In this document: one piece after another, positions 1-64,000 of the stretch
Layout of the letters: every line of letters starts with the position of its first letter
How positions within the stretch are numbered: position 1 is the first letter of the stretch
Source of the DNA: Prevotella fusca JCM 17724
GTDB lineage: Bacteria > Bacteroidota > Bacteroidia > Bacteroidales > Bacteroidaceae
NCBI RefSeq assembly: GCF_001262015.1
Contig: NZ_CP012074.1
Span: 1-64,000 of the forward strand
Reading direction: 5' to 3'
DNA: 64,000 nucleotides
Program-made: the position numbers and the translations under genes
The notes under the pieces: model-generated
Seen by the model: the letters and a program-made list of their open reading frames with translations, nothing else
The model's database searches: none
Told to the model about the DNA's origin: nothing

Positions 1-308
1 TGGTTGCGGGGGTCCTGAAAGAAGCCGTCATCAACTATTCCCAACGAAACAGCCCATTCTTTATACGGAACGTAGGAATAGATGTAACGTGCGCCAACAA
101 CGTGAAGGATCGTGAAGCATACGATGCCTGCAAATGCCGACATAGGTAACCTTTGTCTGAATATGTCAATGCTCAACGGCACCAGCAGCAGTATAGTTCC
201 AATGTGCTGAAGTATCTGCTCATGTGGATATATATGATTGATACATGTAATTATCGAAATAATCACAACCAGCAGAACAAGCGTAAGTTTTGTTTTGTCT
301 ATTTTCAT
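1..308 (-). CDS. DUF2238 (YjdF-like) membrane protein, N-terminal part
   Basis: This is the first 102 codons of a reverse-strand gene that runs off the left window edge. It begins at the ATG at 308 with a short basic start (MKIDKTK), then a hydrophobic helix (about residues 8-23) and a second one (about 39-50). Further on comes a motif close to LHVVGARYIYSYVPY, which is characteristic of the DUF2238/YjdF integral membrane family. The function of that family is unknown. The start is chosen because no earlier in-frame ATG is visible. Only the N-terminal half or so of the usual length of about 200 residues is present, so catalytic or transport features cannot be judged. Confidence 0.7.
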   Translation of the reverse strand, partial: MKIDKTKLTLVLLVVIISIITCINHIYPHEQILQHIGTILLLVPLSIDIFRQRLPMSAFAGIVCFTILHVVGARYIYSYVPYKEWAVSLGIVDDGFFQDPRN

Positions 309-475
309 GTCGTCTTGGTGTATATGATAAAAAAGGGAACTGGAAGTTAACTCTTTTATAATTGATAAAATCTGTTCTTGAAATATTTTGTTTTTACGAT
401 ATATTGATATTGAATCATTATATGCAACTGTCCAAAGGGCTGTTGTCTTGGGAATTGCAATGTCGTAAGATTTAT

Positions 476-3400
476 TTATCTTAGTGTTGATATTGACTTC
501 GCTATTTTGGGATGATAACCACCTTTTTCCTTGATGTAATCGATGAGTTCTGCGAAGAGGTTATTGTGTCTTAATGTTGGCTCGTTACCAGTGAGAATCA
601 GCTGCTTGCGGGCTCTTGTGAGAGCAACATTCAGCTTGCGGTCGATGGGTTGATCGTCTTCGTGGAACGTGTTGGCGGTGAGAAAGTCGAGCTGATAGCG
701 GCTCTGAATGGTGAAAGAGTAGAGAATGATGTCACGTTGGCTTCCCTGATAGCGTTCGACAGTGTCGATACTGATTTCTTCCAGTTCGGGAATGCCGAGC
801 TTCTCAATCTCCTTTCGTATCATTGCAATCTGATTGCGATAGGGGACAATGACACCGACAGACTTCTGAGGCTCAAAGTCATTGCCGAGTTGACGATGCA
901 GACGTCTGAGCAGGTCGGCGATGATGCGTGCCTCTTCCGTGTTAACCTTCTCTGAAATGTTCAGTTGTCGGCACGGCTTTGAAGGGATGAAAATCATACG
1001 ATTTGCCTTCAGGACATCATCCGTTTCGTCTTCGCTTGCTTCGTTGTAAGGCAAGGTTTTCTCCAGTTGATGTGCTAATGGAACACATTCTAGTTGTTCC
1101 TTTGCATAGAACTTTCTATTTGCAAAGTCGGCAATATCGGGATGCATTCGTCCTTGTTTGTGCAATGTGCCGATAAAGTCCGTGCGTCCTGCAGCACGCT
1201 CTGTGAGGATAAGGCGTTCAAAGAGAGAGTTGGCGCAGGAGTTAAGATGGATAGCTTTCAGCGTTTCGTCTTCAACAATCACTTCCGTATCACTCTGCTG
1301 CACAACAGTTGGCAGCTGTTTATGGTCGCCAATCAGTATAAACTTTCGGACAGCCTCACCCCCCGCCCTTTCCTTCAGAGAGGGAGCTGCAAGATTGGTG
1401 ATGTTTTGCGAAATGTTTGCATACGAATTATTTACCGTTTTATAGCTCCCCTGCTGTGAGCCCGTATGGGATTCGTTAGCTGCAGCTCCCTCTCTGAAGG
1501 AGAGGGCGGGGGGTGAGGCTATAATACTTTTCAGCACCCATTCTGTCTGGTTCATTACCTCTTTGTTGGTAAATCGCAGTACATAAAATCCTTGTTCATT
1601 AAGATACTCTGTGCGGATAGAATCTTTTTCTTGCTGTTCTTTGCTATCATGATACTCACCATCGACTTCAATGATAAGACTAATTTCCAAGCAAATAAAA
1701 TCAGCAATATAGTCCCCTATGGCATGTTGCCTCCTGAACTTCAATCCAAGTTGTCGGTTTCTTATACATTGCCAAAGTAATTCCTCAGCATCAGTTGGGT
1801 TCTTACGATTATTGACAGCATTGTTTTTAAGAATTTGATAGATATCAGGCTGGGCTGTACGGAGTGGGGAAACCTCACCCCTCGCCCTCTCCTTCAGAGA
1901 GGGAACTGCAAGATTGGTAATGTTTTGCGAAATGTTTGCATACGAATTATTTACCGTTTTATAGTTCCCCTGCTGTGAGCCCGTATGGGATTCGTTAGCT
2001 GCAGCTCCCTCTCTGAAGGAGAGGGCGGGGGGTGAGGCTGTCAGTAAACCAATGATATTCGGCTCCAATATTTGACTCGCTTCATCAATGATGGCAAGGT
2101 CAAAATGCTTGATATTGAAGAGGGCGGAACGGGAGTTCATTGTTGAGGTGGTGGCAACTACAATCCGTGCATTCTCTAAGGTTGACTTGATGATGTTAAG
2201 TGTTGGACTTTCATCAATGACCTCCTGCAACAGATGGTCGCTGTATTTCGGGTCACAGCTGAACTCATTACCAATACGGATATAGTCAAGAGCATTCTCC
2301 GTTAGCATGTTACAAATCTCATCCACAGCACGATTTGTATAAGCAAGGAGAAGGATGGATGGATGGGTGTTAGGTGTTAGGTGTTGGGTGTTGATGGCTT
2401 CTGAAAGCTCGTTGTCCTTAGATACTTCCGCTGAATAAGCTGATGATGATTGTGAATAGATGCTTTCTTCCAACTGCTCACGCACAAGGAACTGCAGAGC
2501 CTGCGAGGTTTTTCCTGTGCCTGGAGGACCGATAAGGAGGAAATAATCCTGTGCCTGCTTTGCTTTCAGGATGATTTCGTCATAATCGGGATGGTAGCTG
2601 CGTGATAAGGTAAGGGACTTATCAATACGTGGTGCACGCTGTCCCAAGAGCAGTTGACGGCGTTCTTCGTTCGAAGTGATGAAGGTGTAGAGGCTTCGGA
2701 TGGCTGAAGTGCCACCGATGTCACTACCAGCGTGCTCAATGGCAAAACACTCTCCGCTGATAAGGTCAGGATTCTGCTGTCCGTCATTGAGGTGTACGAT
2801 GAGGCTGTCACCATGTATCTCCTGTAAAGAACCTTTGAAAAGAATACTTTGCCGCACGTCGGGTGCCTCGTTCTTCTTGTACGCATAGAGATAAATCATA
2901 TCTCCTCTGCGGAAGTTCGGGAGGAAATCTTCTCCCTGCTGGGGTACGGATAGTGTTATTGTATCATAGCCATTGAATGAGCTGCTGCGCTCTTTCCCGG
3001 TGATAGTCAGTCCGGTATAGATGTTTCCTGTCTCCTTCTTCTCTGCTAAAGGCATATTCCAAAGGTCGGCATTGCAGTTTCCCACACCTTCCTGTGCCCC
3101 CACTTTTCCCACAAGCTGTTCCTTGATTACAAAGTTCATCATACGTGTGAAATAAGCACGTTCAAGGTCGTTGAGCTGGTGAAGCGGTGCAAGCGTCTCT
3201 GTTAGCTGTGGCAAGAGGTATCTGTTGTAGAAGTTGTCGTTTTGTTTCTCGGTGTTCAGTGTCTGCGGTGTGAGTAATGGCAACATCCTTTCAAAACCAT
3301 TCTCTGCCATCCAGAACTCCGTTGCCACGGCTTGATTACGGAAGCGGATAGCCTCACGTATCAGTGTCTGCAGCGGCTCCACTTCGAGCAATCCGTCGGG

Positions 3401-4606
3401 TAGGGGATATTTAGAGTACAACAGTTGGATATGTGCATTCTTCGGACTAAGCTGAAAATTATATTGCAGGATACCATAGTAGAGCAACAGCTGCACATAG
3501 TGTTTCTCAACGTGGAGTGACCCATGCGGATTTTTATATTTGCGTTCAATAAAGATATTCTTGCCTGACTTCTGCTCAACAAGCAGTTTTAAGTCGGTTG
3601 TCATCAAGTCTACACGACCCTGTATGCCCAATCGCTCACACACGAAAGACGGCTCGAGGATAGCTTTCTCACGGTCGAAGCTCTGGAAGATTTCGTCCAC
3701 AATATCCTTGATGTTCTCCACCTGCTGTTCTGCCTCCTGCTTGAAGGAAGCTGCATCGAAGTCAGGACAGGTGGCAAAGTCCAATGCCTTCTCTCTGAAA
3801 TTAGAGCGGAAGGTGTCTTTGATGTCGTATGGGGCTGGGTGGTTGATGATGTCGTCGAGGGCTGAACCGGCAAAGTTACCTAAAACAATATGCTTGTTAG
3901 TAGGACGAGGGGTAAGCCTGTTGACGGTAAAAAGCAACGGATGGTGTCCGTAACTTTCAAAACAGTTGGCGATGGTAGAGATGTCTATCAGATAGTCTGG
4001 CTCTACAACGATAAGACGTGGTACAACCTTCTTTCGTGTAACAGTACAGTCAAGGAGGTTCAGCTGCATCCCTTCGCGCAGTAACGGGCGCAGATAGCTG
4101 AAGTCAACATACTCCGGTGTGTCCATATAGTCAACCGTCAGGAGTTCTTCGCTGCTGTCCTGATTGGTCACTGCTACTTGAATCGTATGCTCATCCCACT
4201 TCCTAACGAAACACCGGATATAACGATAATTCGTAATCTGAATATTCTCCGTGATGCGTCCGTGCGCTGGAATCCTGCCAACGAGGAACGAGGGAATAGT
4301 CTCCTGCACGACAGCAGAGACGAAGATAGCCAGTGCACGACAGTCATACGCCACGTCTTCAGGGAGGATCGGGGCGTAGGAGTTACTGTGACGACGCATT
4401 TTCTGGATTGCCACAATGTCCTGTGGGGCAATGTTATGCTGTCTGCAAAGCGACTCTACCTGTGAAGAAAGGTTGCCGAACCCATGTCGGGTATTTTTCA
4501 ATCCTTCATGACAGGCAATGACGAGCGTCTCGTGCATGATGAGTGCCTGTACTTCAGATGGTGCCGAAAGAATATCGGCAATGCGTGTGAAAAGTTCGTG
4601 TGCCAT
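476..4606 (-). CDS. Dna2-like PD-(D/E)XK nuclease / superfamily 1 helicase with an in-frame DUF559 insertion
   Basis: A 1376-residue protein expected to unwind and cut DNA in the cytoplasm. Around residues 290-400 there is a Cas4/Dna2-type nuclease region with GRVD (about 331) and EQKSGK (about 346). The SF1 helicase core follows: Walker A GPPGTGKT (about 693), AYTNRAVDE, Walker B DEAS (about 841), GDHKQLP (about 1093), a motif near YQGSQRD, and VALTRARKQL (about 1328). Between DEAS and GDHKQLP sit about 229 extra residues (857-1085): two near-identical peptides of about 56 residues flanking a complete DUF559 Vsr-like nuclease domain, with key stretch FRRQHAIGDYIADF then EVDGEYH. The reading frame is intact across it. 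A second unusual linker (about residues 705-755, including TQHLTPNTHP) is encoded by the CACCCATCA-type repeat. Homologues normally lack both, so activity is uncertain. Confidence 0.85.
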   Translation of the reverse strand: MAHELFTRIADILSAPSEVQALIMHETLVIACHEGLKNTRHGFGNLSSQVESLCRQHNIAPQDIVAIQKMRRHSNSYAPILPEDVAYDCRALAIFVSAVVQETIPSFLVGRIPAHGRITENIQITNYRYIRCFVRKWDEHTIQVAVTNQDSSEELLTVDYMDTPEYVDFSYLRPLLREGMQLNLLDCTVTRKKVVPRLIVVEPDYLIDISTIANCFESYGHHPLLFTVNRLTPRPTNKHIVLGNFAGSALDDIINHPAPYDIKDTFRSNFREKALDFATCPDFDAASFKQEAEQQVENIKDIVDEIFQSFDREKAILEPSFVCERLGIQGRVDLMTTDLKLLVEQKSGKNIFIERKYKNPHGSLHVEKHYVQLLLYYGILQYNFQLSPKNAHIQLLYSKYPLPDGLLEVEPLQTLIREAIRFRNQAVATEFWMAENGFERMLPLLTPQTLNTEKQNDNFYNRYLLPQLTETLAPLHQLNDLERAYFTRMMNFVIKEQLVGKVGAQEGVGNCNADLWNMPLAEKKETGNIYTGLTITGKERSSSFNGYDTITLSVPQQGEDFLPNFRRGDMIYLYAYKKNEAPDVRQSILFKGSLQEIHGDSLIVHLNDGQQNPDLISGECFAIEHAGSDIGGTSAIRSLYTFITSNEERRQLLLGQRAPRIDKSLTLSRSYHPDYDEIILKAKQAQDYFLLIGPPGTGKTSQALQFLVREQLEESIYSQSSSAYSAEVSKDNELSEAINTQHLTPNTHPSILLLAYTNRAVDEICNMLTENALDYIRIGNEFSCDPKYSDHLLQEVIDESPTLNIIKSTLENARIVVATTSTMNSRSALFNIKHFDLAIIDEASQILEPNIIGLLTASPPALSFREGAAANESHTGSQQGNYKTVNNSYANISQNITNLAVPSLKERARGEVSPLRTAQPDIYQILKNNAVNNRKNPTDAEELLWQCIRNRQLGLKFRRQHAIGDYIADFICLEISLIIEVDGEYHDSKEQQEKDSIRTEYLNEQGFYVLRFTNKEVMNQTEWVLKSIIASPPALSFREGAAANESHTGSQQGSYKTVNNSYANISQNITNLAAPSLKERAGGEAVRKFILIGDHKQLPTVVQQSDTEVIVEDETLKAIHLNSCANSLFERLILTERAAGRTDFIGTLHKQGRMHPDIADFANRKFYAKEQLECVPLAHQLEKTLPYNEASEDETDDVLKANRMIFIPSKPCRQLNISEKVNTEEARIIADLLRRLHRQLGNDFEPQKSVGVIVPYRNQIAMIRKEIEKLGIPELEEISIDTVERYQGSQRDIILYSFTIQSRYQLDFLTANTFHEDDQPIDRKLNVALTRARKQLILTGNEPTLRHNNLFAELIDYIKEKGGYHPKIAKSISTLR
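1352..1520. repeat. 169-bp MITE-like repeat, copy 1
   Basis: Downstream copy, in gene direction, of the direct repeat that brackets the DUF559 domain. Its termini are inverted repeats of about 33 bp, GC-rich at the ends and AT-rich inside. It has no stop codon in the host frame. Confidence 0.85.
1871..2039. repeat. 169-bp MITE-like repeat, copy 2
   Basis: Upstream copy, in gene direction. It differs from copy 1 at a handful of bases (for example CTCGCC for CCCGCC near its left end) and encodes almost the same peptide, again without a stop. Confidence 0.85.
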
Positions 4607-4758
4607 AGAAAAATGTCTCCCCTGTCACCCCCGAAGAGGAGGAATTACATTCGTGCAGTGTGTGGGGACTGATTCATTGCTGTATGTTTTGAGTGGAAAT
4701 AGTTGTTTTTAAATTAGTTTGTTACAGGTGATATATACCACAGAAAGACCTTTGGTGC

Positions 4759-4848
4759 GAATTATTTTCATGAAGAGAAGAATTTATTTACATGAAAATA
4801 AATATTTTTCTTCGTGAAAATAAATATTTTTTTTCATGAAAATAATTC
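4759..4848. repeat. AT-rich ~90-bp palindromic dispersed repeat, copy 1
   Basis: It opens with GAATTATTTTCATGAA and closes with the complement TTCATGAAAATAATTC. Between them are alternating CATGAAAATAAATATTT units. It fills most of the gap between the divergently oriented promoter side of the helicase gene and the end of the esterase gene. Five further copies occur in this window. Confidence 0.8.
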
Positions 4849-4872
4849 GACGATGATGGTCGTTTCGCTCTT

Positions 4873-5868
4873 TTACTGTCCTCCCAAGCGTTCAAAGAAG
4901 GTGATGATTTCCTCCCAAGTCTTGAACTCTTCACTACCGAAAAGTAGGCTTGTTCCGAGGAAGTCATCGTGTTCTGTGCTACTGATGAAGTAATCGCCAT
5001 AGAGAAGTTGGGGCTGGTTGGTGAAGATAGTATGGTTCCACGCTGGTGCGCTGAAGGCATCTTCAATCCACGCCTGCTGCTCGGTGAGAGCTGACGGATT
5101 GTTCGTAGGTGCAGGACATACGAAGAAGACGTTGTAGTTATCGAGTAAGAACTCGTAAGCCTTATGCAGGCTCGATTTCGGTTTGCAGTATCCATCTGCG
5201 AGCGTGTTCTGGTCAATGAGTACCGTACGGCGTTCGCGTCCTTCCTGTCGGTCGTCAATCCATCGGATGACTGGCATGAGATAATGGAAAACCGCTTTCT
5301 CAATGAGGCGGTGTTCACCGTGGAAACGGATGGCCTGAGGGTAGTGTTCGTTGAAAAGGTCGAAGGTGTGGACTACAGGGTCAGCATCACCGAAGAGTCC
5401 GAAGACACGTTGCTGTTCTTCCTCCGTCACCAGTGAGAAGCATTGTTCGGTGATTTCCTTATACTCCTTCACCAATGCCTTGGTCACGATAACCTCCTGT
5501 ATGCCGTCCTGTCTCTCGTTCTGGAACACCTGTTTGCCCATCATGTTGCTCTCGCTGATGGTTGTTCCCATCTGAAAGGCTGGATTAACGCAGATACGGT
5601 CGACACCATAAAGCATCTCGGTGTACATTCCTCCCATTGAAGTACCAATGATAAGGTCGGGCTTTTCAGTGTCAACGAGGTTGCGCAATAGCTCCATCGC
5701 CTCCTCAGGATGTATGGGGAGGTCAGGCGCAATGACAGTTGCTTCGGGCATATAATCCCTCAGTATCTGTACCGTATGACTTGAACCGGCTGACATAAAG
5801 CCATGAACATAGATAATCTTCTTTCCTACCATAAGGTCTGGAAAGGTTTTCTTATATTGATTTTCCAT
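4873..5868 (-). CDS. YqiA/YcfP-type alpha/beta hydrolase fused to a degenerate 5'-nucleotidase (NT5C-like) domain
   Basis: 331 residues. The first 190 or so look like the UPF0227/YqiA esterase family: an IYVHGFMSAGSS oxyanion region (about 19-30) and the nucleophile elbow GTSMGGMY (serine at about residue 77). From about residue 215 the sequence follows the deoxyribonucleotidase NT5C pattern, with NNPSA, a Trp-rich stretch, LLYGDYFI, and FGSEEFKTWEEII near the end. The HAD catalytic DxDGVLAD motif, however, reads IDQNTLAD, so both metal-binding aspartates are lost or displaced by one residue. The C-terminal domain is therefore probably not a phosphatase and may bind a ligand or the esterase half. 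The substrate is unknown. The start at 5868 is the first ATG; MVGKK at 5832 is an alternative. Confidence 0.7.
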   Translation of the reverse strand: MENQYKKTFPDLMVGKKIIYVHGFMSAGSSHTVQILRDYMPEATVIAPDLPIHPEEAMELLRNLVDTEKPDLIIGTSMGGMYTEMLYGVDRICVNPAFQMGTTISESNMMGKQVFQNERQDGIQEVIVTKALVKEYKEITEQCFSLVTEEEQQRVFGLFGDADPVVHTFDLFNEHYPQAIRFHGEHRLIEKAVFHYLMPVIRWIDDRQEGRERRTVLIDQNTLADGYCKPKSSLHKAYEFLLDNYNVFFVCPAPTNNPSALTEQQAWIEDAFSAPAWNHTIFTNQPQLLYGDYFISSTEHDDFLGTSLLFGSEEFKTWEEIITFFERLGGQ

Positions 5869-6054
5869 TGTTGCTATTTAGGAGTTAGAGGAGTTGAAGG
5901 AGTGAAATGGAGTTAAGACAAATGTTTTGTGGAGTGCCTTTATGTTGATTTTTCATTTAAAAGCGACTCCAAATCTTCCCAAAGGGAACTTCTCCAAGCC
6001 GCCTACCTGAAGGAGAGAATGTTTGAGCTCATAGTGGGATGATCGTAATCTTCC

Positions 6055-6096
6055 TTTTTGTCTCCCCTCCCTTTGGAGGGGTCGGGGTAGGCTTTC
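6055..6096. repeat. GC-rich palindrome (MITE-end-like) beyond dgt
   Basis: CTCCCTTTGGAGGGGTCGGGG and the nearby CTGAAGGAGAG (about 6010) resemble the ends of the MITE-like repeats elsewhere in the window. The hairpin lies just past the dgt stop and could also act as its terminator. Confidence 0.4.
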
Positions 6097-7434
6097 TTAT
6101 ATCAGCGGCAAGCTGATACCATTTATCTTCTGATAGATGTCGAGCGCATAGATGTCTGTCATTCCACTGATATAGTCGAGGACAGCCATGACACGTGTTT
6201 CAAGGCAAGGACTCTGAATATCGTACTGACTTGAGAAGCGTCGGATGAGCTGCTGGCTGTGGAAGTGCTCGGGTTCAACGGCTGCACCGATGAGTGCTTC
6301 CATGAGTGTTTCCATAATCTTGTAGCCCGACAGTTCAACGTCAAGGACAGCTTTGCTGCGGTAAATCTTATCTTTGGAAACTTCCGTACAGTGTTGGTAA
6401 GCCTGTCGTGGTTGCTCGGAAATATGCTTGATGAGCGATTCTTCAAAGGTTCCGTTGAGAATCTCCTCCTCGTGTTCAACAAAGACATTGACACATTCTG
6501 CCTCCAACAGTCCCACGGCACAGGCACGGAAGTAAACCACCTGTTCGTTCCTGTCGGTCACCCCCTCATCCTCTATCCGCTTTCGGATGCTCTTCCTTGT
6601 CGCTTCATCGAAGAAGCCAAGGAGTAAGTCGGAGGTCTCTTCAAATGAGAGGAGCTTCAGTTTGTGTGAGTCTTCGATATCCATAATTTCATAACAGATA
6701 TCGTCTGCAGCCTCCATAAGGTAGGTTAGCGGATGGCGGACATAGCATATACCAGCCTCAGAGCTATCTTTTTGTATGATGCCTAATTCGTTAGCAATTT
6801 TCTGATAAGTCTCTTCCTCTGTAGCAAAGAAGCCGAACTTGCCGTGTTTGCTTGCATAGGTAGAACTGAAGGGATATTTTACGATACTCGCAAGTGTGCT
6901 GTAAGTCATCACAAAACCACCTTCCCTTCGACCTAAGAAACGATGAGTTAACAGGCGGAAGGCGTTTGCGTTGCCCTCAAAATGAGTGATGTCTTCCCAG
7001 AAGTGGCGGCTGACCTTCTCCTTGAGGTTGGCTCCCGGTCCCTCTGTAAAGAAGGCTTGAATAGCTTTTTCACCACTATGACCGAACGGCGGGTTACCCA
7101 TGTCGTGCGCATAACAGGCAGTCTGTACGATGGTTCCAATCTCTTCAAAGAGCGTACCTCGTAGTTCCGGGTGTGTTTCTGTAAGTTTTCTTGCCACGTC
7201 ATCGCCCAATGACTTACCCAAGGAGGCTACCTCCAGCGAGTGAGTAAGGCGGTTATGCACGAAGACACTGCCCGGAAGGGGGAACACCTGAGTCTTGTTC
7301 TGCAGTCGTCGGAACGGTGCGGAATAAATCAGTCGGTCGCTGTCACGCTTGAATTCAGAGCGGTCGTCGTGTCGAAGGGCGTGACGTTCTTCTTGTCCGA
7401 GACGCTTGTTGGATATGAGTTGTTGCCAGTTCAT
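6097..7434 (-). CDS. dgt: dGTP triphosphohydrolase-like HD protein
   Basis: 445 residues, the usual length for bacterial Dgt-like proteins. These enzymes hydrolyse dNTPs (classically dGTP) to the nucleoside and triphosphate and help set dNTP pools. The N-terminal block RSEFKRDSDRLIYSAPFRRLQ is followed by the HD metal site: RLTHSLEVASLGKSLG (about 62) with YAHDMGNPPFGHSGE (about 115-130). It is transcribed away from dut, another dNTP-pool enzyme, and a promoter box for this strand lies at 7521-7528. The start at 7434 fits the conserved N-terminus. Confidence 0.9.
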   Translation of the reverse strand: MNWQQLISNKRLGQEERHALRHDDRSEFKRDSDRLIYSAPFRRLQNKTQVFPLPGSVFVHNRLTHSLEVASLGKSLGDDVARKLTETHPELRGTLFEEIGTIVQTACYAHDMGNPPFGHSGEKAIQAFFTEGPGANLKEKVSRHFWEDITHFEGNANAFRLLTHRFLGRREGGFVMTYSTLASIVKYPFSSTYASKHGKFGFFATEEETYQKIANELGIIQKDSSEAGICYVRHPLTYLMEAADDICYEIMDIEDSHKLKLLSFEETSDLLLGFFDEATRKSIRKRIEDEGVTDRNEQVVYFRACAVGLLEAECVNVFVEHEEEILNGTFEESLIKHISEQPRQAYQHCTEVSKDKIYRSKAVLDVELSGYKIMETLMEALIGAAVEPEHFHSQQLIRRFSSQYDIQSPCLETRVMAVLDYISGMTDIYALDIYQKINGISLPLI

Positions 7435-7520
7435 TGGTGTTGGGTGTTGGGTGTTGGGTGATGAATGTTGGGTGATGATGAAATCTGTTGATGATTAGTT
7501 GGGGGCTTCAAAGCTACACA

Positions 7521-7528
7521 CAAAAGTA
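7521..7528 (-). promoter_or_regulatory. Promoter -7 box for dgt
   Basis: On the reverse strand this reads TACTTTTG, matching the Bacteroidetes TAnnTTTG box, about 87 nt upstream of the dgt start. The leader between box and start contains a GGTGTTGGGTGTT tandem tract (about 7436-7480). Confidence 0.5.
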
Positions 7529-7591
7529 ATTAAAATTGGCTAAAAACAAGTTTTTTACTTGATAAAATGTATGAATGTGGCTTTAATTGCT

Positions 7592-7599
7592 TAATTTTG
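7592..7599 (+). promoter_or_regulatory. Promoter -7 box for the dut operon
   Basis: TAATTTTG lies only 11 nt before the first ATG of dut. Transcription should start within a few nt of the start codon, giving a leaderless or nearly leaderless mRNA. This also shows that the alternative TTG start at 7587 cannot be real. Confidence 0.55.
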
Positions 7600-7610
7600 T
7601 ACCTTATTAT

Positions 7611-8054
7611 ATGGCAATGACACAGATAAAAGTAATCAATAAAGGGCATCAGGAGCTTCCTGTTTATGCCACTTCACAGAGTGCGGGGATGGATCTCCGC
7701 GCTAATATCGACACACCTATTGTACTGCAACCAATGGAACGGAGACTTGTTCCTACAGGACTTTATATAGCTCTCCCAGTAGGTTTTGAGGCACAGGTGC
7801 GCCCCCGTAGCGGTCTTGCTCTGAAGCACGGGCTGACCGTTCTTAACTCTCCCGGTACGATTGATGCCGATTATCGTGGTGAAATCATGGTGCTACTCAT
7901 TAATTTCTCCAATGAACCATTCCCCATCAACGACGGTGAACGTATTGCACAGATGGTCATTGCACGTCATGAACAGGCTGAGTTCGTTGAGGTAGAAACA
8001 CTTGATGAGACCGAACGCGGTGAAGGTGGATACGGTCATACGGGCGTGAAGTGA
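7611..8054 (+). CDS. dut: dUTP diphosphatase
   Basis: About 147 residues. Dut hydrolyses dUTP to dUMP, keeping uracil out of DNA and feeding dTMP synthesis. The five trimeric dUTPase motifs are readable: [42 protein letters not shown] and the glycine-rich C-terminal [10 protein letters not shown]. The ATG at 7611 is preferred; MTQIK at 7617 is equally possible. It heads a row of four same-strand genes (dut, TPR protein, DUF4292 lipoprotein, EnvC-like protein), an arrangement familiar from other Bacteroidales. Confidence 0.95.
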
Positions 8055-8108
8055 AGATAAAGAAAGGATTTGTAAATGTTCGATAACGTTATATTGAAAG
8101 GCACAAAG

Positions 8109-9812
8109 ATGCGCCATACCCTCCTTGCTCTTGCTTTGTTAGGTGGCTCGCTGGCTGTATATGCTGATCGGAAGGATAGCCTTCAGAGCTATAACTACTT
8201 CTTCCTTGAGGCTTTGCGACAGCAGGATATGGGCAATCTCACGGCAGCTTTCGACCTTCTGCGTCATGCGCACGACCTCAATCCACAGGCTCCAGAGGTT
8301 TATTATCAGCTGGCTGGCTATTATGTGGACATGAAGAATGATGCACTGGCACGTGAATACTTCGAGAAGGCAGCAAGTCTTGACCCTGAAAATTCAACCT
8401 ATCAGGAGAAATTGGGACAGCTCTATGTGACGCAGAAAGACTATCCTAATGCCATCAAAGCCTACGAACGGCTTTATTCTTCTAATAAGACGCGCTCTGA
8501 TGTGCTGCAACTTCTCTATCAACTCTACGGCTCACAAAATGATTTCAAGATGATGATTAGTACCTTGGAACGTCTGGAGACGGTGGAGGGAACCAACGAG
8601 CAGATTTCACTCAGCAAGATGCAAATCTACGAGCAGATGGGAGAAAAGCGCAAGGAGTACGATGAGTTGAAGGCACTCGTTGACAGTCATCCGCTCGATC
8701 TCAACTATCGTGTGATGTTCGGAAACTGGCTTTTGCAGAATGGAAAGAAGAAGGAAGCCCTCCAGAAGTACCATGATGTGCTGAAGGAAGACCCTGATAA
8801 CTCGCTTGCCAAGCTCTCCATGATGGATTATTACAATAATATCGGTGATAAGACAACCGTAAAAACAATCCTACAGGAACTGCTGCAATCATCCAAGACA
8901 GAGCAGAATACAAAGATGGAGTTACTTCGTCAGGTAATTACAAGCAGTCAGAAAGACAATAATCCAGATAGTACCGAAGTCATGCGGCTCTTCTCTGTTG
9001 CACTGGTTGGTCCACAGCAAGATGCTGATATCCTCATGCTTAAGGCTGCATACATGATACTTCGTAAGAAGCCGAAGGCTGAAATCAATCGTATCTATGA
9101 GCAGGCTATTGAGGTAGAACCCGACAATTCGCGTGCAAGGGCTGCCCTTATCCAGAATATCTGGGAGACGGAGGATTACGACAAGGTAATCGCTATCTGC
9201 CGTCCGGCAATAGAATACAATCCAGATGAGATGGCTTTCTATTACTTCCAGGGTATGGCACAGTTCCAGAAGCATGATATTGATGCCGCACTGGAGACTT
9301 TCCGGAAAGGAGTAGGGCAGATAAAGCCGGACAGCAACCCTGATATTGTGTCGGATTTTTATGCCATCATGGGTGATATTCTCCACGAGAAAGGGCGCAA
9401 CGATGAGGCTTTCCAGGCTTATGACAGCTGTCTGCAGTGGAAACCTGACAATACAGCGGCACTGAACAACTATGCTTATTACCTCAGTGTGGAGAACAAG
9501 AACCTCACGAAGGCTGAGCAGATGAGCTACAAGACTATCAAGGCAGAGCCGGAAAACAGCACCTTCCTCGATACTTATGCATGGATTCTCTTCCAGCAGA
9601 AGCGTTACGAGGAGGCAAAGATATACATTGAACAGGCAATCCGTAGCGACTCAACACTCAGCGGAGTTGTCAAGGAACATGCCGGTGATATCTATGCACA
9701 GACCGGCGATATGGAGAAAGCTCTTGACTATTGGCAGCAGTCGCTCAAAGGAGGTAACGAGAGTGCGACGCTGAAGAAGAAGATACAACTAAAGAAATAC
9801 ATAGCAGAATGA
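8109..9812 (+). CDS. Exported tetratricopeptide-repeat protein
   Basis: 567 residues from the ATG at 8109, where a signal peptide begins (MRHTLLALALLGGSLAVYA, cleavage near residue 19); the open frame upstream lacks a signal peptide. The rest is a long series of TPR helices, for example NPQAPEVYYQLAGYYVDMKN, DPENSTYQEKLGQLYV and PDNTAALNNYAYYLSVEN, typical of periplasmic or envelope scaffolds. It is followed, with a 4-bp overlap, by a DUF4292 lipoprotein and then an EnvC-like protein. A role in envelope assembly is likely but inferred from context only. Confidence 0.85.
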   Translation: MRHTLLALALLGGSLAVYADRKDSLQSYNYFFLEALRQQDMGNLTAAFDLLRHAHDLNPQAPEVYYQLAGYYVDMKNDALAREYFEKAASLDPENSTYQEKLGQLYVTQKDYPNAIKAYERLYSSNKTRSDVLQLLYQLYGSQNDFKMMISTLERLETVEGTNEQISLSKMQIYEQMGEKRKEYDELKALVDSHPLDLNYRVMFGNWLLQNGKKKEALQKYHDVLKEDPDNSLAKLSMMDYYNNIGDKTTVKTILQELLQSSKTEQNTKMELLRQVITSSQKDNNPDSTEVMRLFSVALVGPQQDADILMLKAAYMILRKKPKAEINRIYEQAIEVEPDNSRARAALIQNIWETEDYDKVIAICRPAIEYNPDEMAFYYFQGMAQFQKHDIDAALETFRKGVGQIKPDSNPDIVSDFYAIMGDILHEKGRNDEAFQAYDSCLQWKPDNTAALNNYAYYLSVENKNLTKAEQMSYKTIKAEPENSTFLDTYAWILFQQKRYEEAKIYIEQAIRSDSTLSGVVKEHAGDIYAQTGDMEKALDYWQQSLKGGNESATLKKKIQLKKYIAE

Positions 9813-10720
9813 AGAAGACAAAGATATTACTCGCAAGCATGGCAGTCCTTTTACTGGCAGCATGCGGTACAAAGAGGGCTGTGGTGAAGCAGCGTCCTGT
9901 GCCGGACAGCAAGCCTTCCCAGCAGGCGACTCCTGCCGAAAAGGAGAATAAAATACATAGCCTTGCTGTTATGCAGCGCATAGCAGACAACGCTCTCTAT
10001 CAGAAGAACCTCGTCTCAAATCTTACTTTCACGCTTAACGACGGGCGCAAGGACATTAGTGTGCCGGGCATCCTACGTATGCGTAAGGATGAGGTAATCC
10101 GTCTGCAGCTGCTGATTCCGATTCTTCGCAGTGAGGTTGGACGCATCGAGTTTGCAAAGGATTACGTGCTTTTCATCGACCGTATGCATAAGCAGTATGT
10201 AAAGGCAAGCTACGATGAAGTGGCTTTCCTGCGTAACAATGGTATCAACTTCTATTCTTTGCAATCGCTCTTCTGGAACCAACTGCTCATCCCTCGTCAG
10301 CAGAAAGTGAGTGAGGCTGACCTTTCACAGTTTACGGTTGATGACAGCAAGGCACAGCGGGATGGCTCTACCAGAATTAGTTTGAAAGACGGAAAGATGG
10401 ACTATAGCTGGTCGGTGAATCCTCTGAACAGTCATATTGTCCTTGCCGCTATCACCTACAACAGCAATTCAAATAGTGCTTCAAGGCTCTCATGGTCCTA
10501 CGGTGACTTCAAGGCGTTCGGTTCCAAGCAGTTTCCTGCCAGCCAGTCTTTGACCATTAATACGCCGGCTATCGGTCAGAAACCGGCAAAGACACTCAAG
10601 GCAAGTTTTGAACTTGAAGGCTTCAGCGATGCCGGTGACTGGGAAATTGCCACAACTCCTTCAGATAAGTACACAAAAGTAAGTGTAGAGGAAATCCTCG
10701 GTAAATTAATGAACTTTTAA
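9809..10720 (+). CDS. DUF4292 family lipoprotein
   Basis: 303 residues with a clear lipoprotein signal: MKKTKILLASMAVLLLAAC, lipidated Cys19. The body matches DUF4292 (VSNLTFTLNDGRKDISVPGILRMRKDEVIRL, then LLIPILRSEVGRIEFAKDYVLFIDR). This family is thought to have a LolA/LolB-like half-barrel, which suggests handling of a lipid or lipoprotein at the outer membrane; that is inference. ATG overlaps the TPR gene's stop (ATGA), and its TAA abuts the next ATG, so the three genes are translationally coupled. Confidence 0.85.
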   Translation: MKKTKILLASMAVLLLAACGTKRAVVKQRPVPDSKPSQQATPAEKENKIHSLAVMQRIADNALYQKNLVSNLTFTLNDGRKDISVPGILRMRKDEVIRLQLLIPILRSEVGRIEFAKDYVLFIDRMHKQYVKASYDEVAFLRNNGINFYSLQSLFWNQLLIPRQQKVSEADLSQFTVDDSKAQRDGSTRISLKDGKMDYSWSVNPLNSHIVLAAITYNSNSNSASRLSWSYGDFKAFGSKQFPASQSLTINTPAIGQKPAKTLKASFELEGFSDAGDWEIATTPSDKYTKVSVEEILGKLMNF

Positions 10721-12769
10721 ATGAAACGTCTTTTTCTATTATTCATATTGTCTACAATGTGTATGCTGACAACCTTCGCACAGCATACAAGGAAACACAA
10801 GGCACGGCAGAAAGCGGCTGTCGTTCAGCATGTAGAGTCGAAGACTTCGGCTAAAAACAAGGGCAGGAAGACTGTAAAGGCATCGCGTAATACGAGAACT
10901 GCAACGCCTGTGACCACTGCGAAAGGAAAGAGGCAGGCTGTTGAGAAAGTGCTGCCACAACTGCAGCAAAAAGGTAAGCAGCCGCAGCAAAAGACCAATC
11001 TGCCGCAGCAAAAGGGTAAGCAACCACAGGTAAAAGACAGACAGCAGCCACAGGTAAAAGGCAGACAGCAGCCACAGGCAAAGACCCAACAGTCTATTCG
11101 TGGCAAAGCGGCTGTGCGCAATGCTCATGCAGGTAAGAAAGGAGCAAAGGGACCATTTTATGTGACAACCGAAGAAATCAAGGGACTGCAGTTGCAGAAC
11201 CAGAAGCTACAGCAGGAGATTTCAGAGCACGAGGAAGAGATGAAAGTAAAGCAGAAGGACGTTGACGACCGTCTGCAGAAGATTGTACGCCTCGATACGG
11301 AAATCGGTCAGCACCAGAGAACGATTGACACGATAGCCACGGACATCAAGGGCTTGGATTCGAATATTGGTATATTGAAAGGTCAGCTTGCCTCCCTTGA
11401 AGCACAGCTGGGCGAACGTCGTGCCCGTTTCATCCGTTCCATGCGTTATATGGCACGCCATCGCAGTATTCAGGATAAGCTGATGTTCGTTTTCTCAGCA
11501 AAGAGTCTGACACAGATGTACCGTCGCCTTCGTTTTGTCCGTGAGTATGCAGCCTATCAGCGTGCACAGGGCGAACAGCTGAAAGCCAAGCAGATGCAGG
11601 TGGATGAGAAGCATTCACAGTTGAAGCAGGTGCGTGTTGACAAGAGTAATCTTCTTTATAAGGACCGTCAGGTTCATGCTCAGATGGAGCGTAAACGTGT
11701 TGAACAGCAGACTGTTGTGGCATCGCTGCAGAACGACCAGAAGGTGTTGCAGGGCGTGATAACACAGCGTCGCCAGCAGCAACAGGCACTGAATGCACAG
11801 ATTGACCGGCTCATTCAGATTGAAATACAGAAGGCACGTGAACGTGCCATTGCAGAAGCCAAGGCACAGGCTGCTGCCCGTGCTGCCGCTGCCAAGAAGC
11901 GTGCGGAGGAACTGGCACGCAAGAAGGCTGCCGCCGAAGCCGCTGCCCGTGAGAATGCCCGCCGTATTGCCGAGGCTAAGGAGCGTGAGGAGAGAGCCAA
12001 AGCTGCTGCCCGTGCTGCTGCTGAGGCAGCTGAGAAAGCCCGTCAGGAAGCTGCTGCCCGTGCTGCCGCTGCCCGTGCTGCCGCTGAGAAAGCCCGCCAG
12101 GAAGCATTGCAGAAGGAACGTGCTGCGGCACGTGAGCGTGCTATCCGCAAGGCTGAAGCGCAGGAGGCAGCTGCCAAGGCTGCCCAGGTACAGGCTGAAG
12201 CCCGTGCTGCAGCCGAGAAAGCCCGTGCCGACCAGGTGGCACGTGAGGCTGAGGCTAACCGTGTGGCTGTCGAGCGAAAGGCTGATGCCGACCGTGAACG
12301 TGCTGCCCGTGAGGCGGCTGCAGCGAGGGCATCGGCTGCAGAAAGCAATGATATGCTTAGCTCTGCCGACCGTGCCATAACAGGTAACTTTGCCAATAAC
12401 CGTGGTAGGTTGCCGATGCCGTTGTCGGGAAAGATAGTCAGTCATTTCGGTCAGTATAACGTGGCTGGTATGTCAAACATCCGCCTGAACAATGACGGTA
12501 TCAATATCAAGGGTGCTCCGGGCAGTGCTGTGCGCAGTGTCTTCATGGGCGAGGTGAGCGGTGTGTTCATGGCAGGTGGTATGAGTGTCGTGATGGTTCG
12601 TCATGGTATTTATATCTCCGTCTATGCCAACCTCGGTTCTGTAAGCGTCAGCAAGGGACAGAAGGTGGGTACTGGACAGACCATCGGAACGGTCGGGAAG
12701 ACTGGTATCCTCCAGTTCCAGCTGCGTAAGGAGACTGCGAAGCTGAATCCGGAGCAGTGGTTGCGCTGA
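10721..12769 (+). CDS. EnvC-like murein hydrolase activator (degenerate M23/LytM domain)
   Basis: 682 residues. A signal peptide (residues 1-20) is followed by a Lys/Gln-rich repetitive stretch (about 75-125, repeats like KGKQPQ and KGRQQPQ), a coiled coil (about 155-350), an Ala/Arg/Glu-rich coiled coil (about 370-545, repeats of ARAAAEKARQEA type) and a C-terminal LytM domain (about 560-682). The zinc ligands of active M23 peptidases are missing: the HxxxD position reads NNDGIN, HxH is replaced by YANL, and the last motif is LQFQLR. It is therefore probably an EnvC-type activator of cell-wall amidases at division, not an enzyme. It is longer than typical EnvC proteins because of the low-complexity segments, whose DNA is notably GC-rich. 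Confidence 0.85.
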   Translation: MKRLFLLFILSTMCMLTTFAQHTRKHKARQKAAVVQHVESKTSAKNKGRKTVKASRNTRTATPVTTAKGKRQAVEKVLPQLQQKGKQPQQKTNLPQQKGKQPQVKDRQQPQVKGRQQPQAKTQQSIRGKAAVRNAHAGKKGAKGPFYVTTEEIKGLQLQNQKLQQEISEHEEEMKVKQKDVDDRLQKIVRLDTEIGQHQRTIDTIATDIKGLDSNIGILKGQLASLEAQLGERRARFIRSMRYMARHRSIQDKLMFVFSAKSLTQMYRRLRFVREYAAYQRAQGEQLKAKQMQVDEKHSQLKQVRVDKSNLLYKDRQVHAQMERKRVEQQTVVASLQNDQKVLQGVITQRRQQQQALNAQIDRLIQIEIQKARERAIAEAKAQAAARAAAAKKRAEELARKKAAAEAAARENARRIAEAKEREERAKAAARAAAEAAEKARQEAAARAAAARAAAEKARQEALQKERAAARERAIRKAEAQEAAAKAAQVQAEARAAAEKARADQVAREAEANRVAVERKADADRERAAREAAAARASAAESNDMLSSADRAITGNFANNRGRLPMPLSGKIVSHFGQYNVAGMSNIRLNNDGINIKGAPGSAVRSVFMGEVSGVFMAGGMSVVMVRHGIYISVYANLGSVSVSKGQKVGTGQTIGTVGKTGILQFQLRKETAKLNPEQWLR

Positions 12770-12876
12770 TTGGATAGACGTATTATATATTAATAATGTG
12801 GGCTCATTGAGTCTTGAACAACGATAATGCTCTTTGTTGTTTGTCGTATTTCCGGCAGCAGAAGAGTTGCATTACT

Positions 12877-12967
12877 GAATTATCTTCATGACAAGAAATA
12901 TTTTTCTTCATGAAGATAATTCTTTTTTTTCGTGAAGAAAAATATTTTTTTTATGTAAATAATTTGG
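12877..12967. repeat. AT-rich ~90-bp palindromic dispersed repeat, copy 2
   Basis: Same architecture as copy 1: outer GAATTATCTTCATGA and a degraded right end (AAATAATTT), with inner GAAATATTTTTCTTCATGAA units. Confidence 0.75.
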
Positions 12968-13084
12968 TGATGATGGAGTGTTGGGTGTTGGTGGTTTGTG
13001 ATGATGGTTAGATGTTGATTGTTGGATGTGGGTGGTAAGGTGTTTCTTTTGTAATAATAAAATCAAGTACGGAAAATTACAGTT

Positions 13085-13165
13085 GCTGAATTGTGTTGCA
13101 ATTAAGCCTCAATTGACGTCTGACTAAGGCTTAATTGGATGCTTAAAGGGCGTTGGTTAGAATGC
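13085..13165. repeat. AATTAAGCC-type degenerate repeat array, copy 1
   Basis: Alternating units such as CAATTAAGCCTCAATTGACG and GACTAAGGCTTAATTGGATG. A second, longer array of the same units is at about 56250-56365. Confidence 0.6.
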
Positions 13166-13636
13166 AATAAAGCACTGATAATTTCGTTGCTTTGTAATCG
13201 GTTGGTATTCTGATGGTTGTATGCTTGTGTTTTTATGTTGTCTGATTGTGTTTAAAAGAAGTTTTTTCTGCATGTTTTGTAAAGATATTTCGTAGGGTCA
13301 GATAGGTTGTTTAAGAACCGTTTTTCATATTCTTGGAAGAGCCATGAGATGTTTACACTTATAGTGAATGTTTGTTTTACACGATCAAGAAATTACATTT
13401 TTTTTGTGACGTATGATTTCAAAACACTCTTAATCTCCCATTTCGGTTTGATTTGTTTTGTATCAGTTCAGTGGTCAGTTGGCAACTTTTGATGTTCGTT
13501 TGTCAATTACCAATCGCCTATATTGTTCTATTGCGGAATATAATTGTTCTATAATTCTATCTTGTATGTATAAAAGGCAAAAGTTGAAAATTGAAATTTA
13601 ATATCTGATTTATTTTTTGCTTTGCAGATAAATGTT

Positions 13637-13675
13637 TATATTTGCAGAAAATAATACAGCATTCGGCAATTTGAA
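13637..13675 (+). promoter_or_regulatory. Promoter module shared with the 54.2-kb triple repeat
   Basis: The TATATTTG box (13637-13644) is followed by GCATTCGGCAATTTGAA (13659-13675). The same two blocks at the same spacing occur three times in tandem at 54220-54390. It drives the acyl-CoA synthetase gene and shows that the first ATG at 13632 cannot be used. Confidence 0.6.
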
Positions 13676-13733
13676 CGCAGGTCATCCTGACCCTTGCCCA
13701 CGTTATGTTGCAGAACGAAAAAATCAGAAAACA

Positions 13734-15542
13734 ATGCAGACAAACAGTCATCTCTCTGTTCTTATTCATGAACAAGCTAAAAAGTACGGCGCGAAGCCGG
13801 CACTTACATTCCGTAACTTCGGCAGTCTGAAGTGGAAGACCGTCTCATGGAACCAGTTTTCTATGCGTGTGAAAGAAGTTTCAAATGCGCTCTTGAACCT
13901 TGGAATGAAACCGCAGGAGGCGATTGCTGTGTTTGCACAGAACTGTATCCAGTACCTTTACACTGACTTCGGTGCATACGGAGTGCGTGTAGTAAGTATT
14001 CCCTTCTATGCCACCAGTTCCGAACAGCAGATACAGTATATGATTCAGGATGCCGGCGTAAAGTATCTTTTCGTTGGGGAGCAGGAACAGTATGACAAGG
14101 CACATCGTATCCTGTCGCTCTGTCCAACGTTGGAACGTATCATCGTCTTTGACCCCAGTGTGCGCATCAATACGCATGACCCCAATACGATTTTCTTTGA
14201 GGATTTCCTGAAGTTAGGAGAAGGACTGCCACGGGAACCGGAGGTTGAAGAGCGTTGGGCACAGGCAAATTATGAGGACATTTGTAACATTCTTTATACA
14301 AGTGGTACGACGGGCGAGAGCAAGGGCGTTATACTGACATATAAGATGTATCAGGCTGCGCTGGAGGCAAACGACAAGTGTGTGCCTGTAAGCGAGAATG
14401 ACCGTGTCATCAACTTCCTGCCTTTCACCCATGTCTTTGAGCGTGGATGGTCCTATCTTGCACTTTCGGAGGGTGCGCAGATGATAATAAATACCTATCC
14501 GAAGGAGATACAGCAGAGTATGCGTGAGACGCATCCTACGTGTATGGCTTCCGTACCCCGTTTCTGGGAGAAGGTCTATGCAGCCGTGAAGGAGCGCATG
14601 GACAACTCCAGTGCTGTTCAGCGCAAGCTGTTCTATCATGCGCTGAACGTCGGAAAGAAGCGTAATATACAGTATCTGGCACGTGGAAAACGTGTTCCAC
14701 TGGCGTTGGAGATGGAGTACAAGGTTGTCAACAAGGCAATATTGAGCCTTGTGCGTAAGCAGATGGGACTTGAGAAACCTAACATCTTCCCGGCAGCAGG
14801 TGCATACGTTTCGCCTGAGGTTGAGGAGTTTGTGCATAGCATCGGACTGAACATGCTTGTCGGTTACGGATTGACGGAGAGTCTGGCAACAGTCAGCTGC
14901 GACCATGCAGGCAAGGCTTATACGGTCGGTTCTGTTGGTCGTCCGATAGAGGGTATCGAAATAAAGATCAGTGACGAAGGTGAAATCATGCTGAAGGGAC
15001 CTACGATTATGCCCGGTTACTTCCGTCGTGATACTACCAATGCTGAGGTTTTTGATAAGGACGGATTCTTCCATACAGGTGACTCAGGCTATATGAAGGA
15101 TGGCGAGCTGTTCCTGAAAGAACGCATCAAGGACCTCTTCAAGACATCCAATGGTAAGTATGTTGCGCCGCAGATGGTGGAAGGTATGCTCTTGGTAGAT
15201 AAGTTCATTGAGCAGGTTTCAGTCATTGCTGACCAGCGAAAGTTCGTGTCTGCACTGATTGTCCCGGAGTTCCGTGTGCTGGAAGAATGGGCAAAGGAGA
15301 ATCACATTGAGTTCAAGAACCGTGAGGAGTTGTGTCAGAATAAGCGTGTCAATGCGATGATGCGTGAGCGTATCGAAACCTTGCAGCAGCGTCTGGCATC
15401 TTATGAGCAGATCAAGCGATTCACTCTGCTTCCCCAGAACTTCTCAATGGAAAGCGGTGAGCTGACGAATACGCTGAAACTGAAGCGTGCGGTTGTCAAC
15501 CGTCGCTATCAGGATGTGATTGAAAAGATGTACGAGGAATAG
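13734..15542 (+). CDS. Long-chain fatty acid-CoA ligase (AMP-binding)
   Basis: 602 residues from the ATG at 13734 (MQTNSHLSVLIHEQ), chosen because the open frame upstream overlaps the promoter. These cytoplasmic or membrane-associated enzymes activate fatty acids to acyl-CoA via acyl-AMP. The P-loop-like motif YTSGTTGESKGVILT (about 190-205), GYGLTESLATVS and a late TGDSGYMKDGELFLKERIKDLFKTSNGKY block are the class hallmarks. Its length fits the family. Same-strand prfB follows after a 150-bp spacer, so co-transcription is possible but unproven. Confidence 0.9.
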   Translation: MQTNSHLSVLIHEQAKKYGAKPALTFRNFGSLKWKTVSWNQFSMRVKEVSNALLNLGMKPQEAIAVFAQNCIQYLYTDFGAYGVRVVSIPFYATSSEQQIQYMIQDAGVKYLFVGEQEQYDKAHRILSLCPTLERIIVFDPSVRINTHDPNTIFFEDFLKLGEGLPREPEVEERWAQANYEDICNILYTSGTTGESKGVILTYKMYQAALEANDKCVPVSENDRVINFLPFTHVFERGWSYLALSEGAQMIINTYPKEIQQSMRETHPTCMASVPRFWEKVYAAVKERMDNSSAVQRKLFYHALNVGKKRNIQYLARGKRVPLALEMEYKVVNKAILSLVRKQMGLEKPNIFPAAGAYVSPEVEEFVHSIGLNMLVGYGLTESLATVSCDHAGKAYTVGSVGRPIEGIEIKISDEGEIMLKGPTIMPGYFRRDTTNAEVFDKDGFFHTGDSGYMKDGELFLKERIKDLFKTSNGKYVAPQMVEGMLLVDKFIEQVSVIADQRKFVSALIVPEFRVLEEWAKENHIEFKNREELCQNKRVNAMMRERIETLQQRLASYEQIKRFTLLPQNFSMESGELTNTLKLKRAVVNRRYQDVIEKMYEE

Positions 15543-15600
15543 TGGGGGAGTTGAGGAGTTGACGAGTTAACAGGCTGACGAGTTAACAGGTTGATGGTTT
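15543..15600. repeat. Short direct repeats after the acyl-CoA ligase
   Basis: GAGGAGTTGACGAGTTAACAGG followed by a second GACGAGTTAACAGG: two to three imperfect tandem units in the spacer before prfB. Confidence 0.5.
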
Positions 15601-15693
15601 TGTTGACCAGTCTCTGGATTATCTGGAGCCTCTATGATTTCTATTCCCTCTAAGATGTTTAGAGCATCTATTCCCAAATGATAAATAATTAAA

Positions 15694-16809
15694 ATGATAA
15701 CAGCAGACCAGCTAAAAGATATACAAGAGCGCACGGAAGCGCTTCACCGCTATCTTGACATTGACAGGAAGCGGATTGAATTTGAAGAGGAACAGCTCCG
15801 CACACAGGCTCCAGACTTCTGGGATGACCCGGCACGTGCGCAGGAGCAGATGAAGAAAGTAAAGGACATAGAGAAGTGGGTCAAGGACTATGATAAAGCC
15901 CGTGCACTGGCTGATGAGGTGCAGCTGGCATTCGACTTCTATAAGGATGAACTTGTCACAGAGGAAGAGGTAGATGCTGCATACGGCAAGGTGCTCAAGG
16001 TGATTGAGGACTTGGAGCTCAAGAACATGCTGCGTCAGGAGGAAGACCCGATGGAGTGTGTGATGAAGATAAACTCCGGTGCCGGTGGTACGGAAAGTCA
16101 GGACTGGGCGTCTATGCTCATGCGTATGTATATGCGTTGGGGCGAGGCACATGGATATAAGGTGACGATTTCCGATATACAGGAAGGCGACGAGGCTGGT
16201 ATTAAGAGCGTAACAATGAAGTTTGAGGGTGGCGAGTATGCCTATGGCTATCTGAAGAGTGAGAATGGTGTGCACCGCTTGGTACGTGTCAGTCCGTTCA
16301 ATGCTCAAGGTAAGCGTATGACAAGTTTTGCCAGCGTGTTCGTTACGCCATTGGTAGACGACACTATTGAGGTGTATGTTGACCCGGCTCGTGTCAGTTG
16401 GGATACCTTCCGTTCGAGTGGTGCTGGTGGACAGAACGTCAACAAGGTGGAGTCGGGAGTTCGTCTGCGCTATCAGTATGAAGACCCTGACACAGGAGAA
16501 CAGGAAGAAATCCTTATTGAGAATACGGAAACCCGTGACCAGCCGAAGAACCGTGCCAAGGCAATGCAGCTCTTGAAATCACAGCTTTATGACCGTGCGA
16601 TGAAGAAGCGCATGGAGGAACAGGCGAAGATAGAAGCGGGTAAGAAGAAGATAGAGTGGGGTAGCCAGATTCGTAGCTACGTCTTTGATGACCGTCGTGT
16701 GAAGGATCACCGCACCAACTATCAGACTTCTGATGTGGATGGTGTGATGGATGGCAAGATTGATGACTTCATCAAGGCTTACCTGATGGAGTTTCCTACG
16801 GAGGAATAA
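15694..16809 (+). CDS. prfB: Peptide chain release factor 2
   Basis: 371 residues. RF2 recognises UGA and UAA and triggers peptide release on the ribosome. The catalytic GGQ is in SSGAGGQNVNKVES (about residue 246), and the C-terminal basic block WGSQIRSYVFDDRRVKDHRT is intact. Many bacteria make RF2 only after a +1 programmed frameshift at CTTTGAC near codon 25. Here the corresponding place reads TATCTTGACATT (LDID) and the gene is one continuous frame, so that autoregulation is absent. Confidence 0.95.
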   Translation: MITADQLKDIQERTEALHRYLDIDRKRIEFEEEQLRTQAPDFWDDPARAQEQMKKVKDIEKWVKDYDKARALADEVQLAFDFYKDELVTEEEVDAAYGKVLKVIEDLELKNMLRQEEDPMECVMKINSGAGGTESQDWASMLMRMYMRWGEAHGYKVTISDIQEGDEAGIKSVTMKFEGGEYAYGYLKSENGVHRLVRVSPFNAQGKRMTSFASVFVTPLVDDTIEVYVDPARVSWDTFRSSGAGGQNVNKVESGVRLRYQYEDPDTGEQEEILIENTETRDQPKNRAKAMQLLKSQLYDRAMKKRMEEQAKIEAGKKKIEWGSQIRSYVFDDRRVKDHRTNYQTSDVDGVMDGKIDDFIKAYLMEFPTEE

Positions 16810-16813
16810 ATAA

Positions 16814-16990
16814 CCTCCCCCAACCCCTCCAAAGGAAGGGAGAGCCTAACGAGGTGAATGCCTCTTGTCTCCTCCGAAGGGAGGGAGAGACTAACGGGAA
16901 ATGGTTTTGATAAAGGTAATTAAGGAAAAAGTTTACGATTATCCCACCGCTGTCTAACACATCCCCTCCTTTGGAGGGGGCTTGGGGAGG
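16814..16990. repeat. 177-bp MITE-like element
   Basis: The left end CCTCCCCCAACCCCTCC pairs with the right end GGAGGGGGCTTGGGGAGG as imperfect terminal inverted repeats. Each end has an internal CTCCAAAGGAAGG or CCTTTGGAGG palindrome, and the middle is AT-rich. It has no coding capacity. It is related in style, but not identical, to the repeats flanking the DUF559 domain. Confidence 0.65.
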
Positions 16991-17066
16991 TTCTTCCTTG
17001 GAGGGACTTGGGGATTTTTTCCTTCCCTTATCATTAACGACATACAACCTTTTAAAGAATATAACT

Positions 17067-17204
17067 ATGAGTGAAAGAAGTAAACGAAACCGCAGAGAAC
17101 GGGAACTTAAACAAGAAAAGCAGGCTAAGCGTGTTGTTATATGGATTGCAGCGGTGCTGATTCTGTTGGCAATCGCTTCTATCATTGTGTTTACGACTAT
17201 CTGA
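17067..17204 (+). CDS. 45-residue single-pass membrane protein
   Basis: The start at 17067 (MSERSKRNRRERELKQ) gives a very basic, helical N-terminal 22 residues followed by one hydrophobic segment (VVIWIAAVLILLAIASIIVF) ending at residue 45. The open frame extends upstream into the MITE-like repeat, so the internal ATG is preferred. Small proteins of this form are common in Bacteroidales, but I do not recognise a function. The basic cytoplasmic tail could contact nucleic acid or membrane; this is speculation. Confidence 0.6.
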   Translation: MSERSKRNRRERELKQEKQAKRVVIWIAAVLILLAIASIIVFTTI

Positions 17205-17348
17205 CATTAGCAGCCTTCGCCTTGATAACGGCAAGAGATATTTGTGATAGTAAGAGCAAACAGCATTCTGCCTGCGAATATCTGATAGCTGTATCCTTCA
17301 CCGTTGATAACGGCAAAGAGGAGCTGTGGCAATAAAAACAAATAACTG

Positions 17349-17846
17349 ATGAGTGGATTAGAGATAGAAAGAAAGTTCTTGGTACACAAGAATATGGATT
17401 GGAAACAGCTTGCAAGCAGTTGTAGTCATATACAGCAAGGGTATTTCACAGCTGTCAATACTGTCCGTGTTCGTATCAGGGATGACAAAGGTTACCTTAC
17501 AATCAAGGGACCACCGCGCAACGGCGGCTTGTCACGTTATGAGTTTGAGAAAGAGATTACAGTTGAGGAAGCACAGCAGCTTATGTTATTGTGTGAGCCG
17601 GGTGTGATAGACAAGCACAGGTATCTCATTCCTTTTGGAGGGCACATCTTTGAAGTGGATGAGTTCCATGGGGATAATGACGGACTCGTCTTGGCAGAGG
17701 TGGAGCTGTGTAATGAGGATGAATTATTTGAGAAGCCTGACTTCATCGGCTTGGAAGTGACGGGCAACCGCTATTTCTACAATTCCCACATGCGCCGGAA
17801 TCCATTCAAGCTCTGGCGTGATAGCGTACCAGAAGAATACCGATAA
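17349..17846 (+). CDS. CYTH-domain phosphatase (inorganic triphosphatase-like)
   Basis: 165 residues. The CYTH signature ExExK appears at the N-terminus (LEIERKFLV). Beta-strand motifs of the triphosphate tunnel follow: VRVRIRDDKGYLTIKGP, RYEFEKEI, KHRYLIPFGGHIFEVDEFHGDNDGLVLAEVEL. Bacterial short CYTH proteins commonly hydrolyse inorganic triphosphate or another phosphorylated ligand; the actual substrate is unknown. Its last 41 bp overlap the 3' end of the convergent VanZ-like gene. Confidence 0.85.
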   Translation: MSGLEIERKFLVHKNMDWKQLASSCSHIQQGYFTAVNTVRVRIRDDKGYLTIKGPPRNGGLSRYEFEKEITVEEAQQLMLLCEPGVIDKHRYLIPFGGHIFEVDEFHGDNDGLVLAEVELCNEDELFEKPDFIGLEVTGNRYFYNSHMRRNPFKLWRDSVPEEYR

Positions 17847-18189
17847 GCAGGGCTATCGTTGAGCCTGTAGCATCTGCGAAGAAGTCAAGCCACTCACCAC
17901 TTCGCCTCCCGCCTGTGCAGTTTGCTTGAAGAATTTCGATGAGTCCACCCATCAAGACGGGCATGAGCCAGACCCAAATGATGATGAATCTGAGTCTGGC
18001 ATGTCTTGTTGTGCGCAGGTACTCAAGGCTTATACTCAGTCCCAATACCAAGTACATGACACTGTGCGTCCACTTGTCTATAAACCTTACATCGCTCAGC
18101 GGACTCTCTGGGATATTCATGAAACACAGCACCCAAATGCCAATGATAATGATACTGCTGAATGGATATCTGGTTAAGATATGTTGCAT
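17806..18189 (-). CDS. VanZ-like membrane protein
   Basis: 127 residues with about four hydrophobic segments. Characteristic motifs are DKWTHSVMYLVLG (about 38-50) and IEILQ...RSGEWLDFFADATGS (about 85-110), matching the VanZ family of small integral membrane proteins. The family's role is poorly defined; VanZ itself gives low-level teicoplanin resistance. The gene converges on the CYTH gene and overlaps it by 41 bp. A reverse-strand box TACTTTTG lies at 18219-18226, back to back with the symporter promoter. Confidence 0.75.
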   Translation of the reverse strand: MQHILTRYPFSSIIIIGIWVLCFMNIPESPLSDVRFIDKWTHSVMYLVLGLSISLEYLRTTRHARLRFIIIWVWLMPVLMGGLIEILQANCTGGRRSGEWLDFFADATGSTIALLIGILLVRYHARA

Positions 18190-18218
18190 TAAATTTATAT
18201 TTTACTTCTGATTTGATA

Positions 18219-18246
18219 CAAAAGTAGATAATTTTTCGTAATTTTG
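18219..18246. promoter_or_regulatory. Divergent promoter pair, VanZ gene / symporter
   Basis: CAAAAGTA (18219-18226) is a TAnnTTTG box for the reverse strand, and TAATTTTG (18239-18246) is one for the forward strand. The two starts are close enough for the promoters to compete. Confidence 0.5.
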
Positions 18247-18270
18247 CGCATCTATCCAAGGTAAAATGAT

Positions 18271-19632
18271 ATGATTGAACAAAAAAGAGCAAAGTTCGGA
18301 AGTAAGCTGGGAATGATTCTTGCCACGGCAGGCGGTGCTGTTGGTCTGGGTAATGTCTGGCGTTTCCCATACATGACAGGTCAGAACGGTGGTGCAGCTT
18401 TTATCCTTATTTATATTGGTTGTATCTTGTTGCTGGGACTTCCTTGCATGATCAGCGAGTTCATCATCGGACGTCATGCTGCATCAAACACGGCACGTGC
18501 CTATACAAAACTGTCTGATGGAACTGCCTGGAAATGGGTTGGCTATCTGGGTGTACTCACAGGTTTCCTCATTACCGGCTACTATGCCGTGGTGTCTGGA
18601 TGGTGTCTGCAGTATGGAGTTGCTTCTGTCATGAATCATCTGCATGGCTCTCCGGCTTATTTCCAAGCCTATTTCTCCGACTTCTCCACCAATCCGTGGA
18701 AGCCAGTTCTGTGGACATCAATCATTCTCTTTGTTACGCATTACGTTATTATTCACGGAGTCAGGAACGGTATTGAGCGAGCTTCAAAGATTCTGATGCC
18801 GGCGCTTTTTCTCCTTCTTCTTGCCATCGTTGTCGCTTCCTGTCTTCTTCCCGGTGCTGGCAAGGGTATAGAATTCCTGCTGAAGCCCGACTTCAGCAAG
18901 GTGACAGGGGATGTGTTCCTTGGTGCATTGGGTCAGTCATTCTACTCTATGAGTATTGCAATGGGCTGTATCTGTACATACGCTTCTTATTACAACCGCC
19001 ACACAAAGCTCTTGAATTCAGCCGTTCAGATTGGGTTTATTGATACCTGTGTTGCCATTCTTGCTGGTCTGATGATTTTCCCGGCGGCATTCTCGGTGGG
19101 TGTAAGTCCTGATAGCGGGCCTTCTCTTATCTTCATCACCTTGCCGAATGTCTTTGAACAAGCCTTTTCCAGCATGCCTGTAATAGGCTATGTCGTTTCG
19201 TTGGCATTCTATCTGCTCCTCTCTATGGCAGCTCTGACCTCATTGATTTCCCTGCACGAGGTGAGTACAGCCTTCTTTCAGGAGGAACTGCACATCAGCC
19301 GTCCTCGTGCTGCAATGATTGTTACGGGAGGTTGTTTCCTTATCGGAGCCGTATGCTCTTTGTCGTTGGGCGAATGGAGTTTTCTCAAGGTGGCTGGTGT
19401 CGACCTCTTCGATGTATTCGACTTTGTGACAGGACAGATTTTCCTTCCTGTCGGCGGACTCCTTACCTGTCTGTTCATCGGATGGTATGTACCGAAGAAG
19501 CTGGTCAAGGATGAGTTTACCAACTGGGGAACCACACGTGGAGTATTCTTTGGCACTTATTACTTCCTTATCCGCTTTGTCTGTCCATTGGCTATTCTTG
19601 CCATCTTCCTGCATCAGTTAGGAGTGTTCTAA
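18271..19632 (+). CDS. Sodium-dependent NSS-family transporter
   Basis: 453 residues with about eleven to twelve membrane spans. The start motif KLGMILATAGGAVGLGNVWRFPYMTGQNGGAAF is the diagnostic Na+/substrate-binding first helix of the neurotransmitter:sodium symporter (SNF/LeuT) family. Bacterial members import amino acids or related compounds with sodium. The substrate cannot be told from the sequence. The length is slightly short of twelve-span members, as in other bacterial eleven-helix types. Forward promoter box at 18239-18246. Confidence 0.9.
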   Translation: MIEQKRAKFGSKLGMILATAGGAVGLGNVWRFPYMTGQNGGAAFILIYIGCILLLGLPCMISEFIIGRHAASNTARAYTKLSDGTAWKWVGYLGVLTGFLITGYYAVVSGWCLQYGVASVMNHLHGSPAYFQAYFSDFSTNPWKPVLWTSIILFVTHYVIIHGVRNGIERASKILMPALFLLLLAIVVASCLLPGAGKGIEFLLKPDFSKVTGDVFLGALGQSFYSMSIAMGCICTYASYYNRHTKLLNSAVQIGFIDTCVAILAGLMIFPAAFSVGVSPDSGPSLIFITLPNVFEQAFSSMPVIGYVVSLAFYLLLSMAALTSLISLHEVSTAFFQEELHISRPRAAMIVTGGCFLIGAVCSLSLGEWSFLKVAGVDLFDVFDFVTGQIFLPVGGLLTCLFIGWYVPKKLVKDEFTNWGTTRGVFFGTYYFLIRFVCPLAILAIFLHQLGVF

Positions 19633-19674
19633 GAAAGTAGCAGTGCCGACTCTCTCCTTTCTTGTTCGTAAGAG

Positions 19675-19740
19675 GAAAGAAAGACGGACTCACCTCAATC
19701 CCTCTCTGATAAGGAGAGGGAGGGTGATTACGATAGGAGG
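19675..19740. repeat. GC-rich MITE-end-like palindrome
   Basis: CTCACCTCAATCCCTCTCTGATAAGGAGAGGGAGGGTG: a CCCTCTC/GAGAGGG palindrome of the same kind as the MITE ends, between the symporter and the HhH gene. Confidence 0.4.
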
Positions 19741-19850
19741 ATACTTGTCCTCACCGCCTGTCAATGCCTGATTTGTAACCTAATAACCCCTCCGCTCCTC
19801 CTGAGTATTCCTCTTTAGAAGGAGCATGTGAGGCTTAAATCCTATCAGCT

Positions 19851-20822
19851 ATGAACCTTAAATCACTTTTCTATCTTCACCGGTCTGACCGGAAAGTAAT
19901 ACTGGTACTGTTGTTGTTCATCACCGGTTGTCTTGGTTTGATTATCTTTGTCGGCAATCAGACAGCAGAAACTTCTGGTACAAAAACCGACAGCGTAATC
20001 AGTCAGAAGCCAGCATCTTTCTCCGGTAAAGGACAGCTGCCGGAAGTTGAAACAGAAGAAGGAAAACACCTTTTTCCCTTTGACCCGAATACTGCTACTG
20101 CCGAACAGCTGCAGCAGTTGGGACTGTCACCCTTTCAGCTGCGCAATATCATCAAGTACCGTTCCAAAGGAGGTGTCTATCGTTCACCGATGGATTTTGC
20201 CCGACTCTATGGTCTTACTCGCAAGCAATATCGGGAATTGGAGCCTTATATCACAATCGGTGACGATTATGAACCTGCTTCCACACTTGCCTCTGTACAA
20301 GCCTATATCGCCCGAAAAGAAGCTGACAAGCAGGCTGCTCATGAGGCTTATGAAGCCTATAAGGCGAAGAATACGTATAAACCTTACAAGGAGTATGACC
20401 GTGACACCATCCGTTATCCGCTGAAAATGAAAGTGGGTGAGCACGTCAACCTCGCTTCGGCTGATACAACCCAGTTGAAGAAAGTGCCCGGCATCGGCTC
20501 AGGATGGGCACGAGCCATTGTCAATTACGGCAAGCGGTTAGGTGGGTACGTGGCAGTGGGGCAGCTGCAGGAGATTGACGGCTTCCCTGAAGAAGCCCTG
20601 CCTTACTTCTCAATCACTAATCCACATACTGAGAAAATCAACCTCAATACTGCTACTATCGCACAGCTTCGTAAGCATCCTTATATGAATTTCTATCAGG
20701 CAAGAGCGGTCAGTGACTACAGACGGCTGAAAGGAAAGCTGACCAGTCTCTCCCAGCTCCGTCTGTTGAAGGACTTTACGCCCGAAGCCATCGAACGGCT
20801 GCGCCCGTATGTTGAGTTTTGA
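19851..20822 (+). CDS. Helix-hairpin-helix protein (ComEA-like)
   Basis: 323 residues. An N-terminal basic stretch and membrane anchor (about 17-33, VILVLLLFITGCLGLIIFV) precede three HhH-type domains: FDPNTATAEQLQQLGLSPFQL (about 75), LASADTTQLKKVPGIGSGWARAIVNY (about 205) and LNTATIAQLRKHPYMNFYQARAVSDY (about 270). ComEA-like HhH domains bind double-stranded DNA during uptake, so a surface or periplasmic DNA-binding role is plausible. Competence is not otherwise evident here. A long charged linker (EADKQAAHEAYEAYKAKN) joins the first and second domains. Confidence 0.8.
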   Translation: MNLKSLFYLHRSDRKVILVLLLFITGCLGLIIFVGNQTAETSGTKTDSVISQKPASFSGKGQLPEVETEEGKHLFPFDPNTATAEQLQQLGLSPFQLRNIIKYRSKGGVYRSPMDFARLYGLTRKQYRELEPYITIGDDYEPASTLASVQAYIARKEADKQAAHEAYEAYKAKNTYKPYKEYDRDTIRYPLKMKVGEHVNLASADTTQLKKVPGIGSGWARAIVNYGKRLGGYVAVGQLQEIDGFPEEALPYFSITNPHTEKINLNTATIAQLRKHPYMNFYQARAVSDYRRLKGKLTSLSQLRLLKDFTPEAIERLRPYVEF

Positions 20823-21133
20823 GTGATAATGTTTTGCGATATATTATAAGGATTATAATGAGTCTCTCAACCCATCTTTTACGGTGGTGTTGTTGCCCGG
20901 CACATATGGTGTTGTAGCCTGGCACATGTGGTGTTGTTGGTAAGCACCAATGGTGCTCGGTACTAAAAAGCTCGCAATATGTTGTTGGGAGGAATGCAAG
21001 TTGTATCGGACAGCAATGGTTTCAGTCATTCCTACAACTGGTAACATGGTTTCTGACAATAAAAAAAAGACATTCATTGCTTTGCATTGTCTTTCATTTA
21101 GATTACCTTTGCACTAAGAATAAAGTAAACACA
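20823..21133. repeat. Gap with CACCAATGGTG-type repeat array, copy 1
   Basis: From about 20885 to 20955 units such as GGCACATATGGTGTTGT, GGCACATGTGGTGTTGT and GTAAGCACCAATGGTGCTCG recur, followed by GCAATATGTTGTTGG (20977). Related arrays are at 34545-34605, 40975-41115 and 59165-59320. The murF promoter occupies 21081-21111. Confidence 0.6.
21081..21111 (+). promoter_or_regulatory. murF promoter
   Basis: TTTG (21081-21084) and TACCTTTG (21104-21111) separated by 19 nt match the Bacteroidetes -33/-7 arrangement, 22 nt before the murF ATG at 21134. Confidence 0.6.
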
Positions 21134-22456
21134 ATGGATATACAGGAGATTTACAAGATTTACCAGAGCCATCCCGTCGTGACTACCGACAGCCGCAACT
21201 GCCCCGAAGGAAGTATCTTTGTTGCACTGAAGGGAGTATCATTCGATGGTAATAAGTTCGCTGAATCAGCCTTGGAGAAGGGCTGCAGCTATGCCATCAT
21301 TGACGATAAGGAGTATGCAAAGGAGGGTGATGGTCGTTTCATCCTCGTTGATGATGCACTTGTTACATATAAGGAACTGGCACGTGAGCACCGTCGTCAG
21401 TTCTCAATCCCTGTGATTGGCATTACAGGAACAAACGGTAAGACTACGAGCAAGGAACTTATCTCTGCTGTATTGGCTGAGAAATTCAACGTACATCATA
21501 CTGAGGCAAACTATAACAATGACGTGGGTGTACCCCGTACGTTGCTCGATATTCGCCCGGAGCATGATATAGCTGTTATCGAGATGGGTGCTTCGCATCC
21601 TGGTGACATTGAGAAACTTGTTACGTATGCAGAGCCTACCTGTGGATTGATTACCAATGTCGGACGTGCACACTTGCAGGGGTTTGGCAGCTTCGAGGGT
21701 GTAAAGCAGACGAAGGGCGAACTCTATGATTTCCTTAAAGCCCATGGCAGTCTGCTATTCCTCAATGAGAGTAATCCTGACTTGACAGAGATGGCAGAGC
21801 AGCGGGAATTCGACCGTGTCATAACTTATGGACAGGACGATACGGCTGACGTGCAGGGTAATTTTGTAAGTTGTGCGCCATGCTTGAAGTTTGAGTGGCA
21901 GTCATCATCCCTCACCACCCATCATCCCTCACCCACCACCTACGAAGTCCAGACCCATCTTATCGGTTCTTATAACTTGGATAATATGCTGGCAGCCATT
22001 GCCATCGGTCTGCACTTCGGTGTAACGCCGCAGCAAATCAATCATGCCTTGGAGAATTATATCCCTCATAACAACCGTTCACAGCTGACTGAGACGGCGC
22101 ATAACAAGCTCATTGTGGATGCCTACAATGCCAATCCTTCCAGTATGGCAGCAGCGATTGAGAACTTCCAGCTGATGCAGGTGGAGAACAAGATGGCGAT
22201 TCTCGGTGATATGCGGGAGCTTGGAGAAGCGTCTGGTGAAGAGCATCAGAAGGTTGTCGAGCTGTTGAAAGCTACTGATATTCATAATGTATGGCTTGTC
22301 GGTGAGGAGTTTGGCAAGACCCGAACCGACTTCCGTAAGTTCCGTGATATAGAAGAAGTGAAGGCGGAGATAGCCCGTCAGCGTCCTGATGACCATTACA
22401 TCCTGATAAAAGGAAGCAACGGCATAAAACTCTTTGAGCTGCCAGCCATCCTTTAA
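21134..22456 (+). CDS. murF: UDP-MurNAc-tripeptide:D-Ala-D-Ala ligase
   Basis: 440 residues from the ATG at 21134 (MDIQEIYKIYQSHP); the longer frame would start inside the promoter. MurF adds D-Ala-D-Ala to the UDP-MurNAc peptide, the last cytoplasmic step of the peptidoglycan precursor. The ATP loop GITGTNGKTTSKEL (about 98) and NVGRAHLQGFGS, the family's central motif, are present, as is VDAYNANPSSM. An odd stretch at about residues 258-272 (SSSLTTHHPSPTTYE) is encoded by a CACCCATCA-type tract (21905-21945) of the kind otherwise seen between genes. Confidence 0.93.
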   Translation: MDIQEIYKIYQSHPVVTTDSRNCPEGSIFVALKGVSFDGNKFAESALEKGCSYAIIDDKEYAKEGDGRFILVDDALVTYKELAREHRRQFSIPVIGITGTNGKTTSKELISAVLAEKFNVHHTEANYNNDVGVPRTLLDIRPEHDIAVIEMGASHPGDIEKLVTYAEPTCGLITNVGRAHLQGFGSFEGVKQTKGELYDFLKAHGSLLFLNESNPDLTEMAEQREFDRVITYGQDDTADVQGNFVSCAPCLKFEWQSSSLTTHHPSPTTYEVQTHLIGSYNLDNMLAAIAIGLHFGVTPQQINHALENYIPHNNRSQLTETAHNKLIVDAYNANPSSMAAAIENFQLMQVENKMAILGDMRELGEASGEEHQKVVELLKATDIHNVWLVGEEFGKTRTDFRKFRDIEEVKAEIARQRPDDHYILIKGSNGIKLFELPAIL

Positions 22457-22506
22457 AGGAAAAGAAAAAAGAACACAAAACCTTACGTTAGTTCCGAAAA
22501 AATAAC

Positions 22507-22514
22507 TATCTTTG
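22507..22514 (+). promoter_or_regulatory. Promoter -7 box for tRNA-Pro
   Basis: TATCTTTG, 19 nt upstream of the tRNA 5' end; no good -33 element is seen. Confidence 0.5.
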
Positions 22515-22533
22515 CACTCGCTTACATAGCAAT

Positions 22534-22606
22534 CGGGATGTAGCGCAGTTGGTAGCGCACTACGTTCGGGACGTAGGGGTCGCCAGTTCGAGTCCGGTCA
22601 TCCCGA
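22534..22606 (+). tRNA. tRNA-Pro (anticodon CGG)
   Basis: A 73-nt cloverleaf: acceptor CGGGATG/CATCCCG, D-stem GCGC/GCGC, anticodon stem CTACG/CGTAG with loop TTCGGGA, and T-loop TTCGAGT. The CCA end is not encoded. The T-stem GCCAG/CCGGT has an A-C mismatch at its fourth pair, where an A-T pair would be expected. Confidence 0.9.
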
Positions 22607-22609
22607 CAG

Positions 22610-22645
22610 AAAAAGGGAAGAAACCATGCGGTTTCTTCCCTTTTT
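22610..22645. terminator. Bidirectional terminator between tRNA-Pro and dusB
   Basis: A perfect 16-bp stem (AAAAAGGGAAGAAACC with its complement) around the loop ATGC, with T or A runs on both sides. It can serve the tRNA on the forward strand and dusB on the reverse strand. Confidence 0.85.
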
Positions 22646-22706
22646 AGTTTTATAGAAGCTATCAGCCCCATAAGGATTATTAGGCTAATAAGGCTAATAA
22701 GGCTGG

Positions 22707-23663
22707 TTACTTCCTTAGCTTTTCCCTACAATCTTCAAGAATTGCCAGCAGTTCTTCCATCTTCGTTGCACGCAGCATGGAGATGCGTGTCTGCTTGAAA
22801 TCGGGGATTCCCTTGAAGATGGGCGATGCTGCCAGATGTCGGCGCGTATGCAGAATGCCACGGTATTCGTCAATACGCTCCACGTTGATGCGCAGCATCT
22901 CTTCGAGAATATCTATCTTGTCATCTAACGTGAGCTGCTTCTCACCTTGATTGAACAGCCACGGACAACCGAAGGTAGCACGACCTATCATCACAGCATC
23001 AACGCCATAGCGGTCGAACTTCTCATGTGCCTGTTCAATACTTGTCACGTCACCGTTGCCGATAATCGGGATATGAATGCGTGGATTGTTCTTTACTTCA
23101 CCTATCAATGTCCAGTCAGCTTCGCCCGTGTACATCTGTGAACGGGTACGCCCGTGGATAGTCAATGCCTGTATGCCACAGTCTTGCAGCTGCTCGGCAA
23201 GGTCAGTAATAATCAGGTTGTCGTTATCCCAACCTAATCGGGTCTTCACCGTGACAGGTGTGTTGACAGCCTTCACCACCTCTCGTGTGATTTCAAGCAG
23301 CAGTGGGATGTTCTTCAACATACCAGAGCCGGCACCCTTGTTTGCCACTTTCTTCACCGGACAGCCAAAGTTTATATCTATCACATCGGGCTTTACCTGT
23401 TCAACAATCTTGGCTGCTTCAACCATTGAAGCCACATCCCTGCCGTATATCTGTATGCCTACAGGACGCTCGCTGTCGTCAATGACTATCTTTGAAAGCG
23501 TTGACTTGATACTGCGGATGACTGCATCAGCCGATACAAACTCCGTATATACCATTGCAGCACCGAAGCGTTTGCACATCTTTCGGAAGCCAATATCCGT
23601 CACATCCTCCATCGGAGCCAAGAACAACGGGCGTTCCCCTAAATCTATTGTTCCTATTTTCAT
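22707..23663 (-). CDS. dusB: tRNA-dihydrouridine synthase (DusB-like)
   Basis: 318 residues from the ATG at 23663 (MKIGTIDLGERPLFLAPMEDVTD). Dus enzymes are FMN proteins that reduce uridine to dihydrouridine in tRNA D-loops. Signature features are APMEDVTD at the N-terminus, DINFGCPVKKVANKGAGSGML with the catalytic Cys (about 100), KTRLGW, HGRTRSQMYTGEADW, IGNGDV, and VMIGRATFGCPWLF. The frame extends upstream, but a promoter box (23669-23676) sits 5 nt before this ATG, so a leaderless message is likely and the longer start is rejected. Confidence 0.92.
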   Translation of the reverse strand: MKIGTIDLGERPLFLAPMEDVTDIGFRKMCKRFGAAMVYTEFVSADAVIRSIKSTLSKIVIDDSERPVGIQIYGRDVASMVEAAKIVEQVKPDVIDINFGCPVKKVANKGAGSGMLKNIPLLLEITREVVKAVNTPVTVKTRLGWDNDNLIITDLAEQLQDCGIQALTIHGRTRSQMYTGEADWTLIGEVKNNPRIHIPIIGNGDVTSIEQAHEKFDRYGVDAVMIGRATFGCPWLFNQGEKQLTLDDKIDILEEMLRINVERIDEYRGILHTRRHLAASPIFKGIPDFKQTRISMLRATKMEELLAILEDCREKLRK

Positions 23664-23668
23664 GGGTG

Positions 23669-23676
23669 CAAAGGTA
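23669..23676 (-). promoter_or_regulatory. Promoter -7 box for dusB
   Basis: Reads TACCTTTG on the reverse strand, ending 5 nt before the dusB ATG. Confidence 0.5.
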
Positions 23677-23786
23677 AGGAAAATGCTTTGAATAGTAAAT
23701 AGGTAAGAGGGTGAAAAAGTAAAAGGAAGGGAAAGAAAAGGAGTGTTTTTCATTCTTAAATATTTTGTAGTACACGAAAGTTATGC

Positions 23787-23794
23787 TATTTTTG
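23787..23794 (+). promoter_or_regulatory. Promoter -7 box of the DUF3791/DUF3990 cassette
   Basis: TATTTTTG, 20 nt before the first ATG of the cassette. Confidence 0.5.
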
Positions 23795-23814
23795 CAATAT
23801 AAAGTTCACGTATT

Positions 23815-24033
23815 ATGGCTGATCAATACAAAATACCCTATTTGAACGCTGTTATCAGAACGTTTGGTAACCGCTTTGACTTGACTGTACAGCAGGCTTT
23901 CCGCTATCTTCATAACTTTAAGGGAATACGTTTTCTTTTAGAGTATTATGACGTGGAACATACGTTGTCTATAGAAGATACGGTAGACGACCTTATCAAA
24001 GTCTGTCAAAAGAATGGAGGAGAATTGGCATGA
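23815..24033 (+). CDS. DUF3791 family small protein (possible antitoxin partner)
   Basis: 72 residues, alpha-helical. The pattern AFRYLHNFKGIRFLLEYYDVEHTLS...DTVDDLIKVCQKNGGEL matches the DUF3791 family. Members are short, of unknown function, and regularly sit beside DUF3990 genes. Its stop overlaps the next ATG (ATGA at 24030-24033), so translation is coupled. Pairing with an ADP-ribosyltransferase-like neighbour suggests an antitoxin or accessory role; this is inference. Confidence 0.65.
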   Translation: MADQYKIPYLNAVIRTFGNRFDLTVQQAFRYLHNFKGIRFLLEYYDVEHTLSIEDTVDDLIKVCQKNGGELA

Positions 24034-24503
24034 AACTCTATCATGGTACTAATACGGATTTTTCAGAGATTGATCTTACAAAGTCTTTCCCTCTCAAAGA
24101 TTTCGGTCAAGGCTTTTATTTGACGACAATACGTGAGCAGGCTGAACGAATGGCGAAAAGAAAACGGGAAGCATTAGGGGGTAAAGCCATTGTACAAGAG
24201 TATGAATTTGATGAGAGTGCCTTGCATAAAGGTGATTTGAAAACTCTCGTTTTTGAAGGTACTACCCCTGAATGGGCAACATTCATCTTTAACAATAGGT
24301 CAAGAAGTAAGAACTATCATCATGATTACGATATCGTTGTTGGACCTATAGCAGATGATGGAGTTGCCTTTCTTATTAATCAATACACGACAGGAGCAGT
24401 CACTTTAGCACAGTTTACTCGGATGCTCAAGTTTAAGAAACTCAGTAATCAGTATTTTTTCGGAACTGAAAAGGCTGTAAAACAATTAAGGAGAATAAAG
24501 TAA
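24030..24503 (+). CDS. DUF3990 protein, ADP-ribosyltransferase-like fold
   Basis: 157 residues. N-terminal LYHGTN (His5), then DFGQGFYLTT (Tyr30), an R/Q-rich helix, a central YDIVVGPIADDGV block (99-111) and C-terminal NQYFFGTEKAVKQL (Gln141, Glu147). These match DUF3990, a family I associate with the ADP-ribosyl clan. His5, Tyr30 and Glu147 could form the H-Y-E triad of such enzymes. No signal peptide is present, so a cytoplasmic target is expected. It sits between two small helical proteins with 4-bp and 1-bp overlaps, which fits a toxin-antitoxin-like operon. Neither activity nor target has been shown here. Confidence 0.7.
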   Translation: MKLYHGTNTDFSEIDLTKSFPLKDFGQGFYLTTIREQAERMAKRKREALGGKAIVQEYEFDESALHKGDLKTLVFEGTTPEWATFIFNNRSRSKNYHHDYDIVVGPIADDGVAFLINQYTTGAVTLAQFTRMLKFKKLSNQYFFGTEKAVKQLRRIK

Positions 24504-24739
24504 TGACTCAGCAAGAGAGATTTAATCACCTTGTCAATTTTACTATTGATGAGCTGACAACTTATCTTATAGAAGACTATCATTTGGATACGGCAGAAGC
24601 ATTAAATATTGTCTATTCTTCAAAGACACTTGAACTTCTGCAGAACAAACGGACCGGACTTTATGACCAAAGTCCTGGTTATGTGTATCATTTGCTCAAA
24701 CATGAATATAAGACAGGGCAGTTACCACAAGTTAACTGA
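24503..24739 (+). CDS. 78-residue helical protein, third gene of the DUF3990 cassette
   Basis: The ATG shares one base with the preceding stop. The sequence (FTIDELTTYLIEDYHLDTAEALNIVYSSKTLELLQNKRTGLY...YVYHLLKHEY) is helical and acidic to neutral. I recognise the type as a companion of DUF3990 loci but cannot give it a reliable family name. It might be a second antitoxin-like partner. Function unknown. Confidence 0.6.
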   Translation: MTQQERFNHLVNFTIDELTTYLIEDYHLDTAEALNIVYSSKTLELLQNKRTGLYDQSPGYVYHLLKHEYKTGQLPQVN

Positions 24740-24779
24740 TCGTCATAAAAACTAATATTTAAGTTTCCTCCACAATCAT

Positions 24780-24800
24780 TTTTGCAACCCAGTTGCAAAA
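24780..24800. promoter_or_regulatory. Inverted-repeat operator before the metal ATPase
   Basis: TTTTGCAAC-CCA-GTTGCAAAA: perfect 9-bp arms around a 3-bp centre, lying over the -33 region of the ATPase promoter. It is probably a site for a metal-sensing repressor, for example of the Fur/Zur class. The regulator is not in the window. Confidence 0.55.
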
Positions 24801-24809
24801 CATAATCTT

Positions 24810-24817
24810 TATCTTTG
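24810..24817 (+). promoter_or_regulatory. Promoter -7 box for the metal P-type ATPase
   Basis: TATCTTTG, 35 nt before the ATG and 9 nt after the inverted repeat. Confidence 0.55.
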
Positions 24818-24852
24818 CAGCAGATTATTAATGCAGTAACAGGTTTTGGATT

Positions 24853-26730
24853 ATGAAGAAGAAACTTTTAAGAATCATTCTCACGGCTGTACTCCTCACA
24901 GGAGCATGGCTGGTGGAGCATTACGCAGCACTTCCCATGTGGCAGGTGCTGCTTGTTTATTTGGTTCCCTATCTGGTTATCAGCTATGATGTGCTGGGCG
25001 AAGCGGTTGAGGGAATCATGGAGGGCGACCCCTTTGATGAGAACTTCCTCATGAGCCTTGCCACTATCGGTGCTCTGCTCATCGGTTTCCTGCCTGGTGC
25101 CGAACCACAGTTTATCGAGGGCGTGTTCGTGATGTTGTTTTTCCAAGTGGGCGAACTCTTTGAGCACTATGCAGAGGACAAGGCGCGCGACTCCATCTCT
25201 GAGCTGATGGATATTCGTCCCGATGTAGCCTTTGTAGATCGGAACGGAAACGTGGAGAGCGTAAGTCCGGAAGAAGTGAACATCGGTGAGATGCTCATAG
25301 TAAAGCCCGGAGAGAAGATTCCTTTGGACGGAACGGTGCTTGAGGGAACGTCCAGCCTTAATACCGTAGCCCTGACAGGGGAGAGCATGCCACGTGATGT
25401 AACCACTGGAATGGAAGTTATCTCTGGCTGTGTCAATCTTTCGGGGGTGTTGAAGGTACGTGTAGACAAACCTTTCAGCGAGTCTACAGCCGCAAAGATT
25501 ATCAAACTCGTTGAAGATGCAGGCGAAAACAAGTCACGTGGCGAGTCGTTTATCCGTCGTTTTGCACGTGTCTATACGCCCATTGTGGTCATTTCGGCAC
25601 TTGCCCTGGCAGTCATCCCTCCTTTCTTCTATGATAGTTACGCACCGGCTTTCGGTGTCTGGCTATATCGTGCATTGACATTCTTAGTCGTAAGCTGCCC
25701 CTGTGCGCTTGTCATCTCCATCCCACTCACCTTCTTTGCCGGTATCGGCGGAGCTTCCCACAAGGGTGTACTCATCAAGGGCGGAAACTATATGGATGCC
25801 TTGGCAAAGCTCTCTACGGTGGTATTTGATAAGACAGGAACGCTGACACGTGGAACTTTTGATGTTGAGGCTGTTCACCCTGAGGTCCTTTCTGAGCAGG
25901 AGCTGCTTCACTTGGCAGCCCATGTGGAACGTTTCTCAACCCATCCTATTGCGCTTGCCCTCCGCACGGCTTACGCTGATGAGAAGGATAATTGCACAGT
26001 GGAAAACATACAGGAAACAGCCGGACAGGGTATCACTGCCACCATTAATGGTAGGACGGTAAGCGTTGGCAACGACCGTCTGATGGCAACTCTCGGTATC
26101 ACATTGCCTGTTTGCAAACGCTGTGTAAGCCATACAGGCACCACGGTTCACGTAGCTGTCAATGGCGAATACGCAGGTCATGTTGTTATCTCTGACCATT
26201 TGAAGGCTGATGCTGCCAGCGCTGTTGAGCGCCTGAAGCAGTTGGGTGTCACCAAGACCGTTATGCTGACCGGCGACAAGAGGGAAGTTGCTGAGCAGAT
26301 TGCCGAACAGACAAAGGTGACGGAATACCATGCCGAACTGCTCCCTGCGGACAAGGTAAGCCACGTTGAACGCCTCATTGCTGAGAAGAAGAGCGACGGT
26401 GCCGTAGCCTTCGTCGGGGATGGAATCAATGATGCACCTGTGTTGGCACGTGCTGATGTGGGTATTGCTATGGGTGCATTGGGCAGCGATGCAGCCATTG
26501 AAGCAGCCGATGTGGTATTGATGGATGACAAACCTTCAAAGATTGCGCTTGCCATTGAGCTCTCACGTCGTACAATCTTTATAGCGAAAGAGAACGCATG
26601 GTTTGCTATCGGTATTAAAGTTGCCGTCCTTCTCCTTGCCACCTTTGGAATGGCAAGCATGGGATTAGCCGTCTTTGCCGATGTTGGTGTGATGGTTCTT
26701 GCCGTTCTTAATGCGATGAGAGCAAGGTAA
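24853..26730 (+). CDS. Heavy-metal P1B-type ATPase (Zn/Cd/Pb efflux type)
   Basis: 625 residues, an inner-membrane ATP-driven metal exporter. Two N-terminal membrane segments precede the actuator TGESMPRDV motif (about 175). The ion-binding helix carries SCPCALVISIP (CPC about 281-283), followed by DKTGTLTRGTFD (Asp at about 326), an HP motif (STHPIALAL), MLTGDKREVAEQIAEQT and VGDGINDAPVLARADVGIAMG. The CPC motif with this hinge fits the ZntA group. No N-terminal CxxC metal-binding domain is present, but an internal CKRC (about 419) might substitute. A dyad operator precedes the gene, consistent with metal-dependent control. Confidence 0.9.
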   Translation: MKKKLLRIILTAVLLTGAWLVEHYAALPMWQVLLVYLVPYLVISYDVLGEAVEGIMEGDPFDENFLMSLATIGALLIGFLPGAEPQFIEGVFVMLFFQVGELFEHYAEDKARDSISELMDIRPDVAFVDRNGNVESVSPEEVNIGEMLIVKPGEKIPLDGTVLEGTSSLNTVALTGESMPRDVTTGMEVISGCVNLSGVLKVRVDKPFSESTAAKIIKLVEDAGENKSRGESFIRRFARVYTPIVVISALALAVIPPFFYDSYAPAFGVWLYRALTFLVVSCPCALVISIPLTFFAGIGGASHKGVLIKGGNYMDALAKLSTVVFDKTGTLTRGTFDVEAVHPEVLSEQELLHLAAHVERFSTHPIALALRTAYADEKDNCTVENIQETAGQGITATINGRTVSVGNDRLMATLGITLPVCKRCVSHTGTTVHVAVNGEYAGHVVISDHLKADAASAVERLKQLGVTKTVMLTGDKREVAEQIAEQTKVTEYHAELLPADKVSHVERLIAEKKSDGAVAFVGDGINDAPVLARADVGIAMGALGSDAAIEAADVVLMDDKPSKIALAIELSRRTIFIAKENAWFAIGIKVAVLLLATFGMASMGLAVFADVGVMVLAVLNAMRAR

Positions 26731-26745
26731 GAATAAGCTGTTTCC

Positions 26746-26835
26746 GAATTATTTTCATGAAAAAAAATATTTCTTTTCACGAAGAAAAATATTTATTTTC
26801 ATGAAAATAATTTCTTTTTTTCATGAAAGTAATTC
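26746..26835. repeat. AT-rich ~90-bp palindromic dispersed repeat, copy 3
   Basis: GAATTATTTTCATGAA at the left and TTCATGAAAGTAATTC at the right, with inner AAATATTTCTTTTCACGAAG units. It lies 15 bp after the ATPase stop. The rest of the gap to 27046 holds only the next promoter (TAAGTTTG, 27020-27027). Confidence 0.8.
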
Positions 26836-27046
26836 GGTATCTGTCTCAAAGTAGCGATGTAAATACCTTTTTTAGTATTATGGAAAGCAAGTTTTGATAA
26901 AACAAGAGAGTGTTTTATCTTTTGATGATAGATGGCTTTTCATTCTTAAACAATGTTACAGTCTTGTGCTTTTACGATAAAAATAATTACGGAGAAAGCT
27001 AAATGAGAAAACTTTTGTGTAAGTTTGCAGTGTCGAAGTGATAGTT

Positions 27047-27640
27047 ATGCAGATACGACTTGTTCTGTTTTTCTTGTGGCTTTTGCTGCCATTCTCGTCA
27101 GTTCAGGCACAGAAAGTGCTGGTATGTGACGGGGCTACGCACTTTCCGATACGTGATGTGTTGGTCAGTGTGGATGGGAAGAATGTGGGACTTACTACGT
27201 GGAAAGGATACATTAATCTGCCTGATTCATTCCAGGCAGCTACCTTCAAAAAGAAAGGATATGCGCCAGAGAAACTCTTGCGTGACGAGGTGTTGCGTGA
27301 TACCGTCTTTCTCTTTCCTGCCGAACATTATCTTGATGAGGTTGTGGTGATAGGAAAACAGGTTGTTGACGGGCGTGAACTGTTGAAGAAGATGCCGAAG
27401 CGAGACATCTTGGAAAAGAAGCCAGCCCATTCTCTTCAAGAGTTTGATTTTGGGCTTATGCTTGATAAGCGGTTACGCAGAGATCGTAAGCACGTGGAGA
27501 AGCTACGTGAAGTTTTCAAGAAAATGGATGGCTTGGACGATAAGGAAGATCCTATCCTCAAGGCTTATCGGCTGACACAACAGGAATTAAAAGCTGATTC
27601 TATTCAGAAAAAGAATGAACTGAAAGAGCCGAAAAAATAG
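27047..27640 (+). CDS. Secreted protein with a carboxypeptidase-regulatory-like domain
   Basis: 197 residues from the ATG at 27047. A signal peptide (MQIRLVLFFLWLLLPFSSVQA) is followed by a beta-rich stretch (VLVCDGATHFPIRDVLVSVDGKNVGLTTWKGYINLP...ATFKKKGYAPEKL) like the CarboxypepD_reg fold found at the start of TonB-dependent transporters. The tail (about 130-197) is charged and helical (KLREVFKKMDGLDDKED). It stands alone with no transporter partner, so the role is unknown; surface or outer-membrane association is plausible. Promoter box at 27020-27027. Confidence 0.65.
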   Translation: MQIRLVLFFLWLLLPFSSVQAQKVLVCDGATHFPIRDVLVSVDGKNVGLTTWKGYINLPDSFQAATFKKKGYAPEKLLRDEVLRDTVFLFPAEHYLDEVVVIGKQVVDGRELLKKMPKRDILEKKPAHSLQEFDFGLMLDKRLRRDRKHVEKLREVFKKMDGLDDKEDPILKAYRLTQQELKADSIQKKNELKEPKK

Positions 27641-27724
27641 CCTTTAATGTAAATATATGTTAAATATAGGGTTATTAAAGCAATCTTTATGTATAGTTTA
27701 CTTGACTTTTGGGAAAGTAAGTAT

Positions 27725-27732
27725 TACTTTTG
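27725..27732 (+). promoter_or_regulatory. Promoter -7 box of the membrane protein/HTH pair
   Basis: TACTTTTG, with CTTG at 27701-27704 giving a 20-nt spacer, 44 nt before the ATG. Confidence 0.45.
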
Positions 27733-27776
27733 TGGTGTGATAGAAATTTTATCTTATTCATTAAAAAACTACTTTT

Positions 27777-28268
27777 ATGAAAACAGATTATCTTTTGCCC
27801 CACATCTTCAGGAAGATTGGTTGGTTTGTTTTTATCCCTTGCTGGGTCATGATTATCGTTTCTTGGTTAGGTATTAATAACTGGTTTGATGATGATTGGC
27901 TGAGTTTTGTTACCTTGCATATAGGTAACTTGGGCTTTTTCACTCCTGAACAAGAAGGACATTCATTCCTCTATTTTGCACGGGAAGATATGTTCTCTGA
28001 AATCATCTACTGTCTGGCTTTTGTATCGCTATATATGATAGCATTTTCAAAGGAAAAAGTTGAGGATGAATTTGTTGAACATCTCCGTATGCGTTCATTG
28101 GTATGGGCACTGAAAGTAAACACGATTTTCTTCGTTATCTTTACGTGGTTCTGCTTTGGAATGGTTTATGTCACGTTGTTACTGCTTTCAATGTTCAGCA
28201 TATTTCTGCTGTTTCACTTCCGTTTTCTTTATGAACTACATAGAAGGAGGATACATAATGAAGAATAG
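27777..28268 (+). CDS. Four-helix membrane protein paired with an HTH regulator
   Basis: 163 residues with hydrophobic segments at about 15-30, 78-90, 113-130 and 132-147 and a soluble extracytoplasmic loop (about 35-70). I do not recognise the family with certainty; the layout resembles DUF2975-type proteins (B. subtilis YoaS), which are likewise followed by a tiny Xre/Cro regulator. The 3' end overlaps the regulator gene by 11 bp. A likely role is sensing or sequestering linked to that regulator, inferred from pairing only. Confidence 0.6.
   Translation: MKTDYLLPHIFRKIGWFVFIPCWVMIIVSWLGINNWFDDDWLSFVTLHIGNLGFFTPEQEGHSFLYFAREDMFSEIIYCLAFVSLYMIAFSKEKVEDEFVEHLRMRSLVWALKVNTIFFVIFTWFCFGMVYVTLLLLSMFSIFLLFHFRFLYELHRRRIHNEE
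28242..28250 (+). promoter_or_regulatory. Strong Shine-Dalgarno before the HTH gene
   Basis: AGAAGGAGG, 7 nt before the ATG at 28258. Such a site is rare among the genes here, and it decides the start of the HTH protein inside the upstream coding sequence. Confidence 0.7.
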
Positions 28269-28458
28269 TATAAGAGTAGAACGGGCTGTCAAGCGTATGA
28301 CCCAGGCGCAATTAGCTGAGCTTATAGGGGTGTCACGCCAGACGATAGTCGCTATCGAAAGCGAGAAGTATGTGCCGTCGACAGTTCTCAGTCTGAAGAT
28401 TGCACGTGTTTTCGATAAGCGTGTAGATGACATTTTTGAACTTGAGGAGAGCGATTAA
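28258..28458 (+). CDS. Xre/Cro-family HTH regulator (YozG-like)
   Basis: 66 residues, essentially one helix-turn-helix domain: RVERAVKRMTQAQLAELIGVSRQTIVAIESEKYVPSTVLSLKIARVFDKRVDDIFELEE. Small regulators of this type act as dimers, and several are paired with a membrane protein in an operon. The start at 28258 is fixed by the Shine-Dalgarno site. It probably controls its own operon. No effector domain is present. Confidence 0.85.
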   Translation: MKNSIRVERAVKRMTQAQLAELIGVSRQTIVAIESEKYVPSTVLSLKIARVFDKRVDDIFELEESD

Positions 28459-28546
28459 AGCCCCCTGTTTATGAATTCTGATGCTATATTATAAGTAATC
28501 CTAAATCTGAATTCTTAGTTTTGAGTTTTGTACTAATATAAAAAAA

Positions 28547-28591
28547 GCCCGGTGCACAAGGTGAAGAAGATTCACACTTGTCGCATCGGGC
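28547..28591 (-). terminator. Terminator of ahpCF
   Basis: GCCCGATGCGACAAGTGTGAA pairs, with small bulges, with TTCACCTTGTGCACCGGGC. It is followed on the reverse strand by a run of seven T. Confidence 0.8.
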
Positions 28592-28626
28592 CCAACATAC
28601 ACTCAGGTTGGAATGATTAATTTATC

Positions 28627-30180
28627 TTATATCACGCCACGGATCCGGTCGTCAAAGGCTGAAAGGGCAGCCTTAGCACCTTCTCCCATGGCAATTGTAA
28701 TCTGTTTGTAAGGTACCGTTGTAACGTCACCGGCAGCATATACGCCACTCAGACTGGTACGATTGGTTGCGTCAACGATAATCTCATTACGTGGAGTAAC
28801 CTCCACTTCGTCCTTGAAAGCATCGCTGTTTGGCGACAAGCCAATCTGAACAAAGACGCCATCTAAGGCAATTTCGCGCTCTTCGTCATTGGTGCGGTCC
28901 TTCACTCTGATACCCGATAACTTCTGACCATCACCCAAGAGGGCTGTTGTCTGGGTAGAAAGGAACACCTCAACATTAGGCAGACTGGTCACTTTCTGCT
29001 GCAGAACCTCATCGGCACGCATAGCATCAGCGAACTCAAGAACCGTCACGTGGCGACAGATGCCAGCCAAGTCGATGGCTGCTTCGATACCAGAATTACC
29101 ACCACCGATGACTGCTACGTCCTTGCCTTTGTAGAAAGGGCCGTCGCAATGTGGGCAGAAATGCTCACCATGACCGATGTATTTGTCCTCATCTGGCAGA
29201 CCAAGACGGCGCCAGCTTGCACCTGTTGCGATCACAACGGCTGGTGCGGTGAAGGTTTCGCCGCCACGGACAGAAACCGTCTTCACAGCCTCTTTCAGGT
29301 TGGTAGAAACGACCTTGCGGCTGTCGAACACGTCGATAGAATAGTCATTGATATGTGTGCGGAGGTCAGCAGCAAGCTGTATACCGGTTGTCTTTGTGAC
29401 AGAGATAAGGTTCTCGATACCTGTCGTGTCGTTTACCTGTCCTCCGATGCGTTCAGCAACGATAGCTACGCGCAAGCCTTTGCGGGCAGAGTAGATGGCA
29501 GAAGATGCTCCGGCAGGACCACCACCGAGTACGATAACATCATATTCATGCACTGTCTGCACAGCATTCTCATCGTGGTTGGTGCCTACTTTGTCCTCTA
29601 ATTCCTGCAGAAGGATGCCAAGGTCGCCACGACCCGTATGCAAAGGCTCCCCATTGACGTACACAGAAGGTACGCCCTGTATGTTCAAACGTTGTATCTC
29701 GTCCTGACATAGACCACCGTCAACCATCTCATTGCTGATATTTGGGTTGATGAGCGCCATCACGTTCAGTGCCTGAACAACGTCAGGACAGTTCGTACAG
29801 GTGAGAGAAACGTAGGTCTGAAGGTGGATTTCACCCTTCAGTGACTTGATACGTGCAGCTATCGCCTCGTCAGGAAGGTTCTTACCCTGTCCGTCAGTAT
29901 TGAGGACAGCAAGGAGCAACGAGGTAAACTCGTGTCCGTTTGGTATACCACGGAAGCTGATACCAGTCTCTTCACCATTGCGAAGGATGCTGAATGAGAA
30001 CTGTTCTCCTTCCTGATAGACAGTCTTGATTTTATCAGAAGTAGAGGCAAAGTCTTCTATGAAGGAAGAGAACTCTGCTGTATTCTCGTCATTACTGTTA
30101 CGTATTACGCTGAGCGTTATGTCTGATGAAAGCGATGCGAACACGCCTTTCACCTGTTCGAGTATGTTTGAATCTAACAT
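28627..30180 (-). CDS. ahpF: Alkyl hydroperoxide reductase subunit F
   Basis: 517 residues, the expected length. AhpF is the NADH- and FAD-dependent flavoprotein that re-reduces AhpC. The N-terminal double thioredoxin fold carries CTNC (about 128-131, TCTNCPDVVQALN). The FAD site is VIVLGGGPAGASSAIYSARKG, the redox pair is HFCPHCDGPFY, the NAD site is VIGGGNSGIEAAIDLAG, and the C-terminal GVYAAGDVT block is intact. It lies 116 nt after ahpC on the same strand, with a hairpin between them. Confidence 0.97.
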   Translation of the reverse strand: MLDSNILEQVKGVFASLSSDITLSVIRNSNDENTAEFSSFIEDFASTSDKIKTVYQEGEQFSFSILRNGEETGISFRGIPNGHEFTSLLLAVLNTDGQGKNLPDEAIAARIKSLKGEIHLQTYVSLTCTNCPDVVQALNVMALINPNISNEMVDGGLCQDEIQRLNIQGVPSVYVNGEPLHTGRGDLGILLQELEDKVGTNHDENAVQTVHEYDVIVLGGGPAGASSAIYSARKGLRVAIVAERIGGQVNDTTGIENLISVTKTTGIQLAADLRTHINDYSIDVFDSRKVVSTNLKEAVKTVSVRGGETFTAPAVVIATGASWRRLGLPDEDKYIGHGEHFCPHCDGPFYKGKDVAVIGGGNSGIEAAIDLAGICRHVTVLEFADAMRADEVLQQKVTSLPNVEVFLSTQTTALLGDGQKLSGIRVKDRTNDEEREIALDGVFVQIGLSPNSDAFKDEVEVTPRNEIIVDATNRTSLSGVYAAGDVTTVPYKQITIAMGEGAKAALSAFDDRIRGVI

Positions 30181-30214
30181 GGGGCTTGTAATTTTCTCTC
30201 TATATTATAAGAAA

Positions 30215-30249
30215 GTGGAGAGATGAAGTTCGAAGACTTATCTCTCCAC
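30215..30249 (-). terminator. Intercistronic hairpin between ahpC and ahpF
   Basis: On the reverse strand GTGGAGAGATAAGT pairs with ACTTCATCTCTCCAC around a short loop and is followed by a T-rich stretch. It probably reduces read-through or stabilises the ahpC mRNA, giving more AhpC than AhpF. Confidence 0.6.
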
Positions 30250-30296
30250 CATAACCTATATGACACTTCTGTGTCTGTTGTTAATGATTCTAAGTC

Positions 30297-30863
30297 TTAG
30301 AGCTTACCAACGAGGTCGATGCTTGGCTTCAATGTCTCGCCACCCTTCTTCCACTTAGCTGGGCAAACCTCACCCTCGTGAGAAGCAACGAACAGAGCAG
30401 CCTCAACCTTACGAACGAGCTCATCAGCGTTACGACCGATGCTGTTGTCCTGGATTTCAGCAATCTTAACGAGACCCTCTGGGTTTACGAGGAATGTACC
30501 ACGGTAAGCCAGACCCTCGTCCTCTTTGTAAACACCGAAGCCACGGCTCAATACGCCTGTTGGGTCAGCGAGCATAGAGTACTTGATCTTTCTGATTGTC
30601 TCAGAAGCGTCGTGCCATGCCTTGTGTACGAAGTGAGTATCAGTACTTACTGAGAATACCTCTACACCAAGACCCTTGAGCTGCTCGTACTTGTCAGCCA
30701 AATCCTCCAACTCTGTAGGACATACGAAAGTGAAGTCAGCTGGGTAGAAGAAGAAGAGTGCCCATTTGCCCTCGATATCCTTGCTTGAAACGGTCTTGAA
30801 CTGTCCGTCCTGGAAAGCCTGAACGGTAAACTCTGGTGCGTGTGCATTGATAATTGGTTCCAT
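30297..30863 (-). CDS. ahpC: Peroxiredoxin, alkyl hydroperoxide reductase subunit C
   Basis: 188 residues, a typical 2-Cys AhpC. The peroxidatic Cys48 lies in FYPADFTFVCPTEL and the resolving Cys167 in GEVCPAKW. It reduces hydrogen peroxide and organic peroxides with electrons from AhpF. The gene is divergent from oxyR, and an OxyR-type operator lies upstream of its promoter (30911-30918). Confidence 0.97.
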   Translation of the reverse strand: MEPIINAHAPEFTVQAFQDGQFKTVSSKDIEGKWALFFFYPADFTFVCPTELEDLADKYEQLKGLGVEVFSVSTDTHFVHKAWHDASETIRKIKYSMLADPTGVLSRGFGVYKEDEGLAYRGTFLVNPEGLVKIAEIQDNSIGRNADELVRKVEAALFVASHEGEVCPAKWKKGGETLKPSIDLVGKL

Positions 30864-30910
30864 ATCTAACTTAAACTATTTATGTGATAAATTCTTTTTG
30901 TTTTGCAATG

Positions 30911-30918
30911 CAAAGGTA
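30911..30918 (-). promoter_or_regulatory. Promoter -7 box of ahpC
   Basis: Reads TACCTTTG on the reverse strand, 48 nt before the ATG. The -33 position is weak, as expected for an activator-dependent promoter. Confidence 0.6.
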
Positions 30919-30940
30919 GTATTTGTAATTATTACAGCCA

Positions 30941-30976
30941 ATAGGAAAAATCTATCAGGTGATTAATAAAATCTAT
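30941..30976. promoter_or_regulatory. OxyR-type tandem operator
   Basis: ATAG-N7-CTAT (30941-30955) followed 6 bp later by ATTA-N7-CTAT (30962-30976). The classical OxyR tetramer site is ATAG-N7-CTAT-N7-ATAG-N7-CTAT; here the centre spacer is one base short. The site abuts the -33 region of ahpC. Confidence 0.6.
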
Positions 30977-31059
30977 CAAACTCGCTTTAGTCGTTGATTA
31001 TCAGTGAAATAAGTGCTTCAGTCGGTCGGATTAAAAAGAATATACCAATGATAAAATTA

Positions 31060-31205
31060 TTACCAGTGCCTTGTATAGCTACTGGAAATGCCTTGTAAAA
31101 GCATTGTGGACTACGAATGGCGCAAATGATACGAATTTTACGACCATTACAAACGCCTTGTACAACCATTACAAACGGCTTGTACAACGATTACAAACGC
31201 TTTGT
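31060..31205. repeat. ACAAACGCCTTGTA-type tandem array
   Basis: At least three units of about 24 bp (ACCATTACAAACGCCTTGTA, ACCATTACAAACGGCTTGTA, ACGATTACAAACGCTTTGTA) with two or three more decayed ones upstream (GGAAATGCCTTGTA). Confidence 0.65.
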
Positions 31206-31375
31206 AGTATTTATTTTATTGGCTTATGCGATACTTAATTATAGTGATTGAAGGCATAAGAACTCATCATAAAGAATGAAAAAGACCAGTATAAAGCATA
31301 AAAAACACTATGAGAACACGGCTATTCGGCTTTTTTTACTTATTTTTGCCATAGTCTACACATCGTATCAGAATA

Positions 31376-32278
31376 ATGACACTACAACAACTTGAATATG
31401 TAATGGCTGTCTATCGGCTCAAACATTTTGCAAAGGCAGCCGATGATTGCAATGTCACACAACCGACACTTAGTTCGATGATTCAGAAACTTGAGGACGA
31501 ATTAGGTGTGAAAATCTTTGACCGTAAACGGCAACCTATACAGCCCACAAAGGCAGGAATGAAGGTGATAGAGGAGGCTTGGAAAGTGCTTTCGAGAGCA
31601 AGAAAGCTCAAGCAGACCATTGATGAGGAGCGGCAGATGCTTACCGGGACTTTTGAAGTGGGCGTTCTGCCGACCATTGCACCATATCTTATTCCTCGTT
31701 TCTTCCCTCAGTTGATGAATGAACACCCGGAGATGGATGTGAGGGTCACGGAAATGAAGACGGAAGAGATGCGAAGGGCTCTCCGTAGGGGCGATATTGA
31801 TGCTGGTATTCTGGCACGTGTTGACGGGCTGGAGGAGATGGAGTGCATGCCACTCTACCGTGAACAGTTCTTCGGCTATGTGGCAGAAGACGACCCGTTG
31901 TTTGATAAGGAGTTTATCCGTCCTGCTGACCTGTCGGGCGAGTACCTGTGGTTACTGGACGAGGGGCATTGTTTCCGTGACCAGCTTGTGAAGTTCTGCC
32001 AGCTGAAGTCGGCTGCACTGAGCAAGAAAAGCTATAACTTAGGGAGCATTGAGACCTTTATGCGGATTGTGGAGAATGGCAAGGGCGTGACCTTTATCCC
32101 ACAGCTTGCGCTTTCACAGCTTACGAAGGAACAGCACCGTCTTGTCCGTCCTTTCGCTCATCCGATACCCTCCCGTGAGATTATCCTTATGACTTCACCC
32201 AGCTTCATCCGCCATACGCTGCTCCGTATGCTTGCCGATCGGATAAAGGAGTCATTGCCTGTGGAGTTCCAGTCTTGA
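31376..32278 (+). CDS. oxyR: Hydrogen-peroxide sensor, LysR-family activator
   Basis: 300 residues. LysR-type N-terminal HTH (MTLQQLEYVMAVYRLKHFAKAADDCNVTQPTLSSMI) and a ligand domain in which GHCFRDQLVKFC places cysteines at residues 199 and 208, the same numbers as the redox pair of E. coli OxyR. Oxidation to a disulphide should switch it on. It is divergent from ahpCF, its expected target, with a matching operator between them. Confidence 0.95.
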   Translation: MTLQQLEYVMAVYRLKHFAKAADDCNVTQPTLSSMIQKLEDELGVKIFDRKRQPIQPTKAGMKVIEEAWKVLSRARKLKQTIDEERQMLTGTFEVGVLPTIAPYLIPRFFPQLMNEHPEMDVRVTEMKTEEMRRALRRGDIDAGILARVDGLEEMECMPLYREQFFGYVAEDDPLFDKEFIRPADLSGEYLWLLDEGHCFRDQLVKFCQLKSAALSKKSYNLGSIETFMRIVENGKGVTFIPQLALSQLTKEQHRLVRPFAHPIPSREIILMTSPSFIRHTLLRMLADRIKESLPVEFQS

Positions 32279-32707
32279 TGCTATCCACGGATGGCAGGAT
32301 GTTTTCGTGATAGAAAAGACAAAAGGAACTGACCGTGTTCATGGTATGAAGTTCGGGCATGGATTCTCTTGAGGCTGCATGAAAGAATAATCCCCAGCTG
32401 CTGTTTTACGGCAACTGGGGAAAATGTTATCCCTAATCAATCTTACTAACAAAATGATAGAACCTGTGAACTAAAATTAAATTACATCTATATTCTAATG
32501 AGCTGTGTTTTATGGTATGTCCTGTAAGTTGCCTTCGTAGCTTTTATGACGTAGGTCTTGCAGAACGTATATTAAGTTAGGTGTTTAAAGTAAAACACAT
32601 GTATGTATCTTTTTTTGTTTTCTTTCTTGCTTTACCAATATCTCCAAGCTGTCATACTGAATGGAAAACAGGTATGAAGATATTGGCTGTTAACGATGAC
32701 GACCTAC
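32279..32707. other. Gap after oxyR
   Basis: The only clear structure is a hairpin at 32392-32420 (CCCCAGCTGC with GCAACTGGGG), a likely oxyR terminator. The rest is AT-rich with no gene or repeat that I can name. Confidence 0.6.
32392..32420 (+). terminator. Probable oxyR terminator
   Basis: A ten-pair stem with one mismatch and a 9-nt loop, followed by AAAATG; the T run is poor. Confidence 0.5.
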
Positions 32708-33661
32708 TTAGTAGATAACAACTGCAGGGTTAGAAACGTCGGTAGCAGCATTCTGCTTTACCTTGTACTCATCACATGCCCAGTTATAGTTTCCTTCAGT
32801 TACGTCGCGGGTGTACTCTGTGATACAGTTAGGGTCAGCTGCCCAGTACTGCTTGACAGTCTTGCCTCCCATCACCTTCTGTGGTGTCTTGTCATCAGGA
32901 TTGAGGATGAGCTTCAGACCCACTGAAGTGTTCATCATCTCCATGTCGCCACGGCTGTTGCCTGCTGCGAAGAGCGGACGGGTCTTGATGAAGGTTCTTA
33001 CCACCTCAGCCTTGCCCTCGTCCTGTGGTGAAGGGAATACAATCTGGTCGGTAACAACGCCGCCCATTGTAACGAGTGACTTCACACCAATCACACGGTC
33101 CTCCTGGAATCCAAGCTCCTCAACGCAGAAACGCTGGTAGAGCAACTCCGGAGAAGCTGAGATAACCCATGTCTCGAAACCATAGTTGCGGAGATTGGCA
33201 AGCAGGGCTTTCATCTGAGGATAGAACTTGTTTTGATACTTCTCGTGGAAGCAATCGTCGCCAATGCGCTGTACCTCCTCTGGAGTAAGACCGCTGAGGA
33301 ACTTGATACGGTCGCGCTCACGGCTGATGGCATCCTCTTTGATCATCTTGTCAACCAGCTTGAACTTCTCAACTGACTTGGCGTCCTTCTTGCCTGCATA
33401 GTTGCGGCGGGCATATTCGTAGAGAGCTTCCTCTGCGAGATAGTAAGGAACCTGACCGAAGAGAGTACCGTCACAATCGAATACGGCAACCTTGCGGATG
33501 TTCATTGAGATGGTTGACTGGAGGAAAGCCTCGAGTTTTGCATTGGTAGCATCAGTGAAACCTACGATTTTCTGATACTTGTAGGTCTGTGCTGAAAGCT
33601 GCATTGCACCGATGAAAAGGAATACGGCTACAAGCTGAATGGTTCTTTTAAAAGTCTTCAT
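32708..33661 (-). CDS. Exported HAD-superfamily phosphatase
   Basis: 317 residues. A signal peptide (MKTFKRTIQLVAVFLFIGAMQLSA) is followed by the HAD nucleophile motif VAVFDCDGTLFG (about 60), a helical cap (EEALYEYARRN...), VISASPELLY (motif II), and GNSRGDMEMM (motif IV). The arrangement is that of phosphoserine-phosphatase-like enzymes, but in the periplasm. It starts 45 bp after glpF on the same strand, which suggests it may release a substrate such as glycerol from a phosphate ester for uptake by GlpF; that is inference. The substrate is unknown. Confidence 0.8.
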   Translation of the reverse strand: MKTFKRTIQLVAVFLFIGAMQLSAQTYKYQKIVGFTDATNAKLEAFLQSTISMNIRKVAVFDCDGTLFGQVPYYLAEEALYEYARRNYAGKKDAKSVEKFKLVDKMIKEDAISRERDRIKFLSGLTPEEVQRIGDDCFHEKYQNKFYPQMKALLANLRNYGFETWVISASPELLYQRFCVEELGFQEDRVIGVKSLVTMGGVVTDQIVFPSPQDEGKAEVVRTFIKTRPLFAAGNSRGDMEMMNTSVGLKLILNPDDKTPQKVMGGKTVKQYWAADPNCITEYTRDVTEGNYNWACDEYKVKQNAATDVSNPAVVIY

Positions 33662-33706
33662 AATAGAATTATTTTTTTAGTTTAATTTGTTTTTACTGTT
33701 TGGGAA

Positions 33707-34453
33707 TTATATCTGCAGAAGTAATGCACCGCACCATCCTGCTATGAGACCGCCAACCATAGGACCGAGAACAGGCACCCATGAGTAAGCCCAGTCATTG
33801 TCGCCCTTCATGCAGATGGCGTGGGCGATGCGTGGTGACAGGTCGCGGGCAGGGTTCATGGCGTATCCCGTAGGACCTCCGAGCGACATGCCGAGTGCAA
33901 TAATCAGCAATGTTACAGGGATAGGACCAAGGGCTGCAAGACCGAACTTGAAGTGTTTCGGGTCACAGCAGTTGCCCTTTGTGCTGAAACTGATGATGAT
34001 AAAGACAAGTGCCAGGGTGGCAATCACTTCACAGAGGAAGTTCAGACTATAGTTGCGGATGGCAGGAGCTGTGCAGAATGTGCCGAGCTTTGCCGTGTCG
34101 TTATCGGTAGCATCGTAGTGGTCTTTGTAGAAAATCCACACGAGGATGCCACCCAGGACTCCGCCAATCATCTGTCCGGCGGCATAGACGGGCACTGAAC
34201 TCCATGGGAACATGCCTGCTGCTGCCAAGCCGGCTGATACGGCTGGATTGAGATGGGCACCAGTATAAGGACCTGCAACAAGCACACCCATACATACTGC
34301 GAGACCCCATGCAATGGTGATGACAATCCATCCCGAATTCTGTCCTTTACTCTTGTTCAGCGTTACACAAGCACATACACCATCTCCGAAAAGTACCAGA
34401 ATCAGTGTTCCTAATAGTTCCATGAAGAACTGTGTTGTCATTGAATATTCCAT
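33707..34453 (-). CDS. glpF: Glycerol facilitator (MIP/aquaglyceroporin)
   Basis: 248 residues with six membrane spans and two half-helices carrying the paired motifs HLNPAVS (about 70) and MNPARDL (about 200). The Arg-Asp after the second NPA is typical of glycerol-conducting members. It lets glycerol diffuse across the inner membrane for phosphorylation by the neighbouring GlpK. The start may be 34453 or the Met at 34441. It lies 247 bp after glpK. Confidence 0.9.
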   Translation of the reverse strand: MEYSMTTQFFMELLGTLILVLFGDGVCACVTLNKSKGQNSGWIVITIAWGLAVCMGVLVAGPYTGAHLNPAVSAGLAAAGMFPWSSVPVYAAGQMIGGVLGGILVWIFYKDHYDATDNDTAKLGTFCTAPAIRNYSLNFLCEVIATLALVFIIISFSTKGNCCDPKHFKFGLAALGPIPVTLLIIALGMSLGGPTGYAMNPARDLSPRIAHAICMKGDNDWAYSWVPVLGPMVGGLIAGWCGALLLQI

Positions 34454-34544
34454 AAGGATTGAATGATGGTTGTTATTGTATGGTTGCTGTCCGATAAACT
34501 TTGATAGGTAATTGGCGAAGCAAGCCCCTGATCAAAGATGTTCA

Positions 34545-34605
34545 GCCCTCGACGCCATTGGTGTTTACCATGAACGCCACATGTGCCGGGCAATGCCACA
34601 TCGGT
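34545..34605. repeat. CACCAATGGTG-type repeat array, copy 2 (inverted)
   Basis: In the reverse orientation this reads TGCCCGGCACATGTGGCGTT then GGTAAACACCAATGG, closely matching the array at 20885-20955. It lies in the glpK-glpF spacer. Confidence 0.6.
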
Positions 34606-34700
34606 AGAAAGTGCATGATTGTCATTTTATGCGTAAGACACTAATGGCTGACTCATGCTGGAAATGTTTACCAGACAGCACCGTTATTATTTGTTAGGTC

Positions 34701-36191
34701 TTATCTTTTCGTAAGCGTTCTGCCGATAGCATCTGCCCAACCAGCCTTGGCTGCCTCAATTTCTTTACTGTCAGCAATAGGCTCGAAGCAGCGTTCAACC
34801 TGCCATTGGCTCTTGATTTCGTCAATATTCTTCCAGAAACCGACAGCCAGACCTGCAAGGTAAGCTGCGCCTAAGGCAGTGGTCTCAGTGATACGTGGAC
34901 GAACAACCTTAATGCCAAGGATGTCTGCCTGAGACTGCATCAAAAGATTGTTGCGTGATGCGCCACCATCGACTTTCAGCTCGGTAAGAGAAGCGTTCAT
35001 GTCCTTTGCCATTGCCTGTGCAATGTCGTAAGTCTGGAATGCAATACCATCAAGGGCTGCACGGGCGATATGTGCACGTGTAGTACCACGTGTAATGCCG
35101 ACTATCGTACCACGGGCATACTGATCCCAATAAGGAGCTGCAAGACCAGTGAGGGCGGGAACGAAGTAAACACCACCACTGTCTGGTACGGTTGAAGCTA
35201 AGTCCTCAACCTCTGATGATGAGGTGATGAAGCCCAATCCGTCACGCAGCCACTGTACAACAGAGCCACCGACATAGATGGAACCCTCCAACGCATAAAC
35301 CACATCGTCATCAATCTTCCATGCAATAGTGGTAAGAAGGTTGTTCTTTGACATAACCGGCTTGCTACCTGTGTTCAACATTACGAAGCAACCAGTACCG
35401 TAGGTGTTCTTGATAGAGCCCGGGTCTATACACATCTGACCGAAGAGGGCTGCCTGCTGGTCGCCGGCAATACCTGAGATAGGCACTTCATGAGCAAAGA
35501 TAGTAGTCTTGGTGTGTCCGTAAACCTCTGAACTTGACTTTACAGCAGGCATCATAGACATAGGAATGTCAAGTAATTTCATCAGCTCCTCGTCCCATTT
35601 CAGGTCGTGAATGTTGAAGAGCATGGTACGAGAAGCATTCGAAACGTCAGTTACATGCACCTCTCCACGAGTCAATCGCCATACCAGCCATGAGTCTACA
35701 TTACCGAAACGGAGCTTGCCCATCTCAGCACGTTTGCGTGCACCTGGTACGTTGTCAAGGATCCACTTGATTTTTGTTCCGCTGAAGTAAGCATCAATAA
35801 TGAGACCAGTTTTCTCATGAATCTTGTCCGTCAAGCCCTGTGCTTTCAGCTCATCACAGAACTCTGAAGTGCGGCGATCTTGCCATACAATGGCGTTATA
35901 GATAGGTTCTTCGGTGTCAACATCCCACACAATCGTAGTTTCGCGCTGGTTGGTAATACCAATACCTGCGATGTCAAGGCCGTTAATATCTATGGCAGAG
36001 ATAGCCTCAGCGATGACAGAAGCCTGCGAAGACCATATTTCATTGGGGTTATGTTCTACCCATCCCGGCTGTGGGAAATACTGTGTAAACTCTTTCTGTG
36101 CTACGGATTTGATATGTCCGTTGTGATCAAAGACAATGGCTCTTGAGCTGGTTGTACCTTGGTCGAGGGCTAAAATGAATTTCTTCTCCAT
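34701..36191 (-). CDS. glpK: Glycerol kinase
   Basis: 496 residues, the normal size. It phosphorylates glycerol to sn-glycerol-3-phosphate with ATP. The FGGY-kinase N-terminal loop [17 protein letters not shown], the substrate-site region [12 protein letters not shown], and [17 protein letters not shown]-equivalent and [12 protein letters not shown] motifs are present. It sits between glpC and glpF in the glycerol cluster. Confidence 0.97.
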
Positions 36192-36377
36192 GCTAGTAAT
36201 ATTTTGTTAGGTTGATTTTTTTCTTTATTTTATAGTTATCATAAGCGGTGACAGAGCTTTGACAGAGTACATCGGATTGCCTGTTGCGTAGTTCCGGCTT
36301 TATTGATACCGTTGTCCGACTATTTGAACATAGTCGTCTGATTTTCAGGACACATACGTAATGCCTGTTAATACCGC

Positions 36378-37634
36378 TTATTGTATGCCGTTCAGCTTCA
36401 TTGTTTCCTCAACGTCCAGTGCTTCGGCAAGAATTGAGACAGGGTTCTTTACCTCATATCCTGTTGACATTTCAATCTGCCATTTACAGGTTTCACAGTC
36501 GGTTGTGACGTAGTCTGGGTTTACTTCCTTTATCTGTGTGAAGAGGCCGGAGCCGATCTGCTGTGATCGTTCGTAGTTCTCTTTCTTGAATCCGTAAGTA
36601 CCAGCGATGCCGCAGCATTGGGAGTCAAGCATCACAAGTTCCAGTCCGGGAATCATCTTCAATAGCTCTGTACTGTAGATGACCCAGCCCATCTTCTCCA
36701 TGTGACATGCCGAATGATAGGCTGCACGCATCTTGAAATCCTTGCGGAAAGCAAGTTTTATATCGCCACTTTCTATGAGTCGGTAGAGGAAACGGGTAGC
36801 AAGTGTGAGGTTCTCTTTTACATCATCGACCTTTATTCCAAGCAGATGCTCATACTCGTCACGCATGGTAAAGGTACAGGTGGAGCTCGTTGTGAGGACA
36901 ATGCGGTTCTGCTTTGCTGCCTGACGGATAGAGTTGATGTTCACTTCTCCCTGTCGGCGAGCCTGATTGCTAAGTCCGTTGGCAATTAATGCTACACCGC
37001 AACATTTCTCTTTATCCAGCAGGTGGACACCATAACCGACCGCATTCATAATCTTTACGAGGTCTTTGCCCAACTGTGGGAAGTTATAATTGACGTAACA
37101 GCCGTGGAAATAGCTTACATGTTTCTTGTATTCGTCCTGCTGTTTGGCTGCATTGCGCTTGAACCATGTCTCAAACTTCTGGCTGCTGTAGGCTGGGAAA
37201 CTGCGATGTTTGTCAATGCCCATCACGCCGTGGAGCACAGCCTTGATAGGCTTCAAACCTAATGTGGTGTTCACAATCGGTGCAACCATGTTTGCCATAG
37301 TACCCACGAAGTCGGTATTTGCAAGCATTCTGTCACGCAGGATAGGACCATGTGTACTGTATTTGATGCGTGAAGCCTGAATGATGTCGGCAATGCGAAC
37401 ACCTGAAGGACAGGCTACTTCGCACCGTTTACAGTTCAGACACATCTTCAAGGCGTTGTCGAAGAACTTGCTGTCTTTCAGTCTGTAACGTTCCAAGTCT
37501 GGTCCTGAATGCTTCGGACCGGGGTATTCCGGCTCCACTGCCGACACCGGGCAGTATGCTGTACAGATGGAACACTTCAAGCACTGTTCCAAGTTATTGC
37601 CGCTGATATTCTTTAGTTGTATTCCTTCTGGCAT
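36378..37634 (-). CDS. glpC: Anaerobic glycerol-3-phosphate dehydrogenase, Fe-S subunit C
   Basis: 418 residues. Two ferredoxin-like [4Fe-4S] motifs lie near the N-terminus (CLKCSICTAYCPV at about 17 and CLNCKRCEVACP at about 65), and two CCG-type domains follow (HGCYVNYNFPQ...KCCGVALIANG and CHMEKMG...SQCCGIAGTYG). GlpC anchors the GlpAB dimer at the membrane and passes electrons to quinone. It starts 4 nt after glpB, so the two are translated from one message. Confidence 0.95.
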   Translation of the reverse strand: MPEGIQLKNISGNNLEQCLKCSICTAYCPVSAVEPEYPGPKHSGPDLERYRLKDSKFFDNALKMCLNCKRCEVACPSGVRIADIIQASRIKYSTHGPILRDRMLANTDFVGTMANMVAPIVNTTLGLKPIKAVLHGVMGIDKHRSFPAYSSQKFETWFKRNAAKQQDEYKKHVSYFHGCYVNYNFPQLGKDLVKIMNAVGYGVHLLDKEKCCGVALIANGLSNQARRQGEVNINSIRQAAKQNRIVLTTSSTCTFTMRDEYEHLLGIKVDDVKENLTLATRFLYRLIESGDIKLAFRKDFKMRAAYHSACHMEKMGWVIYSTELLKMIPGLELVMLDSQCCGIAGTYGFKKENYERSQQIGSGLFTQIKEVNPDYVTTDCETCKWQIEMSTGYEVKNPVSILAEALDVEETMKLNGIQ

Positions 37635-37638
37635 GACC

Positions 37639-38889
37639 TTATTTCCTTTCTGTTATTGTTTCGGCTACCTGAAGGGCAGTCAAGAGTGAAACACCAGTGC
37701 CATCGGCGAGCCTGATACCATTGTGTCCGCTCAGTACGGAACCGATGGCAAAGAGGTTGCTGACAGCTTTTCCGTCTTTTATTGCATGGAAGTCCTTGTC
37801 CGTCCGCACGCCAAATTCCATATAAGGCTGTGCTGTGAACGCATCTTCCTTTGTCCATTCGCTTCGTGCTTCAGCAGCATCAACATCAAGGTTGAATACT
37901 GGCTCGAATACATGTTGATAGTTGCTCTGCAGTCCGTGGCTCATGAATGAACCCGTAGCAAGGATGAACTCGTCTGCATAAAGCGTCTCATCAGGGAGAT
38001 TGTCGGTAGTTATAGATACGAGTCTGTTGTCCTTGAAGACTCCACTGTTAGCTGTATCGCCCACCAATATTGTGCCACCCAGACGGGTGAAGAGGCGCTT
38101 CAGAAGATTAGCAGTGCGTGCACCCGATACAGAAGGGGGAAGTGTTGCAAGGTATTCAACCGGCTTCTTTACCATTGCCTTCAGTTCGTTGATACTTTCA
38201 TCGTCACTGAACCCCAATACAGCAGGCATCAACAATACGTCAGTCTCTCCGCTGATGGCATTGATACGGTCAGCAGCTTTACGCAAAGCGTCTTTGTTTG
38301 ACAGTACTTTTGCTATGTTTGTTGCACGCATCTCAGTAGGACTTTTCCTTATACGGCTCAATTCATCGGTCGTAAAAGCCTTCACCTGACAATCCACACC
38401 ATGTTTCTTAAGGTTGGTGGCGATGAACTCTGTCGGGAAATCCAGAAATCCTTGGATATTCAGGAGTTCTGTTTTTTCCCAAGGAAGAACATCCTTCTGC
38501 TGGCTCACGGCATATCCTTCGGTTGTCAGCCAGGCCGGTTTCAATGTGCCTAATGGAGTGAAACGGTAATGATTCTGTGCACTGTTGCCCGTTACCTTTA
38601 CGCCAGCTTCATCCAGCAGAGCCTTAGCCTTGTCAGCAAGTTGTCCGATTTTCCCAGCTCCGATCTTCTTATAAGGATGCTTGTCGTCCAGTTCAGGAAT
38701 GGCATCCAGCGGACGTTCAACAACCTCTCCATTATTATCATAGCCAAGTAAGTCGAACGAACCCGAATTAAAGTGGAGACTGTTCTGGCCTGCTGACACG
38801 ATGCAGACCCGTTTGCCTGTGCGTGCCAGTGTGATACCAGCAGTGAGTCCGCTGAGTCCTCCACCTATTATTATTGTATCGTATCTCAT
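37639..38889 (-). CDS. glpB: Anaerobic glycerol-3-phosphate dehydrogenase subunit B
   Basis: 416 residues. N-terminal FAD/NAD loop YDTIIIGGGLSGLTAGITLARTGKR and C-terminal LFAIGSVLSGHNGIRLADGTGVSLLTALQVAETI, as in GlpB. It works with GlpA and GlpC to oxidise glycerol-3-phosphate to dihydroxyacetone phosphate without oxygen. It lies 116 bp after glpA. Confidence 0.93.
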   Translation of the reverse strand: MRYDTIIIGGGLSGLTAGITLARTGKRVCIVSAGQNSLHFNSGSFDLLGYDNNGEVVERPLDAIPELDDKHPYKKIGAGKIGQLADKAKALLDEAGVKVTGNSAQNHYRFTPLGTLKPAWLTTEGYAVSQQKDVLPWEKTELLNIQGFLDFPTEFIATNLKKHGVDCQVKAFTTDELSRIRKSPTEMRATNIAKVLSNKDALRKAADRINAISGETDVLLMPAVLGFSDDESINELKAMVKKPVEYLATLPPSVSGARTANLLKRLFTRLGGTILVGDTANSGVFKDNRLVSITTDNLPDETLYADEFILATGSFMSHGLQSNYQHVFEPVFNLDVDAAEARSEWTKEDAFTAQPYMEFGVRTDKDFHAIKDGKAVSNLFAIGSVLSGHNGIRLADGTGVSLLTALQVAETITERK

Positions 38890-39005
38890 TGTCGATTGTT
38901 TTTGATTGTGATAGATTGTTTAGAATCTTTGGGCTTGTTATGGTTTGTGGACTTCCCGTGATGTCTATAGTTGTAGGGATTTCTTTTTCATCCAAAAGCC
39001 TTTTG

Positions 39006-40604
39006 TCAGCTTTCCAGCCCTAACAATCCCTGATAAATTGTAGTTGTGAGCTGCGCCTCATCCAGTGTGCTGCCCCATGCTACTGGTCGCATACCTTTCC
39101 ACCGTTCATTGATGAAGTTGCGAAGGTCAGTCAATGTCTTGTCAGCTTCTGTTCCTGCAGCACACATAACACCAGCTGCCCGGCAGGCACAAAGCTCACC
39201 TTGGCAGGTTCCCATGCCTACACGTGTACGGCGGCGCAGGTTGAGAAGGTCGTGTACATGCAGGTTGTTTATCGCATATTTCACTTCACCGACACTTACT
39301 TCCTCACATTCACAGACGAGGGCACGGTCTTCTTCGCTCTGCTGGGATATTTCCTGCACCCGATAGCCCTGACGCCCTTTGGCTGCATTATGCGCTGTCG
39401 GGTATATATGATGCTTTCTGTCAGTGTCTTCTCCTTCACTTCCGGGAAGCAGAAGATCGGCTGTCTGGCATGCTGCCTCTATGCCCAACTTCTTGCAAGC
39501 CAGGTTGGTAGCCTCCTCTGCCATAAGTCGGTAGGTCATCATCTTACCGCCTGTAATTGTGATAAGATCAGCCAGACCGTCACGTTTCTCATGATCCAGG
39601 CAGATGATGCCACGGCTGATATTGCGCCCTGACGGGTCATTGTCAGCAGCAACAAGCGGACGGACACCTGCATAGGCACGCAGGATACGTGTCGTCGCAA
39701 GGCTTGGAGCGAGTTTTTCACCCTCCTTTATCAGCAGGTCAACTTCTTCCTGTGTTATCTTCAGGTCGTCAATTGTTTCGTATGGTACACGGTCGCTGGT
39801 CGTTCCGATGACGCATACAGTATCGTCTGGTACGAGAATATCGGCATTGGCAGGCTTGCGACAACGGTTGATAACCATGTTGTTGACACGATGACCGAAG
39901 ATAAGGAGCGTTCCTTTGGCAGGAAACATGTTCATCTTTATGCCTGCCATCTTGACAATGCCATGTCCCCAGATGCCGGCAGCATTGATGACGATTCTGC
40001 AATGTGTCTCGCTTTCTTCGCCTGTGTGATTGTTGCGAAGGTGCACACCTTCCACGCGACCGTTGTTGACGATGAGTCCTACAACTTCATGATAGGTAAG
40101 GATTTCCGCTCCATGACGGCGTGCATCGAGGATGTTTGCCGTTGTAAGATGGAACGGGTCAACGGAAGCATCGGGCACGCGCACAGCGCCAATAAGGTCA
40201 GGGTTGACCGATGGCTCTATGCGTCGTGCCTCTGCAGGTGAAATAATACTAGCACTTATACCTGCTTTCTGGCAGCCTTCAACAAATGTTTTCTGGTATT
40301 GTATGTCGTCTTCCGGCAGTGTGATAAACAAGCCGTCAGTCTCTTCAACGCAGTGACGGGCTATACGGCGGAGTATCATGTTCTCCTTGATACACTCAGA
40401 GGCTGACTCCGGGTCGGTTACGGCATAGCGTGCTCCGCTATGAAGCAAGCCGTGGTTGCGACCTGTGGCACCATTGCTGAAATCATATTTCTCTACAAGC
40501 AGCACACGCAGTCCACGCAAAGCACAGTCGCGTGCAGTGCCGGCGCCCGTAACGCCTCCACCGATGATAATAACATCGTAATCTTTGTCTAATACTCTGC
40601 TCAT
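39006..40604 (-). CDS. glpA: Anaerobic glycerol-3-phosphate dehydrogenase, catalytic subunit A
   Basis: 532 residues. FAD loop DVIIIGGGVTGAGTARDCALRGL at the N-terminus, the glycerol-3-phosphate site region (NHGLLHSGARYAV), and a C-terminal BFD-like [2Fe-2S] domain (CECEEVSVGEVKYAINNL...GTCQGELCACR), which distinguishes GlpA from aerobic GlpD. It is the first gene of the glpABC-K-F cluster, with its promoter about 110-140 nt upstream and operator-like dyads around it. Confidence 0.95.
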   Translation of the reverse strand: MSRVLDKDYDVIIIGGGVTGAGTARDCALRGLRVLLVEKYDFSNGATGRNHGLLHSGARYAVTDPESASECIKENMILRRIARHCVEETDGLFITLPEDDIQYQKTFVEGCQKAGISASIISPAEARRIEPSVNPDLIGAVRVPDASVDPFHLTTANILDARRHGAEILTYHEVVGLIVNNGRVEGVHLRNNHTGEESETHCRIVINAAGIWGHGIVKMAGIKMNMFPAKGTLLIFGHRVNNMVINRCRKPANADILVPDDTVCVIGTTSDRVPYETIDDLKITQEEVDLLIKEGEKLAPSLATTRILRAYAGVRPLVAADNDPSGRNISRGIICLDHEKRDGLADLITITGGKMMTYRLMAEEATNLACKKLGIEAACQTADLLLPGSEGEDTDRKHHIYPTAHNAAKGRQGYRVQEISQQSEEDRALVCECEEVSVGEVKYAINNLHVHDLLNLRRRTRVGMGTCQGELCACRAAGVMCAAGTEADKTLTDLRNFINERWKGMRPVAWGSTLDEAQLTTTIYQGLLGLES

Positions 40605-40645
40605 TGTATAGGTAGTTCTAATCTGTCAAAAAGTTGTTCACAATG

Positions 40646-40658
40646 TTTCGTAACGAAA
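40646..40658. promoter_or_regulatory. TTTCGTAACGAAA operator-like dyad in the glpA leader
   Basis: Near-perfect 13-bp dyad about 50-60 nt downstream of the predicted transcription start. Similar TTTCGTTTAGAAACG and ATTTCGTTTTG sequences lie at 40772-40802, upstream of the promoter. The core resembles the TTCG...CGAA of DeoR-family GlpR sites. Confidence 0.5.
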
Positions 40659-40712
40659 GCAACAAAGAAAGATTGAGCCATTGTTTAAAAATGCTTTTGT
40701 TTCTTTACGATG

Positions 40713-40745
40713 CAAAGATAAATAATTTAGTTGGGGGTTTCCAAA
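40713..40745 (-). promoter_or_regulatory. glpABC promoter
   Basis: On the reverse strand TTTG (40742-40745) and TATCTTTG (40713-40720) are separated by 21 nt. The start would lie near 40706, giving a leader of about 100 nt. Confidence 0.6.
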
Positions 40746-40974
40746 TTGCTTAACATTATTTATAATTTTTATTTCGTTTAGAAACGCTTTTAATTTCGTT
40801 TTGCTACATTCTTTGTCGGAAGTAAAACTGTTTTTGGTAAGAATTCAGGCTTTGTATGTTCGTTTTGGGCTATTGGTGTCCGCAAAAGATTCCCCATATA
40901 AGTTAGTTGTTTGTGCTTTGCCATATACATTTATAATGACCCTAAGAGAGCTCCCTTACCGTCTTCGACCGATG

Positions 40975-41115
40975 TGCTGTTGGTAAACACCATTCGTGCT
41001 GTTGGCAAACACCATTCGTGCTGAGGCTGAACACCAATGGTGTTGAGTGCTGAACACCGTGCAATATGTTGTTAGTGTGTGAGCAGCTTGTTGTCAGAAA
41101 AGAGTTGTGTTACCA
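40975..41115. repeat. CACCAATGGTG-type repeat array, copy 3
   Basis: TTGGTAAACACCATTCGTGCT, TTGGCAAACACCATTCGTGCT and GCTGAACACCAATGGTGTTG in series, followed by GCAATATGTTGTTAG and TTGTCAGAAAAGAGTTGTGT. The last two blocks recur at 59255-59310. Confidence 0.65.
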
Positions 41116-41444
41116 TAGGCAAACGATGCTTGTTTGATTATGTAGCTTGCTTTCCCAAAGCCAGTGGAATGTTATCTGCTTAAAGGGGGGGGCGGCATTG
41201 GAGCGGATGTTATTTAAGTTTGTCGCCCAGCAGTGTTTTTGAATATGTTTTGGAGGTGTACAGACCGTGGGACAGGCTGCACTTCCATGCCGACTTTCAT
41301 TTTAGCTGCAATCGGTCATTAGAGCCTGGGAAAACTTAGAGAATTAGGCTTGATACAGCTGTTGCGGATGCGGATGTCTGGTTTCGTTTGCTGTGTAACA
41401 CCTGCGTATCAACTTGCTGAAAGCGAAACTTGATTAAAATATAA

Positions 41445-41476
41445 TTTGTCATATATTATATTTTTTACTATCTTTG
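41445..41476 (+). promoter_or_regulatory. SPFH-gene promoter
   Basis: TTTG (41445-41448) and TATCTTTG (41469-41476) with a 20-nt spacer. Confidence 0.6.
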
Positions 41477-41525
41477 CACTCAGTGAAACCAAATAAATAA
41501 TAATAACATTATAATTTCATTCGAT

Positions 41526-42425
41526 ATGAATTTTTATTCCAGACAATCTAATCAGCAGAATCCAAGAATTAACCCCACAAACTCCCATAACATGAACCTT
41601 TCAAAGAAATTATGGCTTCCAGTAGGATTTGGTGTTGTCATCTTCTGTATTGTTCTTGCTTTCTTTTCGTTCGTCAATCCTTCATACGACCAGGAGGCTG
41701 CCTTGAAGATGAAGCCTATCTTTTTCGGGAGTACGCGCGTTGCTGATGATCCGGTGAATTCTATCACGCTGATAGCACCGACGACCACTGCTGTGTATTT
41801 CAATATCCTGCCGCAGAAGGCGCAGTTCCAGTTCGATGACCTGCTGTCAAACGACAATACACCGCTTGACGTCAATATGTATATGATTATCCAGGTGAAG
41901 AAAGGGCAGACCCCTGACCTGCTGAGGAACTATGGAGAAAACTGGTTCGAGAACTTCATTGAGCCGTATTTCCGCAATAAGGTACGTGAGTATGTGTCTT
42001 CCTGCTCACCTTTCGATCTGATGAGTAACCGTGAAGTCCTTGCGAAGTTTGACGAGCGCATCATGCAGTCTATGCGTCAGTATGTTGCCTCTTTGTCACG
42101 TAAAGCCAATTTCCCTATCGACATCCAGCAGGTCATTACCGACCGTGTCATGCCTAACAAGGAACAGTTGGAGGAGATGAACAAGACTGCAGCCAGTATC
42201 CAGGCAAAGCAGACACAGGAGAAACGGGCTGAAATGGAGCTTGCACGTGCTAAGGCTGAACGTAACAAGGCCGTGGCTGACAAGGCATATATGACCGAGT
42301 TAAACCTCTCTCCAGCACAGTTTATTCAGTTGCGTGCATGGGATGTTATCGAGAAGAAGAACGGTGCCAACATTGATGTCCTCCTTGGAGGTGGCGAAAC
42401 TCCGATGTGGAATATCCGCCGATAG
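41526..42425 (+). CDS. SPFH/band-7 domain membrane protein
   Basis: 299 residues (278 if translation starts at the Met at 41589). A single membrane anchor (LWLPVGFGVVIFCIVLAFFSF) precedes an SPFH domain (about 60-220) and a charged coiled coil (EEMNKTAASIQAKQTQEKRAEMELARAKAERNKAVADKA). SPFH proteins such as stomatin and prohibitin form large membrane rings that organise membrane regions or guard proteases. The next gene encodes a small anchored PH-like protein. The exact role is unknown. Confidence 0.75.
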   Translation: MNFYSRQSNQQNPRINPTNSHNMNLSKKLWLPVGFGVVIFCIVLAFFSFVNPSYDQEAALKMKPIFFGSTRVADDPVNSITLIAPTTTAVYFNILPQKAQFQFDDLLSNDNTPLDVNMYMIIQVKKGQTPDLLRNYGENWFENFIEPYFRNKVREYVSSCSPFDLMSNREVLAKFDERIMQSMRQYVASLSRKANFPIDIQQVITDRVMPNKEQLEEMNKTAASIQAKQTQEKRAEMELARAKAERNKAVADKAYMTELNLSPAQFIQLRAWDVIEKKNGANIDVLLGGGETPMWNIRR

Positions 42426-42476
42426 TATGACAAAGTCTGCTTTTACAATATGTATAAGTAGAGTTATTTAAGGTTT

Positions 42477-42851
42477 ATGGACAGAACAATTTTCTATCTT
42501 TTTTCCATTCCGCTTCTAATAATCTCTATGATATTCTGCGGTTATATAGTGAGGAGGGGGCTGAAAATCAATTCAAATGGAGGCTTTCATATTGAGAACG
42601 GCTATCTCTATCCTCACACGCAGTATGGGCGTATATCGATTTTGAAAGATCCTGATCCGATTTGTATCAAAGACATTGCTACGATAAGATTGCGTCAGAT
42701 TTTCCAGATTAACGGTGCGTTCAGAACCAAGGTGACGATGAAGGATGGAAGAAGCATGTCGTTTGCTGTGACAGGATTTAATCCTGCTAAAGAAAGGAGA
42801 AGGCTTGAAAAGGAGCTGTTGGAAAACGGTTTCCAAGGAGAAATTTATTAA
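42477..42851 (+). CDS. Small membrane-anchored protein, possible PH-like domain
   Basis: 124 residues: an N-terminal membrane segment (IFYLFSIPLLIISMIFCGYIV) and a soluble beta-rich part (KINSNGGFHIENGYLYPHTQYGRISI...KVTMKDGRSMSFAVTGFNPAKERRRLEKELL). The last part resembles a bacterial PH domain. I do not recognise a named family. It lies 51 bp after the SPFH gene and is followed by a strong terminator, so the two probably form an operon. Confidence 0.55.
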   Translation: MDRTIFYLFSIPLLIISMIFCGYIVRRGLKINSNGGFHIENGYLYPHTQYGRISILKDPDPICIKDIATIRLRQIFQINGAFRTKVTMKDGRSMSFAVTGFNPAKERRRLEKELLENGFQGEIY

Positions 42852-42941
42852 TCTGTTTGTGTCTTAACTGTAATAACGTGAGTTGAAGCCTCTGTTGCAG
42901 CATAGGAGAAAACGGGATAAAAAGGAGTTGTAGTGAATATG

Positions 42942-42978
42942 CAGAGAGGCGGTTGCCAAAATGGTAACCGCCTCTCTG
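42942..42978 (+). terminator. Terminator after the SPFH operon
   Basis: GAGAGGCGGTT and AACCGCCTCTC form a perfect GC-rich stem around GCCAAAATGGT, followed by GTTATTTGTTT. Confidence 0.8.
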
Positions 42979-43134
42979 TTATTTGTTTATGTAGATTATA
43001 GGCAGATGGGACGCTCTGCACTCTCAAGGATTTATATAGTTTTCTGTTATTCCTGGTGTTTTTAGTATTCATAGAAAGTCCATGCTTCCCTGTAGAAGTG
43101 CTGTCAGTCCTGCCTTGTCAAACCTTTCTAATGC

Positions 43135-44088
43135 TTACTTCAGCTTAGCCTCAAGGTTCTTCAGCATGTCAACAGTCATGGCATCGAGGTCATACTGCGG
43201 CATCCAGTCCCATTCAGCACGTGCGCAACTGTCGTCAAGACTGTCCGGCCAGCTGTCAGCAATGCTCTGTTTGAGCGGGTCAACGTTGTATTCCATCTCA
43301 AAGTCAGGCTTGTGACGCTTGATGGCATTGAATATTTCTTCCGGGTCGAAGCTCATGGAAGCAATGTTGAAACCATTGCGATGAACCAGACGTGTAGGGT
43401 CTGCCTCCATCAACGAGATAGCTGCGTGCAGACCATCCGGCATATACATCATGTCCATCAGTGTTCCTTTCTTGATAGGACACACGAACTTCTCTCCACG
43501 GACTGCTGAGTAATAGATGTCAACCGCATAGTCTGTGGTACCGCCACCCGGAGGTGTTACGTAGGAAATAAGTCCCGGGAAACGTACTGAACGGGTGTCA
43601 ACACCGTACTTCTTGAAATAGTAGTCGCTGAGCAGCTCGGTCGTTACCTTTGATACACCATAGATTGTGCCGGGACGCTGAACAGTGTCCTGTGGTGTCT
43701 TTGTGTGCGGTGTGCTCAGGCCGAAAGAGCCGATGGAGCTCGGAGTGAAAACGGCACAGTTGTTCTCTCGTGCCACTTCCAGGATGTTCCAAAGACCGTC
43801 AATGCCGATCTTCCATGCCAGCTGCGGCTTCTTTTCTGCCACTACTGACAGCAGGGCTGCAAGGTTGTAGATGGTGTCAATGTTGTGTTTCTTTACAACT
43901 TCGGCAATCATCTCTGGGTTAGTAACATCGGCTTCCGCTGACGGACCAGCCTCTTTCAGTTCGCCTTTAGGTTCAGCTCCCTTGATGTAGCCAGCAACGA
44001 TGCTGTCGTTTCCATAACGTTTTCTCAGTTCTCTGGTAAGCTCAGAGCCTATCTGCCCTGTAGAGCCTATGACCAAAACATTTTTCAT
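43135..44088 (-). CDS. L-threonine 3-dehydrogenase, SDR/epimerase type
   Basis: 317 residues from the ATG at 44088 (MKNVLVIGSTGQIGSELTREL). Rossmann loop GSTGQIG and catalytic YGVSK (about residue 142-146), with TPHTKTPQDTVQRPGTIYGVSK and PGGGTTDYAVDIYY, identify the NAD-dependent epimerase-like threonine dehydrogenases rather than the zinc MDR type. It oxidises L-threonine to 2-amino-3-ketobutyrate. The divergent neighbour kbl consumes that product, which supports the call. The longer upstream frame (to 44151) lacks conservation. Confidence 0.85.
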   Translation of the reverse strand: MKNVLVIGSTGQIGSELTRELRKRYGNDSIVAGYIKGAEPKGELKEAGPSAEADVTNPEMIAEVVKKHNIDTIYNLAALLSVVAEKKPQLAWKIGIDGLWNILEVARENNCAVFTPSSIGSFGLSTPHTKTPQDTVQRPGTIYGVSKVTTELLSDYYFKKYGVDTRSVRFPGLISYVTPPGGGTTDYAVDIYYSAVRGEKFVCPIKKGTLMDMMYMPDGLHAAISLMEADPTRLVHRNGFNIASMSFDPEEIFNAIKRHKPDFEMEYNVDPLKQSIADSWPDSLDDSCARAEWDWMPQYDLDAMTVDMLKNLEAKLK

Positions 44089-44267
44089 AAATATCGTTAA
44101 GCTAATATGTAACAGACTGCAAAGTAAATATTTTTTTTGTTGATAATCCACTAATACGTATTAAAATTATTAAATTTTTGACCTCTTGGGCAAAAAAAAA
44201 CTGCTTATCGTTCTTTTTCTCATTTTTTATAACTTACTTTGTCCTCAGTAAATAAAAATCTAATGTT

Positions 44268-45455
44268 ATGTATGGTAAGATGAAAGAACATCTCTGCAAT
44301 ACGCTTGCAGAGATTAAGGATGCAGGACTTTACAAAGAGGAAAGAATCATTGAAAGTCCTCAGAGTGCAGCAATTGAAGTTAAAGGCAAGGAAGTACTGA
44401 ACTTCTGTGCCAACAACTATCTTGGTCTTTCCAATCACCCACGTCTGATTGAAGGTGCCAAGAAGATGATGGACAAGCGGGGATTCGGTATGTCCTCTGT
44501 GCGTTTTATCTGTGGAACACAGGACAGCCACAAGGAGCTTGAAGCAGCTATCTCGGAGTATTTCCAGACGGAAGACACCATTCTGTATGCAGCCTGCTTC
44601 GATGCTAACGGCGGAGTCTTTGAACCATTGTTCACCGATCAGGATGCTATTATCTCTGACTCTCTGAACCACGCCTCTATCATTGACGGTGTACGCCTTT
44701 GCAAGGCTAAGCGTTATCGCTATGCCAATGCTGACATGGCAGACCTTGAGCGTTGCCTGAAGGAAGCGCAGGAACAGCGTTTCCGCATCATCGTTACTGA
44801 TGGTGTGTTCTCAATGGATGGGAATGTGGCTCCTATTGACAAGATTTGTGACCTCGCAGAGAAGTATGATGCTCTTGTTATGGTAGATGAATCACACTCT
44901 GCCGGTGTCGTTGGTGCTACTGGTCATGGTGTAAGCGAACTCTGCAAGACATACGGTCGTGTAGATATCTATACCGGTACGCTCGGTAAGGCATTCGGTG
45001 GTGCACTCGGTGGCTTTACTACTGGTCGCAAGGAGATTATCGACATGCTCCGTCAGCGCAGCCGTCCTTACCTCTTCTCCAACTCACTTGCACCTTGCAT
45101 TATCGGTGCCAGTCTTGAGGTTTTCAAGATGTTGAAGGAGAACAACGAACTCCACGACAGGCTTGTTGAGAACGTTAACTACTTCCGTGACAAGATGATG
45201 GCTGCTGGCTTTGACATCAAACCAACCCAGAGTGCCATCTGTGCTGTAATGCTCTATGATGCCAAGCTGTCACAGGTATATGCTGCCAAGCTCCTTGATG
45301 AGGGTATCTATGTGACTGGTTTCTATTATCCTGTTGTTCCAAAGGGTGAAGCTCGTATCCGTGTCCAGCTTTCAGCAGGTCACAACCGTGAGCAGCTCGA
45401 CAAGTGTATTGCTGCTTTCATCAAGATTGGTAAAGAACTTGGTGTGCTGAAATAG
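44268..45455 (+). CDS. kbl: 2-amino-3-ketobutyrate CoA ligase (glycine C-acetyltransferase)
   Basis: 395 residues, alpha-oxoamine synthase family, PLP enzyme. It splits 2-amino-3-ketobutyrate with CoA into glycine and acetyl-CoA. Conserved blocks: LNFCANNYLGLSNHPRLIEGAKK, GMSSVRFICGTQDSHKELE, TDGVFSMDGNVAPI, VDESHSAGVVGATGHG, and the PLP lysine in YTGTLGKAFGGALGGF (about 245). With the divergent threonine dehydrogenase it completes threonine breakdown. Confidence 0.95.
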   Translation: MYGKMKEHLCNTLAEIKDAGLYKEERIIESPQSAAIEVKGKEVLNFCANNYLGLSNHPRLIEGAKKMMDKRGFGMSSVRFICGTQDSHKELEAAISEYFQTEDTILYAACFDANGGVFEPLFTDQDAIISDSLNHASIIDGVRLCKAKRYRYANADMADLERCLKEAQEQRFRIIVTDGVFSMDGNVAPIDKICDLAEKYDALVMVDESHSAGVVGATGHGVSELCKTYGRVDIYTGTLGKAFGGALGGFTTGRKEIIDMLRQRSRPYLFSNSLAPCIIGASLEVFKMLKENNELHDRLVENVNYFRDKMMAAGFDIKPTQSAICAVMLYDAKLSQVYAAKLLDEGIYVTGFYYPVVPKGEARIRVQLSAGHNREQLDKCIAAFIKIGKELGVLK

Positions 45456-45520
45456 AATGATGTAAGCACTGGCAGGCACGGTAGTTATAGCGTGCAGCAG
45501 GCTTTTACTGACATAAATCC

Positions 45521-45554
45521 AAGGCTGGATTCCGAAATCGGAGTCCAGCCTTTT
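45521..45554 (+). terminator. kbl terminator
   Basis: AAGGCTGGATTCC and GGAGTCCAGCCTT, nearly perfect, followed by TTTTGCTTG. Confidence 0.8.
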
Positions 45555-45879
45555 GCTTGTCCTTTGCCTCACTTCAGGCCTGCTGTAAGTATGGATAACA
45601 AGTCTTTTCCCCGTTTTATGGTCTTTCATAGGTGGCAGCCTGCATCCTTTAACTATGCTTTATTAAAATTATCTGAATACTGATAAATGTTTATCAATGC
45701 ATAGATAATATTTTATCAGCATGCAGATGAATAATTATCGCCATTCAGATAATTCAGGAAAGGTGTAGTTTGCGAATGTTATTGTATGCAGGTAATCCGA
45801 GAAGTATGGCGGATCAAGCGATAGGAAACGGTGGATACGACACAGCTCTGGCTTGTCCAGACCAGGGTTGTGTGCATAA

Positions 45880-45912
45880 AACGAGGGTGTGCCAGTCTTG
45901 GCACACCCTCGT
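45880..45912 (-). terminator. C10 protease terminator
   Basis: CGAGGGTGTGCCA and TGGCACACCCTCG form a perfect 13-bp stem, followed on the reverse strand by TTTTATG; it lies 18 bp after the stop. Confidence 0.85.
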
Positions 45913-45929
45913 TGTTGTTATAAAGTTTC

Positions 45930-48548
45930 TTATCGGATGACACTTGTATAACGGTCATCCTGTGTCGTTATGCGTACCATGTAGGTTCCTTTAGGGAGGG
46001 AGAATGTTATACGGTCGGCAAAATCCGCTGTACCGCTTGCCACCAAAACACCATTCATACCATATACTTCCACGCGCTTCAAGCCTTGCTGCTGTACTGT
46101 AAGATGTCCGTCAGAGAATTGCATTATACCCTTAAAGCGGGTTGCATCAATCCCGTTCGTCACACCATTGTTAGTGATGGAAATGAATGTCGGCTTGGTT
46201 GAAGCTGGTATTAAATCAACGTTTCTGCCATCTTCCACACCTATCAATGCCACCCGGTAGCGGCGGTTGTTGATGAGTTGCTCAACCTTGGGGTCAATCC
46301 AGTCGCTTTGTATCATTGTCATTGAGCCAGCATTGGTGAGATCTACCTGTAACGGTTTCTTCATTACAGGGATAGATACCTCTGTCTGTGTGTCAATCAG
46401 ATACAGCATCAGGCTACCTTTGTAGTGGGCGTTCTTTCCAAGAAAAGCCATGCAGTTGATTCTGAAAGTAGGGCTTGTCGCTATGTTTATCCCTTCGCTT
46501 GGTATGCTGTTCTCACTGTTGTCCTGTACGAAAATACGTATATTAGCAAAGGTTTCCGGCTTCGTTCCATCCTCAACCGTAACCTTGTAAGGCTCCTGTA
46601 AAGCTCTGTCGCGCACCTGACAGGTCTGGTTGTCTGCGTTGGTGATGGTTGTGCGCAGGCGGTATTCACCTGCAGCAATGCCATAGGGAAGATTGAACGG
46701 CATTCTTACTCGTGTCGTAGCATAGACATCAAAGTCCACTGCCTCTTTCGTCTGTGACGTATATACAACTTTATTTTCACTGTCAATCAGTTCTGTCTTT
46801 ACGATTCCGTTGAAGAAATTAGCATCCAGTTTGCGGATGTGCAGGCGGATGTAATTGTTTTCGCCGGATAACAGTTTGCTGTCAAATTCAGGGTCGGCAG
46901 CGAGCTGGTAACTTGGAGTCTTTGAAGGCAACTCTAAGTAACTTATCTTTCCGTTTTCAACCTTCATTACGACACGTGGTGCCTTTTTCATCCGAGCCCA
47001 TGCACCCAAGGCACCGTTCTCCTGTGATCGGGCAGCAATAGGGTAGAGTGAGTATGTTCCGTTTGTCAGTGCTGTGAGGTCAAGTGTAAAGGTCATTTCC
47101 TCATCTATTACAGCTCCCGAAACCATCTTCCCATCAGAGTATATGAAACGAGTCTTGGTAAAGATGTCCCTGCCGTTCTGCCCATAAGGAATTTCCTTTA
47201 TCAAGTTGCCCTCTTGGTTATAGATACCCAAACCGATGTCGCCTACAAAGTCGCTGTTGCTTTGGTTGGTGAATCCTGAATACATTACCTTTGTATTGGC
47301 AGACAAGGTGGTTGGGGCGTCCCCTACGAACGCCATGTCACTTCCGTATTTAAAAGTGATATTGGGCGAGTTGTAGGCGATGTCTGTATCAATCTTAGGT
47401 GTGCCTGGCTTGTTTGGGTGTGCGGCAATGACGATAAGTCTGCGGTTGAAGCTGTGCTGTGCACCGTTAAACTCACTGCCGGTAGAAGTGAGGTTCAAGG
47501 CTGCAAGCGAGTAGTAGCCGTCTGCCTGCCCGTTCCAACCGAAGTTCATGTGGAAGTTGTCGTTTCTGTCGAAACCGTCGCAAACCCACGCATGACCAGC
47601 TCCGTTTTGTGAATCACCTGATATGTAGAGTGGGAAACCGTTGCGGATTTCTTTTTTTACAATCTCGATAAAGTTGGTAACCCCCTCGTTTGCCCTGGTT
47701 ATCATTGCTGCATCATAGTCGAAGTGATTGCGCAATGCCCGTTCAGCCATATAGTTCTGCGTACCGCTTGCCCTGTCAGTGTACTGCATCTCTGTTGCAA
47801 TGCCCACATCATTCATCAACAATGCCACGGCATCTTCCTGCTGTGGCGTAACGCCCACACGTTTATAATCGGTCAGCATGTTAGCCCAGTCGTAATGCGA
47901 TTTTGTGAAATCCGCTGAGCGGGTGGTGTTGTTAAAGTTCACTTTGTAGCTTACCTGACCCTTTCCCTGTGCCGGCCACTTGTGGAAGTACATCACTTGC
48001 GCCACAGCTGTAGCCACACAACCCGTTACGTAATGTGTCTTCTTGCTGTAAGGGTAGTCCTGTCCCCACTTGGTTTTCACTAACGGTTCCACATGATCGC
48101 CTTCAGTCTTAGCAGCTTTGGCACGTGTGGTAAGGCTCTTGTTTTTCCCCAGCTCTGCATAAACCTGACGATAGGAGTCGAAGAGATATCGTGCTTCGGG
48201 ATTGAGGTTTGTCATGTCAATGGATGATTCATTGCTATAAGCAAGAACCTCACCCATCTTGTCGTCTCCAGCAACAACAACGAAGCCCTTTCCGGCTGCA
48301 TCATTGAAGACGTAATAAGGTTGCTGTGTGGTTGCTGCCAAGCGTGTTCTCATGCCTTTGACAGCCTTCTGGCTTACCTTTACATATTGTCTTGCAATAC
48401 GCAAGGCAGTCTTGAAATCGACATTGTCAGCATAGTTTGCTGATACGAAACACAGGAGGGAAAGAACGAGAAAACCTCTTTGCAATATACGGTTGTGTAC
48501 CGAGAATACAGTTCTTTTGAATTTAAAATGAAATAATGATTTTATCAT
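45930..48548 (-). CDS. Family C10 cysteine protease (interpain/streptopain-like), probable T9SS cargo
   Basis: 872 residues. A signal-anchor-like N-terminus (LVLSLLCFVSANYA, ending about residue 40) precedes an inhibitory SpB-like propeptide (about 41-150). The peptidase has Cys177 in THYVTGCVATAVAQVMYFHKWP and His319 in GAGHAWVCDGFDRND, the C10 dyad. Beta-sandwich regions follow (about 370-790). The last 75 residues (RVEVYGMNGVLVASG...LPKGTYMVRITTQ) resemble a Por-secretion C-terminal signal. It is similar in layout to interpain A of Prevotella intermedia, which degrades host proteins, including complement; whether this enzyme does so is inference. Promoter box at 48580-48587. Confidence 0.88.
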   Translation of the reverse strand: MIKSLFHFKFKRTVFSVHNRILQRGFLVLSLLCFVSANYADNVDFKTALRIARQYVKVSQKAVKGMRTRLAATTQQPYYVFNDAAGKGFVVVAGDDKMGEVLAYSNESSIDMTNLNPEARYLFDSYRQVYAELGKNKSLTTRAKAAKTEGDHVEPLVKTKWGQDYPYSKKTHYVTGCVATAVAQVMYFHKWPAQGKGQVSYKVNFNNTTRSADFTKSHYDWANMLTDYKRVGVTPQQEDAVALLMNDVGIATEMQYTDRASGTQNYMAERALRNHFDYDAAMITRANEGVTNFIEIVKKEIRNGFPLYISGDSQNGAGHAWVCDGFDRNDNFHMNFGWNGQADGYYSLAALNLTSTGSEFNGAQHSFNRRLIVIAAHPNKPGTPKIDTDIAYNSPNITFKYGSDMAFVGDAPTTLSANTKVMYSGFTNQSNSDFVGDIGLGIYNQEGNLIKEIPYGQNGRDIFTKTRFIYSDGKMVSGAVIDEEMTFTLDLTALTNGTYSLYPIAARSQENGALGAWARMKKAPRVVMKVENGKISYLELPSKTPSYQLAADPEFDSKLLSGENNYIRLHIRKLDANFFNGIVKTELIDSENKVVYTSQTKEAVDFDVYATTRVRMPFNLPYGIAAGEYRLRTTITNADNQTCQVRDRALQEPYKVTVEDGTKPETFANIRIFVQDNSENSIPSEGINIATSPTFRINCMAFLGKNAHYKGSLMLYLIDTQTEVSIPVMKKPLQVDLTNAGSMTMIQSDWIDPKVEQLINNRRYRVALIGVEDGRNVDLIPASTKPTFISITNNGVTNGIDATRFKGIMQFSDGHLTVQQQGLKRVEVYGMNGVLVASGTADFADRITFSLPKGTYMVRITTQDDRYTSVIR

Positions 48549-48752
48549 GTCAGGTTTATACTAAATAAATTATTGAGTGCAAAGTTACATTATTTTTTTC
48601 ATTTTTCTGTATAAACAGGCGTTAGAATGACGAATCCGTCAAATTCTCTCAGATGTTCGTCTGTAACGTAACCAAGCGTTAGCAGCAGCACGGTAAGGTG
48701 TCTTTTCCAAAGCTGGATGCTGTCGTTAATAATGTGGAAAAGCATGTTGTCG

Positions 48753-48842
48753 GAATTCTTTTCATGACAGGAAATATTTATTTTCACGAAAAGAAATATT
48801 TTTCTTCATGAAAAAAAATGTTTTTCTTCATGAAAAGAATTC
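48753..48842. repeat. AT-rich ~90-bp palindromic dispersed repeat, copy 4
   Basis: GAATTCTTTTCATGACAGG at the left and TTCATGAAAAGAATTC at the right, with inner GAAATATTTTTCTTCATGAA units. Both ends changed together (GAATTATT to GAATTCTT and AATAATTC to AAGAATTC), preserving the end-to-end pairing. Confidence 0.8.
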
Positions 48843-48884
48843 GGAGACACCCGCTTTCTGCAACAGAGAGGCTAATAAACAAAG

Positions 48885-48951
48885 TAGGGACACACGGCTT
48901 ATATACCCGACAGCAAGTGCTGTTTGCAGGCGTATAAGCCGTGTGTCCCTA
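48885..48951 (-). terminator. Long perfect hairpin after the NigD-like gene
   Basis: A perfect 19-bp stem (TAGGGACACACGGCTTATA) with a 29-nt loop that itself holds a small hairpin (ACAGCAAGTGCTGT). It lies 86 bp past the stop of the reverse-strand operon. It is likely a terminator or an RNA-stabilising end. Confidence 0.6.
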
Positions 48952-49036
48952 TATTTGTTATAGTTTATGCCGTTCTTTTTCTGTAATATATGACAGGCTC
49001 TAAGGCATTGATATTGCCGGAATCCTGGCCGCAGAA

Positions 49037-49726
49037 TCAGTATGCAAAGTATTTTCTTATTTTCCCCTTGTAGGTATTGATGTCCAGCGTGATGGAATCC
49101 GGTTTCTTGAATCCCGCTAACGGAATGCTTGCAAAGACACGTGAACTGTAATATTCGGGGACTCCGTTCTGATGATGGTGCAGACGGAGATAGAACATAC
49201 GACCGCCAGATGGCTGCAGCTTTATGGAATCGCAGACTACAGCTACTGACTGGACAGGCTGTTTGCCTTCTTTCTTCCCTGTCTTCAAGATAAGTCCAAG
49301 GTTCAGATAACTGCCGTTCTTGCTCATCCATGCACTTTCAAATCCGACAGGGTCGTTATGGACGACAGGCGTGTTGAGTGCCAGGCGTAAAGGCAAGACC
49401 GCAACGGGGCGGATGGCGACAGGCTCTGTTACACCGTTTTCCACCTTATTATAATATAGCAAGGCACGGTAAGTGGTGTCGCCCTTCGTAGCCCACTTTT
49501 CTTTCAATGCTGGTTGCAGGGTCAGCTGGATACCATCGTCAGTGCTTGCCGAAACAAAAGCTGACAACGTGTTTGTCCTTGCCTCGACGAAGTCAGTATG
49601 CAGATAGGACAGTCCGCTGTCGCCTGTCTCGTAGAAATCATGCTCACAAGCACTGACTATGAGTAACGACACGGCAGCCGTTACCATAGTCAATATCCAG
49701 GAAATCCTTTTGCTGATACCGTCCAC
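49037..49726 (-). CDS. NigD-like lipoprotein
   Basis: 229 residues with a lipoprotein-type signal (hydrophobic ILTMVTAAVSLLIVSAC, Cys27). The rest is beta-rich: an N-terminal stretch with YLHTDFVEARTN...ALKEKWATKGDTTYRALLYYN (OB-fold-like) and a C-terminal part (DSIKLQPSGGRMFYLRLHHHQNGVPEYYSSRVFASIPL). This layout matches NigD-like proteins of Bacteroidetes, named after a bacteriocin locus but of unknown function. The gene starts 6 nt after the acyltransferase stop, so they share a message. Confidence 0.6.
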   Translation of the reverse strand: MDGISKRISWILTMVTAAVSLLIVSACEHDFYETGDSGLSYLHTDFVEARTNTLSAFVSASTDDGIQLTLQPALKEKWATKGDTTYRALLYYNKVENGVTEPVAIRPVAVLPLRLALNTPVVHNDPVGFESAWMSKNGSYLNLGLILKTGKKEGKQPVQSVAVVCDSIKLQPSGGRMFYLRLHHHQNGVPEYYSSRVFASIPLAGFKKPDSITLDINTYKGKIRKYFAY

Positions 49727-49732
49727 AGGGCG

Positions 49733-50932
49733 TTACTTCTTAAAGGTAAGACGGTTCAGCAATGATTTAAAACGTCCGTTCTCGGATGACGCAGCAATGT
49801 AATTCTTTGCAGGATAAGCATACTGTGTCAGCAGGCATGTGCGCAGGAACTTGTCGTCACGGTTCTCAATGTTGATCTTCTCAATCTGACCTTCAAGATA
49901 AGTCTCGAAGTCCTGGTAGTCTTCTGGCGTATAATACTCCTCATAGACACGTGTGTCCTGAATCATATCCAATGCCACGTAATTGACAGGATAGAGCTTG
50001 TAGTTGCAATGGATTTCGTGATCGATATGTGCTGCAATGGCATCGAAGAGCTTGTTTTTCGGCAGGTTCTCGTCTACGGTGTCAAGCCATTCGTCAATGC
50101 AGGGCGCACACTTGTAGAAGATATGCCCCTTGTAGCCCTTGATACCGACCAGCATACTCTCGAGGTCGTCCTCGGCTGTCTTCTTCCAGTAAGGTACATC
50201 ACGGCGCAGCTGATACTCACGTGCCTTGAGGTAATCGCACGGGTCATACTCGTATGATATTGCCAGCGGAACGATGTGCAGCTGTTTCAGACGCTCAATG
50301 ATAGAGCCTTCGCCACCCATAGCCATCATCTTCAGGATGGCTGCCTGTGTGAGGTCGTTCGAGTTCTTGGCTCTTCCCTGTCGCTGGGCAATCCACACGT
50401 TCTCATTCTTCTCGGCAATGGCAAAGTGAATGTACTCTGACATGCGCTTGCTGGCACGCAGCATCTCGACTGAATGGAGGGCACGCTCCACGGTGAACGA
50501 CTTGTTGATGCGCACAAGGTCACGTACCCAGTCCTGTGAAAGGAGGTTGTCGCCGATGGCAATCTCGCAGGTTGTTGCGAAGCCAACATCAATGAGCAGC
50601 TTGTCGAGGAACGCAGAATCGAGTACGATGTCACGATGATTGCTGACAAAGGTGTAACGCTTCTGCGTGTTGATGTTCACCGCATCTATGCTACAGCCTA
50701 AGCTCTGCTCGATGACAAGACGCTGGAGGAAAGGATAGCAGAATGCTTTCTGGAAGTCAAGGTTTGTCTTGCAGGCATGCATCTTCTTTGCCAGAGCCTC
50801 TGTAGGGACATCAGGGTAGAGGTAAGCCAGCACCTTCTGGAACTGCTTGTCAGCAAGAATCCGGTCATAGACTGCCGGTAATTCTTCCGGCTCGAACGGA
50901 CGGATAGGATCAAACTCTGATGGTATTTTCAT
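49733..50932 (-). CDS. PlsC-like acyltransferase
   Basis: 399 residues from the ATG at 50932 (MKIPSEFDPIRPF). The NHxxxxD catalytic motif appears as SNHRDIVLD (about residue 98) and a later IAQRQGRAKNSNDLTQ block (about 185) fits the second acyltransferase motif. Such enzymes move acyl chains onto lysophospholipids, making phosphatidic acid, or onto related lipids. The protein is longer than PlsC (about 250) because of extra N- and C-terminal regions seen in Bacteroidales members. It lies between a DeoR regulator (overlap-free, 34 nt) and a NigD-like lipoprotein. Confidence 0.75.
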   Translation of the reverse strand: MKIPSEFDPIRPFEPEELPAVYDRILADKQFQKVLAYLYPDVPTEALAKKMHACKTNLDFQKAFCYPFLQRLVIEQSLGCSIDAVNINTQKRYTFVSNHRDIVLDSAFLDKLLIDVGFATTCEIAIGDNLLSQDWVRDLVRINKSFTVERALHSVEMLRASKRMSEYIHFAIAEKNENVWIAQRQGRAKNSNDLTQAAILKMMAMGGEGSIIERLKQLHIVPLAISYEYDPCDYLKAREYQLRRDVPYWKKTAEDDLESMLVGIKGYKGHIFYKCAPCIDEWLDTVDENLPKNKLFDAIAAHIDHEIHCNYKLYPVNYVALDMIQDTRVYEEYYTPEDYQDFETYLEGQIEKINIENRDDKFLRTCLLTQYAYPAKNYIAASSENGRFKSLLNRLTFKK

Positions 50933-50966
50933 AATCGTAATAATTAATTTGTTTCTGTTTATGTAT

Positions 50967-51746
50967 TTATTGCACGCCGACAGAGCCTGCAATAATCAGT
51001 TCTATTCCCATTTCCTCAATCTTCTTTACCACTGACTGCGGTATTTTTGAGTCGGTTATGATGATGTCAACATCCTCCAGTCCGCTGATTTTGGCAAAGC
51101 CACGGCGTCCGAACTTGCTTGAGTCAGCCAGTACGACGATCTTCTGTGCTGCCTGCATCATGCTTCTGTTCAGTTCTGCTTCCCGTATATCGGTCGTTGA
51201 GATACCGAAGTCAAGGTCGATGCCGTCCACTCCAAGGAATAGTTTTGTGAACGAACAGCCACGAAGAATCTCCATGCTGTATTGTCCGATTACCGACACA
51301 CTGCTGTGACGGACCATTCCTCCAAGCTGGATAATGTCAATGTTGTCATTTCCTGCCAACGTCATCGTAGCCTGCAGACTTGCTGAAACAACCGTCAGTC
51401 TGCCTTCCGACTGGATGTTACAAGCCAGCGCATGAATCGTTGTTCCCGAAGCAAGGATGATGGAGTCATCTTTCACAAGCAGCTTTACAGCCTCTGCGCC
51501 GATGAGTTGTTTCTCTTCGGCATTCAGCTTTTCCTTCTCGTTTACAGAGCGGTTGTTGGTGAATGGATTGATAAGAATTGCTTTCCCATGGCTTCGATAC
51601 AGCTTTCCCGCCTTCTCAAGTTCAGTCAGGTCCTTTCGTATGGTTACCAACGACACGTCCAAAGAGGTTGCCAGATCGGAAACCAATACAGACTCCTGTG
51701 CCAGAAGTTGGTCGAGAATAGCATTCTGCCTATCTTCTTTTGTCAT
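50967..51746 (-). CDS. DeoR-family transcriptional regulator
   Basis: 259 residues from the ATG at 51746 (MTKEDRQNAILDQLL), or 271 if the Met at 51782 is used. The N-terminal winged HTH (ESVLVSDLATSLDVSLVTIRKDLTELEKAGKLYRSHGKA) and the sugar-phosphate-sensing DeoRC domain (LASGTTIHALACNI..., FLGVDGIDLDFGISTTDIREAELNRSMM, VVLADSSKFGRRGFAKI) are complete. DeoR proteins respond to phosphorylated sugars or polyols. It could serve the glp cluster, but the distance is 10 kb; its own acyltransferase-NigD operon is the nearer target. Confidence 0.85.
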   Translation of the reverse strand: MTKEDRQNAILDQLLAQESVLVSDLATSLDVSLVTIRKDLTELEKAGKLYRSHGKAILINPFTNNRSVNEKEKLNAEEKQLIGAEAVKLLVKDDSIILASGTTIHALACNIQSEGRLTVVSASLQATMTLAGNDNIDIIQLGGMVRHSSVSVIGQYSMEILRGCSFTKLFLGVDGIDLDFGISTTDIREAELNRSMMQAAQKIVVLADSSKFGRRGFAKISGLEDVDIIITDSKIPQSVVKKIEEMGIELIIAGSVGVQ

Positions 51747-51815
51747 AATCAACGTAGGTTTTCGGTAACTTTCAGCTGACATTTGTCATGCCTTACCATA
51801 TTAGAATAGTTTTGT

Positions 51816-51823
51816 ACAAATAT
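51816..51823 (-). promoter_or_regulatory. Promoter -7 box of the DeoR operon
   Basis: Reads TATATTTG on the reverse strand, about 35-70 nt before the two possible starts. Confidence 0.5.
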
Positions 51824-51996
51824 AGTTAAAATAAATCAATGGGTAAAGGTGAAGGCGTCGTTTAACAGAAGATTAACAATTGTTTACAGCTGTCTGTGTC
51901 GTCTCTTCTTGTTGTTTGATGTGTTGTGTGCCGTTCCGACTTGTACAAGGCGATAGGGAAAAGACTGTTATTTTAGGAGAATAATCCGTCAATTTA

Positions 51997-52027
51997 CTTG
52001 TCATTCACGAACAAAGTGTTATCTTTG
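51997..52027 (+). promoter_or_regulatory. Promoter of the GT2 gene
   Basis: CTTG (51997-52000) and TATCTTTG (52020-52027), spacer 19 nt. The ATG at 52035 begins 8 nt after the box, so the message should be leaderless or nearly so. Confidence 0.6.
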
Positions 52028-52034
52028 CAACATT

Positions 52035-53075
52035 ATGAAGTACAGTGTCATTGTTCCCGTATTCAACCGTCCGGATGAGGTTGATGAACTGTTGGAGAGC
52101 CTGCTTGGGCAGGAAGAAAAGGATTTTGAGGTCATTATCGTTGAAGATGGCTCACAGGTTCCGTGTAAGGAGGTGTGCAACAAGTATGCCGACAGGCTCG
52201 ACCTGCATTATTACTGCAAGGAAAACTCAGGTCCGGGGCAGAGCCGTAACTATGGTGCTGAGCGTGCAAAGGGCGAGTACCTGCTCATCCTTGATTCCGA
52301 TGTTGTACTTCCGAACGGCTATCTCCATGCTGTCAGCGAAGAGCTGGAACGTGAACCTGCTGACGCTTTCGGTGGTCCTGACTGCGCACACGACTCCTTC
52401 ACTGACACGCAGAAGGCCATTTCATACTCGATGACATCATTCTTCACTACCGGCGGAATACGTGGTGGAAAGAAGAAACTCGACAAGTTCTATCCCCGTT
52501 CGTTCAATATGGGCATCCGTCGTGACGTTTATCAGGAGTTAGGAGGTTTCTCCAAGATGCGCTTCGGTGAAGATATTGATTTCTCCATCCGTATCTTCAA
52601 GGCAGGAAAACGCTGTCGTCTGTTCCCCGATGCATGGGTTTGGCACAAGCGTCGCACTGACTTCCGCAAGTTCTGGCGGCAGGTGTATAACTCCGGTATA
52701 GCCCGGATTAACCTCTACAAGAAGTATCCCGAATCACTGAAACTTGTCCACCTGCTGCCGATGGTGTTTACTGTAGGGACAATCTTCCTCAACCTGATGG
52801 TTCTTTGCGGCATCATCATGTTCTGTTTCTCTTCAACAAAATCTGTCGGTTGCATCCTCCTTCTGCTTGGCTTGCTGCCCTTGTTGCTTTACAGCACAGT
52901 CATCTGTATAGACTCAACCCGTCAGAACAACAGTGTGAAGATAGGACTTCTCAGCATCCGTGCAGCCTTCATCCAGCTCACCGGATATGGCTGTGGATTC
53001 ATCTCGGCATGGTGGAAACGCTGCGTGTGTGGCAAGGACGAGTTTGCTGCGTACGAAAAGAACTTTTACAAGTAA
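52035..53075 (+). CDS. Family 2 glycosyltransferase, membrane-anchored
   Basis: 346 residues. GT-A fold N-terminus (YSVIVPVFNRPDEVDELLESLL), the DxD-like LILDSDVVLP (about 90), GGIRGGKKKLDKFYPRSFNMGIRRDVYQELGGF and GEDIDFSIRIF (the catalytic ED at about 181). Two or three membrane segments lie near the C-terminus (about 240-300). It transfers a sugar from a nucleotide donor onto an envelope lipid or glycan; acceptor unknown. Confidence 0.88.
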   Translation: MKYSVIVPVFNRPDEVDELLESLLGQEEKDFEVIIVEDGSQVPCKEVCNKYADRLDLHYYCKENSGPGQSRNYGAERAKGEYLLILDSDVVLPNGYLHAVSEELEREPADAFGGPDCAHDSFTDTQKAISYSMTSFFTTGGIRGGKKKLDKFYPRSFNMGIRRDVYQELGGFSKMRFGEDIDFSIRIFKAGKRCRLFPDAWVWHKRRTDFRKFWRQVYNSGIARINLYKKYPESLKLVHLLPMVFTVGTIFLNLMVLCGIIMFCFSSTKSVGCILLLLGLLPLLLYSTVICIDSTRQNNSVKIGLLSIRAAFIQLTGYGCGFISAWWKRCVCGKDEFAAYEKNFYK

Positions 53076-53139
53076 TTCAGAATTCGTAATTCAAGTACCA
53101 TCTGCAACACGCAATCTATACCCAAATTTACAAACAACA

Positions 53140-53185
53140 GTGCTAACCACTCCCCGTCCTTCGGGGCAGGAGCAGTAGGAAGGGC
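53140..53185. repeat. GC-rich palindrome between GT2 and radC
   Basis: CACTCCCCGTCCTTCGGGGCAGGAG: a hairpin similar in style to the ends of the MITE-like repeats, and possibly the GT2 terminator. Confidence 0.4.
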
Positions 53186-53197
53186 TGTTTTAAGACT

Positions 53198-53884
53198 ATG
53201 GAAAAACTATCTATCAATCACTGGGCAGAAGCCGACCGCCCACGTGAAAAGCTCGAACGACTGGGGGCAGATGCGCTCAGTGATGCCGAACTGCTTGCCA
53301 TTCTGATTGGTTCAGGCACAACGGATGAGAGTGCCGTTGACCTGATGAAGCGTATTCTCAACGACTATAACAACAATCTGAATACGCTCGGAAAACTCTC
53401 TCTTCGTGACCTGGAACAGTACAAGGGGATTGGTCCTGCCAAGGCAATTACCATCCTTGCTGCCTGCGAGCTGGGGAAAAGACGACAGAAGGCGACAGTG
53501 GAAGAAGCACCGTTGCTCAATACTGCCGAAAAGGTTTACCATTTCATGCACACGGCGATACAGGACCTTGACATTGAGGAGGGCTGGATACTCATGATGA
53601 AACAGAACTACAGACTTATCGAAGCCAAGCGTATCTCAATCGGAGGACTTACGATGGCTCCCATTGACATACGTCTCATGATGAAGGAAGCATTGCTGAA
53701 GAATACCACCATCTTGGCTTTCTGCCACAATCATCCCAGTGGGAGTACAAGCCCGAGTCGTGAGGACAACCAGCTTACGTTACGTATTCATAAAGCCTGC
53801 GAACTGCTTAATATTCACTTTGCAGACCATGTCATTCTCACTGATGGCGGATTCTTTTCCTATCGGGAGGAAGGAAAATTATAG
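53198..53884 (+). CDS. radC: RadC/JAB-domain protein
   Basis: 228 residues, typical length. N-terminal UPF0758 segment (RPREKLERLGADALSDAELLAILIGSGT), an HhH motif (LEQYKGIGPAKAITILAACELG), and the JAMM metalloprotease-like site CHNHPSGSTSPSREDNQLT (about 176-194). Once linked to DNA repair, the family's real substrate is unsettled; several members sit near mobile elements. It appears intact. Confidence 0.93.
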   Translation: MEKLSINHWAEADRPREKLERLGADALSDAELLAILIGSGTTDESAVDLMKRILNDYNNNLNTLGKLSLRDLEQYKGIGPAKAITILAACELGKRRQKATVEEAPLLNTAEKVYHFMHTAIQDLDIEEGWILMMKQNYRLIEAKRISIGGLTMAPIDIRLMMKEALLKNTTILAFCHNHPSGSTSPSREDNQLTLRIHKACELLNIHFADHVILTDGGFFSYREEGKL

Positions 53885-53904
53885 CATGGGAACCATCCTG
53901 CGGC

Positions 53905-53993
53905 AATTATTATCCCGATGATAAATATTTATTTTCATGAAAAGAAATATTTATCTTCATGAACAAAATTATTTTTTTTCATGAAAATAATTC
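53905..53993. repeat. AT-rich ~90-bp palindromic dispersed repeat, copy 5
   Basis: The left end is degraded (AATTATTATCCCGATGA); the right end TTCATGAAAATAATTC is intact. Inner units are AAATATTTATTTTCATGAAA. Confidence 0.75.
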
Positions 53994-54217
53994 GGGAATT
54001 ACCATTTGTATGAGGGCTGTTGTCTTGTATGAGGGCTGTTGTCGGTTTTCTGCCCCTTTTCCATTGGTTCCAGACTCCATGAAAGAGTCGTATGTCACCA
54101 GTAGGTGATGCGTGCTGTGCGGTAGTTCTACAGTTGTTTGAAGCGTGTCTCTTTGTGTAAAACTCCTACAAGTCGTAACCTTTCCGCATTGATTTATTGT
54201 GATTCTTGTTTTAAATT

Positions 54218-54390
54218 GCTATCTTTGCAGAAGATAGGCTGCATTCGGCAATCTGAAAACAAGTTTTCATTGCGCTCATTTGTGCTATCTTTGCAGAAGA
54301 TAGGCTGCATTCGGCAATCTGAAAACAAGTTTTCATTGCGCTCATTTGCACCATCTTTGCAGAAGATAGGCTGCATTCGGCAATCTGAAA
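54218..54390 (+). repeat. Three tandem 66-bp repeats, each with a promoter box
   Basis: Units start at about 54218, 54284 and 54350 (period exactly 66). Each has a TATCTTTGCAGAAGATAGG block and GCATTCGGCAATCTGAAA. The first two are nearly identical, ending in TTTTCATTGCGCTCATTTG. The third has a weaker box (CATCTTTG) and a diverged tail. They lie immediately before the DUF59 gene. Confidence 0.85.
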
Positions 54391-54460
54391 TGAAACTTTC
54401 CTTGTGCCTGTAAGCCCTGTCTTCGATGAAAAAGAGTTCAATTACAAAGAATCACTAATT

Positions 54461-54781
54461 ATGACACAAGAAGAAAAAACAAAGATAGAAGAAAGAATCG
54501 TTGACGTTTTGAAGACCGTCTACGATCCCGAAATACCAGTGAATATCTATGACCTTGGTATGATTTACAAGATTGACGTTGATGGTGATGGCAACCTTGA
54601 CATGGATATGACTTTCACGTCTCCGGCTTGTCCGGCTGCCGACTTCATCCTCGAGGATGTACGCACAAAGGTGGAAAGCGTGGAAGGTATCAAGACTGCA
54701 AACATCAACCTCGTTTTTGAGCCTACATGGGATCAGAGTATGATGTCTGAAGAAGCGCGTGTAGAACTGGGATTCGATTAA
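54461..54781 (+). CDS. DUF59/MIP18-family Fe-S assembly protein (SufT-like)
   Basis: 106 residues from the ATG at 54461 (MTQEEKTKIEERIVDVLKTV). The family core is VYDPEIPVNIYDLGMIYKIDVD and TFTSPACPAADFILEDVRTKVESVEGIKTANINLVFEPTWDQSMMSEEARVELGF, with the conserved Cys in SPACPAA. DUF59 proteins assist iron-sulfur cluster maturation in the cytoplasm. The gene has up to three tandem promoter units in front, unusual for such a gene. Confidence 0.9.
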   Translation: MTQEEKTKIEERIVDVLKTVYDPEIPVNIYDLGMIYKIDVDGDGNLDMDMTFTSPACPAADFILEDVRTKVESVEGIKTANINLVFEPTWDQSMMSEEARVELGFD

Positions 54782-54889
54782 GCCTGCCCGGTTCCTCTTC
54801 GTTAGGATAGGGTATCCTTTTCTCTGTTGTTCAGTCGCTACTTCTGAGGCATTTGTCTTAGAACGCAGAACAGAATCATCCCACTGCTA

Positions 54890-54959
54890 ACCCGCAGTCT
54901 GCCCTCACCTCACCACCCGTCATTCACCACCCATCACCCATCATTTACCACCCAGTGAC
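54890..54959. repeat. CACCCATCA-type tract before lpxH
   Basis: CTCACCTCACCACCCGTCATTCACCACCCATCACCCATCATTTACCACCC: degenerate tandem units directly before the start codon. Confidence 0.6.
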
Positions 54960-55724
54960 ATGAAGAATATATATTTCCTTTCCGATGCGCACCTCGGTTC
55001 GCTTGCCATAGAGCACCGGCGCACACACGAACGCCGCCTTGTCCGCTTCCTGGACAGCATTAAGAACAAGGCTGCAGCAGTCTATCTGCTTGGCGATATG
55101 TTCGATTTCTGGAATGAATATAAGTATGTTGTTCCCAAAGGTTTTACCCGTTTCCTCGGCAAGATATCAGAGCTGACCGATATGGGTGTGGAGGTTCATT
55201 TCTTTACAGGAAACCATGACCTTTGGACTTACGGCTATCTGGAAAAGGAATGTGGTGTTATTCTCCATCGTAAACCTATCTCTACTGAGATATATGATAA
55301 GGTGTTCTATCTTGCTCATGGTGACGGGTTGGGCGACCCTGACCCTATGTTCAGGTTCCTCCGCAAGGTGTTCCATAACCGTGGCTGCCAGCGGCTGCTC
55401 AACTTCTTCCACCCTTGGTGGGGAATGAAGTTAGGTATGAACTGGGCTAAAAAGAGCAGGCTCAAACGTGCTGATGGTAAGGAAGCACCCTATATGGGCG
55501 AGGACAAGGAGTATCTCGTGCGCTATACGAAGGAATACATGCGCACACATAAGGACATTGATTACTTTATCTATGGTCATCGTCATATAGAACTCGACCT
55601 TACCTTGTCGCGGAAAGCCCGCCTGTTGATTCTCGGTGATTGGATATGGCAGTTTACTTATGCTGTTTTTGATGGTGAACACATGTTCCTTGAGGAGTAT
55701 GTCGAAGGTGAAAGTAAGCCTTAA
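54960..55724 (+). CDS. lpxH: UDP-2,3-diacylglucosamine hydrolase
   Basis: 254 residues. Calcineurin-like metallophosphatase motifs in order: FLSDAHLGS (4-12), LGDMFDFW (about 45), GNHD (about 83), HGDGLGDPD (about 122) and GHRHIE (about 207). LpxH removes UMP from UDP-2,3-diacylglucosamine to give lipid X in lipid A synthesis. The ATG at 54960 follows a repeat tract and has no Shine-Dalgarno site. Confidence 0.9.
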   Translation: MKNIYFLSDAHLGSLAIEHRRTHERRLVRFLDSIKNKAAAVYLLGDMFDFWNEYKYVVPKGFTRFLGKISELTDMGVEVHFFTGNHDLWTYGYLEKECGVILHRKPISTEIYDKVFYLAHGDGLGDPDPMFRFLRKVFHNRGCQRLLNFFHPWWGMKLGMNWAKKSRLKRADGKEAPYMGEDKEYLVRYTKEYMRTHKDIDYFIYGHRHIELDLTLSRKARLLILGDWIWQFTYAVFDGEHMFLEEYVEGESKP

Positions 55725-55799
55725 CAAACGTAAAAAAATCCTATCTGCAAAGACAAAAACCAACTTTTTAAGTACGAAAAGCAAAATTACGCAAAAGAA

Positions 55800-55831
55800 T
55801 TTGGAGGTTACGAAACAAAAGTGTAACTTTG
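55800..55831 (+). promoter_or_regulatory. Orphan promoter
   Basis: TTTG (55800-55803) and TAACTTTG (55824-55831) with a 20-nt spacer. No open reading frame follows on this strand before a strong hairpin. Confidence 0.6.
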
Positions 55832-55837
55832 CATTGT

Positions 55838-56003
55838 CTTTAAGAGGATTGACTGACAGTTCATTACCGAGAGAAGACATCAAAGGTTTCAAACTTTCAA
55901 CGAGACATAAGACATTCATAATATAAAATTAAAACTCAGGTTTGTAGATTAAGTTTAGTCAAAAGAAAGGTGGTTGTCGTGAGACAACTACCTTTCGCGT
56001 TTT
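55838..56003 (+). ncRNA. Candidate small RNA
   Basis: About 165 nt between the orphan promoter and a hairpin (AAAGGTGGTTGTC...GACAACTACCTTT, 55966-55995) ending in CGCGTTTTT. It contains no start codon with a plausible frame, and the next gene downstream is on the opposite strand, so it is not a leader. I do not recognise an RNA family. Confidence 0.45.
55966..55995 (+). terminator. Hairpin ending the candidate small RNA
   Basis: A 13-bp stem with one G-T mispair and a GTGA loop, followed by CGCGTTTTTG. Confidence 0.7.
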
Positions 56004-56249
56004 TGTGCATATCTTAGTCATTGCAGGTGTTTGAAGAACCTGATAGGAGGTTATGTGTTGTGAAAGCAATACTGGTTTAGTATACTGATGATTCCTCATC
56101 CTCTTTCCCAAGCAGGATGGATAGGCGTAAGCTCGTGTTGATGCTTGTGAATCATCCTTACATAATTTGCAGTTAACCCTGCCTTGGAAACAGTATCGGG
56201 ATAGGTTTACAGGAGTCTTTGTAACACGAAGTTAAACAGCGGGTTATAG

Positions 56250-56365
56250 CGTCGTGTAAATAACAGGTGCTTAATAGGACTTCAATTAAGCCTTAGTTAG
56301 ACTTCAATTAACGCCTTTTTGGATGTCAATTAGTGCTTAGTTGGGACGCTGTTAGGCATCAGTTG
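56250..56365. repeat. AATTAAGCC-type degenerate repeat array, copy 2
   Basis: Units such as GACTTCAATTAAGCCTTAG, GACTTCAATTAACGCCTTTT and GATGTCAATTAGTGCTTAG repeat about every 20 bp. Related to 13085-13165. Confidence 0.65.
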
Positions 56366-56472
56366 GTTTTCCCTTTGTGAATTATCTTGACATGATCGGT
56401 GTAGGATTTGGTAACTGATATTGGGCAGTCAGCAACAGTTCTTCTTCATCTTTCTGTGGATGGAATGAAAAA

Positions 56473-56512
56473 GGGGGACTGTAACCCTGTTAAGTCAGGT
56501 CACAATCCCCCG
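56473..56512 (-). terminator. Terminator of pta-ackA
   Basis: GGGGGATTGTGACC pairs, with small mismatches, with GGGTTACAGTCCCCC, followed on the reverse strand by TTTTTCATT. Confidence 0.75.
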
Positions 56513-56594
56513 TTTTCTCGTATAGAATCCTGTTTGAGTGCACTTACAGGTACGTATAATCTGCTTATGTACTTCCCGTAAATGCTTCAGACTT

Positions 56595-57800
56595 TTACTT
56601 CTTCAGCTCCTTTACAAGCTCCTGTGTATCACGTGCGATGACGATTTCCTCGTCAGTAGGAACAAGCACAACCTTTACCTTTGAGTCATCAGCAGAGAGG
56701 ATTTTCTCTTCACCACGGCACATGTTACGTTCCTTATCAAGTTTGATACCAAGATACTCCATGTCCTGGCAGGCATCCCAACGAAGACCAGTCTGGTTCT
56801 CGCCGACACCGGCAGTCCATACGATGATGTCGACACCGTTCATCGCCGCAGCATAAGCACCAATGTACTTCTTGATGCGATAGGTGTACATCTGTAATGC
56901 AAGATGCGCCATCTTGTCGCCAGCATTGTCTGCATTCTCGATGTCACGCATGTCCGAACTGATACCGGTAATACCCAGCACACCGCTCTCCTTGTTCAGG
57001 AAGTCAGCCATCTCCTGTGGCTTCTTTCCGAGCTTATCCATCAGGTAAGTAACTGCTGATGGGTCGATGTCGCCAGAGCGTGAGCCCATCATCAAACCAG
57101 CCAACGGAGTCAGACCCATTGAGGTGTCGATAACCTTACCGCCCTTGATGGCAGCGATTGAGGCACCGTTACCAATGTGGCAAGTGATGATTTTCTGTGT
57201 CTTGATGTCGACGCCAAGCATCTCACAGACACGGTGTGACACGTAACGGTGGCTCGTTCCATGGAAGCCATAGCGGCGTACGTGGTACTTCTTGTAGAAA
57301 TCGTATGGAACCGCATAGAGGTAAGCATAGTCAGGCATTGTGCTGTGGAAGGCATTGTCGAATACTGTTACCTGTGGAGTATCAGGCATCAGTGCGTCAA
57401 CAGCACGCAGACCACGCAGGTGACCGGCGTTGTGAACAGGTGCAAGGTCGATAAGACTCTCGATTCCGTCTTCCACTTCCTTGGTCACGATGCAGCTCTT
57501 CTCAAAGAGGTCGCCACCCTGTACGACACGATGACCGACAGCATCGATCTCGTCAAGATTCTTCAGAGCACCGATCTCCGGGTCGAGGAGTACCTTGAAA
57601 ACGAGTGCCACACCCTCCTTGTGGGTTGGAAGGTCAGCCATGATCTGCTTCTTCTCACCATTATCCAGTTTAACCTTGATGAAAGCCTCATCGAGTCCGA
57701 TGCGCTCAACACCACCCTGAGCCAGTACTGACTCATCAGCCATGTCGTACAACTTGTACTTAATGGAACTGCTACCGCAGTTTAAAACTAATATCTTCAT
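56595..57800 (-). CDS. ackA: Acetate kinase
   Basis: 401 residues. N-terminal phosphate loop LVLNCGSSSIKYKLYD, the substrate region RYGFHGTSHRYVSHRV, CHIGNGASIAAIKGGKVIDTSMG, and GVDIIVWTAGVGENQTGLR. It converts acetyl phosphate and ADP to acetate and ATP, the energy-yielding end of acetate fermentation. It lies 118 bp after pta on the same strand. Confidence 0.97.
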   Translation of the reverse strand: MKILVLNCGSSSIKYKLYDMADESVLAQGGVERIGLDEAFIKVKLDNGEKKQIMADLPTHKEGVALVFKVLLDPEIGALKNLDEIDAVGHRVVQGGDLFEKSCIVTKEVEDGIESLIDLAPVHNAGHLRGLRAVDALMPDTPQVTVFDNAFHSTMPDYAYLYAVPYDFYKKYHVRRYGFHGTSHRYVSHRVCEMLGVDIKTQKIITCHIGNGASIAAIKGGKVIDTSMGLTPLAGLMMGSRSGDIDPSAVTYLMDKLGKKPQEMADFLNKESGVLGITGISSDMRDIENADNAGDKMAHLALQMYTYRIKKYIGAYAAAMNGVDIIVWTAGVGENQTGLRWDACQDMEYLGIKLDKERNMCRGEEKILSADDSKVKVVLVPTDEEIVIARDTQELVKELKK

Positions 57801-57918
57801 ATAAAGAATTATTATTTAGAATGATGTTGTAGGCGTTACTTAATCAGAGGTCTTGTTTGTCATTGATAAATCCTAAGACGGAGTCTGAACTCCTAAACCA
57901 TCATTCCTAATTCTACAA

Positions 57919-58962
57919 TTATCTCTTAGCATCCTGTGCCTGGCACGCTGTGATGGCTACCATATAATAGATATCATCAACACAGCAGCCGCGGGAGAGG
58001 TCGTTGACAGGACGTGCAATACCCTGAAGGATAGGACCGATAGCCTTTGCGCCACCGAGTCGTTCAATCAGCTTATAGCCGATGTTGCCCACCTCAAGGT
58101 TAGGAACAACAAGCACGTTCGCCTTACCTGCAATGTCAGAATCTGGTGCCTTCTTGGCTGCAACAGCTGGGACAAGTGCGGCATCAGCCTGCAATTCGCC
58201 GTCAACCTTCAGCTCAGGGAACTTCTCCTTGGCAATCTTTGTAGCCTCGACAATCTTGTCAATGATGTAAACACTCTTGCCGGTTTCACGGTCCTTTGCG
58301 TCCTGTGCAGAGCCCTTGGTTGAGAAGCTCAGCATGGCAACGTGTGGGTTCTGGAAGCCGGCAACGCTTTTTGCGGTCTCAGCAGTGGTGTAAGCAATCT
58401 GTGCCAACTGGTCAGCAGTAGGGTTAGGGGTAACAGCAACGTCGCCCATGACGACAATGCCGTTCTCACCATACTGCTCCTCGTGTGTAAGAATCAGCAT
58501 TGCACCACTCACGCAGCTGATACCTGGCGCACACTTGATAATCTGCAAGGCAGGACGGAGTGTGTCGCCCGTGGTGGAGAGTGCGCCGGAAATCTGTCCG
58601 TCAGCACCGTCAGTCTTGATTATCATACAGCCGAGATAAAGGTTGTTCTTGGTAACCAGTTCACGAGCCTGCTCTAAGGTCATACCCTTCTTCTGGCGCA
58701 ATTCTGCCAGTTTCTCGGCATATTCCTCACTCTTTGGGTTATTCTCCGGGTCAACAATGGTAGCCTTGTCAATGTTCTTAAGCCCCCATTCTTCGGCGAG
58801 CTTATGGATGTTGGCTGGGTTTCCAATGAGGATCAGATTGGCGATGTCATCAGCCAACACTCTGTCAGCTGCCCTCAGGGTACGCTCCTCTTCTGCCTCG
58901 GGGAGCACGATACGCTGCTTGTCGGCTTTTGCACGTGCAACGATTTGCTCTAATAAGTTCAT
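57919..58962 (-). CDS. pta: Phosphate acetyltransferase, short form
   Basis: 347 residues, only the catalytic PTA_PTB domain without the N-terminal regulatory extension of enterobacterial Pta. Motifs: RIVLPEAEEERTLRAADRVLAD, DGQISGALSTTGDTLRPALQIIK, DVAVTPNPTADQLAQIA, and NVLVVPNLEVGNIGYKLIERLGGAKAIGPILQGI. It makes acetyl phosphate from acetyl-CoA for AckA. The promoter is at 59008-59039. Confidence 0.96.
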   Translation of the reverse strand: MNLLEQIVARAKADKQRIVLPEAEEERTLRAADRVLADDIANLILIGNPANIHKLAEEWGLKNIDKATIVDPENNPKSEEYAEKLAELRQKKGMTLEQARELVTKNNLYLGCMIIKTDGADGQISGALSTTGDTLRPALQIIKCAPGISCVSGAMLILTHEEQYGENGIVVMGDVAVTPNPTADQLAQIAYTTAETAKSVAGFQNPHVAMLSFSTKGSAQDAKDRETGKSVYIIDKIVEATKIAKEKFPELKVDGELQADAALVPAVAAKKAPDSDIAGKANVLVVPNLEVGNIGYKLIERLGGAKAIGPILQGIARPVNDLSRGCCVDDIYYMVAITACQAQDAKR

Positions 58963-59007
58963 ATATGTCTTTTAAAATGTAATAATTATAAATTCGGTTT
59001 TGCTATG

Positions 59008-59039
59008 CAAAGATAGCAAATTAAAGTTGTAATTCCAAA
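59008..59039 (-). promoter_or_regulatory. pta promoter
   Basis: Reverse-strand TTTG (59036-59039) and TATCTTTG (59008-59015), spacer 20 nt. Confidence 0.65.
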
Positions 59040-59164
59040 CATAATTATTGTTTTCTCCCATAAAACAATTTAATGCTGTCTGGTAAACATTTTCTACATA
59101 ACTTTACCATTGATGTCTTCTAAATGTTATAGTGGTGAAAACGAGCCCGTCTCTTCATTTTTTA

Positions 59165-59320
59165 TGGTCGTGTTGTAGCTCAGCACGGGTTGTGCTGATG
59201 ATAAACACCACTCGTGCTGATGATAAACACCAATGGTGTTCGTGGCTAAATAGCTTGTAATATATTATCGGTGTGAGAAAAACTCGTTGTTAGAAAAGAG
59301 CTGTATTACCAAAATATGCA
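59165..59320. repeat. CACCAATGGTG-type repeat array, copy 4
   Basis: GTGCTGATGATAAACACCACTCGTGCTGATGATAAACACCAATGG in part, then TTGTAATATATTATCGG and TTGTTAGAAAAGAGCTGTATTACC, which parallel 41060-41115. Confidence 0.65.
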
Positions 59321-59359
59321 AATGAAGTTTTATCGGATAGCAACAAAAACAATTTAGCC

Positions 59360-59391
59360 TTTGGGCATCTTGGGTTTTCTATTTATCTTTG
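59360..59391 (+). promoter_or_regulatory. Promoter of the DUF2156-GNAT gene
   Basis: TTTG (59360-59363) and TATCTTTG (59384-59391), spacer 20 nt, 25 nt before the ATG. Confidence 0.6.
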
Positions 59392-59416
59392 TACGCTAAA
59401 TAAAGCATATAATGTT

Positions 59417-61162
59417 ATGATTAGATTTCATGATGTCAAGACTACTGACCGTGATTTGATACAGGGCTATACGCTGTGCGGAGATCGCATGAACTGTGAC
59501 CTCAGTTTTGCCAATATCATCTCATGGAGGTTCCTATACAATACCCAGATAGCTGAAGTTGACGGTTTTCTCGTATTCCGTTTTTATACAGGACACCATC
59601 TTGCTTACATGGCACCCGTGTGGAAATGCCAGTGGGACGAGGCTATGCGGGAGCGTTTTGCTGCCGTTGTCCGTCAGATGCGGGATGATGCCATTGCGCT
59701 GGGGCATCCTTTCCTCATGCTCGGAGTATGTTCTTACATGGTCGGCATATTAGAGTCAACCTTCCCCGACACATTTTATTTCAAGCCCGACCGTGACCGG
59801 TTTGACTACATCTATACCCGTGAAAAGCTCGCAACGCTGTCTGGAAAGAAACTTCAAGGCAAGCGCAACCACTGCAACAGGTTCCGTAAGACGTACCCCA
59901 ACTATGAATACCGTCCGCTTACAAAGGAGATGATTCCTGAATGTATTGCCGTAGAAGAGAACTGGCGGGCTGTCACGAAGGATGATGCTGATGCGACGGA
60001 AGAACTCTCGGAGGAGCTTCGTTCCATGACACGTGTCTTCGATTTGTGGGATGAAATTGGTGCTCTCGGCGGTACAATATGGGTAGATGGCAGGCTGATA
60101 GCCTTCACTTTCGGCTGTTCGATAACGAACAAGGTGTTTGATGTATGTGTGGAAAAGGCAGATACGGCTTATGAAGGGGCATTCTCCATCATCAACCAGG
60201 AGTTTGCACAGCACCTGCCCGAACAGTATGAATACATGAATCGTGAGGAAGACCTTGGACTGGAGGGACTCCGTTATGCCAAACTTTCCTATAAGCCGGA
60301 TATTCTTTTAGAGAAGAATGTGGTCATGGAAAAGTTCCCTTTGGCGCAGGAAGAGGAGCAGGAGAAGGTCAAGGAAGAAACCATTTCATTGTGGCGTGAT
60401 ACCTTCCGTGATGTAGAACCGTTCATTCAGCTTTATTTCTCACGTGTCTTCAAACCCGAGTATAACGTCATCTGCCAGGTAAACCGCCAGACGGTTGCAG
60501 CCCTTCAGGCGCTTCCTTATACGCTGAAATATTACGATGAAGAGGTGCGTACGGCTTATATCAGCGGGGTGAGTGTACGGGAAGAATACCGTAATCAGAA
60601 TGTGGGGAACAACCTTATGTCACAGGCGCACTTCCGTCTTTATCATAAGGATGTGGTCTTTGCAACGCTGATTCCTGCCGAGGAATGGCTTTACGAGTGG
60701 TATGGGCGTTGTGGATATACACGTCATATCACCTGCACCCCACCACCTGCTGATGTTGACTGTATGGACTTTGTCACTTTCGACAGCTGGCAACGCTCAA
60801 GAAATTGTGTGCTTCTGCACGATGAAGAAGGTTTTGAGATTATCAAGGAAGATTATCGTATCTCGTTGTCTATCGACCCGAATATGACCCGACAGACAGA
60901 GTATGTCCCGGCTATGATACGCATCATAAATGCTGAAAAGGCATTACAGCTCTATGCAAACCGTCATCCAGACTGCACTGAAAACATCCGTGTGTACAAT
61001 GATTCAGATATTCCAATGAACAATATTTACTTCCAAATCAGGCATGGACACGTTATCAGAACTAATCGACCATTGCCTGATACACGTGCATTGACGATTG
61101 CTGAATTAGCTGATTATATCTTTAAGGATGATAGCCTTGAGATGAATTTGATGCTGAACTAA
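59417..61162 (+). CDS. DUF2156 domain fused to a GNAT acetyltransferase with an SCP2-like tail
   Basis: 581 residues. Residues 1-305 match the DUF2156 (LPG synthase C-terminal-like) fold: MNCDLSFANIISWRFLYNTQIAEVDGF, LGKKLQGKRNHCNRFRKTYPNYEY-like block, and GAFSIINQEFAQHL...REEDLGLEGLRYAKLSYKP. Residues about 330-445 are a GNAT domain with acetyl-CoA loop region VSVREEYRNQNVGNNLMSQA and YEWYGRCGYTR. The last 110 residues (IRIINAEKALQLYANRHPD...LTIAELADYIF) resemble the SCP2-like tail of Eis-type acetyltransferases. In related genomes I recall the two halves as neighbouring genes, so this is probably a fusion. The substrate is unknown. Confidence 0.7.
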   Translation: MIRFHDVKTTDRDLIQGYTLCGDRMNCDLSFANIISWRFLYNTQIAEVDGFLVFRFYTGHHLAYMAPVWKCQWDEAMRERFAAVVRQMRDDAIALGHPFLMLGVCSYMVGILESTFPDTFYFKPDRDRFDYIYTREKLATLSGKKLQGKRNHCNRFRKTYPNYEYRPLTKEMIPECIAVEENWRAVTKDDADATEELSEELRSMTRVFDLWDEIGALGGTIWVDGRLIAFTFGCSITNKVFDVCVEKADTAYEGAFSIINQEFAQHLPEQYEYMNREEDLGLEGLRYAKLSYKPDILLEKNVVMEKFPLAQEEEQEKVKEETISLWRDTFRDVEPFIQLYFSRVFKPEYNVICQVNRQTVAALQALPYTLKYYDEEVRTAYISGVSVREEYRNQNVGNNLMSQAHFRLYHKDVVFATLIPAEEWLYEWYGRCGYTRHITCTPPPADVDCMDFVTFDSWQRSRNCVLLHDEEGFEIIKEDYRISLSIDPNMTRQTEYVPAMIRIINAEKALQLYANRHPDCTENIRVYNDSDIPMNNIYFQIRHGHVIRTNRPLPDTRALTIAELADYIFKDDSLEMNLMLN

Positions 61163-61174
61163 GGTGTTGAGTTA

Positions 61175-61372
61175 GGGTGTTGGGTGTTGAATGTTAGGTG
61201 TTGATGAAGTGCGTTTGTTCGGCGCATCTGAGGGAACATTCACTACCCATCACCCACCAATACCGTTCATCATCACCCATCACTCACCACCTATCATCTA
61301 ATATTACCGTTCATCACCACCCATCACTCACCACCTATCACCCATCACTTAACACCCATCACCCATCCCCCG
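61175..61372. repeat. CACCCATCA-type tract between the GNAT gene and cdaA
   Basis: GGGTGTTGGGTGTTGAATGTTAGGTGTTGATG, then a long run of CACCCATCACTCACCACCTATCA units in the opposite sense. The two halves are complementary and could fold into a large hairpin between convergent genes. Confidence 0.7.
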
Positions 61373-62149
61373 CTACGCAGGAATCATCTCTTTGGTGAGG
61401 ATGCTTTCAAGCTGCTCGGCCGAAAGGCGCAGCTGGAACTCGCCACGCAGGGCAACACTGATGCGTCCGGTCTCTTCCGAAACGATGATAGCCAATGCGT
61501 CAGAGTCCTGCGAGATACCCATTGCCGCACGGTGTCGCAAACCGAGTTCCTTGGGAATATCCTGCTTGTGGCTCACGGGAAGAATACATCCTGCAGCCTT
61601 TATGCGGCGTTTTGAAATCAACATCGCACCGTCGTGGAGTGGGGAATTCTTGAAGAAGATGTTTTCTATAAGGCGTTGGTCGATACGTGCATCTATCAGG
61701 TCGCCGGTCTCAACGATGTCTTCCAGCATCACACCACGCTCAATGACAATCAGCGCACCTACCTTCCCACGGCTCATGCTCATGCATGCCATGACGATGG
61801 GCATGATGGTTTCCTTGTCCACTTCCGCTTTGTTTCCCTTTTTAGTAAACAGTTTCATGAGGTTGTTCACCTTTCGGTGCGCACCAAGGCTGTAAAGGAA
61901 GTGGCGTATATCTTCCTGGAAAAGTACGATAAGACCGATGACTCCCACCGATACAAGTTTGTCCATGATGCTGCCCAAGAGCCGCATCTCCAGTATCTGG
62001 CTCACGATAAGCCACATGATAACGAATACCATGATACCGATGAAGACGTTGAGCGAACGTGACTCCTTCATCAAACGGTAGATATAGTAGAGCATCAGTG
62101 CTACCAGCACGATGTCGATCACGTCTTTTATTCCAAATGGGAAAAACAT
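61373..62149 (-). CDS. cdaA: Diadenylate cyclase
   Basis: 258 residues. Three N-terminal membrane segments (about 8-21, 35-50, 65-80) precede the DAC domain with LHDGAML (about 173) and GLRHRAAMG (about 203), the DGA and RHR motifs for ATP binding and catalysis. It makes c-di-AMP, a messenger for osmotic, potassium and cell-wall control. It follows folP on the same strand, a recurring pair in Bacteroidales. Confidence 0.93.
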   Translation of the reverse strand: MFFPFGIKDVIDIVLVALMLYYIYRLMKESRSLNVFIGIMVFVIMWLIVSQILEMRLLGSIMDKLVSVGVIGLIVLFQEDIRHFLYSLGAHRKVNNLMKLFTKKGNKAEVDKETIMPIVMACMSMSRGKVGALIVIERGVMLEDIVETGDLIDARIDQRLIENIFFKNSPLHDGAMLISKRRIKAAGCILPVSHKQDIPKELGLRHRAAMGISQDSDALAIIVSEETGRISVALRGEFQLRLSAEQLESILTKEMIPA

Positions 62150-62270
62150 AATAGCAAAGCAGTTGCCAGTCTCGCTCCCCGTCTTTTCTCCCCGAGGGAG
62201 GAATGCGGAAAGTAGTGCCTGGTGAGATGTGGATTATCTATTGGTTAATAATTCAGTGTGTTCTATTATT

Positions 62271-63113
62271 CTATTTCTCTGCGTTCAGCCGCATAGCTTC
62301 AACGATCTTCACGGCTTCAACGGCTGGGCGCACATCGTGTACGCGGAGGATATTGGCACCTTTCAGCAGGGCAATGGTGTTCAGAACCGTTGTTCCGTTG
62401 AGGCTCTCGGCTGCCGTTATGCCCAAAAGCTGATGAATCATACGCTTGCGGCTGATGCCGATGAGCAATGGAAGTTCCATTACCTGCAGACGCTCCATCA
62501 CGCTCAACAGGGTGTAATTCCCTTCCACGGCACCTTTGCCGAATCCGAATCCGGGGTCAAGGATGATGTCTTTCTGTCCCAAGGCACGCAGTTCCTGCAC
62601 TTCCCGGGAGAAGTTGATGAGCATATCGTGCAGGTTGGCAGCCGTAGACATTAATATATAAGGTGTACCCAGTTCGGCGACAGTAGGGAACATGTTTGGG
62701 TCTTTTCCTTCTTCAACGTCGTTGATGATGTCGGCTCCGAACTCTTCCACTGTGCGTCTGGCAATCGAAGCGTGAAAGGTATCAATCGAAATGATAGCTT
62801 CCGGCTCGGCCTCCCGTATGATCGGGAGGGCAAAAGCCAGTCGGCGCATCTCCTCTTCTGCACTGACAGCCTCACTTCCCGGGCGTGTTGAGCAGGCTCC
62901 GACGTCAATAATCCTTGCCCCTTCTGCCACAATCTCGTGTGCACGTTGGCGTATAGCCTCCTCCGTCTGCACCCGGCTGTCGGCAAAGAAGGAGTCGGGT
63001 GTCACGTTCATGATACCCATAACGAGGGGATGATTCAGGTCGATGAGCTGTCCCCGCACGTTGATGGTATAGTTAATGGGCTTTATGTCTGTCCCAAGGT
63101 TCATATTTTCCAT
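62271..63113 (-). CDS. folP: Dihydropteroate synthase
   Basis: 280 residues. Motifs in order: VMGIMNVTPDSFFADSR (about 32), GARIIDVGACSTRPGSEAVSAEEE, ISIDTFHASIARRTVEEFGADIINDV, DIILDPGFGFGKG, and LIGISRKRMIHQLLG. It joins p-aminobenzoate to the pterin pyrophosphate in folate synthesis and is the sulfonamide target. The ATG at 63113 starts 5 nt after a promoter box (63119-63126); Met at 63104 is an alternative. Confidence 0.95.
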   Translation of the reverse strand: MENMNLGTDIKPINYTINVRGQLIDLNHPLVMGIMNVTPDSFFADSRVQTEEAIRQRAHEIVAEGARIIDVGACSTRPGSEAVSAEEEMRRLAFALPIIREAEPEAIISIDTFHASIARRTVEEFGADIINDVEEGKDPNMFPTVAELGTPYILMSTAANLHDMLINFSREVQELRALGQKDIILDPGFGFGKGAVEGNYTLLSVMERLQVMELPLLIGISRKRMIHQLLGITAAESLNGTTVLNTIALLKGANILRVHDVRPAVEAVKIVEAMRLNAEK

Positions 63114-63118
63114 ATCCG

Positions 63119-63126
63119 CAAAGGTA
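63119..63126 (-). promoter_or_regulatory. Promoter -7 box of folP-cdaA
   Basis: Reads TACCTTTG on the reverse strand, ending 5 nt before the folP ATG; predicts a leaderless message. Confidence 0.5.
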
Positions 63127-63355
63127 ATGCAAAAGTAGCATATACGTGAATTTTGAATTAAGAAATTTGATGTAGTGGGGGAGACTGGGTGTTCTGAAGA
63201 CAGGGTAGCAGGGTAATGGGGGACGTGTTAAGACAAAGTAACAGAGGGACAAAGAGTTGGTGGTAACATGGTGTAGGGCGTTATTTGTATAGAAAATCAG
63301 CGTTTATTGGGTTGTTGTTTAGTGGGCATGGCGAGTTGGTTAATAGGTAAGTTGT

Positions 63356-63466
63356 GAATTATTTTCATGAAAAAAATATTTCTTTTCATGAAGAAAAATA
63401 TTTCTTTTCATGAAGAAAAATATTTCTTGTCGTGAAAATAATTCTTTTTGTTCATGAAAATAATTC
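63356..63466. repeat. AT-rich palindromic dispersed repeat, copy 6 (expanded to ~111 bp)
   Basis: Same ends (GAATTATTTTCATGAA and TTCATGAAAATAATTC), but with one extra internal unit of about 21 bp (AATATTTCTTTTCATGAAGAA twice in tandem), showing growth by unit duplication. Confidence 0.8.
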
Positions 63467-63610
63467 GCATTCGCTGGCTTACTGCTATCGAAGAAACGGT
63501 TATTATGGTGTCAGGAAGCCCTGTTGATAATGTGAGTTAGCCCTTATTAATAGGCACATATATCCTTCTATGTTATTTTACTTTTGCTTTCTTAGAATTG
63601 AAGAGAGCGA

Positions 63611-63652
63611 AAAAAATAGGATATGCCAGTCACCTGACATATCCTATTTTTT
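63611..63652 (-). terminator. efp terminator
   Basis: AAAAAATAGGATAT and ATATCCTATTTTTT around an inner GTCA/TGAC stem; T runs on both strands. Confidence 0.85.
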
Positions 63653-63693
63653 ATATAATGTTTAATGATGGCCTGTCTGTTGACAGGCTGTAC

Positions 63694-64000
63694 TTAGGCA
63701 TTTACACGACCCAAGTAGCTGCCGTCGCGAGTGTCAATCTGGATAACCTCACCCTCGTTGATGAAGAGAGGGACACGGACAACAGCACCAGTCTCAAGAG
63801 TAGCAGGCTTTGTTGCGTTAGTAGCAGTGTTGCCCTTTACACCCGGCTCGCTGTGAGTAATAGTCAGCGTAGTCTTAACAGGCATCTCAGCGAGGAGGAT
63901 TGTGCCGTCAGAAGTGTCTGTAACAACCTCTACAATATCACCTTCCTTCATGTAGTCAGAGCCGGTAATCTGGTGCTTAGAGATAGGAATCTGCTCGAAA
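63694..64000 (-). CDS. efp: Elongation factor P, C-terminal part
   Basis: The last 102 codons of a reverse-strand gene that enters from the right edge. [26 protein letters not shown] corresponds to the middle/third domain, and the C-terminal OB domain ([61 protein letters not shown]) is diagnostic for EF-P, which relieves ribosome stalling at polyproline. The modified N-terminal lysine region lies outside the window. The internal Met at 63951 is not the start. Confidence 0.93.

Follow-up and report, generated by a model that had tools for sequence, protein, structure and literature searches.

In REP/RAYT systems, a single nuclease gene lies between two inverted short palindromic repeats, the ends and the enzyme co-vary, repeats are more abundant where the gene is present, and gene-less copies are dispersed (Nunvar et al. 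2010; PMC2817692, in the text available). The units analysed here, one of which lies in the window (the whole 64,000-nucleotide stretch of Prevotella fusca JCM 17724 that was analysed), combine a DUF559 nuclease gene with intrastrand-triplex-type motifs (TMs) and resemble REP/RAYT in each of these respects. They differ from REP/RAYT, as the same text presents it, in having an enzyme of predicted PD-(D/E)XK type rather than a HUH/Y1 tyrosine transposase, in having a mirror-plus-hairpin repeat, in also occurring in frame within proteins, and in that the enterobacterial DUF559 gene is unbracketed. By analogy, DUF559-TM units would work like REP/RAYT, and they lie outside the REP/RAYT family because their enzyme is of another kind.

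The TMECO intrastrand triplex motif is present in 23 copies in E. coli, where it is always intergenic (Holder et al. 2015; PMC4666352). The available text of that paper reports neither a transposase nor an integrase in the vicinity of the motifs, and its main text mentions neither DUF559 nor ycjD. The TMs of the window and of other units share the three-arm architecture of mirror arm plus hairpin set out there, and the window motifs, which read CCTCACCCCCCGCCCTCTCC, differ from the strict TMECO consensus CCCTCNCCC-N3-CCCTCNCCC-N3-6-GGGNGAGGG. Unlike EDxHD homing endonucleases (I-Bth0305I, PDB 3r3p), the units have TM ends and many unrelated target sites, and the window ORF contains no intron or intein; unlike Vsr/YcjD nucleases, as described in the portions available (PMC1189080; PDB 3hrl, 1cw0), they are repeat-flanked and dispersed. 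The literature searched, which for the most part did not include subscription papers and bioRxiv preprints, yielded no paper tying DUF559 to TM repeats and no paper on Bacteroidetes repeats. Rickettsia palindromic elements are likewise short palindromic DNA in frame within coding genes; they are not known to carry a gene, whereas the units described here carry a nuclease gene. The available part of PMC2267715 mentions repeats of Claverie and coworkers that lie in coding genes.

A DUF559 segment inside a helicase frame

Repeat alignment and Pfam analysis reveal a DUF559 segment between two direct repeats with inverted ends, as described in the initial annotation, and Pfam matches together with motif positions place the block between Walker B and the GDHKQLP motif of the host helicase, again as annotated (Table 1). 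In particular, the host ORF matches AAA_11 at aa 677-800, DUF559 at aa 927-1029, and AAA_12 at aa 1126-1342, with DEAS at 840, FRRQ of DUF559 at 956, and GDHKQL at 1092. The DUF559 match has an E value of 8.9e-35 to 9.9e-34 and a score of 119.3 bits, compared with a curated cut-off of 20.6. The minus-strand ORF is open through the block, confirming that the frame is unbroken; since 688 is not divisible by 3, the block preserves the frame only in combination with changes in the host loop. Among the PADLOC matches to the helicase part of the ORF is MkoA (E 1.7e-54). A Cas4-like N-terminal nuclease, read by eye from motifs, has no Pfam match in the window ORF, and no intein (Hint splicing) family is detected by Pfam over the full ORF at E 0.001.

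Table 1. Features of the inserted block and its host ORF (positions in the window)
Feature	Position	Strand	Basis
Host ORF, SF1 (AAA_11/AAA_12) helicase, 1376 aa including insert	476..4606	-	Open frame, Pfam, protein search
Entire inserted unit, 688 bp, ends AGCCTCACC...GGTGAGGCT	1352..2039	-	Repeat map and short loop in orthologues
167-bp direct repeat copy 1 (TM-spacer-TM)	1354..1520	.	Repeat alignment
TM 4, outer, 3' side, inverted	1352..1391	+	Repeat alignment
89-bp spacer within 167-bp copy 1	1392..1480	-	Repeat alignment
TM 3, inner	1481..1520	-	Repeat alignment
DUF559 (PF04480) nuclease segment, in helicase frame	1523..1873	-	Pfam; fold matches 3hrl, I-Bth0305I, Vsr
167-bp direct repeat copy 2 (TM-spacer-TM), 97% identical to copy 1	1873..2039	.	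Repeat alignment
TM 2, inner, inverted	1873..1910	+	Repeat alignment
89-bp spacer within 167-bp copy 2	1911..1999	-	Repeat alignment
Triplex-type motif (TM) 1, outer, coding-strand 5' side, C-rich tail outward	2000..2039	-	Repeat alignment and TM detector

In the coding direction, the block comprises a TM, a spacer, an inverted TM, DUF559, a TM, a spacer, and an inverted TM. The inverted ends within each 167-bp copy are 38-40 nt long, 95-98% complementary, and 89 nt apart, and the outermost ends of the block pair mutually over 48 nt (94%). The 169-bp repeat of the initial annotation stands as two direct copies (167 bp, 97% identical) and falls as the general unit: only two full-length occurrences are present in the genome, and the general unit is the ~40-bp TM, consisting of a C-rich mirror tail and a GC-rich hairpin. 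TMs vary in sequence between loci, with a common architecture in which the C-rich tail mirrors the first arm of the GC-rich hairpin. A related pattern, CCTCACCCCN{2,12}CCCTCTCC, occurs 21 times in the genome, compared with 0 times for a reversed control, which makes chance an unlikely source of the repeats. Two near-identical 167-bp copies might also suggest that the assembly misplaced two repeats; we give this almost no credence, since the genome is in 2 contigs and 99.37% complete and related architecture recurs at many loci of other genomes.

The best fold matches, listed in Table 1, indicate that the DUF559 of the unit is Vsr/EDxHD-homing-endonuclease-like, with a predicted PD-(D/E)XK-type fold. 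Residues E31, E70, D72, G73, H76, and D85 are invariant in 50 aligned DUF559 sequences.

Two further repeats were observed in and near the helicase gene. A/T-rich repeats with 22-nt spacing, forming a 46-nt inverted pair, lie just upstream of the gene (window 4758-4849), and a short GTGTTAGGTGTT-like repeat coding NTQHLTPNTHPS lies in the loop after Walker A (window 2364-2399), the loop that holds DUF559 in two other genomes (G037 and G030).

Host genes with and without the unit

Of 100 genus genomes, 83 contain a protein-search match to the window helicase with an E value no higher than 1e-60. Comparison with 29 other loci (22 readable, 7 unreadable) reveals that the distance from DEAS to GD(H/Y)KQL is 24-44 residues in 22 of 22 readable loci, compared with 252 residues in the window; G037 adds a 23rd short loop, of 26 residues. 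Specifically, G003 and G026 (84-85% identical) read EPNIVGILTA-RQEE(R/G)RAID-RFILVGDHKQLP and have no insert. The refuting observation named in the initial annotation, the same domain without repeat flanks at this position in most relatives, thus did not appear: the readable orthologues have a short loop here, and the block occupies a variable loop of the helicase. In G037 and G030, the helicase gene contains a DUF559 in a different loop, the one that separates Walker A from Walker B, and peptides coded by repeats border it. LeuRS, the second of the two hosts compared with relatives, also has an empty site: the insert in the LeuRS of G089 has TMs at its start and end, and the LeuRS of G058, 87-92% identical in pieces to that of G089, has a short loop at the insert position.

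These comparisons bear on the question, raised in the initial annotation, whether the host is a new three-activity enzyme or simply tolerates an insertion. On the first reading, DUF559 would give the helicase a selected function. The ORF is fused and its DUF559 motif intact, as that reading would have it, yet the reading is very improbable given orthologues lacking DUF559 at this site, two species with DUF559 elsewhere in this helicase, and DUF559 in many unrelated proteins. It is more likely that the helicase tolerates the insert, of ~230 extra residues.

Residence in frame extends to many hosts. In the genus, 37 of 106 DUF559 loci lie in open frames of at least 250 aa, and Pfam detects a second family in 26 of the 30 such frames analysed besides the window. 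DUF559 lies between host parts in LeuRS (two species, two loops), ABC-F, and DegT, and at one end with guanylate kinase, IspF (YgbB), SpoU methylase, RNase H, DprA, amino-acid kinase, HAD, peptidyl-arginine deiminase, and others; where it is N-terminal, the host may begin at an internal start. The pairing with RNase H in one frame is confirmed by Pfam in L065 and L173, from other species. Outside the genus, among the best 80 matches listed plus E. coli ycjD, 10 of 14 frames of at least 300 aa were scanned and 9 of the 10 carry a host family, the hosts being PriA, MetRS (3), MmeI (2), RecO, a DNA methylase, and a type I specificity-like protein. TM-only inserts are also in frame: one in the LeuRS of G053 and a TM-spacer-TM without DUF559 in a gene of the window's own genome that is, by eye, an ABC-F-like ATPase (C2:31801-31943; L015 802-943). 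The search that the annotation proposed, for repeat-flanked DUF559 in unrelated proteins, thus succeeded, and its picture of a nuclease-bearing element with inverted ends that persists by staying translatable is supported by the empty sites of relatives and the in-frame units elsewhere.

Two related arrangements were noted. In the window's own genome, C1:1760993-1761310 (L013 1457-2356) combines DUF559 and, by eye, an RNase HI-like part in one frame, and the DUF559 has a TM-like motif to either side. The LeuRS loops of L303, L318, and L308 contain further repeat-like inserts (AAAAATTAAAAATT-type, CTCAATTTTCAATCC-type), which are in frame and lack DUF559.

The target duplication sought in the annotation could not be shown: none was found at the helicase, where the host loop is too diverged, or at LeuRS. 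The compared sites revealed no excision or insertion event, and there was no clean TM-only empty/occupied pair in ~109 aligned kb of G003 and G026 or at E. coli fepB-entC, alx-sstT, and zntA-tusA. The polymorphic E. coli TM sites differ by a 186-bp segment or by an arm-to-arm deletion, and none of the differences is a clean insertion of a TM. At fepB-entC, the 186-bp segment contains two inverted TMs, flanked on both sides by non-TM sequence, in K-12 (L288), and is absent in three strains (L291-L293). The E. coli allele lacking ycjD was considered as an empty site and rejected, as it holds an efflux operon. At C21:89140-91244 of G003 (L274), a 2-kb insert, IS110-like by eye, lies between TM-type motifs; G026 lacks it.

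TM-bracketed DUF559 units in the genus and beyond

PF04480 is distributed patchily in the genus, with matches in 62 of 100 genomes and 0 to 8 matches in each, giving 106 distinct loci after removal of duplicates (L058, L061, L064, L073). Local alignment of the 300-bp flanks gives an inverted repeat with a score of at least 40 at 76 of the 106 loci. The same score is reached by 2 of 289 other ORFs (110-200 aa) and by 168 of 3000 pairings made at random. The TM detector identifies TMs on both flanks of 91 of the 106 loci (inverted in 83 of the 91), compared with 3 of 229 controls; the other 15 loci lack a TM on one or both sides. The DUF559 motif is intact in 101 of 106. A free-standing TM-DUF559-TM is present in the window's own genome at C1:198568-199110 (L012 2067-2615), its neighbours being, by eye, acyl-CoA dehydrogenase-like and etf-like.

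The ends belong to their units. In the 27 genomes with at least two loci, the two ends of one unit match each other better than in any other within-genome pairing at 70 of 80 loci. TMs have their tails either outward or inward, with both kinds present in seven genus genomes, and, on a FastTree nuclease tree (82 clear-orientation loci; L131, with a broken domain, excluded), orientation changes 2 times, compared with a shuffled mean of 13.1.

The cross-taxon set comprises 81 loci: the best 80 among the matches listed from a contig scan, biased towards E. coli YcjD and mainly from Proteobacteria, with Nitrospirae, Myxococcales, Chloroflexi, and others, plus E. coli ycjD itself. In this set, TMs are present on both flanks at 57 of 81 loci (37 inverted, 20 in the same orientation), compared with 0 of 236 controls, and a flank inverted repeat at 49 of 80 scorable loci (L193 being unscorable), compared with 0 of 293 controls. 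Two-sided loci number 57 of 73 among the non-enterobacterial members of the set; of the eight enterobacterial loci (L183, L190-L195, L237), none is bracketed, seven having a TM on one side and one having none. The REP/RAYT arrangement of a gene between inverted repeats is thus found in the genus, at 37 of 57 two-sided loci elsewhere, and at 0 of 8 enterobacterial loci. Orientation across taxa gives no signal with nuclease clade (37 loci; 7 changes, compared with a shuffled mean of 6.5). Plasmid records with DUF559 number 40 of 72,556.

In E. coli, the DUF559 gene ycjD lies at 1,351,407-1,351,760 on the minus strand. To the 3' side of the gene is TMECO copy no. 9 (1,351,204-1,351,239 in Table 1 of PMC4666352, as available), with which a second arm, a partial one that overlaps the ycjD 3' end, can pair; no TM was found within 300 bp on the 5' side, and the flank-test score is only 18. 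E. coli ycjD is TM-adjacent rather than bracketed, because both arms are 3' and none was found 5'. In Enterobacteriaceae, the unbracketed DUF559 gene may be resident and act in trans.

One-sided TMs at enterobacterial genes would also suit a host DNA-repair (VSP-like) enzyme with nearby TMs that are regulatory hairpins or hot-spot insertions, as would the fold match to Vsr. The Caulobacter DUF559 protein, which the text available ties to DNA damage in a methylase mutant and presents as genetically Vsr-type-like (PMC12907096), fits a repair role. Set against this, DUF559 in the helicase and LeuRS is in frame with TM borders and missing from relatives, and its presence in the genus is patchy. 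As a full explanation, the repair role is strained given the in-frame units, and we regard it as improbable.

DUF559 and TM abundance are associated in two distant groups, in counts that ignore kinship and from which weak or partial PF04480 matches were removed by hand. Across the 100 genus genomes, DUF559 number correlates with copies of one TM type (Spearman 0.457, kinship ignored), with 18 DUF559-positive and 2 DUF559-negative genomes having at least 10 TM copies and 37 and 43, respectively, having fewer. The TMECO consensus core is abundant in part of Enterobacteriaceae: among 149 genomes of the family to which Enterobacter wuhouensis belongs, at least 10 cores are present in 16 of 19 DUF559-positive and 5 of 130 DUF559-negative genomes, and, among genomes of at least 4 Mb, in 16 of 18 and 5 of 58, kinship again being ignored. 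Here, positive denotes E <1e-25 (19 genomes, two with an internal stop), and 12 weaker matches were scored negative. Gene presence thus tracks repeat abundance in both groups, as in REP/RAYT, subject to kinship. In E. coli (60 records among 5422 listed, one row being a plasmid), TM places number 14-31 in 37 ycjD-positive records and 2-23 in 22 ycjD-less chromosomes (14 of 22 below 14), with kinship ignored; the distribution of ycjD follows phylogroup according to the available part of PMC12817139. G128 (69 TMs) and G183 (32 TMs) are TM-rich without strong DUF559, and three genomes have DUF559 and no TMs. The count of 82 for G149 is doubtful, as the reversed control also gives 48.

TM copies thus exceed DUF559 genes in number and are plentiful in some genomes without strong DUF559, as they would be if DUF559 were a passenger, captured early between two TMs that are moved or multiplied by another activity (an unknown transposase, slippage, or recombination). 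Unbracketed enterobacterial genes and the change of TM sites by arm-to-arm deletion point the same way. We consider a passenger rather unlikely, in view of a DUF559 motif kept in nearly all genus loci, a nuclease clade that predicts end orientation in the genus, and a DUF559 presence that predicts TM abundance in two distant groups.

Proposed mobilisation of TM repeats by DUF559

Beyond the observed architecture of the units and their in-frame insertion, we infer, with a probability of roughly 60%, that the window block is a copy of a widespread DUF559-TM unit in which DUF559 mobilises TM repeats in a REP/RAYT-like manner, hosts tolerating the insert. Several observations count against a mobiliser: the sites compared gave neither a movement event nor a target duplication; the Caulobacter protein fits a repair role; enterobacterial loci are unbracketed in the family with the strongest abundance link; cross-taxon inversion holds at only 37 of 57 loci, with no clade signal in orientation; there are TM-rich genomes without strong DUF559, DUF559 genes without TMs, 15 gaps among the 106 genus loci, and few plasmid records; and the abundance correlations ignore host phylogeny, ycjD itself following phylogroup.

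If DUF559 is the mobiliser, the nuclease would recognise TM ends, probably when replication exposes them as hairpins or triplexes, and would nick or cut at the TM end and at the target, with host repair completing the insertion; TM-only copies would be moved in trans. Insertion would be frame-blind, and in needed genes only in-frame, stop-free copies in surface loops would survive. In the window, the unit has the additional feature of lying between two TM-spacer-TM copies that are nearly identical. More tentatively, DUF559-TM units could form an autonomous class of mobile elements in several phyla, with a homing-type nuclease that recognises intrastrand-triplex ends; the units would then be the source of TMECO-type repeats and would reside intein-like in proteins, essential ones among them, without splicing.

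The finding is real and broader than first described, yet it is not a three-activity enzyme, and for annotators it is a warning that what looks like a new enzyme with a DUF559 fusion may instead be an insertion. With a candidate enzyme located between two TMs, the origin of the repeats becomes testable, both through the single gene ycjD of E. coli K-12 and through bracketed units of other taxa. If DUF559 mobilises TMs, the REP/RAYT principle would gain a second, unrelated enzyme and DUF559 would gain a role; a nuclease gene would persist by in-frame insertion in housekeeping enzymes such as LeuRS without splicing; and a common bacterial repeat may owe its spread to the nuclease.
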